Positions 1 through 29,335 of a DNA stretch of 29,335 bases are shown here, piece by piece (position 1 is the stretch's first letter; each line of letters opens with the position of its first letter). Position numbers and translations under genes: made by a program. The notes under the pieces were generated by a model, which ran no database searches, was not told the DNA's origin, and worked only from the letters and a program-made list of their open reading frames with translations. Source of the stretch: a virus; the IMG/VR virus record IMGVR_UViG_3300029981_000048, positions 1-29,335 of that record; one strand, given 5' to 3'.

Positions 1-1254
1 CCGCCCCAAGACGGCAAGTCTGAGATTGTCAGTCGCAAGTTGCCGCCCTATCTCATCGGTCGGTTCCCAGACTGGCGTATTGGCGCGTTCAGCTACTCAG
101 ACGACCTCGCCGGCCCTATGTCGCTCGACGTGCGAAGAAACCTTGCCAGCGAGCAACACGCCCGCCTGTTCCCCACATCCGACGCTCGGGCTAAGTACAC
201 AATCAACCGTGACGGCGAATTTACCTCACCGGGCGGCGACGGCAGTTATATCGGGCGGGGCGTCGGTTCGGGCGCAACGGGTCGCTCGCTCGATATTGGC
301 ATCATCGACGACCCGGTAAAGAATCAGCAGGAGGCGCTAAGTCCAACGACCAAGGAAGGACATTGGTCATGGTATCAATCCGTCTTCACGACTCGGCTAT
401 CTGAGAATTCCGGCCAGATCATCATGGCGACGAGTTGGGCCGAAGACGACTTGCCCGCCCGTATCTGCAACCAGTTCCGGGGCGATCCGCGCCTGACCAT
501 CCTGCGCTTCCCGGCGATCAATCTGCCGGGCGAGGTCGCATACGATCCGCTGCTGCCCGAGGGGGCGCTAGTTCCTGAGTTGCACAGTCTAAAGAAGCTG
601 CTCGAAACCAAAGCGACATTCAGCGACTACTGGTGGGCTGCGCTCTACCAGCAATCGCCCCGCGCTATCGGCGGTAATGTCTTCAAGGACGAGGGTATTC
701 GCTATTACTTGCCGAAAGACCTGCCGACCAAGTTCGATAAGGTGCTGGCAAGTTGGGATTGCACGTTCAAGGACACGGACGGCACCGACTTTGTTGTCGG
801 GCAGGTTTGGGGCAAGGCTGGCGCGAACAGCTATCTACTCGCCCAGGTACGCGCCCGCATGAGCTTTACTCGAACTGTGCGCGAGGTCGTTGCGCTACGT
901 GACGCTTGGCCGAAGACTCGCGAGATATTGATCGAAGACAAGGCGAACGGTCCTGCGGTCATCGATACGCTCAAGGCCAAGGTGCCCGGCCTGATACCTA
1001 TCGAACCTGACGGCTCGAAGCTCGCCCGGGCGCATGCGGTAACAAGCTATTGGGAAGCGGGGAATGTGTGGCTACCACATCCAGACTTCGCGCCTTGGGT
1101 CAAGGACTTGCTGTCAGAACTTACCGCATTCCCCGCTGCAGCCAATGACGACCAAGTCGACGCGCTGACGCAAGCGCTCCGCCGGCTCTACCCGCTCTTT
1201 AGCCGCCTCAAGATCAGTCAAGCGGCGATGGAACGGGCGATGTCGGGGCGTTAG
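1..1254 (+). CDS. terL: Phage terminase large subunit (5' end outside window)
   Basis: This is the ATP-driven DNA packaging motor with its headful nuclease, acting at the portal of the prohead. The frame is open from base 1, so the true start lies upstream; the TTG at 40 is only an internal codon. In-window residues 1-8 read PPQDGKSE, a Walker A motif. Residues 99-105 (GIIDDPV) are the Walker B/DEAD-like strand. The RNase H-fold nuclease follows, with candidate metal ligands D253 (SWDCTFKD), E312/D313 (LIEDK) and D384/D387 (NDDQVDA). The C-terminus is complete and ends in TAG at 1252-1254. The downstream portal gene supports the call. The stop overlaps the stop of a minus-strand small ORF tail to tail. 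Confidence 0.95.
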   Translation, partial: PPQDGKSEIVSRKLPPYLIGRFPDWRIGAFSYSDDLAGPMSLDVRRNLASEQHARLFPTSDARAKYTINRDGEFTSPGGDGSYIGRGVGSGATGRSLDIGIIDDPVKNQQEALSPTTKEGHWSWYQSVFTTRLSENSGQIIMATSWAEDDLPARICNQFRGDPRLTILRFPAINLPGEVAYDPLLPEGALVPELHSLKKLLETKATFSDYWWAALYQQSPRAIGGNVFKDEGIRYYLPKDLPTKFDKVLASWDCTFKDTDGTDFVVGQVWGKAGANSYLLAQVRARMSFTRTVREVVALRDAWPKTREILIEDKANGPAVIDTLKAKVPGLIPIEPDGSKLARAHAVTSYWEAGNVWLPHPDFAPWVKDLLSELTAFPAAANDDQVDALTQALRRLYPLFSRLKISQAAMERAMSGR

Positions 1255-1355
1255 AACAACGCCGGCTCAAAGTTATTCCAATCGATGTCAGCGACTCGCT
1301 GCGTGACATACTTGTAGTTCTTTGAGGGTCGTTCCCATTGCCAGCGCACGACCAA
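1251..1355 (-). CDS. Small protein, 34 aa, uncertain TTG start
   Basis: A short minus-strand frame ends in TAA (1251-1253), overlapping the terminase stop. Its peptide, containing RWQWERPSKNYKYV and ending DIDWNNFEPALF, has the aromatic and charged composition of a real phage small protein. No ATG exists in this frame. The frame is open back to a stop near 1388, and TTG at 1355 or GTG at 1349 are the only plausible starts; neither has an obvious ribosome-binding site. It may be translated from the promoter at 1628-1656, or be the remnant of a longer gene whose 5' part lies in the neighbouring frame. Function is unknown. Confidence 0.35.
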   Translation of the reverse strand: MVVRWQWERPSKNYKYVTQRVADIDWNNFEPALF

Positions 1356-1389
1356 GGATGCCGTAGCGGATTTGGGGCTTACGTTTCAT
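1288..1389 (-). CDS. Possible 33-aa ORF (MKRKPQIRYG...), alternative frame
   Basis: An ATG-initiated minus-strand frame of 33 residues overlaps the 34-aa ORF in another frame. It begins MKRKPQIRYGILGRALAMG and ends in TGA at 1288-1290. The same frame is open upstream to the stop of the 56-aa gene (1426), so the sequence SDGPERDWLTI before the methionine is also open. Either this ORF or the 34-aa one may be the genuine product, or both may be pieces of one frameshifted gene. No function can be assigned. Confidence 0.25.
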   Translation of the reverse strand: MKRKPQIRYGILGRALAMGTTLKELQVCHAASR

Positions 1390-1425
1390 GATGGTTAGCC
1401 AGTCCCTTTCGGGGCCGTCGGAGGT

Positions 1426-1596
1426 TTAGAGTTTAGGCTTGCGGGCGGTTGCGACGAATGAAACGCTAGGCTCATCTTTACGGAAGACTGAGAGCCATTC
1501 TTGCGCGGTTTCTTCAGTCACTTGACGCTCAGCTACGAAGTGATTACCGCGAGCGGCGTTAGTGCGAAGGCTCCAAAGTGTCAAGGTCTTGTTCAT
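1426..1596 (-). CDS. Small protein of unknown function, 56 aa (moron-like)
   Basis: The minus-strand ORF starts at ATG 1596 with GGAG eight bases upstream and ends with TAA at 1426-1428. The product starts MNKTLTLWSLRTNAARGNHF and contains an acidic middle part (TEETAQEWLSVFRKDEP) and a basic end (ARKPKL). No membrane segment or recognised motif is visible. It lies antisense within the late operon, between terminase and portal, and sits directly behind a strong sigma70-type promoter (1628-1656). That arrangement suggests a self-contained moron or early-expressed gene. The family is not recognised. Confidence 0.7.
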   Translation of the reverse strand: MNKTLTLWSLRTNAARGNHFVAERQVTEETAQEWLSVFRKDEPSVSFVATARKPKL

Positions 1597-1603
1597 TTCG
1601 TTT

Positions 1604-1645
1604 CTCCGTTGCGTTGTTGATGTAGTAATTATGCACTACACTATT
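1604..1645 (-). repeat. Promoter-leader repeat copy 1
   Basis: This 42-bp block matches 4207-4248 at 40 of 42 positions. On the minus strand it holds the -10 element and the untranslated leader, including the run CAACAACGCAACGGAG that ends in the ribosome-binding site. Both copies sit directly upstream of a tiny minus-strand gene, but the coding sequences behind them differ. Confidence 0.85.
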
Positions 1646-1656
1646 CACGAAGTCAA
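1628..1656 (-). promoter_or_regulatory. Sigma70-like promoter of the minus-strand small genes
   Basis: Read on the minus strand, the sequence is TTGACT (1656-1651), a 17-bp spacer, then CATAAT (1633-1628). The -10 lies inside a partial palindrome, GTAGT-N8-ACTAC, which could be an operator. About 30 bp separate the -10 from the ATG at 1596. The same architecture occurs at 4231-4259. Confidence 0.7.
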
Positions 1657-1688
1657 CAATTATTTTCAAAATTAATTATAATTATTGT

Positions 1689-3170
1689 ATGGATACTATC
1701 AAACGCCCCGTAGGACGCCCCCGCAAGCACCCCCGAACGCTCAAGGGTGACGGCTTGCGACTTGCCGCATATAAGGCCCAGACGCTCGCCAAGGACGCCG
1801 CGCCCTATACGTACCCGATCAAACCTCCTACCCTCGCGCCCGGCGTCGTTCCTAAAGGCGCACAAGCCCCCGTGATGGCAATGGACAGCAATCCGTACCA
1901 GTACGCCATGCGGGGCGGGCTTCCTGGCGGCGGCTTCCCGGGCTTTCAGTATCTCGCGCAGCTTGCCACCCGTGCCGAGTACCGGGCGTTTGCTTCGACC
2001 ATGTCGACGGAACTGACTCGTGAATGGATTGAATTTTCAGGCAGTGACGACACAGCCGACAAGATCGAAGCAATCAAGGCGGAATTCAAGCGGCTAAACG
2101 TGCGGGGCGTGATCCAAACGGCCGCAGAACACGATTGCTACTTTGGGCGCGGGCAGATATTTATTGACTTGCGGGGCCATGATCGAGAAGTGCCGCTAGT
2201 TCTCGCCCCGGCAACCGTAGCCAAGAGAAGCCTTGTACGTATCAGCGCTGTCGAAGCAGTGTGGACAACGCCCAGCGCTTACAATGCACAAGACCCGTCC
2301 GCGCCTGACTTCTACAAGCCTACTGAATGGTGGATGCTTGGACAACAGGTGCATGCCTCGCGCTTGATGACCATCGTGACCCGCCCGCTGCCTGACATTC
2401 TGAAGCCGGCGTTCAACTTCGCCGGCATGAGCCTGTCGCAACTGGCAGAGCCTTACGTTGACAATTGGCTCCGCACGCGCCAGAGCGTTGCCGACCTTAT
2501 CAACAACTTCAGTATCACGTGCCTCGCGACCAGCATGGAGCAAATCCTGCAGGGCAACGATGACGGCGCGGACCTTTTCAAGCGGGCCGACCTTTTCACG
2601 GCCATGCGTAGCAATAAGGGCTTGATGCTGCTCGACAAGGATCGCGAGGAACTCGTACAGGTCAATACGCCGCTGTCCGGACTGCACGAACTGCAGGCGC
2701 AGAGCCAAGAGCATATGTGTTCTTGCTCCAGGATGCCCGCTATCGTGCTGACGGGCATCTCGCCAAGTGGGTTGAATGCGTCCAGTGACGGCGAGATTCG
2801 AGTCTTCTACGACTGGATCGCTGCGCAGCAGACGGCCTACTGGCGCGCCCCGGTCGAGACGATTCTTGACCTTGTGCAACTGTCGTTGTTCGGTGAGATT
2901 TTCCGAGACATAACTTTTGACTTCGTACCGCTCTATCAGATGACGCCGGCGGAAGAATCCGATATTCGCGCCAAGGATGGCGTAACGGATGTTGGCTACA
3001 TCAATGCGGGCGTTGTCGATCCGTCCGAAGTGCGCGAGAAGCTAGCAAAAGACCCGACAAGCGGCTTTGACGGGCTTGACTTGTCGCTCATTATCGTGCC
3101 GCCTTCGGAGCCTGACGATATGGGTGGGGAACTGCCAGAAGAGAAGCCGAGCGATGCCGAGCAAGCCTAA
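1689..3170 (+). CDS. Phage portal protein, DUF1073 family
   Basis: A 493-aa product that should form the dodecameric portal at the head vertex, the docking site for terminase and the head-tail connectors. The central sequence (RAEYRAFASTMSTELTREWI, then AEHDCYFGRGQIFIDLRG, and later MPAIVLTGISPSGLNASSDG) matches the DUF1073 portal family. Length and position after terminase agree. Residues 5-15 (KRPVGRPRKHP) form an AT-hook-like basic motif. Some DUF1073 relatives carry a C-terminal Acb1 2H-phosphoesterase; here the protein ends in a short acidic tail with no such domain. The start at 1689 has no visible Shine-Dalgarno sequence, and the upstream 30 bases are very AT-rich. Confidence 0.9.
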   Translation: MDTIKRPVGRPRKHPRTLKGDGLRLAAYKAQTLAKDAAPYTYPIKPPTLAPGVVPKGAQAPVMAMDSNPYQYAMRGGLPGGGFPGFQYLAQLATRAEYRAFASTMSTELTREWIEFSGSDDTADKIEAIKAEFKRLNVRGVIQTAAEHDCYFGRGQIFIDLRGHDREVPLVLAPATVAKRSLVRISAVEAVWTTPSAYNAQDPSAPDFYKPTEWWMLGQQVHASRLMTIVTRPLPDILKPAFNFAGMSLSQLAEPYVDNWLRTRQSVADLINNFSITCLATSMEQILQGNDDGADLFKRADLFTAMRSNKGLMLLDKDREELVQVNTPLSGLHELQAQSQEHMCSCSRMPAIVLTGISPSGLNASSDGEIRVFYDWIAAQQTAYWRAPVETILDLVQLSLFGEIFRDITFDFVPLYQMTPAEESDIRAKDGVTDVGYINAGVVDPSEVREKLAKDPTSGFDGLDLSLIIVPPSEPDDMGGELPEEKPSDAEQA

Positions 3171-4014
3171 AGTCGCCCGGGCGACCCACGCGAACCGGGG
3201 AATCGAAAGTGCGTACCGACGGTCAATGCTCGCCCTGATTGACCAGATGAATGCGTCCGTCGAGTACTGGCTGACGGCAGGCTATCGCAAGGAGCCGCCG
3301 CGCATGGCCGCGCTTGTTGAGTATAGCTATGATGCTGATTTAGCTCTATTTTCGGGTGGCGGGCGGCACCCTATCGATGCTCGGCGCTTAGCCTTGGACG
3401 CCTCGCCCGCTCTCCACATTAAGCGCGTCCTGGCCGACCTTGCCGACCGCTGGATAAAGCGCTTTGACGAGTGGGCACCAAAGATCGCCGAGGCGTACCT
3501 GCGCGATATGTTCAAAGCGTCCGACAGTTCCATGCGTGCCGCGCTGAAGGATGCGGGCTGGACTGTTGAATTCAAGATGACACCAGCAGTGCGTGACGCA
3601 TTTCAAGCCTCGCTCGCCGAGAACGTCGGCTTGATACGTTCCATTCCCGAGCAGTATCTGGGCAAAGTCGAAGGTATCGTCATGCGGTCGTATAGCGCGG
3701 GCCGCGACTTGCAGACGATGGTTAAAGACTTGAAGGCGCTCTATCCACAAGCAGCACATCGGGCGGAATTGATAGCCAGGGACCAAAGCGGGAAGGCTAA
3801 TGCTGTCGTCAACCGGGCGCGACAATTGGAATTAGGTATTACAGAAGCCGTATGGCTTCACTCTCATGCAGGCAAGACGCCCCGCCCTGACCACGTTGCT
3901 GCGAACGGGAAGCGCTACAAGATTGCGGAAGGGTGTCTCATATCGGGCGAGTACATACAGCCGGGCGAAGAGATTAACTGCCGCTGTACGTCTCGACCAA
4001 TACTGCCGATTTAG
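3154..4014 (+). CDS. Mu gpF-like / SPP1 gp7-like head morphogenesis protein
   Basis: A minor head protein of 286 aa that probably binds the portal and is ejected or packaged with the head. The C-terminal third carries the Mu-F signature: ARDQSGKANAVVNRARQ, then a Trp in AVWLHSHAGKTPRPDH, then PGEEINCRCTSRPI. The start at ATG 3154 is chosen because AGAAGAGAAG lies just upstream and the product then begins MPSKPKVARAT; the frame stays open further upstream, but inside the portal gene. It overlaps the portal gene by 17 bp, which indicates translational coupling. Confidence 0.9.
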   Translation: MPSKPKVARATHANRGIESAYRRSMLALIDQMNASVEYWLTAGYRKEPPRMAALVEYSYDADLALFSGGGRHPIDARRLALDASPALHIKRVLADLADRWIKRFDEWAPKIAEAYLRDMFKASDSSMRAALKDAGWTVEFKMTPAVRDAFQASLAENVGLIRSIPEQYLGKVEGIVMRSYSAGRDLQTMVKDLKALYPQAAHRAELIARDQSGKANAVVNRARQLELGITEAVWLHSHAGKTPRPDHVAANGKRYKIAEGCLISGEYIQPGEEINCRCTSRPILPI

Positions 4015-4020
4015 ATCAGA

Positions 4021-4200
4021 TTAGGCGCGTACCGGTTTAGCTTTGATTGCGCCATACATGACGCTTGCTTTAAAGGCTTCAGTTCTTCTCATTTTTCTGA
4101 AAAGCTGATCCGCCAAGTCGTCAAGGTCAATTTCGACTTCGATGGTCAAGAAAACGCCGGGGCCATTTTGGTATTTGAATTGTTTAGCGATTTTGTCCAT
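4021..4200 (-). CDS. Small protein of unknown function, 59 aa (moron-like)
   Basis: Minus-strand gene starting at ATG 4200 with GGAG seven bases upstream. A longer in-frame start at 4272 exists but would lie upstream of the promoter. The product has an N-terminal strand-like stretch (GPGVFLTIEVEIDLDDLADQ) and a basic C-terminal helix (RKMRRTEAFKASV, ending KAKPVRA). No known family is recognised. It lies convergent with the Mu-F-like gene and antisense to the late operon, with its own promoter (4231-4259) that is a near copy of the one at 1628-1656. Confidence 0.7.
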   Translation of the reverse strand: MDKIAKQFKYQNGPGVFLTIEVEIDLDDLADQLFRKMRRTEAFKASVMYGAIKAKPVRA

Positions 4201-4206
4201 GGTGTT

Positions 4207-4248
4207 CTCCGTTGCGTTGTTGATGTAGTAATTATGCATTACGCTATT
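4207..4248 (-). repeat. Promoter-leader repeat copy 2
   Basis: Matches 1604-1645 at 40 of 42 positions; the two differences fall between the -10 and -35 elements. Beyond the block, the upstream sequences diverge except for the -35 hexamer. Confidence 0.85.
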
Positions 4249-4259
4249 TAACTTGTCAA
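4231..4259 (-). promoter_or_regulatory. Sigma70-like promoter of the 59-aa gene
   Basis: On the minus strand the sequence is a consensus TTGACA (4259-4254), a 17-bp spacer, then CATAAT (4236-4231). This is the best promoter match in the window. The leader to ATG 4200 is the shared repeat. Confidence 0.75.
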
Positions 4260-4294
4260 GCAGAATTTGCAAAAATGTTTCATAATTCCCACAT

Positions 4295-4317
4295 CTTTAC
4301 GGAGCGTACATCATGGG
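4295..4317 (+). repeat. Duplicated ribosome-binding-site/start cassette, copy 1
   Basis: The string ACGGAGCGTACATCATGGG and its flank match 10121-10143 at 21 of 23 positions. It supplies the Shine-Dalgarno sequence (CGGAG) and the ATG of the 60-aa gene. The second copy does the same for the 114-aa gene after the capsid gene. Confidence 0.65.
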
Positions 4318-4495
4318 CGAACTTGCCTCAGACGGACGAATGATCTATCCCAATCGAGCCGCCCAAGCCTTCGGGTACGACGGTAACGGGAAGATGACCA
4401 CAGCTACCCTCACGCAGTACGGCGCGGTGTACGTGAAAACTTACACTTGGACAAATTCGCTTCTCACCGCTCAGAGTTTGTGGGTTAAGCAATGA
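4313..4495 (+). CDS. Small conserved-looking phage protein, 60 aa
   Basis: The gene begins at ATG 4313 behind ACGGAG and ends in an ATGA overlap with the next gene. The product has the pattern FGYDGNGKMTTATLTQYGAVY, VKTYTWTN and a terminal WVKQ. This type of short beta-rich sequence occurs in small phage proteins encoded next to fibre or virion-surface proteins. Tight coupling to the SGNH-like protein downstream suggests that the two work together, perhaps as an adaptor and its enzyme. Function is not established. Confidence 0.65.
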   Translation: MGELASDGRMIYPNRAAQAFGYDGNGKMTTATLTQYGAVYVKTYTWTNSLLTAQSLWVKQ

Positions 4496-6621
4496 AACTC
4501 GATTGGGCGAAGATTTACGCGCTGTCAGGCGTTACGCCGACGGACGCGCTGAAGCAGCAAGCTGAGATTTTCAGCAAGTTCGGAATGTCGCCCACGATCA
4601 TTGCCAATCTTATCGCCTGTCTGGGAACCGGCGGCGAAGTCGCGCCCGCCCCTATTGGCATCATGGCCGCAAGTCAGGTCCCTGTCGCCATATACTCGCT
4701 GCGCAAGGTCAATCCGGCCTATGCCGGAAATTGCTGTCAGGTTCGAGACTCGGGCAACACGCTTCGCACCTTTGGATTCAACGCCAACGGCGTGATCGAC
4801 GTGAGCCTTGCGCCAACCTACGGCGACGGCGTAACTTTCACGCTTGCCTCGTTTTACGACCAGTCAGGCGGCAATCACCATTTCTCATCGACTGCTCGCC
4901 CGATCTTCAAGCTTGCGCAGATCACAACGCAGGATGGCTATTCGCTGCCGGGCATTGACTTCACGTCCAAGACGTTGAACATGGTCACGACCGACACGTT
5001 TGTAGCCGTCGGCGGCACCAACAATCTTGCGGTCCATATCATCGGGCAGACTGCCGGCTGGTCGAGCGCTGGAACGCACGCACGCGCCCCTGCGGTGTAT
5101 TCGAGCGCCAACGGCCCGATGCTTGGCTATGGCACCGCCGCTAACGGTCTTGTCTTCGGGGCGTACATGGCCTCTGGTGAGACCGTCATGTACGCCAAGC
5201 AAGGCGAGTTGCTTCTTGAAGACGGAACGCCGACGGCGGCTCGCGTGCGCAATCTTTGGTTCAATCAGCGCGGGGCGACCGTTGCTGGCGGCGCGGATAT
5301 TCGCAAGTTCTATACTGGGCGGGTGCACGGTGTTGCTGACGCCCAATCGCAGCGACTCGTCCTGGGCAATAATGGGGCGGTCAGCCAGTCGCACAACGGC
5401 ATGATCTTTGAAGTCGTCCTATACCAGAACGCTACGCCAATGGCGGATACGGAGGCGTGGGCGATAAGCTTGGGTCAGCGGCAATTCTGGGGCGCGCTTG
5501 GCGCGGCGAACTATCCGACTCGCTACTATGCTATCGGCGCGGGCCAATCGTTGATGCAGTACTATGCAACAATTGCTTCGGCAAGCACGGGCCTTCTAGC
5601 AGATTGTGCGAACCTTCGCATCTTCACACCGGCCGTAACCACGCTTCTCAATGCCGCCGGCTATCCAGACAGAGAACTGCTGGCGGCATTTGGTGCGACG
5701 GCTTATGGCGGCTCATCGGCGCTTAAAGGTGCTGGCGCGGGCACGCCAGACGGCCCTGGTGGAACGTCCTGGTTGAGTTGGGACGGCTCGACGCTGGTCA
5801 AGAAATTTTGGTGGGACCAAGACCTCGACATTCCCGGCCCTGTACTCGTCAATTGGAAAACTCAGATCGCGGCGTTCGTCGGCGCGAAGTACAACAACAC
5901 GGCGATATTGTGGGATCAAGGACAAGCTGAAGCGATCACCTTCTCGGGCGGCGAGGTTGGTTCGGTCACGATTGCAAACTGGACGCGCTGCACGCCGCTT
6001 ATCTGGGCGAACATGCGGGCCACGCTGGGCAATGCCACAATTCCCATCGTGATCCAGCCGCTCGGCCGGCAACAGGGCTACGATACGATGATGCGGACGT
6101 TGCGGCTCATTCAGAATCAATTCGCGGCCAACGATTCAACCGTGCATCTAAGCGCTGATGATCACGACTTGACGCGCCAGGACGGAGTGCATTTAGGGGC
6201 GGGACCTGCTGACCCTTACGGCTTCGATACCGCCGCTACGCGCATATCCAAAGGCTTTATTGCGCAATTTGACGCCTCCGTAAAATATACCGGCCCGTCG
6301 GTTATCTCGGCGGTACGATCCAGTACGACAAGCGTTGACGTTACGATTGGATGGGCGGCAACTGGAAGCGGAACGGACTTTACGCCGACGAGCGGAATTG
6401 TCGGATTTGAAATAACCGATGGTGGCGGAGCGCGGACTATTTCGGCAGCAGTTCGCCAATCCGCAAGCACGATTCGATTGACCGTATCGGGCGCGGCATT
6501 TAGCGGCTCAGTTTCGGTTATCCACAATCCGCAGCCGTCGGCACTCGATAGAACTTTGATGGTTATCGATAATATCGGCCTGCCGCTGGCTCCGTGCACG
6601 GCAATAATGGACATAATCTAA
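4492..6621 (+). CDS. Large virion-associated protein with LamG-like and SGNH/GDSL-hydrolase-like domains
   Basis: A 709-aa protein encoded within the capsid module. Residues about 65-330 look like an arabinofuranosidase-B-type/LamG-like beta domain: VAIYSLRKVNPAYAG near 66-80 and a YDQSGGNHHF motif near 122-131. Residues about 345-595 resemble an SGNH or sialate-O-acetylesterase-like hydrolase, with the block I motif GQS at 351-353 (S353 the candidate nucleophile), WDQGQAEA at 474-481, and D564-G-V-H567 as the C-terminal Asp-His pair. The last 110 residues form an Ig-like beta domain. The likely role is a surface-displayed esterase acting on host polysaccharide, or a capsid decoration. Secretion signals are absent. 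The start overlaps the upstream stop (ATGA). Confidence 0.75.
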   Translation: MKLDWAKIYALSGVTPTDALKQQAEIFSKFGMSPTIIANLIACLGTGGEVAPAPIGIMAASQVPVAIYSLRKVNPAYAGNCCQVRDSGNTLRTFGFNANGVIDVSLAPTYGDGVTFTLASFYDQSGGNHHFSSTARPIFKLAQITTQDGYSLPGIDFTSKTLNMVTTDTFVAVGGTNNLAVHIIGQTAGWSSAGTHARAPAVYSSANGPMLGYGTAANGLVFGAYMASGETVMYAKQGELLLEDGTPTAARVRNLWFNQRGATVAGGADIRKFYTGRVHGVADAQSQRLVLGNNGAVSQSHNGMIFEVVLYQNATPMADTEAWAISLGQRQFWGALGAANYPTRYYAIGAGQSLMQYYATIASASTGLLADCANLRIFTPAVTTLLNAAGYPDRELLAAFGATAYGGSSALKGAGAGTPDGPGGTSWLSWDGSTLVKKFWWDQDLDIPGPVLVNWKTQIAAFVGAKYNNTAILWDQGQAEAITFSGGEVGSVTIANWTRCTPLIWANMRATLGNATIPIVIQPLGRQQGYDTMMRTLRLIQNQFAANDSTVHLSADDHDLTRQDGVHLGAGPADPYGFDTAATRISKGFIAQFDASVKYTGPSVISAVRSSTTSVDVTIGWAATGSGTDFTPTSGIVGFEITDGGGARTISAAVRQSASTIRLTVSGAAFSGSVSVIHNPQPSALDRTLMVIDNIGLPLAPCTAIMDII

Positions 6622-6644
6622 AAATAGTCTCATAATTCGCAATC

Positions 6645-7919
6645 ATGCCTATCCTGAAACTTGCCTTAGACCGAAGCGCCCGCCGAGTAGATGTTGACGG
6701 GCGGCTTCACGTTGACCGCTCGCATATAAGTAAAGCGAATGTTTGCGTTTACTACGGGAACGAAATCCCCGGATGGGAAGCGCTTGGCCTTGATGGCTCG
6801 AAGGTTTACCGCCTGCTTCGCGATCCGGTCGAATTGGAACGTGCCGCGCCGACCTTTGCCCGTTTACCGATCCTTTCCAAGCACGTTCCGGTAACGGTCG
6901 ATACCCCGCAGCCCGATTTGATTGTGGGCGCGATTGGCTCTGATGTGGCATTTGCCGCGCCTTATCTCGACGCGGATTTGTGCGTATGGGACGCGAAGGC
7001 CATTGCTGGAATTGAAACTGAGCAGATTATCGAATTATCCTGTGCGTACCGTTATGTGCCTGTTATGGAGGCCGGCGAGTTTGAAGGCCAAGCCTACGAC
7101 GGGAAAATGACGGAAATACAGGGCAATCACTTGGCGCTTGTCGAAGTTGGGCGTGCCGGTGCTGATGTTGTTGTAGCAGATGCAAACCCCTTTACCTACA
7201 AGGAATCCGCGATGAAGACGACCAAACTGGGCAAGGCCCTTTTTGCGGCACTTTGCGCGGCCTCTCCGGTCCTGGCTGCGGATTCCGCGCTGCCCGCTCT
7301 GGTCGGCCTCGCAAACCGCAAGAATTTCGACACGGCCGGCGTCAAGGCCAAACTGATGGCGCTCGATGCCACTCTGGACCCGCAGCAACTGGACCGCGTG
7401 ATCGACGCGCTGCTCGACGTTGAGCAACCGGAAGAACCGACCGCTGTCGCCCCGATGGCCGGCGCGGGGGACGAAGGGCCGTGCGACAAGGTCAAGGCCA
7501 TGCTGGCCGGCAAGGTCGACGACGCCACAATCGAACAGATTTGTGCGCTCATCGCCCCGCCCGCCGCCGAAGATGAATTTCCGGAAAAGAAAGAAGAGCT
7601 GGGCATGAAGAAAGAAGAAGTCAAAGCCGCAATGGACGGCTTGCGCAAGGACTTGCGTGACGCCGAAGAAGCTCGCCGTGACGTGCGCCCGGTCGTCGGT
7701 GACGTATCGACTAGCATCGATTCGGCCGCTGAAGTCTACGCTTTCGCGCTCGACCAGATGACCGTCGATCACAAAGATGTGGAAGGCACCCCGGCGCTGC
7801 GTGCGCTGTTCCGTGTCGCCCACGCCGCCAAGGGCCGGGACATTACGCCGCATATCGCGCAGGATGCCGATGCGATGGCGAAGCAGTTCCCCGGCGCTGC
7901 CCGTTTTCGTAACGCATAA
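6645..7919 (+). CDS. Prohead protease/scaffold, DUF2213 family
   Basis: A 424-aa protein. The first 180 residues match DUF2213 proteins (YYGNEIPGWEALGLDGSKVY, then LSCAYRY, then the conserved IQGNHLALVEVGRAG), which take the prohead protease position in DUF2184-capsid phages. The remainder is Ala/Glu/Lys-rich and helical (KKEELGMKKEEVKAAMDGL), as in scaffolding proteins. The next genes are cement and capsid, the usual order. No Shine-Dalgarno sequence is visible before ATG 6645. An internal in-frame start at 7212 has a good one, so a separate scaffold may also be made. Confidence 0.85.
   Translation: MPILKLALDRSARRVDVDGRLHVDRSHISKANVCVYYGNEIPGWEALGLDGSKVYRLLRDPVELERAAPTFARLPILSKHVPVTVDTPQPDLIVGAIGSDVAFAAPYLDADLCVWDAKAIAGIETEQIIELSCAYRYVPVMEAGEFEGQAYDGKMTEIQGNHLALVEVGRAGADVVVADANPFTYKESAMKTTKLGKALFAALCAASPVLAADSALPALVGLANRKNFDTAGVKAKLMALDATLDPQQLDRVIDALLDVEQPEEPTAVAPMAGAGDEGPCDKVKAMLAGKVDDATIEQICALIAPPAAEDEFPEKKEELGMKKEEVKAAMDGLRKDLRDAEEARRDVRPVVGDVSTSIDSAAEVYAFALDQMTVDHKDVEGTPALRALFRVAHAAKGRDITPHIAQDADAMAKQFPGAARFRNA
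7212..7919 (+). CDS. Possible internally initiated scaffold protein (nested, same frame)
   Basis: AAGGA at 7200-7204 precedes an in-frame ATG at 7212 with seven bases between. The context is better than that of the full-length start. The resulting 235-aa protein would contain only the helical, charged C-terminal part of the DUF2213 gene and lack the protease-like domain. This repeats the lambda C/Nu3 arrangement, in which a protease gene carries a nested scaffold gene. It begins MKTTKLGKALFAALCAASPV, which resembles a signal peptide, but export makes little sense for a scaffold. Confidence 0.5.
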   Translation: MKTTKLGKALFAALCAASPVLAADSALPALVGLANRKNFDTAGVKAKLMALDATLDPQQLDRVIDALLDVEQPEEPTAVAPMAGAGDEGPCDKVKAMLAGKVDDATIEQICALIAPPAAEDEFPEKKEELGMKKEEVKAAMDGLRKDLRDAEEARRDVRPVVGDVSTSIDSAAEVYAFALDQMTVDHKDVEGTPALRALFRVAHAAKGRDITPHIAQDADAMAKQFPGAARFRNA

Positions 7920-7933
7920 AGGAGGTCATTACC

Positions 7934-8845
7934 ATGACTGGATTTCAAAAACAGGTCAATCTGACCCCCGCGCCGGCGGTTGAAGGTGACTTCGCATCCG
8001 CCAATCCCCGCTCTACCTATCTCGCAGGTCCCGGCGGGCTTGTCGCAGGATCGGAAGGCGTAACCGTCGCCAAGTTCGCCTGGGTCGATGATGTCGACAG
8101 CACGACTGTTCGCAGTTACGGCACCTTCACGGGCAAGCCGTCAGGATTCGTGCATCGCGAGCAACAGGGCTTGATTACCGACTACCTCGCCGAATCGGGC
8201 ATGAAGGTTCAGCAGGGATTCCCGATCACGCTGTATACCGAAGGCGACTTCTGGGCCAAGGTTACGGGCGCAACCGCCGCGACTGTCGGCGCTGCCGTCT
8301 ATGCGACCTACGCTACCGGCGCGATCACCATCGGCTCGGCGGCGACTGGTGCCAGCACGACCGCCAGCATCGGTGCGACCTTCACGGCGTCCGCAGGCTC
8401 GCCGAGCACGAAACTGGTCGTCACCTCTGTCACTGGCCTGATCAGTGCTGGCGATACGCTCAGCGGTACGGGCATCACGGCCGGTACGACCGTAATCTCG
8501 CAAGACAGTGGCGCGACTGGCGGCGCGGGCACCTACACCATCAGCGCAGCAAATACGACCAGTGCGGCGACCGTTACGGCCTTCGGTACGGTCCTGAACG
8601 TCACGGCGGTCGGTTCCGGCACGGTTCTGGTCGGCGCTCCGGTCAGCGCCCCGAGCGGTTCGGTCATTTCTTCGCAGATCAGCGGCGCGACCGGCGGCAT
8701 CGGCCTGTATCGACTGGATGTGGGCGCGACGGCTTATACGGCGTCGGGCACCATCACCACAACCGGCGGCGTCCTGACCAGTTGGGTTGCGAAGTCGGTC
8801 GCTGCGGTCGGCGAACTCGTCAAAATTTCTACGTGGGGTAACTAA
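7934..8845 (+). CDS. Capsid structural cement / decoration protein with beta-repeat insert
   Basis: A 303-aa protein encoded between protease/scaffold and major capsid, the usual place of DUF2190-like cement proteins. The N-terminal 105 residues (GLVAGSEGVTVAKFAWVDD, then SGFVHREQQGLITDYLAESG, then GFPITLYTEGDFWAKV) fit that family, and the last 20 residues return to it (WVAKSVAAVGELVKISTW). Residues about 120-285 are Thr/Ser/Gly/Ala-rich beta sequence with a twice-used SGATGG(A/I)G motif, probably an inserted surface domain. Translation should be strong: AAAGGAGGT lies seven bases before the ATG. Confidence 0.75.
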   Translation: MTGFQKQVNLTPAPAVEGDFASANPRSTYLAGPGGLVAGSEGVTVAKFAWVDDVDSTTVRSYGTFTGKPSGFVHREQQGLITDYLAESGMKVQQGFPITLYTEGDFWAKVTGATAATVGAAVYATYATGAITIGSAATGASTTASIGATFTASAGSPSTKLVVTSVTGLISAGDTLSGTGITAGTTVISQDSGATGGAGTYTISAANTTSAATVTAFGTVLNVTAVGSGTVLVGAPVSAPSGSVISSQISGATGGIGLYRLDVGATAYTASGTITTTGGVLTSWVAKSVAAVGELVKISTWGN

Positions 8846-8846
8846 C

Positions 8847-9902
8847 ATGAGCCTTATCAAAACTCAGGCTGAACTGCATTGGAATATGCAGCAAGCCGGC
8901 ATCAATTTCATGGGGGTTACTCCTGACGTGCAGGTTGTCGGGGCGTCCATGCGTCTCGCACACGATGGCTTCGCATGCGATGCACAGCCGACGCTCATCA
9001 CGACCAGCAACTCGGGCATTCCTGCGTTCCTCTCGACCTACATCGATCCGAAGTTGATCGAAGTTCTCGTCTCGCCGATGAAAGCTGCCGAGATTGTGGG
9101 CGGTGAAGTCAAGAAAGGCGACTGGACGACCGAGACGGCAATGTTCCCGATTGTCGAATCGACGGGCGAAACCTCGTCGTATGGCGACTATTCCGAGAAC
9201 GGGCGAGCCGGCGTCAATTCCAACTTCCCCCAGCGTCAGAGCTATCACTATCAGGTAATGACGCAATGGGGCGAGCGCGAACTCGAAAAGGCCGGTCTGG
9301 CCCGCATCGACTGGGCCAATCGGCTCAACATCGCCAGCGTTCTGACACTGAACAAGTTCCAGAACAAGACGTACTTCTTCGGCGTCGCCGGCCTGCAGAA
9401 TTATGGCCTGCTCAACGATCCGAACCTGTCCGCCGCCATCGTGCCGACCACGAAGACAGCTGGCGGTACGACCTGGGCGGTTGCGACCGGCACGGAAGTG
9501 TTGGCGGATATCACCAAGCTCTATGTCCAATTGCAGAACCAAGCAAACGGCATGATCGACCGCGATACCCGCATGACGCTCGCCATGTCGTCGCTCGCTG
9601 ATGGCAACGGGATGACGAAGGTGACGGACCTCAACGTGTCGGTTCAGGAGAAAATCAAGAAGATTTATCCGAACATGACCGTCAAGACCGCGCCGGAATA
9701 CTCGACTGCTGCCGGCGAACTGGTGCAACTGATCGCCGACGAAATTGAAGGTCAGCGTACCGCCGACTGCGCGTTCACCGAGAAGCTCCGGGCGCATCCA
9801 ATTGTGGTCGGTTCCAGTTCTTTCAAACAAAAAAAATCGCAAGGGACTTTTGGCACGATCATTTGCCGCCCGGTGTTCGTGGCGCAAATGATCGGCGTCT
9901 AA
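8847..9902 (+). CDS. Major capsid protein, DUF2184 family
   Basis: A 351-aa protein, the main HK97-fold shell subunit. Family features include STYIDPKLIEVLVSPMKAAE near residue 60, TQWGERELEKAGL, LNKFQNKTYFFGVAGLQNYGLLN, and the terminal KSQGTFGTIICRPVFVAQMIGV, all typical of DUF2184 capsid proteins. The start at 8847 lies directly after the cement stop and begins MSLIKTQAELHW; earlier in-frame codons lie inside the cement gene. An intrinsic terminator follows, consistent with a very highly expressed gene. Confidence 0.93.
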   Translation: MSLIKTQAELHWNMQQAGINFMGVTPDVQVVGASMRLAHDGFACDAQPTLITTSNSGIPAFLSTYIDPKLIEVLVSPMKAAEIVGGEVKKGDWTTETAMFPIVESTGETSSYGDYSENGRAGVNSNFPQRQSYHYQVMTQWGERELEKAGLARIDWANRLNIASVLTLNKFQNKTYFFGVAGLQNYGLLNDPNLSAAIVPTTKTAGGTTWAVATGTEVLADITKLYVQLQNQANGMIDRDTRMTLAMSSLADGNGMTKVTDLNVSVQEKIKKIYPNMTVKTAPEYSTAAGELVQLIADEIEGQRTADCAFTEKLRAHPIVVGSSSFKQKKSQGTFGTIICRPVFVAQMIGV

Positions 9903-9922
9903 ACGAGCCTTGCAATAAGTAC

Positions 9923-9956
9923 AGCCCTGGAGATTTTACCTTCCGGGGCTTTTTCT
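9923..9956 (+). terminator. Intrinsic terminator after the capsid gene
   Basis: AGCCCTGGA (9923-9931) pairs with TCCGGGGCT (9942-9950), a 9-bp stem with one wobble pair and a 10-nt loop, followed by a T-run (9950-9954). It should reduce read-through from the capsid gene into the connector genes. Confidence 0.85.
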
Positions 9957-9960
9957 TGTC

Positions 9961-9989
9961 TTGCGTTTGCGAAAAGTGCCGTCTAAAAT
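9961..9989 (+). promoter_or_regulatory. Candidate promoter after the capsid terminator
   Basis: TTGCGT (9961-9966), a 17-bp spacer, then TAAAAT (9984-9989), followed by an AT-rich stretch. It sits immediately after the terminator, where a restart of transcription would be expected. Confidence 0.4.
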
Positions 9990-10043
9990 GAAATTTCTTT
10001 CTGTTAATCAATTTTTGGTCGCTAATCACTCAGGAGAAATATC

Positions 10044-10069
10044 ATGCTTCGGGTATGGTAAAGCATACC
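10044..10069 (+). promoter_or_regulatory. Leader with 5-codon ORF and competing hairpins
   Basis: AGGAG at 10032-10036 precedes ATG 10044, which opens a five-residue ORF, MLRVW, ending in TAA at 10059-10061. Two mutually exclusive stems can form: ATGCTT (10044-10049) with AAGCAT (10061-10066), which hides the ATG; and GGTATG (10052-10057) with CATACC (10064-10069). Downstream, GGGC/GCCC (10092-10106) followed by TGTTTCTTT could be a weak terminator. The arrangement resembles a translation-sensitive attenuator, but it is unproven. Confidence 0.35.
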
Positions 10070-10071
10070 GC

Positions 10072-10101
10072 TTGCAATACTTAACGGAACGGGGCTATTA
10101 T
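10072..10101 (+). promoter_or_regulatory. Second candidate promoter, weaker
   Basis: TTGCAA (10072-10077), an 18-bp spacer, then TATTAT (10096-10101). It lies 37 bp before the ATG of the 114-aa gene and overlaps the weak GGGC/GCCC hairpin, so the two readings compete. Confidence 0.3.
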
Positions 10102-10120
10102 GGCCCTGTTTCTTTATCAC

Positions 10121-10143
10121 CTTCACGGAGAGTACATCATGGG
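10121..10143 (+). repeat. Duplicated ribosome-binding-site/start cassette, copy 2
   Basis: Near copy (21/23) of 4295-4317. It gives CGGAG and the ATG at 10139. Confidence 0.65.
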
Positions 10144-10483
10144 CAAAACAGTAATCGTCGGCTGCAAGTTGCCGAATGGCATCATTCTCGAATCGCCGCT
10201 CGATCCGGGCATCAAGGTCGAACTGAACGGGGCGAACAAGGCCACAATCATCGGTGCGGGCTACGGCTCGACTGAAGTCGATGACGACTTCTGGCAGTTG
10301 TGGGCAGCGCAGAACAAAGACTTTCCGGCCTTCACATCGCACGCGATCTTCGTCGCCAAGAATGCCGTCGAGGTTGTCTCGGTCGCCAAGGAACTGAAAG
10401 ACGAGCGCACCGGTATCGAACCGATGCAAACCGATGGCAATGATCCTCGTGCTCGTGGCGTCGCTGTTGCCGACAAGGACTGA
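10139..10483 (+). CDS. Phage structural or head-completion protein of unknown function, 114 aa
   Basis: The gene starts at ATG 10139 behind ACGGAG; an in-frame upstream codon at 10100 would lie inside the leader. The product starts MGKTVIVGCKLPNGIILE, has a DDDFWQLWAAQNKDFPAF core, and ends in a charged tail (GNDPRARGVAVADKD). Proteins of this type directly follow DUF2184 capsid genes, where they may be minor head proteins. No catalytic motif is visible. Confidence 0.7.
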   Translation: MGKTVIVGCKLPNGIILESPLDPGIKVELNGANKATIIGAGYGSTEVDDDFWQLWAAQNKDFPAFTSHAIFVAKNAVEVVSVAKELKDERTGIEPMQTDGNDPRARGVAVADKD

Positions 10484-10488
10484 TCGCC

Positions 10489-10887
10489 ATGGCCGTCGTC
10501 GTTTTCGATCCGGTCGCTTTCAAAGCCCGCTATCCAGAATTCGCGGCGGTCAGCGATGGCCTACTGTCGGCATGCTTCACTGAAGCCGGCCTGTACCTGT
10601 CCAACACGGACGCCTCGCCCGTTCAGAGCGTTCCGCGCCGTACCTTGATGCTCAACATGTTAACCGCACATGTGGCCTACCTGGGCGGCGCGTTGAGCCT
10701 TGACGGCCAGCCACGTCCCGTCGGGCGGCTATCGCAAGCGGGAGAAGGTTCCGTATCGGCATCGTTTGAGTACATGACGCCCGGTACGCAGGCATATTTT
10801 GCCCAGTCACAGTATGGAGTTGCGTTCTGGCAGGCCACGCTTAGCCTTCGATCCTTCCATTACCGCCCCCGCCCTACGTGCTATTAG
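10489..10887 (+). CDS. Head-tail adaptor, DUF4054 family
   Basis: A 132-aa protein. The N-terminus FDPVAFKARYPEFAAVSDGLLSACF and the C-terminal segment GSVSASFEYMTPG followed by AYFAQSQYGVAFW are the DUF4054 hallmarks. These proteins form an adaptor ring (gp6/Ad1-like) under the portal. Position between the capsid and tail-completion genes agrees. AAGGA lies about nine bases before the ATG. Confidence 0.85.
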   Translation: MAVVVFDPVAFKARYPEFAAVSDGLLSACFTEAGLYLSNTDASPVQSVPRRTLMLNMLTAHVAYLGGALSLDGQPRPVGRLSQAGEGSVSASFEYMTPGTQAYFAQSQYGVAFWQATLSLRSFHYRPRPTCY

Positions 10888-10896
10888 GGGATTGAG

Positions 10897-11118
10897 ATGA
10901 CTCGCGACGAACTGCTAACAAAACTCTGTGAAGACCTCGGTATTGCGGATACGGAAGTTGCCCACGATCTTATTGAGAAATTTGAGGCTGACGCTAAAAA
11001 CTGTCATTGGCTCGACCAAGGCAACGCGACTTGGGAAGACAAATTACGATGGGCACGAGAAGATGCAAATAAATGTCGGATTGCGCTTGAAGTCGCGTTG
11101 AAAGAACTGGGCCGATAG
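10897..11118 (+). CDS. Hypothetical 73-aa protein
   Basis: A small acidic, helical protein (ELLTKLCEDLGIADTEVAHD, then WEDKLRWAREDANKCRIALE) starting behind AGGGGA. It carries two Cys and a Trp but no recognised motif. It sits in the connector operon and is followed after one base by the neck gene. It could be an assembly factor; nothing in the sequence proves that. Confidence 0.7.
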   Translation: MTRDELLTKLCEDLGIADTEVAHDLIEKFEADAKNCHWLDQGNATWEDKLRWAREDANKCRIALEVALKELGR

Positions 11119-11119
11119 C

Positions 11120-11674
11120 ATGGCGACCCTTTCCGGTTCCGACGGCGTGATGAAAGCCCTTGAAGAAATTGCGAAGAAAATGGGCGGCGGGTCGGTATCG
11201 GTCGGGTTCCCAGAAGGTGACACTTACCCAGATGGTACGCCTGTCGCCGCTGCTGCTTTCTGGAATGAGTTTGGCACGTCAACCATTCCGCCTCGCCCGT
11301 TCTTCCGCACGATGATTGCCAAAGAATCGCCCGGCTGGCCTGCAACGATGGCCGCTCAAGCAAAAGCCACAAACTACAATGGGCCTCTCGTCTTGGCGCG
11401 AATGGGGGCAGACATTGCCGGAGCTTTACGTGAGTCCATTATTGACGTGAACAGCCCCCCGCTCTCGCCAATCACCCTCATGCTCCGCAAGATGGTCGGC
11501 AACAAACCGGAGCTTGTAACTGGCGCAATGGTCGGCGAGGCGGCGCGAAAAGTTGCTGCTGGTGAAACCGGCGCGACCGGAACGCAGGCCAAACCTCTCG
11601 ATTGGACGGGCACGATGATGCGCGCCCCGGCATATAGCGTTAACGGCGGAGCTTTTACGAGGATTGCGGAATGA
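11120..11674 (+). CDS. Neck/tail-completion protein, HK97 gp10-like
   Basis: A 184-aa protein. The core VSVGFPEGDTYPDGTPVAAAAFWNEFGT followed by IPPRPFFRTMI is the classical motif of neck or tail-completion proteins (GF-x-YpdG-vA-x-NEFGT-PpRPFf). These close the head-tail interface or the tail terminus. The C-terminal part is less conserved and Ala/Gly-rich. The gene ends in an ATGA overlap with the ubiquitin-like gene. Confidence 0.85.
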   Translation: MATLSGSDGVMKALEEIAKKMGGGSVSVGFPEGDTYPDGTPVAAAAFWNEFGTSTIPPRPFFRTMIAKESPGWPATMAAQAKATNYNGPLVLARMGADIAGALRESIIDVNSPPLSPITLMLRKMVGNKPELVTGAMVGEAARKVAAGETGATGTQAKPLDWTGTMMRAPAYSVNGGAFTRIAE

Positions 11675-11883
11675 ATATCAAAGTGAACGGCAAGGATGTG
11701 AATACTCCGGTCAGTCAATTGACCTATGACGCGCTGTGTTTCTTGGCCCGCGTCGATCCTGCCAACAATCCGAGCGCTACGTATCGTTTACCCAACGGAG
11801 CGAGCGGCGTCGTTTGGCCCGGCAATCCGGCGCAAGTTGTCGAGGGCGCAAAGTACAGCGTTTATCATACGGGACTTTCCTGA
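11671..11883 (+). CDS. Ubiquitin-like (multi-ubiquitin-type) single-domain protein, 70 aa
   Basis: The sequence runs MNIKVNGKDVNTPVSQLTY, then DALCFLARVDPANNPSATYR, a Gly-rich turn, VVWPGN, and VVEGAKYSVYHTG. This order (IxVNGK strand, LTYDxLxxLA helix, TYR strand, PG turn, EGxxYxVxxT strand) follows bacterial multi-ubiquitin repeats, which have the beta-grasp fold, but only one copy is present. It ends TGLS without a terminal di-glycine, so classical conjugation is not apparent. It is coupled on both sides (ATGA and TGATG overlaps) to neck and connector genes, so a structural or assembly role is the conservative reading. The assignment rests on pattern recognition only. Confidence 0.6.
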   Translation: MNIKVNGKDVNTPVSQLTYDALCFLARVDPANNPSATYRLPNGASGVVWPGNPAQVVEGAKYSVYHTGLS

Positions 11884-12257
11884 TGGACCTTCGCGGCATT
11901 GCTAATAGCGTAACGAACATCGTCAATCCGAACGAGACGGTAAGTGTCTTGCGCTCGACGGGCTTTACGGTCGGCTCGGGCGGTAAGCAAGTGCCGACCT
12001 ACGCGACGGCGGTAGATGGCCCGGCACAAGTGCAGGCCCTGGACGGCGACACGCTCAAGCAGATGGACAACCTAAACATTCAAGGCGTGCTGCGTGCGAT
12101 CTACCTGCGCGGGGCGCTGGCGGGCGTTGTGCGGCCCGCAGGCACGGGCGGCGACATTGTGAAACGTAAGGCCGGGACCGAAACATGGCTTGTCGTCAAA
12201 GTGCTCGAGACATGGCCCGATTGGACCAAAGCGGTTATCTGTTTGCAAAGCTCATAA
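11883..12257 (+). CDS. Conserved head-tail joining region protein, 124 aa
   Basis: The start is taken at ATG 11883 (TGATG overlap with the previous stop), giving MDLRGIANSVTNIVNPNETV. The rest (RSTGFTVGSGGKQVPTY, then VQALDGDTLKQMDNLNIQGV, then TWLVVKVLETWPDWTKAVI) matches a small protein conserved in the connector module of Gram-negative myoviruses. The exact function is unknown; head-tail joining or tail completion is inferred from position. It overlaps the next gene by one base (TAATG). Confidence 0.75.
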   Translation: MDLRGIANSVTNIVNPNETVSVLRSTGFTVGSGGKQVPTYATAVDGPAQVQALDGDTLKQMDNLNIQGVLRAIYLRGALAGVVRPAGTGGDIVKRKAGTETWLVVKVLETWPDWTKAVICLQSS

Positions 12258-12802
12258 TGCCTAACTACGTATCAAGCATAACGGTCGATGCGGTTATTGA
12301 CGCGCTCAAGGCGTTTCTGTTGCCGTTCATTCCTGACGGTGCGAATAAAATCGTGCGCGGCCAGGGCAATCGCGTTCCATTGCCGGCCGATCCGTGTGTT
12401 GTGCTGACCGAATTGCTGCAAGTCGATTTGAGCGTACCGCGCATGGATTATCAGCCGCCGACCGATCCTATTCCAGCCATCGGGACGGCCACAATTCACG
12501 GGCCGGCGCGCATTGATGTGCAGGTTGATTTTTACGGCGAGAGTGCGGGCGATTACTGCAAGGCCGTAAAAAATACGTTCAAATCAATGTGGGGAGCAGC
12601 ACAGTTTCCAAAAAATATCCAGCCCCTTTATACGTCGGATGGCGTACAATCCCCATTGATTACGGGGGAAGAACAATGGGCGAGCCGATGGACGCTTACC
12701 GTTTCGATGCAATATAACCCTGTTGTGACCGTGCCCCAAGATTTTGCCAGCGAGCTTGCGGTACATGAAACCATCGCGGCAGACATTAATTATGAGGTTT
12801 AA
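12257..12802 (+). CDS. Neck/tail terminator protein, gp12-like
   Basis: The start at ATG 12257 gives 181 aa. The pattern AVIDALKAFLLPFIP, then GQGNRVPLPADPCVVLTEL, and GPARIDVQVDFYGESAGDYC is typical of the neck-terminator (LIC_12616/gp12-like) family, which caps the tail tube and sheath at the head-proximal end. Its place immediately before the sheath gene agrees. Confidence 0.85.
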   Translation: MPNYVSSITVDAVIDALKAFLLPFIPDGANKIVRGQGNRVPLPADPCVVLTELLQVDLSVPRMDYQPPTDPIPAIGTATIHGPARIDVQVDFYGESAGDYCKAVKNTFKSMWGAAQFPKNIQPLYTSDGVQSPLITGEEQWASRWTLTVSMQYNPVVTVPQDFASELAVHETIAADINYEV

Positions 12803-12805
12803 ATC

Positions 12806-14287
12806 ATGAGCATTCCTGCCTCGGACATAGTAACAGTTAATCCCGGCGTCGTCGGAACGGGCGGGAGTCCGCTCGCGCTTAACGGCGTCATTATGACCAA
12901 GAACGAATTGCTGCCAACTTCCGCCGTTCGTTCCTTTGCATCCGCTGATGCGGTCAGCGCCTTTTTCGGACCGTCGTCCGCCGAATATACGCTCGCGTCG
13001 ATTTACTTTCTCGGCTTCGACAACTCCACGCTCAAGTCCGGCACACTGTACTTTGCCCCCTACGTCGGCGCGGCGCGTGCTGCATGGCTTCAGTCGGGTA
13101 CGCTGTCTGGCATGACCTTGATCGACCTGCAGGCGCTCACCGGTACATTGATCGTTACCGTCGACGGCACGGCCTTCACGTCGTCCTCGATTAGCCTTGC
13201 AACCGCCACCAGCTTCAGCGATGCGGCCACGAAGATCGCCGCTGCCTTCACGGGCACAGGCAAGCCGACTTGCGCTTGGAACGCGGTAAATAGCACGTTC
13301 TCGCTGGTCAGCACGACGACCGGCGCGACCTCGACCATCGGCTATGCGACCGGAACGCTTTCTGCCTCGCTCAAATTCACCAGTGCGACCGGCGCGATTC
13401 TCTCGCAAGGCGCTGTTGTCGACACCCCAACTACCGCGATGAACTCCGTCAAGGCCCAGACTCAGAACTGGGTTGACTTCATGACAATGTGGGAGCCGCT
13501 GACCGCCGACAAGACGGCCTTTGCTGTCTGGACCAACTCGCAGAATCAACGCTACATGTACGCCTGTTGGGATACCGACGCACAAGCCATTATCAACGGT
13601 TCGACAACCAACTTCGGGTATCTTGCCAAGACTGCGAAATACGACGGCGTCGTCCCACTTTATAACACTGCGGCGCTCGCCGCCTTCGTTCTGGGTACCG
13701 TGGCGTCAATCGACTTCAGCCGCAAAAACGGCCGCATCACGGGCGCGTTCAAGTCGCAGAGTGGATTTACCGCCACCGTTACCGACCAGCAGATTGCCGC
13801 GAACCTGCTTGCCAACGGCTACAGCTTCTACGGTATCTATGCCACGGCCAACGACCAATTCGAGTTTCTGTACAACGGCCAGATGACCGGCAAGTGGTTG
13901 TGGATCGATCCGTTCGTCAATCAGGTCTATTTGAACTCCCAATTCCAGCTTGCCGAATTGTCGCTGCTCACAAGCGTCGGTTCGATTCCCTATAACGAGG
14001 CTGGCTACTCGCTGATTCGTGCCGCGATGATCGACCCTATCGAAGCCGCGCTCAACTTCGGCGCGATTCGTACCGGCATCAGCATGTCGAACTCGCAGAA
14101 AGCTCAGGTCAATCAAGCGGCCGGACTGGACGTGTCCACAATCATCGAACAACAGGGGTATTACTTGCAGATTCTCGATCCGGGCGCTCAGGTTCGCGGG
14201 CTTCGTGGAACCCCCACAATTTCGTTTTTCTACACGGACGGCGGCGCTGTGCAAAAGATCACCGTTGCGTCGATCGATATTTTGTAG
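12806..14287 (+). CDS. Contractile tail sheath protein, DUF3383 family
   Basis: A 493-aa product forming the contractile outer tail. The N-terminus SIPASDIVTVNPGVVGTGG followed by LNGVIMT, and the C-terminal SFFYTDGGAVQKITVASIDIL, are characteristic of DUF3383 sheaths. The middle (residues about 95-215) holds a Thr/Ser/Ala-rich beta insertion that probably forms the outer surface. GAGGT lies about eight bases before the ATG. The gene defines the phage as a myovirus. The expected tube gene is separated from it by an HNH gene. Confidence 0.92.
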   Translation: MSIPASDIVTVNPGVVGTGGSPLALNGVIMTKNELLPTSAVRSFASADAVSAFFGPSSAEYTLASIYFLGFDNSTLKSGTLYFAPYVGAARAAWLQSGTLSGMTLIDLQALTGTLIVTVDGTAFTSSSISLATATSFSDAATKIAAAFTGTGKPTCAWNAVNSTFSLVSTTTGATSTIGYATGTLSASLKFTSATGAILSQGAVVDTPTTAMNSVKAQTQNWVDFMTMWEPLTADKTAFAVWTNSQNQRYMYACWDTDAQAIINGSTTNFGYLAKTAKYDGVVPLYNTAALAAFVLGTVASIDFSRKNGRITGAFKSQSGFTATVTDQQIAANLLANGYSFYGIYATANDQFEFLYNGQMTGKWLWIDPFVNQVYLNSQFQLAELSLLTSVGSIPYNEAGYSLIRAAMIDPIEAALNFGAIRTGISMSNSQKAQVNQAAGLDVSTIIEQQGYYLQILDPGAQVRGLRGTPTISFFYTDGGAVQKITVASIDIL

Positions 14288-14289
14288 CC

Positions 14290-14886
14290 ATGAAAACGTG
14301 CACTCGCTGCAAGGCGACAAAGCCGCTTAGCGAATTCTACGCCCGCAAGTCTGCAAAAGATGGGCGAGAATCGCATTGCCGCGAGTGTGCGGGGGAAAAG
14401 GTTAGGCTATATCACGCGACGCATAAAGAGGCTACTAAAGCCTATAAAATTGCCAACAAAGAGCGTTCGTCGATAGTTGATAAAGCGTATCGTGAGTCAC
14501 ATAAGGCCGAAACCAAAGCGAGAACTTCCAAGTGGTCAAAATTGAACCTGGAAAGACGTATTGCTGCGAATCGCGAAAGTCGAAAAATATCTCGTCGCGA
14601 ATGGTCACGCGCGAATCCCCATTTGGTTTGCCAGCAAGCGGCAAAACGCCGCGCCGTTTCTCGTCAAGCTACTCCAAAATGGGCCAATCGCTTTTTCATA
14701 CAAGAAGCGTATCATTTAGCTGCACTGCGAACGAAATTGACGGGGATCGATTGGCATGTTGACCACATTGTTCCGTTAAATTCCCCGTTGGTATGTGGGC
14801 TACATTGCGAAGCAAATTTGGCGGTTATTCCCGCTAAAGAAAACTTATCGAAGTCAAACCGTCAATGGCCGAACATGCCAATCTAA
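14290..14886 (+). CDS. HNH endonuclease with N-terminal zinc ribbon (homing-type)
   Basis: A 198-aa protein. C4-x2-C7 and C30-x2-C33 form a zinc ribbon. A long Lys/Arg-rich helical linker (residues about 45-130) follows, then the HNH core: W155-H-V-D-H159, H172-C-E-A-N176-L, and E-N185-L-S-K-S-N. It nicks or cuts DNA, and as a free-standing gene between the sheath and tube genes it is most likely a selfish homing endonuclease. The base composition is clearly more AT-rich than its neighbours, a sign of recent transfer. No Shine-Dalgarno sequence is obvious before ATG 14290. Confidence 0.9.
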   Translation: MKTCTRCKATKPLSEFYARKSAKDGRESHCRECAGEKVRLYHATHKEATKAYKIANKERSSIVDKAYRESHKAETKARTSKWSKLNLERRIAANRESRKISRREWSRANPHLVCQQAAKRRAVSRQATPKWANRFFIQEAYHLAALRTKLTGIDWHVDHIVPLNSPLVCGLHCEANLAVIPAKENLSKSNRQWPNMPI

Positions 14887-14898
14887 GGAGCCCGAATC

Positions 14899-15339
14899 AT
14901 GGCCGATACCACAACCATCACCGCAGCCAATTCGGTTTTTACCCTTGTCGCTGCTGGACTTTTCCCCGCCCCGGTGCAGCTTCAGGGTTTCGCGACCGAT
15001 AAGGCGTTTGCAACGGACGCCCTCGAAATTGCCGAAGTTCAAATGGGCGTCGATGGCCGCATGACCGCCGGCTATGTGGCGAATCCCGTCAAGCAGACGA
15101 TCAGTTTGCAAGCGGACAGCCCCAGTCGGACGATTTTTTCGGCCATCCTGCAGGCCCAGAAGACGACCAGGGACATTTATTATCTGTCCGGGTCCATCAG
15201 CCTGCCGAGTACCGGCGAAGCCTTCACGCTCACGCGGGGCGTCCTGACGACCGGCAAGCAAATCCCGGACGCGCAGAAGCTGCTGCAGGCCGTCGATTTC
15301 AACATCACGTGGCAGAGCGTCGATGCCTCGTTGATCTAA
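14899..15339 (+). CDS. Tail tube protein
   Basis: A 146-aa beta-rich protein. The sequence FTLVAAGLFPAPVQLQGFATD, then AEVQMGVDGRMTAGYV, QTISLQADSPS and LTRGVLTTGKQIPDAQK matches the family often labelled tail fibre protein but occupying the tube position after the sheath. AAGGAG lies eight bases before the ATG, indicating high expression. It is followed by a large inverted repeat and then the chaperone genes, the canonical order. Confidence 0.8.
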   Translation: MADTTTITAANSVFTLVAAGLFPAPVQLQGFATDKAFATDALEIAEVQMGVDGRMTAGYVANPVKQTISLQADSPSRTIFSAILQAQKTTRDIYYLSGSISLPSTGEAFTLTRGVLTTGKQIPDAQKLLQAVDFNITWQSVDASLI

Positions 15340-15345
15340 AGTTTA

Positions 15346-15407
15346 TGCCGCTCGCAGCCGGTTCTCCTTCCCGGTCGCGCTGCCTTCTCCCAGACATGCG
15401 AGCGGCA
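15346..15407 (+). repeat. Perfect 11-bp inverted repeat between tube and chaperone genes
   Basis: TGCCGCTCGCA (15346-15356) and TGCGAGCGGCA (15397-15407) are exact reverse complements, separated by 40 bases that are themselves pyrimidine-rich. The sequence CCTTATTT follows. It may act as a processing, terminator-like or mRNA-stability hairpin that lowers expression after the tube gene. Confidence 0.6.
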
Positions 15408-15441
15408 CCTTATTTACCGGAGAGGTCACAGGAGAATGAGC

Positions 15442-15924
15442 ATGGCAAGAAATACCGCGAACGTAACGATTCAGGACGATACCCGCGACAAGGGTAAGGT
15501 CTTCGTACTTACCGAAATGCCGGCGAGCCGCGCCGAAGCTTGGGCCGCTCGCGCCCTTATGGCCCTCATGTCCTCCGGTGCGCAGATTCCCGCCGGTTAC
15601 GAACGCTTCGGGCTGGCCGGAATGGCCGAGATTGGCCTCAAGGGACTGTCAGGCCTCAAGTGGGAAGACGCCGAGCCGCTGCTTTCCGAAATGATGCACT
15701 GCATCCAGATCGTGCCTGACCCGTCGAAGCCGCACGTCATTCGCGGACTGATCGAAGAAGATATTGAAGAAATCTCGACCCGCATCAAATTGCGCGCTGA
15801 AGTGTGGAAACTCCATGTGGGTTTTTTGAAGGCCGTCGCCCCCTCAATCTTCGCCGCATTGGAGACGGCCAAACAAAGCCCTATGCGGAATACGAAAACG
15901 TCTCGTCAATCATCGGCACGTTGA
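15442..15924 (+). CDS. Tail assembly chaperone (short form, gpG-like)
   Basis: A 160-aa protein that coats the tape measure before tube assembly. The start ATG 15442 is preferred over 15436 because AGGAG (15430-15434) is seven bases from the first and only one from the second. The sequence KGKVFVLTEMPASRAEAWAA, RALMALMSSGAQIPAGY and HCIQIVPDPSKPHVIRGL fits the tail-assembly-chaperone family of this phage group. It is followed by the extension ORF, 41-aa ORF and tape measure. A -1 slip at 15822-15828 would produce the long form. Confidence 0.85.
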   Translation: MARNTANVTIQDDTRDKGKVFVLTEMPASRAEAWAARALMALMSSGAQIPAGYERFGLAGMAEIGLKGLSGLKWEDAEPLLSEMMHCIQIVPDPSKPHVIRGLIEEDIEEISTRIKLRAEVWKLHVGFLKAVAPSIFAALETAKQSPMRNTKTSRQSSAR

Positions 15925-16046
15925 TCAGCAAGCGCCTCGCCACGCTTCACGAACTCGATACTGTCTATGGGTGCCGCGATGCTTATGATATGCTTGAAGT
16001 ATCGCGGGTCGATGATTACAACGACGCGTTAAGGAATACGGTTTGA
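15442..16046 (+). CDS. Tail assembly chaperone, -1 frameshifted long form (gpGT-like)
   Basis: A slip at T-TTT-TTG (15822-15828) moves reading from the first frame into the -1 frame, which stays open from 15828 to the stop at 16044-16046. The fused product is about 201 aa. The added domain contains PYAEYENVSSIIGTLISKRL and ATLHELDTVYGCRDAYDMLE, characteristic of the T domain of such fusions. The second ORF has no convincing start of its own, which supports frameshifting. The join point is inferred from the heptamer. Confidence 0.8.
15822..15828 (+). promoter_or_regulatory. -1 programmed frameshift slippery heptamer
   Basis: In the zero frame the codons are GGT TTT TTG, so T TTT TTG fits X-XXY-YYZ exactly. 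It lies 32 codons before the short-form stop and inside the overlap with the open -1 frame. Confidence 0.75.
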
Positions 16047-16047
16047 T

Positions 16048-16173
16048 ATGTCGGTTTCAGTCACACTCAAATGGTGGTTTAGACCGCTCATTTATTTGGC
16101 GACGCTGATAAAAAGCGCGAGCCTTCAATCTTTTGTGGTAAATAACGGCTTCACCATTAAGATCGTCAAATAA
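16048..16173 (+). CDS. Small conserved-type protein between chaperone and tape measure, 41 aa
   Basis: The ORF starts at ATG 16048, one base after the chaperone stop, and overlaps the tape measure ATG by one base (TAATG). The product begins MSVSVTLKWWFRPLIYLA and ends FTIKIVK. The WW-R-P pattern followed by a short hydrophobic stretch resembles tiny proteins at the same place in other Gram-negative phages. AAGGA lies upstream. It is possibly membrane-associated; the function is unknown. Confidence 0.7.
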   Translation: MSVSVTLKWWFRPLIYLATLIKSASLQSFVVNNGFTIKIVK

Positions 16174-17999
16174 TGCCCACAATTATCGACAGCCTGCTAG
16201 TAACCCTTGGTATCGACGCCGGCCCGTTTAATAAGGGCAAGGCTCAGGTCGACAAGTCCCTGAAGCAGACGGGCGATGAAGCCGAGAAGGCCGGTAAGAA
16301 GCTCAAGCAGACAGGCAAGGACGGCGCGGATGGATTCAACGAACTGGCGGCAGGCGCTACTAAGTTCCTGGCCGTCCTTGGCGGCGCTGCGGCCCTTACT
16401 CACTTCATTGAAAATACGATTGAAGCGACCACACAAATGGCGCGCTTCTCTCGCAACCTTGGTGACTCGGCATCAAACGTCAATGCGTGGTCTAATGCAG
16501 CCGAACTGGCCGGCGGTTCCGCAGGTGGGCTGCAAAGCACGCTCGACAAGCTCAGTATGGCGCAAACCGAGCTTGAGATAACCGGAAGCTCGTCGCTCGT
16601 TCCGTATCTGTCGAGCCTTGGCATCGCCTTCGGTGCGGGCATCTCGCCTGCCCAACAACTACTTGAATTGTCCGACCGCTTCGCCCGTATGGATCGCACC
16701 AAGGCGAACAATCTCGGGCGTACGATGGGCATCGATCAGGGCACCATGAACCTGCTGCTCAAGGGCCGGCCCGAAGTCGAATTAATGATCAAGCGTCAGA
16801 AGGAACTGAACGACGTCAACACCAAGCAGACGGAAGTTTCCGAACGCTTGACCAAGGCATTCACGGAAGGCAAACAGAGCTTTTCGTCGTTCGGCCGCGA
16901 GTTAATGATGGCGGTCGCGCCGGCGCTTGAGAAAGCGCTCGCCCTTTTCTCGGCCCTCGGCGAATGGATGCGTGAGAACAAGGAATTTGTCGAAATCTTC
17001 TTGACCATTGTCGCGGTCGGCCTCGGCGCGATTGGTGCGGCACTCATTCCGATCAATATGGTTGCTGTCGGCGTACTTGCCTTGGGCGCAGCCATCGCCG
17101 CGCTCTATCAGGATTATCAAGTCTGGAAGCGCGGCGGGGATTCGCTCATCAACTGGGCCGCATGGGAGCCGGGCATCAAAGCTGCGGGGGCGGGCGTCAT
17201 ATGGCTGCGCGATCTTGTCGCCGATGCCTTTTACCGAATGTTCGCTGCCGTCGATATGGTCAAAAGTGCCCTATCTGGCGACTGGGAACGTGCAAAGTTT
17301 GCCGCCGGGGAATTCAAGAACGGCAACGGCAAGCCCTACGGCGCGCCGGCCTCCGATACGACCACGCAGCGCACAAGCTCCGGCAAGATTGGCCGCATGG
17401 GGCCGCAAGCATTCTTCGAGTCAAAAGGCTGGACGGCGGCACAAGCTGCCGGGATTGTGGCTAACCTGCAGAGCGAATCGGGAATAAACGCCAGTGCCGT
17501 CGGCGATAGCGGCAAAGCCTACGGTATCGCTCAGTGGCACCCTGATCGGCAAGCCGCGTTTGCTCGATGGGCCGGCCACGACATTAAAGGTTCGACCGCC
17601 GAGGAGCAGATGGCCTTCGTTCATTACGAACTGACCGAAGGCAACGAAAAAGGCGCAGGCGCGGCGCTACGTAGCGCGACGACAGCACAACAGGCCGGCG
17701 AACTGGTCTCTTCCCGGTACGAGCGACCCGCAAATGGTGAGGCCGAAGCCCGCAAGCGCGGACTGCTCGCCATGGGCATTCCGGGGGCCGCAGGGGCCGC
17801 GCAAGGCGTCGGGGCATCTAGCAGCGCACGAATGGCGCAAGCGGCCAGCCAAGGCGCGGGAAACCGTTCTAGCGAGACCAGCATTTCTGAGATGAATATC
17901 TACACGCAAGCAACGGACGCGAACGGGATCGCCACGGATATAGGCAAAAGCATCGACAATCTCTACACCTCGCAATTCAATTATGGTTTGGACGGCTGA
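16173..17999 (+). CDS. Tape measure protein with C-terminal tail lysozyme domain
   Basis: A 608-aa protein that sets tail length and is ejected with the DNA. Residues 1-60 are charged and helical (FNKGKAQVDKSLKQTGDEAE). Residues about 275-315 form a strongly hydrophobic double segment (IVAVGLGAIGAALIPINMVA), probably inserted into the inner membrane. Residues about 405-535 match the phage tail lysozyme domain (FFESKGWTAAQAAGIVANLQ, with candidate catalytic E435 in QSESGIN, then GIAQWHPDRQ). That domain would locally cut peptidoglycan. The protein is short for a tape measure, so the tail should be modest in length. Confidence 0.88.
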   Translation: MPTIIDSLLVTLGIDAGPFNKGKAQVDKSLKQTGDEAEKAGKKLKQTGKDGADGFNELAAGATKFLAVLGGAAALTHFIENTIEATTQMARFSRNLGDSASNVNAWSNAAELAGGSAGGLQSTLDKLSMAQTELEITGSSSLVPYLSSLGIAFGAGISPAQQLLELSDRFARMDRTKANNLGRTMGIDQGTMNLLLKGRPEVELMIKRQKELNDVNTKQTEVSERLTKAFTEGKQSFSSFGRELMMAVAPALEKALALFSALGEWMRENKEFVEIFLTIVAVGLGAIGAALIPINMVAVGVLALGAAIAALYQDYQVWKRGGDSLINWAAWEPGIKAAGAGVIWLRDLVADAFYRMFAAVDMVKSALSGDWERAKFAAGEFKNGNGKPYGAPASDTTTQRTSSGKIGRMGPQAFFESKGWTAAQAAGIVANLQSESGINASAVGDSGKAYGIAQWHPDRQAAFARWAGHDIKGSTAEEQMAFVHYELTEGNEKGAGAALRSATTAQQAGELVSSRYERPANGEAEARKRGLLAMGIPGAAGAAQGVGASSSARMAQAASQGAGNRSSETSISEMNIYTQATDANGIATDIGKSIDNLYTSQFNYGLDG

Positions 18000-18000
18000 C

Positions 18001-18702
18001 ATGCCCCGCATCGCATTCCCAAACGTGCCCAATTCTGCCGGTGTTCCGGCAATTCCGCGTTCGTCCAAAATTCCGACCGTTGCTCGCGCCGCGCTTGGCG
18101 TTATCCAAAGCGCAGTATGGGCCGCGCTGCAAGGGGATGTGAAGTGGGGCATTTTCGACGCGACGGGGAATTCAATTTTTGGTGATAGTACTTCGGGTAT
18201 TCTGTCGGCGCTTACGAGTGCGGCAGGGCTAGGTACGGTGGTTTCAACCAATGCCGTCGAATACTCAAAAGAGGTTCGCTCTTGCGACTTCCCGATAGAG
18301 CAAGGGTCATTCGCCAGCTACAATAAAGTTGAAAGCCCTGGTTCGCCAAGCGTTACGATGGCAATGACGGGAAGCGAAACGGATAGAACGGCGTTTCTCC
18401 TGGCGATCGATACCGCCTGCAAATCGACGGAACTGTATGATGTGGTTACGCCTGAATGGTCCTATTTTGATCACAGTATCGAACGGTACAATTATCAACG
18501 CCGGTCGCAACGTGGCGCAACGCTGCTTATCGTCGAGATTATCCTAAAAGAAATTCGGCAGGTATCCGCGCAATATGCGACAGCGGCCGCTGCGCCAAAA
18601 CAAGCAAGCGCATCTGCATCTGCAGATAACGGAAAGGTTCAGCCGAAAACTACAGAAACTTCCACGCTTAAAGGTTTCTTCAAGAAATTTGGGTGGCAAT
18701 AA
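18001..18702 (+). CDS. Tail/baseplate protein of unknown detailed role, 233 aa
   Basis: The start at ATG 18001 gives MPRIAFPNVPNSAGVPAIPR; an in-frame upstream ATG at 17983 would overlap the tape measure. The family occurs directly after the tape measure in myoviruses with Pam3-like baseplates. The core contains SCDFPIEQGSFASYNKVESPG and MTGSETDRTAFLLAIDTACK, and the C-terminus is a low-complexity Ala/Ser stretch with a basic end (FFKKFGWQ). It probably links the tube tip to the hub. The stop overlaps the next ATG by one base. Confidence 0.75.
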   Translation: MPRIAFPNVPNSAGVPAIPRSSKIPTVARAALGVIQSAVWAALQGDVKWGIFDATGNSIFGDSTSGILSALTSAAGLGTVVSTNAVEYSKEVRSCDFPIEQGSFASYNKVESPGSPSVTMAMTGSETDRTAFLLAIDTACKSTELYDVVTPEWSYFDHSIERYNYQRRSQRGATLLIVEIILKEIRQVSAQYATAAAAPKQASASASADNGKVQPKTTETSTLKGFFKKFGWQ

Positions 18703-19016
18703 TGCAACAGATTCCGCTGCAGGCCACGGCTTCACAAACCGCTCGCATCGTATTGGGCGGGCAGAATTGCCAGATTAGCCTTTACCAAAAGGAAGAGGGT
18801 TTATTTTTCGACCTTATTTCAAACGGGACGACGATTGTTGTCGCGGTTCTTGCCCTTGACGCCGTGGCGCTCGTCTGCAGGCAGTATCTCGGCTTTATTG
18901 GCAATCTTCTTTTCATCGATACGCAAGGCTCGACCTCGCCCACATATATCGGGCTTGGCGGGCGGTATGCGCTCGTCTATTTGACTGAGGCGGAAAATGT
19001 CAAGCTTCAGCAATAA
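18702..19016 (+). CDS. Baseplate plug protein, Pam3-like
   Basis: A 104-aa protein. MQQIPLQATASQTARIVLGG, NCQISLYQKEEGLFFDL, YLGFIGNLLFIDTQG and LGGRYALVYLTEAE match baseplate plug family proteins, which seal or trim the central channel of small myovirus baseplates. The start at 18702 is set by the TAATG overlap. It overlaps the hub gene by 20 bp. Confidence 0.82.
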   Translation: MQQIPLQATASQTARIVLGGQNCQISLYQKEEGLFFDLISNGTTIVVAVLALDAVALVCRQYLGFIGNLLFIDTQGSTSPTYIGLGGRYALVYLTEAENVKLQQ

Positions 19017-19860
19017 GAAGCGGCTGCGCTTCAAGATAACCCTTGGTGGAACGGGGCATTTTGACGACGCGGGCGACAATCAGATTATTCTCGAAGGCTA
19101 TCGGGCAAGCGCAGATATAAGCCTCGCGGGCGGAATTCAGCGCGGCGAGTTGCGTGCAAAAATATACGGGCTAAAATTGTCCGATATGAACGCAATCACA
19201 ACTTTTGCTTGGCGAGTCGGAACAATCGCGCCGAGTACGGTTGTCGTTTATGCAATAGACGGGCTTATCGAAAGTCTCGTTTTCGCTGGCAATATCGTTA
19301 ATGCCTACGCTGATTTTAGTGGAATGCCCGACGTATTTTTGAATCTGCAAGCGGGGGCGGCATTCCTTGATGTAATGCGGGCCGTTCCGCCAAGAAGTTA
19401 TAAAGGCTCGATTGATGTGGCGAGCGTAGCAACTGAAATTTGCGCGAGCATGAAATACACGTTAGAAAATAACGGGGTAAACATTCAGCTTTCCGACGTT
19501 TATTTGAACGGTAGCGGAATGAGTCAATTTGAAAATCTCGCGCAGATGGCGGGCATTGATTATGCGCTCGAAGGTAGCCTTATGGTGATTACTCCGAAAG
19601 GAGTCCCGAGAGGTACGCCCATTCCCTTAATCTCCGCACAAACCGGCATGGTCGGCTATCCTGTATTTAACGGTGTGCAAGTCAACGTGAGAACGCTATA
19701 TAATCCAGGCATTCAGGCGCTCGGCCGCGTAAAGATTGAAACCGACGTACAGCGCGCCGCCGGCTATTGGACGGTACGATCAATGAATCATCAGCTTGAA
19801 TCCGAGAAGCCTAACGGCGCATGGTTCACCTCATTTGTGGGTACGTCAAGTGACTACTGA
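18997..19860 (+). CDS. Baseplate hub protein
   Basis: A 287-aa protein in the position of the trimeric hub. It has a strand-rich first half (RFKITLGGTGHFDDAGDNQI, then LRAKIYGLKLSDMNAITTFA) and a second half with an ENLAQMAGIDYALEGSLMVI segment typical of gp27/gpD-like hub folds. It is located between the plug and spike genes, as in Pam3-type phages. No enzymatic domain is apparent. Confidence 0.8.
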   Translation: MSSFSNKKRLRFKITLGGTGHFDDAGDNQIILEGYRASADISLAGGIQRGELRAKIYGLKLSDMNAITTFAWRVGTIAPSTVVVYAIDGLIESLVFAGNIVNAYADFSGMPDVFLNLQAGAAFLDVMRAVPPRSYKGSIDVASVATEICASMKYTLENNGVNIQLSDVYLNGSGMSQFENLAQMAGIDYALEGSLMVITPKGVPRGTPIPLISAQTGMVGYPVFNGVQVNVRTLYNPGIQALGRVKIETDVQRAAGYWTVRSMNHQLESEKPNGAWFTSFVGTSSDY

Positions 19861-20605
19861 AATTCCCCTCGGGCCGCTACAGCCGGAAACCAATCAGGGC
19901 GAGCCGAACCGGCAGGCGTTTGCCATTCAGCAGTTGCTGTCGAAGATGCAGACGGCCACATTGGTACGCATTGACGCCGTGACGAACTCGGGCGGGCTGT
20001 CGCCGGTCGGCTTTGTCGACGTGACGCCGCTCGTTAATCAAGTCGACGGGGCGGGCAATCCGACGCCACACGTTACCATTTTCAACATTCCGTACTTTCG
20101 ACTGCAGGGCGGCGGGAACGCGATTATCCTCGACCCGGAGCCGGGCGACCTCGGTATCTGTGTATTTGCCAGCCGTGATATTTCCAAAGTCAAAGCGACC
20201 CGCAAACAGGCCAATCCCGGAAGCTTCCGCAAGTACGCGTTCAGCGACGGGCTTTATATCGGAGGCGTCCTCAACGGAACGCCCTCGCAGTACGTGCAGT
20301 TCAGCGCCGCCGGCATTCGTATTCATTCGCCCGTTCAAGTCAAGCTTGATGCGCCGGACGTGCTTATCTCGGCGACAACGGTGGAGATTAACGCCAGCGC
20401 CTCGACTACCGTGACCACGCCTACTTTTACGGTGAATGGGCAGACTGTTCTAAACGGCACGCTTTCGCAAACCGGAAGCGGCGCGGCGACCTTCTCTGGC
20501 ACGCTTACTGCGACAGGCGATATTGTGGGCGCGGGAACGAGCCTTCACACTCACGTCAATACCGGCGTCGTTCCTGGCGGCGGAAACTCGGGGCCTCCAG
20601 CATGA
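19850..20605 (+). CDS. Central spike protein, Gp138-like
   Basis: The GTG start at 19850 gives a 251-aa product beginning (M)TTEIPLGPLQPETNQG, a common N-terminus of these spikes; ATG 19796 lies far inside the hub gene. An OB-like domain (FVDVTPLVNQVDG, then DPEPGDLGICVFASRDISKV) is followed by a beta-helical needle with short repeats (VTTPTFTVNGQTVLNGTLSQ). The tip, LHTHVNTGVVPGGGNSGPP, includes an H-T-H motif of the type that binds iron in such spikes. It pierces the outer membrane during contraction. Confidence 0.87.
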   Translation: MTTEIPLGPLQPETNQGEPNRQAFAIQQLLSKMQTATLVRIDAVTNSGGLSPVGFVDVTPLVNQVDGAGNPTPHVTIFNIPYFRLQGGGNAIILDPEPGDLGICVFASRDISKVKATRKQANPGSFRKYAFSDGLYIGGVLNGTPSQYVQFSAAGIRIHSPVQVKLDAPDVLISATTVEINASASTTVTTPTFTVNGQTVLNGTLSQTGSGAATFSGTLTATGDIVGAGTSLHTHVNTGVVPGGGNSGPPA

Positions 20606-20961
20606 CCAGACTAAACACTTTGCTGCTCGATCAAACCGAATGGGACGTGGTGCTTGATAGCTCGCGCAATATCGCGATGGCCTCGCCGCCCTATTCGCTT
20701 GCGCAAGATGTGGCGAGCGCAGTTCGTCTATTTCTTGCCGAACTTTGGTTCGATACGACAAAGGGCATTCCGTACTTTGAAAATGTCCTCGGCAAGTTGC
20801 CGCCCGCCGCACTAATAACGGGATACATTGAAAGCGCCGCTAAAACTGTTCCCGGCGTTACGTCAGCCCGCTGTATAATCAACACGTTTGCCAATCGGGA
20901 AATAACCGGGCAGATACTTTTTATTGATGAACAGGGGCAGGAAAATGGCGTCAAGTTCTAG
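20602..20961 (+). CDS. Baseplate wedge protein, gp25-like
   Basis: A 119-aa protein. VLDSSRNIAMASPPYSLAQD, VRLFLAELWFDTTKGIPYFE and LGKLPPAALITGYIESAAKT correspond to the gp25/W-like wedge family of small myoviruses. It initiates sheath polymerisation at the baseplate. It starts in an ATGA overlap with the spike and overlaps the J-like gene by 17 bp. Confidence 0.87.
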   Translation: MTRLNTLLLDQTEWDVVLDSSRNIAMASPPYSLAQDVASAVRLFLAELWFDTTKGIPYFENVLGKLPPAALITGYIESAAKTVPGVTSARCIINTFANREITGQILFIDEQGQENGVKF

Positions 20962-22162
20962 TGTCCCAGCGTTAGAATTTACAGCGGCCGGCGTCGTGCT
21001 GCCGCTTGAGACGGCCGTCTTGGCGGGCGTACAGTCCGATTACGACTCGGCCTTTGGTGGTGGCCTCAACCCCGCGCTCGAAACGCCACAGGGGCAACTT
21101 GCGTCAAGCCAAGCCGCCATCATCGCCGACAAGAACGCCGAGATTGCTTACTACACGAATCAAGTCGATCCGCAGTACGCCGAAGGCCGCTTTCAGGATG
21201 GCATCGGGCGAATCTACTTTCTGAACCGCAAAGGCGCGACAGCGACCGCTGTGACGGCCACGCTCGGGGGCTTGCCGGGAACCGTAATACCGGCAGGCAC
21301 GTTTGCTCGCGACACGAGCGGAAACACCTATGCACTGAGCGGCGACGCTACGATTGGGACCGCATCTACCATTGACGCCGAATTTCAGAATCTTGTCACC
21401 GGCCCCATTGCCTGTCCTGCAGGAACGCTAACCTCCGTTTATCAAGCCGTTCCCGGATGGGACACAATCACGAACACCGCCGACGGCACGCCCGGTTCAA
21501 ATGTGGAGAACCGGGCGGACTTTGAATACCGTCGCAAGAATTCGGTAGCCCTCAATGGTCATGGAACACCGCAAGCAATCTATGCTGAAGTGTTTGCACT
21601 CGCTGACGTTCTCGACGTTTACGTTCTTGATAACCCGAAAGACATTACCGTAAATACGGGGGCGACAAACTACCCGCTGTTACCACACTCTGTTTATGTT
21701 GCGGTCGTTGGCGGAACGGACTCTGAGATTGCCGCCGCGATATGGCGGAAAAAAGATGCCGGATGCGACTATAACGGCAACACTTCGGTTCAAGTCGCAG
21801 ACGATAGTGGATACAGTTATCCTCTTCCTGAATATACCGTAAAGTTTGAACGGCCCGATGCGTTGCCGGTTTTGTTCGCAGTCTCTTTAGTCAACAGCCC
21901 ATCATTACCGTCAAATATTACCGCCCTGATCCAAGCCGCAATAATTGCCCGGTTCAATGGCGCAGACGGAACGACTCGCGAACGAATGGGGTCGATGATC
22001 CTGGCGAGCCGATACTATGGGGCAGTTGTTGCCGTTGCGGATAACGTTTCGCTGGTAAGCATTCTAATCGGAACGACGACCGCGACTTTGAGTCAGATTC
22101 TTGTCGGAATCGATCAGAAGCCCACTTTGTCGGCGACCGATATTGTAGTGGCTTTGGTGTAG
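20945..22162 (+). CDS. Baseplate wedge protein, gpJ-like
   Basis: The ATG at 20945, behind CAGGAAA, gives MASSSSVPALEFTAAGVVLP and 405 aa. Family features are the N-terminal DYDSAFGGGLNPALETPQGQ, the PAGTFARDTSGNTYALSG beta domain, NVENRADFEYRRKNSVALNG, and the C-terminal RMGSMILASRYYGAVVAV. It forms the wedge core with gp25- and I-like proteins. Confidence 0.9.
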   Translation: MASSSSVPALEFTAAGVVLPLETAVLAGVQSDYDSAFGGGLNPALETPQGQLASSQAAIIADKNAEIAYYTNQVDPQYAEGRFQDGIGRIYFLNRKGATATAVTATLGGLPGTVIPAGTFARDTSGNTYALSGDATIGTASTIDAEFQNLVTGPIACPAGTLTSVYQAVPGWDTITNTADGTPGSNVENRADFEYRRKNSVALNGHGTPQAIYAEVFALADVLDVYVLDNPKDITVNTGATNYPLLPHSVYVAVVGGTDSEIAAAIWRKKDAGCDYNGNTSVQVADDSGYSYPLPEYTVKFERPDALPVLFAVSLVNSPSLPSNITALIQAAIIARFNGADGTTRERMGSMILASRYYGAVVAVADNVSLVSILIGTTTATLSQILVGIDQKPTLSATDIVVALV

Positions 22163-22164
22163 CC

Positions 22165-22824
22165 ATGCTGAACGTAGAACGCACAATAATATCGCAGTAT
22201 GGGAACAGCGCGACAATATCGCAGCTGATTCATGATATGAACGGGTATCTTGACCCGCGTGCTGATTTTGATGCATTCTATTCCTTCGTTTGGAATGTCG
22301 AGACCGCACAAGGGTTTGGTCTCGACATTTGGGGGCGTATCGTAAATATTGGGCGGGAATTAACGGTTCCCGCTACACTGACGTACTTTGGTTTTAATGA
22401 GGCCGAACCCGGAGCATATACTTTTGGTGAAGCGCCTTTTTATGTCGAAGCATCTGATGCAACGCAAACTTATCGACTGGCCGACGATGCATATCGAACC
22501 TTGATTTTAACGAAAGCGTTGGCAAACATTTCAGCAGTAAATGCCCCGACATTAAATCAGCTTTTACGTAATCTATTTGCGGCTCGCGGCAAGTGCTACG
22601 TTAATGACATGGGGGGCATGCAGCTACGCTATACGTTTGAGTTTTTGCTTACGGATTATGAATTTGCTATCATGACGCAGTCTGGGGCGATACCTCGGCC
22701 GGCAGGAGTCGGGGCTTACGTATTAACCACGGACGCTCCTGTTTTTGGATTCTCGGAAGCTTTTGCCGCCCCGTTCGATCAGGCCCCATTCATTCAAGAA
22801 GGTGCAAGCCATGCAATCGTCTAA
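22165..22824 (+). CDS. Baseplate wedge/tail protein, DUF2612 (gpI-like)
   Basis: A 219-aa protein. DFDAFYSFVWNVETAQGFGL followed by DIWGRIVNIGRELTVP, the F-G-F-N-E-A segment, and DDAYRTLILTKALANISAVN are DUF2612 features. It connects the J-like wedge to the tail fibre or spike. The gene follows J after two bases, and its 3' end overlaps the tailspike gene by 14 bp. Confidence 0.88.
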   Translation: MLNVERTIISQYGNSATISQLIHDMNGYLDPRADFDAFYSFVWNVETAQGFGLDIWGRIVNIGRELTVPATLTYFGFNEAEPGAYTFGEAPFYVEASDATQTYRLADDAYRTLILTKALANISAVNAPTLNQLLRNLFAARGKCYVNDMGGMQLRYTFEFLLTDYEFAIMTQSGAIPRPAGVGAYVLTTDAPVFGFSEAFAAPFDQAPFIQEGASHAIV

Positions 22825-25171
22825 TACGCCAGCCAAGTTGGTTCTTCCCTTCGCAGCCTCGGGCGGTAAACGCACGATTCCGACCGCATCGCAGGTTGGA
22901 GTTACGCCAGGGGCGGCGTCACTGGCTGACGGGTTCCCCCCTTTGACTCGCACGCCGCTGTCTGCCGGTGGCGTGCCGCCTTCCGGTATCGACATGAACG
23001 GCATTCTTTACGAAATGTCGGACGTAATCCGATGGGCAAATGCTGGCGGCGGGTACGCTTTTGACTCGACGTTCGCAACTGACAGCAACGTGGGGGGCTA
23101 CCCAAAGGGCGCTCGCGTCATGCGCTCAGATGGCCTTGGGTATTGGATCAACTCAATCGACAACAATACCGCCGATCCTGAAGGGGGCACACCAACCGGC
23201 TGGTCGCCGGATACCACGACGGGAGCGGCGGCGGTAACGATGACCAGCGCTAACGTAACTCTCAGCCCGCTAGAGTATGGTCGCCCAACAATCGTATTGT
23301 CAGGCACGCTTTCGGCAAATTTGAATCTCGTTTTCCCAAGCATCGTGGGGGAATGGGTCGTAATCAATAACTGCACAGGGGCCTTCTTCGTAACTTGCAA
23401 AACGGCAGCTGCGGCGGGCATAGCATTACCCTTAGGGTTTAAGGGAAAGATCGTTAGTGACGCAACGAGCATTAATACTGACGATGCGGTTTTCATTGCG
23501 TCAGGAACCGGCGCTGTGCCGCGCCGTATGAACGATAAGGCCGCAGACATTGTGTCGTTCCTCGATTTTGACACAACGGCGAACGCTAACGCTGCCGCAA
23601 AAGGGGTGGTTATCCCCTCCGGCAGTTATTCAGTTACCGCCGATTTTACTTTCACCACGCCAGTATCGATGCTTCCTGGTGCTGTGTTTAATATTGCGAC
23701 CGGAGTCACTTTAACTTTCGCAAACGGATTTTCTGCCGGGGTCTATCAAGTTTTTGCCTGTACAGGAACCGGAAAGGTTGTTTTTACATGGGCGAAAATT
23801 ACTCACGGTTATCCTGAATGGTGGGGGGCGGCGAGCGGCATAAATTCCGCGCCTGTCGCAGCGGCAAATAGTATTGCTTTTAACGCGGCTCTTGTTGCTC
23901 TGCCGCAAGTAAATGCGCAAGGGGCTGACTATTTTTATGATTCGATCATCAACCATAAAACTCCGACCGTTTATTTCAAGGGCGCTGGGTCTAAGTACGA
24001 TTCGGTTTATGGGCCGCATGCGACTCGTCTAATTTTGACGACAGCTACCGGCGCAGGGTTTCGGGTCGGATTGTCCGCAAATCCAGGTTCGATTAACATG
24101 TATCCTCGCGGGCTGCGTGTATCTGACATATGCTTTACAAGGCTGGTTGCCCCGAATATTAACACCACGGGGATTGCGGTCAGTTACGCGACAGAGGCGT
24201 TTGTGGAGCGCGTTCAATCGGCAGAGTCGACATTTAGTTGGCAATTTTTAGGCACCAACGGGTGCCGAGTTGACGATTGTACCGCCATCCGAAGCGTGGC
24301 GGCTGTCGGCGGTACCGATTTTTGGCGAGCATATTACGTTGATGGGGTAACAGACGTTATCGCCGCAGGCGGAAACGCTTCGCTATACATGAACAGGTGT
24401 AGCGCCGGCTGTAATCTCGCGGCCCTTCAAACGGGGAATTCCACTGGTTTTTATATTGATGGGGCGTTTACCGACCTATTTATGTCTTGGCCGGAATCGG
24501 CGTTCTGCTATAGGGGAATCCAAATCATGGGAAACAGTGCGACTGGAAATACTTTTTCCAACACCGATCTACATATTGTTCATCCGATTATGGATCAATT
24601 TCATAATGTCGGATTGTATATCGCTAACGTTGCTGAGGCCGGGTCGTTTGTTATCGACGAGCCATATCTAGGCCCGGCATCAGATGCCAGAGCTTCATTG
24701 TGGGTAATAAATTGCCCTGGCGGCGGACGTATTTCAGGAGGTCAGTTCGTTCAAGGTGGAGCACCTTCGGTGCAGCCGGTCATCATCGATACTTGTGGTG
24801 GGGTCATTCTTGACGGAACTCAAATTTTGGAATCCGGCGCTGTGTATCCGGTAATTGGTACGACCACCATAAATAGTTGCCTGCTCACTCCAAAAATCAA
24901 GAATAAATCAGTTACCGCCGCAGCGGCAATTCAATTGTCCGGCACGTGCGTAGCAAATACAATTGGGCCAATAATTATGGGGAAAGCCTCGGCCTTTACT
25001 TTCGGCGTTCAGGTTCTTGGAACGGCAGATACAAATAACGAATACCGGACTAGCGGAATAAACAGCGCCTGCCTAGTTACAAGTTCGGCAAATAAGCTAA
25101 ATCGAAATGGCGTCGCGATAACAGCAACAGGGTTGTCCGGCACAAATCTCGTTTCTGGCGTCATGTCGTAA
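22811..25171 (+). CDS. Tailspike / receptor-binding protein
   Basis: The start at ATG 22811, behind GAAGGTG, gives 786 aa. The N-terminal module (LPFAASGGKRTIP, LADGFPPLTRTPLSAGGVPP, SGIDMNGILYEMSDVIRWAN, GYPKGARV) is a widespread virion-attachment domain. Residues about 240-600 look like a right-handed beta-helix: KAADIVSFLDFD, the GYPEWWGA motif, and many short Asn/Gly/Ile-rich coils. Such spikes bind and often cleave surface polysaccharide. Catalytic residues cannot be picked out by eye. The distal third is Thr/Ser/Asn-rich and more AT-rich than upstream genes, as expected for a fast-evolving host-range protein. Confidence 0.87.
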   Translation: MQSSNTPAKLVLPFAASGGKRTIPTASQVGVTPGAASLADGFPPLTRTPLSAGGVPPSGIDMNGILYEMSDVIRWANAGGGYAFDSTFATDSNVGGYPKGARVMRSDGLGYWINSIDNNTADPEGGTPTGWSPDTTTGAAAVTMTSANVTLSPLEYGRPTIVLSGTLSANLNLVFPSIVGEWVVINNCTGAFFVTCKTAAAAGIALPLGFKGKIVSDATSINTDDAVFIASGTGAVPRRMNDKAADIVSFLDFDTTANANAAAKGVVIPSGSYSVTADFTFTTPVSMLPGAVFNIATGVTLTFANGFSAGVYQVFACTGTGKVVFTWAKITHGYPEWWGAASGINSAPVAAANSIAFNAALVALPQVNAQGADYFYDSIINHKTPTVYFKGAGSKYDSVYGPHATRLILTTATGAGFRVGLSANPGSINMYPRGLRVSDICFTRLVAPNINTTGIAVSYATEAFVERVQSAESTFSWQFLGTNGCRVDDCTAIRSVAAVGGTDFWRAYYVDGVTDVIAAGGNASLYMNRCSAGCNLAALQTGNSTGFYIDGAFTDLFMSWPESAFCYRGIQIMGNSATGNTFSNTDLHIVHPIMDQFHNVGLYIANVAEAGSFVIDEPYLGPASDARASLWVINCPGGGRISGGQFVQGGAPSVQPVIIDTCGGVILDGTQILESGAVYPVIGTTTINSCLLTPKIKNKSVTAAAAIQLSGTCVANTIGPIIMGKASAFTFGVQVLGTADTNNEYRTSGINSACLVTSSANKLNRNGVAITATGLSGTNLVSGVMS

Positions 25172-25178
25172 CCCTACT

Positions 25179-25403
25179 ATGAGCGACGCTCAATTCCTGT
25201 CGATATTAATGTCAGTCGTGACGAGTCTGTTCGGCCTGATCATTCTTATTCTCGGCTGGCTTGGTAATAAGATGTACGCCAAGCTAGATGAAATGAATAG
25301 ATCAATCCCGGTTATCCTGGCAGAACAAGGTAATGAAATTAAAGGATTGGGCATACGAGTTAATCGAATCGAAACCCACATATTCGATAGGCGGCAATCA
25401 TGA
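25179..25403 (+). CDS. Small membrane protein in lysis cassette, 74 aa
   Basis: One strong membrane segment (residues about 8-29, ILMSVVTSLFGLIILILGWL) is followed by a helical, coiled-coil-like tail (MYAKLDEMNRSIPVILAEQG, then RVNRIETHIFD). It sits just before the holin and shares an ATGA overlap with it. It could be an antiholin or a second holin; the sequence alone does not decide. Confidence 0.7.
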   Translation: MSDAQFLSILMSVVTSLFGLIILILGWLGNKMYAKLDEMNRSIPVILAEQGNEIKGLGIRVNRIETHIFDRRQS

Positions 25404-25633
25404 TTGCGTTACATGACGACTGGCACGCAATTTTGCGTAAGGCGTGGTCATTTCGTCTCGCCATTGTCGCGGGCTTTCTTTCCGCCGTAACCGTTATTAT
25501 GGGGGTCATGGTGAATTGCGGCACGTCGCCCGCCTTCATGGTGGCCTTTAGCGTGGTGTCGATCCTTGCGTCTGTTGCCGGGTTTGCCGCCGCCGCCGCT
25601 CGAGTCGTCGCTCAGCCGAAGATGAAACTATGA
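25400..25633 (+). CDS. Holin, two membrane segments
   Basis: A 77-aa protein. An N-terminal amphipathic stretch (DDWHAILRKAWSFRL) precedes two membrane helices (about 18-38 and 45-68), ending AAARVVAQPKMKL. The W-x-x-I-x-x-K-A-W-S-x-R-L and AR-VVAQ motifs are typical of class II-like phage holins. It triggers inner-membrane permeabilisation. ATGA overlaps on both sides link it to the endolysin. Confidence 0.82.
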   Translation: MIALHDDWHAILRKAWSFRLAIVAGFLSAVTVIMGVMVNCGTSPAFMVAFSVVSILASVAGFAAAAARVVAQPKMKL

Positions 25634-26103
25634 CGCCGAACCAGAAACGCGCCCTTGCAGCAGCCCTCGCCACGGGTATTGCTGGGGCGCATGAGGGTTT
25701 GAAGTTTACGCCCTACTATGACCCGCCCGGAATTCTTACAGTCTGCCAGGGCCACACGGGTCCGGACGTAATCAAAGGCAAACGCTATTCCCTCGCCGAG
25801 TGTGACGCCTTTTTGACCGACGACATGCGCAAAGCGGTCGGCCTTGTCGATGCCTGTCAGCCAGGCCTGCCCGTGCCTGTCCTCGCGTCGTTCGCCGATG
25901 CAGTCTTCAATGGCGGGCCTACGATAGCCTGCAACCGCACCAAATCGACGGCGGCGCGCTTGCTTTACGCCCACGATTACGCCGCCGCGTGCGAGCAGCA
26001 CTTGCGCTGGAATAAGGCTAAGGTTGCCGGCGTGATGGTCGTCTTGCCGGGTCTCACAACTCGCACAATTGAGCGCCGTAATTTGTGCATGGAGGGGCTA
26101 TGA
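25630..26103 (+). CDS. Endolysin, GH24 lysozyme (R21/T4-like)
   Basis: A 157-aa muramidase cleaving the MurNAc-GlcNAc bond. The catalytic triad spacing is exact: E22, D31 and T37 (E-x8-D-x5-T) in HEGLKFTPYYDPPGILTVCQ. VCQGHTGPDV and the LPVPVLASFADAVFNGG region match R21-type enzymes. Only a short Ala-rich segment (residues 8-20) precedes the catalytic Glu, several residues shorter than a standard SAR signal-anchor. It may be a weak SAR or need a holin channel. Confidence 0.92.
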   Translation: MTPNQKRALAAALATGIAGAHEGLKFTPYYDPPGILTVCQGHTGPDVIKGKRYSLAECDAFLTDDMRKAVGLVDACQPGLPVPVLASFADAVFNGGPTIACNRTKSTAARLLYAHDYAAACEQHLRWNKAKVAGVMVVLPGLTTRTIERRNLCMEGL

Positions 26104-26567
26104 CTACTCAAATCAAGGCGCTACTCATCCTAGGAGTGCTTCTGGCCGCGTTTGGCGCGGGCTGGGCGGGCAACGGCTGGCGACTGGATGCCAAGTACCA
26201 ATCTGAGGCAAAGGCACAACTGAAGGCCAGTATAAAAGCCCTAGAGGTGCTTACCGATGAACGGGACGCCCTATCTGCAAAACTTACCGCCGCTGATGAC
26301 GCTGCGACCGCAAAACTTCGGGAGGCACAAAATGAAACTGCTCGCTTACGTAACGCTACTCCTGGCACTATCGTCTTGCGCGTCGCTGCCAAATGCCCAG
26401 CCGCCGGAAACTCCGCCAAAACTGCAAGCTACCCCGGCGTGGATACTGGAACCGGGGCCGAACTTGCAGGAACTGCTCGACAAGCTTATTTTAATCTCCG
26501 AGACGCCATCGACTACGCCACCGGCCAGCTTAACGCTTGCCAAGCAGAATTAAAGCTCAGGCAGTAG
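26100..26567 (+). CDS. Rz: i-spanin Rz
   Basis: A 155-aa inner-membrane spanin. The start at 26100 (ATGA overlap with the endolysin) gives MTTQIKALLILGVLLAAFGA, a signal-anchor. A long periplasmic coiled coil follows (YQSEAKAQLKASIKALEVL, then DERDALSAKLTAADDAA). Together with Rz1 it fuses inner and outer membranes in the last lysis step. The C-terminus overlaps Rz1 in another frame. Confidence 0.88.
   Translation: MTTQIKALLILGVLLAAFGAGWAGNGWRLDAKYQSEAKAQLKASIKALEVLTDERDALSAKLTAADDAATAKLREAQNETARLRNATPGTIVLRVAAKCPAAGNSAKTASYPGVDTGTGAELAGTARQAYFNLRDAIDYATGQLNACQAELKLRQ
26332..26553 (+). CDS. Rz1: o-spanin Rz1 (lipoprotein, nested in Rz)
   Basis: A 73-aa lipoprotein entirely nested in Rz in the +1 frame. 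GGAGG lies six bases before ATG 26332. The signal peptide MKLLAYVTLLLALSSC ends in a lipobox (L-S-S-C16), giving an outer-membrane lipoprotein that starts at Cys. The mature part is Pro-rich (NAQPPETPPKLQATP), as in known o-spanins. Confidence 0.88.
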   Translation: MKLLAYVTLLLALSSCASLPNAQPPETPPKLQATPAWILEPGPNLQELLDKLILISETPSTTPPASLTLAKQN

Positions 26568-26831
26568 TCATTCCGTCACCTGCCGCCCGGCCCGTGCTGC
26601 AAATTGTTCATCCGTCTCATCGATCATTCCCCAAAACGCCCAATTCGTCGGCGCGATAGGCACGGGCCGGGGGCTTGTCTGAGGGCGACGGCACGGCGAG
26701 TAAAGCTTGAGGGCGGCAATTTCGGCCTTCAATTTGAGTACTTGCGCTTCAGAAACGGCAAGTTGATTATACGCGGCCCGCGCTGCCTGCTCGCTGCTTT
26801 GGTAACTGATACGCCACGATTCATAGCTCAT
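26568..26831 (-). CDS. Hypothetical protein, 87 aa
   Basis: The last gene of the minus-strand operon. Its stop abuts the Rz stop, so the two operons converge with no spacer. The N-terminal half is helical and coiled-coil-like (SYQSSEQAARAAYNQLAVSE, then AQVLKLKAEIAALK). The C-terminal half is Pro- and Arg-rich, with IDETDEQFAARAGRQVTE at the end. The start ATG overlaps the upstream stop (ATGA). It contains a 12-bp inverted repeat. No family is recognised. Confidence 0.68.
   Translation of the reverse strand: MSYESWRISYQSSEQAARAAYNQLAVSEAQVLKLKAEIAALKLYSPCRRPQTSPRPVPIAPTNWAFWGMIDETDEQFAARAGRQVTE
26586..26671. repeat. Perfect 12-bp GC-rich inverted repeat
   Basis: CCCGGCCCGTGC (26586-26597) and GCACGGGCCGGG (26660-26671) are exact reverse complements with 62 bases between. 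They lie in the 3' coding part of the 87-aa gene, just beyond the point where the late and early operons meet. No T-run follows on either side, so it is not a standard intrinsic terminator, but a hairpin could still block convergent transcription. Confidence 0.55.
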
Positions 26832-26971
26832 TTTTGTCCCCCTTTGGCTCGCTCAGCATCATTGCGCGCAATCAGAAGCGTGGCAAATTCGATCAGGCTA
26901 ACTTCTGCCCATTGCTCCCATTCTGCCCAATGAACCTTGTCGGCAACTTCCATTACGATACGTTCATCCAT
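26828..26971 (-). CDS. Hypothetical protein, 47 aa
   Basis: The minus-strand ORF starts at ATG 26971 with GGAG eight bases upstream and ends in an ATGA overlap with the 87-aa gene. The product is acidic and helical (MDERIVMEVADKVHWAEWEQ, then WAEVSLIEFATLLIARNDAE) with a basic tail (RAKGGQK). The overlap and Shine-Dalgarno spacing support it as real despite its length. The function is unknown. Confidence 0.65.
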   Translation of the reverse strand: MDERIVMEVADKVHWAEWEQWAEVSLIEFATLLIARNDAERAKGGQK

Positions 26972-27149
26972 TACAAAGCTCCTTTAAATCCTCGCAAATC
27001 TCTTTGGCCGGTACGCCGCAAGACTTACTCAGTTGTTCAATAATCATCGCAATCGCTTCGAGAGCGAAAACGCTATCTGCTGGCGTATCCAGTCGGCCGG
27101 TAATGTGGCCGTGACAGTCCGCCTTAAGGTCGGCCAGCAGTCGGTTCAT
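26964..27149 (-). CDS. Hypothetical protein, 61 aa
   Basis: A small protein with MNRLLADLKADCHGHITGRL, then ADSVFALEAIAMIIEQLSKS and a Cys-containing end (CGVPAKEICEDLKELCNG). It overlaps the previous gene by four bases (ATGA) and the next by eight. It has four cysteines and two histidines, but the spacing does not form a clear zinc site. The function is unknown. Confidence 0.65.
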   Translation of the reverse strand: MNRLLADLKADCHGHITGRLDTPADSVFALEAIAMIIEQLSKSCGVPAKEICEDLKELCNG

Positions 27150-27367
27150 TCCATTTCCGCCGTCAGCGCCGCATCCACAATAACGAGGGCGTCGGACAGC
27201 TTCGTGCAGCCCATGATAGCAACGAACGCCTTATGCTGCACTTCGACCTTTGCCGACAGCGCCTCGACAATCTCGAGCCGCAAGTCACTCAACATTCGGA
27301 GTTTGTCGCGCTCGGCGCGCAAGTTGGCGAGGGCGAGTCTGGTGCGCGGGCTTTCGGTCAGTGGCAT
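27146..27367 (-). CDS. Hypothetical protein, 73 aa, helical
   Basis: The start is taken at ATG 27367, behind GGGAG, giving MPLTESPRTRLALANLRAER. The frame is open upstream to 27532, but that part covers the 46-aa membrane ORF in another frame and lacks a better start. The protein is almost entirely helical (DKLRMLSDLRLEIVEALSAK, then ALVIVDAALTAEME) with coiled-coil character. Confidence 0.65.
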   Translation of the reverse strand: MPLTESPRTRLALANLRAERDKLRMLSDLRLEIVEALSAKVEVQHKAFVAIMGCTKLSDALVIVDAALTAEME

Positions 27368-27498
27368 ATCATCGCTCCCACAATGATCCCGATTATGATC
27401 GCGACGACGGCCGGCCAGTGACTCTCGTTCAGTTCGTGAATCCAGGGGATACGCCGCATTTCGGGCGTCTGCTGGCGCAGGTACTTTTGAGGGGTCAT
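27358..27498 (-). CDS. Small single-pass membrane protein, 46 aa
   Basis: The ORF from ATG 27498 to TGA 27358 overlaps the previous gene by four bases (ATGA) and the next by ten. The C-terminal half is a membrane helix (WPAVVAIIIGIIVGAMICH) after a charged N-terminus (MTPQKYLRQQTPEMRRIPWI). Phage early membrane peptides of this type often affect host functions or exclude other phages, but the role here is unknown. Confidence 0.65.
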   Translation of the reverse strand: MTPQKYLRQQTPEMRRIPWIHELNESHWPAVVAIIIGIIVGAMICH

Positions 27499-27716
27499 GA
27501 TATTTTCTCGCAAGTAAAGTCAAGTTCGCCATTTCGCCAAGGTTTCATTCCGGCCTCAATAACTCGATAGCCCATGTCGCGCAATTCTTCGAGCGTTTCC
27601 AGAGTCGGCGGAACGCCGGTACTTTCGAGGTAGACGTAATGCTCCGTCTCATGCTTGACGACCCAACGTTCTGCCGGTACGGGCGGAACGACAGGCTTGC
27701 GCTTGAACCAGTTCAT
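27495..27716 (-). CDS. Hypothetical protein, 73 aa
   Basis: A small soluble protein with MNWFKRKPVVPPVPAERWVV, then HYVYLESTGVPPTLETLEEL, ending ELDFTCEKIS. GGAG is eight bases before ATG 27716, and the gene overlaps both neighbours by four bases (ATGA). The fold looks alpha/beta. No family is recognised. Confidence 0.68.
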   Translation of the reverse strand: MNWFKRKPVVPPVPAERWVVKHETEHYVYLESTGVPPTLETLEELRDMGYRVIEAGMKPWRNGELDFTCEKIS

Positions 27717-27895
27717 AAGTATTTCTCCATTCGTTTGACAACTTTAGTCGGATCGGTCGTAGCGCCCAGATAGACGCCGCGCCGGAAAAATTCAAACTTG
27801 CCGCCCTTGTAGCGACATAGCAGCCCCTTGGCGCGACCGATAGCGCAGGCCGTGGCGGCTATGTCTTGGGGGCTAGGCATCGGGCGCTTTGGCAT
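27713..27895 (-). CDS. Hypothetical protein, 60 aa
   Basis: A small basic protein: MPKRPMPSPQDIAATACAIG, then RYKGGKFEFFRRGVYLGATT, ending KVVKRMEKYL. The strand-loop stretch GGKFEFFRRGVYLG is distinctive. It overlaps the end of the upstream 178-aa gene by 23 bp. AAGGG lies just before ATG 27895; a second in-frame ATG five codons on has no ribosome-binding site. Confidence 0.65.
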   Translation of the reverse strand: MPKRPMPSPQDIAATACAIGRAKGLLCRYKGGKFEFFRRGVYLGATTDPTKVVKRMEKYL

Positions 27896-28409
27896 TGCCC
27901 TTCGGCCAGCCCGCTGCCGTCAGGTCGGCAATGACGTTGGCTACCGGAAGATTCGATACGCCTGTCGTTCCACGTTCAGCCGGAAGATACTTAGCGAATT
28001 CCGGCAGGCGTTCCTGCGCTTGCTTAAGCGTGCGGCACGCGCCGATAACAGCAATCAGTTTGTTTTCGAGGGCGTCACGCTGATTGTGTTGCGCTTTATT
28101 AAGCTCCGCCAATTCCTCAAGTTTTGCCCATGTTTCAGGATCGCGCTTACTGATACAGTTGTAATCTGAACGTCCGCTTTCGGTCCTCGGGGTCGGCATG
28201 TAAGGCTCGTCAAGCCCGCCCGGCGTATTGGGTGAGTTTTTGTCGAGATATTCAGGACAAAGCTTATAAACTGCTCGCACCTCCTTGGGCAGAAGTTTGA
28301 GTACCGCTGCGATTGTCATATCAAGCGCCCGCTGCTTGTAGTCAACGCTTGGCACATCATCCATGACGGCTTTGACAAAGGCGCTACGGTCATATTGATT
28401 CAGGTTCAT
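27873..28409 (-). CDS. Putative nucleotide-modification-associated protein (Nmad5-like)
   Basis: A 178-aa protein. The pattern AFVKAVMDDVPSVDYKQRAL, then LPKEVRAVYK, then LENKLIAVIGACRTLKQAQE, LPEFAKYLP, and finally SNLPVANVIADLTAAGWPKG resembles phage proteins assigned to the Nmad5 family. The family was proposed from its association with DNA base modification, and its biochemistry is unknown. It is the first gene behind the promoter at 28443-28471, with CGGAGAG before ATG 28409, and heads the small-gene operon downstream of DNA polymerase. The family call is from memory of sequence patterns. Confidence 0.5.
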   Translation of the reverse strand: MNLNQYDRSAFVKAVMDDVPSVDYKQRALDMTIAAVLKLLPKEVRAVYKLCPEYLDKNSPNTPGGLDEPYMPTPRTESGRSDYNCISKRDPETWAKLEELAELNKAQHNQRDALENKLIAVIGACRTLKQAQERLPEFAKYLPAERGTTGVSNLPVANVIADLTAAGWPKGNAKAPDA

Positions 28410-28442
28410 TTCATCTCTCCGGTTGTGTTGTTAACGCTTTGA

Positions 28443-28471
28443 ATTATGAACTACCTTTTTACAGAATGCAA
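28443..28471 (-). promoter_or_regulatory. Sigma70-like promoter of the early small-gene operon
   Basis: On the minus strand the sequence is TTGCAT (28471-28466), a 17-bp spacer, then CATAAT (28448-28443), followed by a leader with CAACACAACCGGAGAG before ATG 28409. The -10, the spacer length, the GTAGT just upstream of the -10 region and the leader resemble the two promoters at 1628-1656 and 4231-4259. Confidence 0.65.
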
Positions 28472-28474
28472 CAC

Positions 28475-28576
28475 TTATTTGTAGTACCCCACGTCATGCA
28501 GCATCGCGTTCGCCTTCTGGATGTACCAATCGTAGTCAATGTCCGTCGGGGCAGGGTCATGCGGGGCCGCGCTCAC
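28475..28576 (-). CDS. 33-aa protein coupled to DNA polymerase (GTG start)
   Basis: The GTG at 28576 overlaps the polymerase stop (GTGA). The product is (M)SAAPHDPAPTDIDYDW, then YIQKANAMLHDVGYYK, ending at TAA 28475-28477. The DIDYDWYI-x3-A-x-x-ML-x-x-VGY pattern looks like a conserved phage motif. No other start in frame is better. The reading frame differs from the polymerase, so it is a separate, translationally coupled peptide unless a -1 slip fuses it to the polymerase C-terminus. The function is unknown. Confidence 0.55.
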   Translation of the reverse strand: MSAAPHDPAPTDIDYDWYIQKANAMLHDVGYYK

Positions 28577-29335
28577 TCTTTCCGATACCGTCGGCCCCGC
28601 CAGCCGCCAGCCGCCCGAATAGGCCAAGGCTTACCCTTATAGACGGCCCATGCCGGCATTGTGCCCATGATCCGCTCGACCTCTTCAATACTTCCGAAGC
28701 CCTGCGGCGCTTCCACAATATCCTCATCATAGACGTGCAGCACGACCGGGTAGCCGGCCTTCTCCAAGTTGATCATGGCGTACCGCTGAATATCTCGGGC
28801 GACGGCCTGCACGACGTTCTCGCAGAGCTTGCCTGAGTAAGTGTCCATCCGTACCCAGCCGAGCGGCCCTTGTTGTGGGTTCGTGTTGTACCCCTCGAAG
28901 CTCAGGGAATACTGACCGCCGAAGCCGCGAGTATTGGGTGAAAGTAGCGGATTGTTGTAGGTCAGCGCCCGACCAGAAGGAAGCCAGCAGTACAGCGCCT
29001 CGCCGTGCTTGACGTAGGAAACCCCCGTATGCGTGCCGTCCTTGCGGCTCACATGAAACCATTGCTCAGGAGCGAGCAGGGCGTTAATCGCGGCCCCTTC
29101 AAGGCCAAATAGTTCGGGGGTTTTGTTCCATCCTTCCCGCCGTTCCTGACCGCCCCAGAATTCCACAATGGCCGGGGAAGCGTCGCGCCATGCAAGGATT
29201 GCCGTTTTGATTTCGTCGTCACTCATGAAGGCGTCCGCGCCGAAGCGTTTCCATGCGTTGATCCAGCCGCCAAAGCCTGACGCCAGTTCTGCAACTTTGC
29301 CCATTGTCTGCCGCAAGGGGTGATGCGGCTTGGTC
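28573..29335 (-). CDS. Family A DNA polymerase, C-terminal part (5' end outside window)
   Basis: The frame is open to the window edge, so the N-terminus lies beyond 29335. The visible part includes the O-helix/motif B (RQTMGKVAELASGFGGWINA) and motif C (LHVYDEDIVEAP, with catalytic D and E; the usual HDE histidine is Tyr, as in many phage enzymes). It ends PWPIRAAGGWRGRRYRKE, the normal terminus of phage Pol A-like enzymes. It replicates phage DNA. About 250 residues of the palm/finger region are seen. Exonuclease motifs would lie upstream. Confidence 0.9.
   Translation of the reverse strand, partial: TKPHHPLRQTMGKVAELASGFGGWINAWKRFGADAFMSDDEIKTAILAWRDASPAIVEFWGGQERREGWNKTPELFGLEGAAINALLAPEQWFHVSRKDGTHTGVSYVKHGEALYCWLPSGRALTYNNPLLSPNTRGFGGQYSLSFEGYNTNPQQGPLGWVRMDTYSGKLCENVVQAVARDIQRYAMINLEKAGYPVVLHVYDEDIVEAPQGFGSIEEVERIMGTMPAWAVYKGKPWPIRAAGGWRGRRYRKE

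Follow-up and report, generated by a model that had tools for sequence, protein, structure and literature searches.

An accessory gene in a phage neck operon encodes a single-domain ubiquitin-like protein with predicted kinship to the C-terminal repeat of bacterial multi-ubiquitin proteins

The viral record IMGVR_UViG_3300029981_000048 was analysed over its 29,335 nt (the window), which contain a myovirus-type structural cassette comprising genes for a portal, a Mu-F-like protein, the major capsid protein, a DUF4054 protein, Neck1, a head/neck protein, a terminator, a DUF3383 sheath and the baseplate (Table 1). Between the Neck1 gene (neck1) and the head/neck gene (neck2) lies an ORF whose product, MNIKVNGKDVNTPVSQLTYDALCFLARVDPANNPSATYRLPNGASGVVWPGNPAQVVEGAKYSVYHTGLS, had been described in a first-pass annotation as a free-standing ubiquitin-like protein (Ubl) coupled by overlaps to its neighbours. 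The ORF has exactly the limits then proposed, and the product is indeed a single domain, with 70 aa in total. The overlaps were also confirmed: the stop codon of neck1 shares bases with the ATG of the Ubl gene (ATGA), and the TGA of the latter shares bases with the ATG of neck2 (TGATG). In the annotated frame, codon usage matches the native genes of the phage (+0.13 per codon, with negative values in all the other five frames), and GC3 is 0.61. This is a real gene and, as described below, it encodes a real Ubl domain.

Table 1. Features in and around the Ubl gene, with positions in the 29,335-nt window.
Feature	Position	Strand	Evidence or remark
DUF4054 virion structural protein	10489..10887	+	PF13262, E 4.8e-14; PHROG 302
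Second accessory insertion, 73-aa ORF between DUF4054 and neck1	10897..11118	+	Low GC3; absent in relatives
Tail completion/Neck1 (neck1), upstream border of the slot; stop overlaps Ubl start	11120..11674	+	PHROG 222, E 2.2e-36
Single-domain Ubl protein, 70 aa, Multi_ubiq C-terminal-domain type	11671..11883	+	PF14452, E 3.6e-5; AF2 pLDDT 88.3; Foldseek/VIA; leave-one-out E 2.9e-14
Codons of Thr67-Gly68, two residues before the C-terminus	11869..11874	+	Invariant in four phage homologues (alignment A7)
neck2 ('head protein', phrog_1912), downstream border of the slot; ATG overlaps Ubl stop	11883..12257	+	PHROG 1912, E 6.4e-37
Neck/tail terminator protein	12224..12802	+	PF23961, E 8.4e-22
Contractile tail sheath (DUF3383), marks the cassette as myovirus-type	12806..14287	+	PF11863, E 4.9e-127

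The 73-aa ORF upstream of neck1 has a GC3 of 0.43, compared with ~0.6-0.7 in its neighbours, and no homologue among the related loci that were compared. Between the sheath and tube genes, a 198-aa HNH-like ORF (14290-14886; GC 0.48, atypical codon use) looks like a homing endonuclease, with no family match above cut-off. Additionally, the ORF at 4492-6621 encodes 709 aa that weakly match carbohydrate esterases (SASA); with the Mu-F-like gene on one side and the capsid protease/scaffold region on the other, this is an odd location for a receptor-type enzyme.

The annotation of the Ubl as a neck-operon protein was right as to its position between neck1 and neck2, but the gene is optional there. 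Among 123 distinct neck1-neck2 junctions, 95 leave no room for a gene, a rough fraction because the sample was chosen by similarity and contains near-duplicates. The empty junctions include those of the closest relatives of the window phage: neck1 is directly followed by neck2 both in its nearest relatives by neck1 (L030-L033, ~80% identical) and in those by neck2 (L003-L013, 73-77% identical). Elsewhere, the slot contains GIY-YIG or HNH-type nucleases (L153, L122), unrelated ORFs (Amjad_SA, Acjo_20, L018, L159) or, on its own, a recurrent domain of ~60 aa with no Pfam match above cut-off (L093, L104, L106, L107, L177, L222). On one contig, L133, this small domain is fused to a Ubl. Wherever Ubl or small-domain genes are inserted, coupling by overlaps is preserved (ATGA or GTGA). 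Since most junctions are empty, even in the closest relatives, and the slot holds varied cargo, the Ubl gene is moron-like, an accessory insertion in a cargo slot of variable content, and does not encode a core neck protein.

The slot ORFs of Amjad_SA (62 aa) and Acjo_20 (89 aa) were considered as possible Ubls and rejected, as they gave no Multi_ubiq or profile match, and iterative matches of the small N-terminal domain to Aeromonas phages were set aside as apparent profile drift. GIY-YIG-like ORFs occur at several neck junctions, between neck2 and the terminator gene in L030-L032, before neck1 in contig L134 (1938-2504) and between neck1 and neck2 in L153.

A pattern typical of bacterial multi-ubiquitin repeats had been recognized in the first-pass annotation, which proposed a search with multi-ubiquitin profiles and a structure prediction followed by a fold search. 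Both were run, and the pattern proved to be more than chance. The Pfam profile Multi_ubiq (PF14452) aligned with residues 2-60 of the window Ubl at E=3.6e-5 and 24.3 bits, 0.2 below the curated cut-off of 24.5; alone, this score is only suggestive, and the matter was settled by a homologue, leave-one-out profiles and structure. Home-made profiles of bacterial multi-ubiquitin domains placed the window Ubl higher than 2000 shuffled versions of its own sequence and than 3845 other ORFs. An IMG/VR scan based on aligned neck1 proteins, followed by inspection of the neck1-neck2 interval, uncovered a 72-aa protein in the same slot of L134 (IMGVR_UViG_3300046710_000007), 37% identical to the window Ubl (phmmer E=2e-10) and clearly a Multi_ubiq member, with a score over the cut-off (32.2 bits, E=1.2e-7). 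By the same procedure, we found the L133 protein, of 144 aa, whose C-terminal half is the Ubl domain. Same-slot examples are these three only (window, L134 and L133), all on assembled viral contigs, which may be incomplete. A further homologue, from the uncultured huge phage LR756511, exceeded the Multi_ubiq cut-off with 26.3 bits, and it is the same protein that had appeared as a weak match (E=3) to the window Ubl in a BLAST-type search. When each of the four phage Ubls was omitted in turn, the profile of the other three recovered it from 18,120 ORFs as the sole new match above noise, at E-values of 2.9e-14 (window), 1.5e-12 (L134), 2.2e-9 (L133) and 5e-6 (huge phage).

A BLAST-type search with the 70-aa query found nothing in IMG/VR with default settings and nothing at E<1 in GenBank phages, and plasmid matches had E-values of 0.5-9. 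PHROGs, NCBIfam and PADLOC returned nothing useful for the window Ubl, and IMG/VR scans seeded with the bacterial C-terminal domain, the huge-phage domain or an alignment of the window and huge-phage domains retrieved no relatives. A match in a Devosia contig (L034) was rejected because it is antisense to an rpoN-like gene.

An AF2 model of the window Ubl, computed from the window, L134 and L133 sequences only, reached a pLDDT of 88.3 and a pTM of 0.71, with the order beta-beta-alpha-beta-beta-beta; a single-sequence model (pLDDT 43) was discarded. In Foldseek searches of the PDB, bacterial multi-ubiquitin/BubA proteins occupied ranks 1-7, with individual E-values of only ~0.01 owing to the short length of 70 residues. 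Likewise, the first six VIA-align ranks were all multi-ubiquitin/BubA chains, with Z-scores of 9.6 (8u38), 9.4 (9cd2), 9.3 (9d5b), 8.7 (9d59 and 9d5a) and 7.9 (9ea8, C-terminal domain of BubA), the last across all 70 residues, whereas ubiquitin reached at most 6.7. A fold search of BFVD gave no convincing viral match. The window Ubl is thus predicted, from its model, to be a beta-grasp fold closest to solved multi-ubiquitin domains.

To place the phage proteins within this family, Multi_ubiq proteins were gathered across 398 genomes belonging to a single bacterial phylum, the one that includes Devosia genome G001; 14 genomes contained matches, 12 of them over the cut-off. The domains of these proteins were sorted into first, second and C-terminal before comparison with the phage profile by hhalign. 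The phage profile aligned nearly full length with the C-terminal type (P=6e-16), as against P=7e-5 and 8e-4 for the second and first domains, respectively. Used against the same 398 genomes, the four-phage profile gave a clean result: the five loci that it matched at E<=0.01 encode multi-ubiquitin proteins without exception, and the match fell in the C-terminal domain wherever the protein has several; a three-phage profile (A5) gave only weak, partial matches. In the PDB, the only match of the four-phage profile at E<0.001 was to residues 148-220 of 9cd2, the last domain. The title of entry 9ea8, 'Citrobacter BubCD(D104A)-BubA(155-229) complex', indicates that the C-terminal BubA segment is the part solved bound to a pathway enzyme. 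By profile comparison, then, the kinship with bacterial multi-ubiquitin repeats stands and can be refined: the phage Ubl is a predicted homologue specifically of the C-terminal repeat of multi-ubiquitin (polyUbl/BubA) proteins.

The four phage Ubls are only 28-37% identical, and nine residues are invariant among them: N6, G7, Y19, A26, T37, G43, V64, T67 and G68. All four end in Thr-Gly-x-x, whereas the bacterial C-terminal domains mostly end in T-x-x-S and usually have no Gly at the aligned position. That the Thr-Gly tail is kept despite ~30% identity elsewhere suggests recognition or processing at this site, as far as four sequences can tell. The absence of a C-terminal Gly-Gly had been noticed before and taken as an argument against simple conjugation. 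The observation is correct, as the protein ends in Thr67-Gly68 plus two residues, but the argument is weaker than it seemed: Gly68 does not vary among the phage homologues, and conjugation through a single Gly is known from CBASS, whose cGAS has no double Gly (PMC10449767).

In LR756511 (595 kb), the Ubl lies near 71.8 kb (L065:2779-3225). It is of the same Multi_ubiq C-terminal type, with a TG-x-x tail and 31-32% identity, but makes up the C-terminal portion of a larger protein (148 aa) whose N-terminus contains Cys. Unlike the window record, this genome has E1-like and JAB genes: at 277500-286000 of LR756511.1 (L253), minus-strand ORFs 3117-3770, 3760-4404 and 4566-5042 include ThiF/E1-like and JAB genes with a 214-aa ORF between them. 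The Ubl and these genes possibly make up a phage-borne ubiquitin-like pathway.

Bacterial multi-ubiquitin (polyUbl/Bub) operons have been on record from in silico work since 2006 and, to our knowledge, their purpose is not settled. Multi-ubiquitin proteins correspond to the 'polyUbl' class 6e of Iyer 2006, whose members are multi-domain and operon-borne, a solo form having been noted once in that study (PMC1779556). With multi-ubiquitin/BubA proteins (PF14452; 9cd2, 8u38, 9d59, 9d5a, 9d5b, 9ea8), the phage Ubl shares the predicted beta-grasp fold, and with their C-terminal domain detectable homology that includes a VNG start, a Y/F-x-V strand and a short tail. It differs from them in having one domain instead of two or three, in its Thr-Gly-x-x tail and in being encoded by a phage within a structural operon. 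Moreover, whereas class 6e/Bub operons have E1-like, JAB/peptidase and RWD/E2-like genes as neighbours, no E1-like or JAB gene was found in the window record, a 29-kb fragment. Because it has a single domain, we file the window Ubl as a homologous domain and not as a polyUbl protein; judged by sequence, the phage Ubl is most aptly described as a homologous single multi-ubiquitin domain that occurs in a new setting.

The tail assembly protein I of phage lambda (TAPI), the classical phage Ubl, likewise has a Ub-like domain and a gene within a structural operon; it is ThiS/MoaD-like, carries an extra C-terminal domain and lies next to a JAB/NlpC protein in the tail-tip cluster (PMC1779556). The window Ubl, in contrast, is polyUbl-like, single-domain, optional and located at the neck, and its record has no JAB match. 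In the anti-phage system Bil, another bacterial Ubl pathway, a Ubl becomes joined to the tail fibre of the phage and assembly is disrupted (PMC12948488), a late step that would coincide with the expected expression of the window Ubl. By analogy, Bil illustrates that bacterial Ubl pathways can act at the assembly stage; it is no evidence of membership, and the relatives found for the window Ubl are named multi-ubiquitin/Bub. A literature search, with most subscription journals outside its reach, found no paper describing phage-encoded multi-ubiquitin domains.

The nearest solved relatives of the window Ubl are proteins named multi-ubiquitin/BubA. Among the possible roles, we tentatively favour that of a late-expressed decoy or competitor for an enzyme of the host multi-ubiquitin (Bub/6e polyUbl) pathway. 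Judging by gene position, the Ubl would be made late, together with the structural operon, and would join the host multi-ubiquitin pathway as a false substrate. As a homologue of the enzyme-bound domain, it could occupy the E1/peptidase (BubCD-like) enzyme by way of the corresponding surface of the C-terminal Ubl, and the conserved tail (Thr-Gly-x-x) would be processed or activated unproductively. The host would thereby be kept from attaching its own Ubl, or from assembling its filaments of Ubl, at the time when the heads and tails of the phage are put together. We infer interference as the outcome from the single domain, the optional cargo status and the absence of E1/JAB genes: PF14464 and PF00899 (JAB/E1-like) had no match in the 29-kb window fragment, so that, as far as seen, this phage cannot run the pathway alone, and no E1-like/JAB genes were found in the L133 or L134 contigs, both fragments. 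Counting against a decoy, the window fragment contains no other recognized anti-defence gene, and we know of no demonstration that Bub pathways act on phages, the system demonstrated to conjugate a Ubl to phage tails being Bil (PMC12948488). Still more tentatively, the phage Ubls may form a family of single-domain mimics of the enzyme-engaged multi-ubiquitin C-terminal domain that block or hijack host Bub/polyUbl pathways.

It is unlikely, though worth serious consideration, that the Ubl is instead an accessory virion protein, which would bind the neck or the connector between head and tail and travel with the particle, as decoration or for delivery into the next cell. Its gene is overlap-coupled between neck1 and neck2, and the proteins may thus be made in matched amounts; in L133, moreover, the Ubl is fused to the small domain found alone in this slot in six other phages, a fusion to a structural-operon domain that could mean virion attachment instead of a decoy role. 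However, the Ubl is absent from almost every relative whose neck proteins are 73-80% identical, and is thus dispensable for assembly; homing nucleases and unrelated ORFs are also found in the slot, and the kinship found by the phage profile is with a Ubl domain of an enzymatic pathway and not with a connector. Because the gene is accessory and its slot variable, a role as structural adaptor is less probable than the decoy or inhibitor that the first-pass annotation had also put forward.

A working modifier, attached to host or phage proteins by E1-like enzymes of the host or, in the huge phage, of the phage itself, appears improbable. The invariant Thr-Gly two residues before the end resembles a precursor that needs trimming, and LR756511 has its ThiF/E1-like and JAB genes close together, but such genes were not found in the window, L133 and L134 contigs (all three fragments), the proteins lack a terminal Gly-Gly, and their bacterial relatives usually have no Gly at the aligned position. 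More doubtful still is that a lone Ubl caps or disrupts host multi-ubiquitin filaments instead of acting on enzymes: solved relatives form filaments, according to the titles of 9d59 and 9d5b, and the window model fits their domains with Z-scores of 8.7-9.3, but the phage Ubl, which lacks the extra repeats of such proteins, is of the C-terminal type and resembles the other two domains weakly. Finally, the possibility that a short ORF resembles the family by chance, or encodes a beta-grasp protein that is not homologous, as could be argued from a Pfam score just below cut-off and a poor single-sequence model, is very hard to reconcile with the same-slot L134 homologue above cut-off, the leave-one-out recovery of all four phage members, the confident three-sequence model and the phage-like codon usage.

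Besides lambda TAPI, the window Ubl represents a second, independent kind of phage Ubl, and it offers a small tool protein for probing the E1/peptidase of polyUbl/Bub systems. A phage copy of the C-terminal, enzyme-binding domain also provides a direct way to ask whether polyUbl/Bub operons act against phages. If true, the proposed mimicry of the enzyme-engaged domain would be the first sign of Bub/polyUbl pathways acting in the conflict between phages and their hosts.
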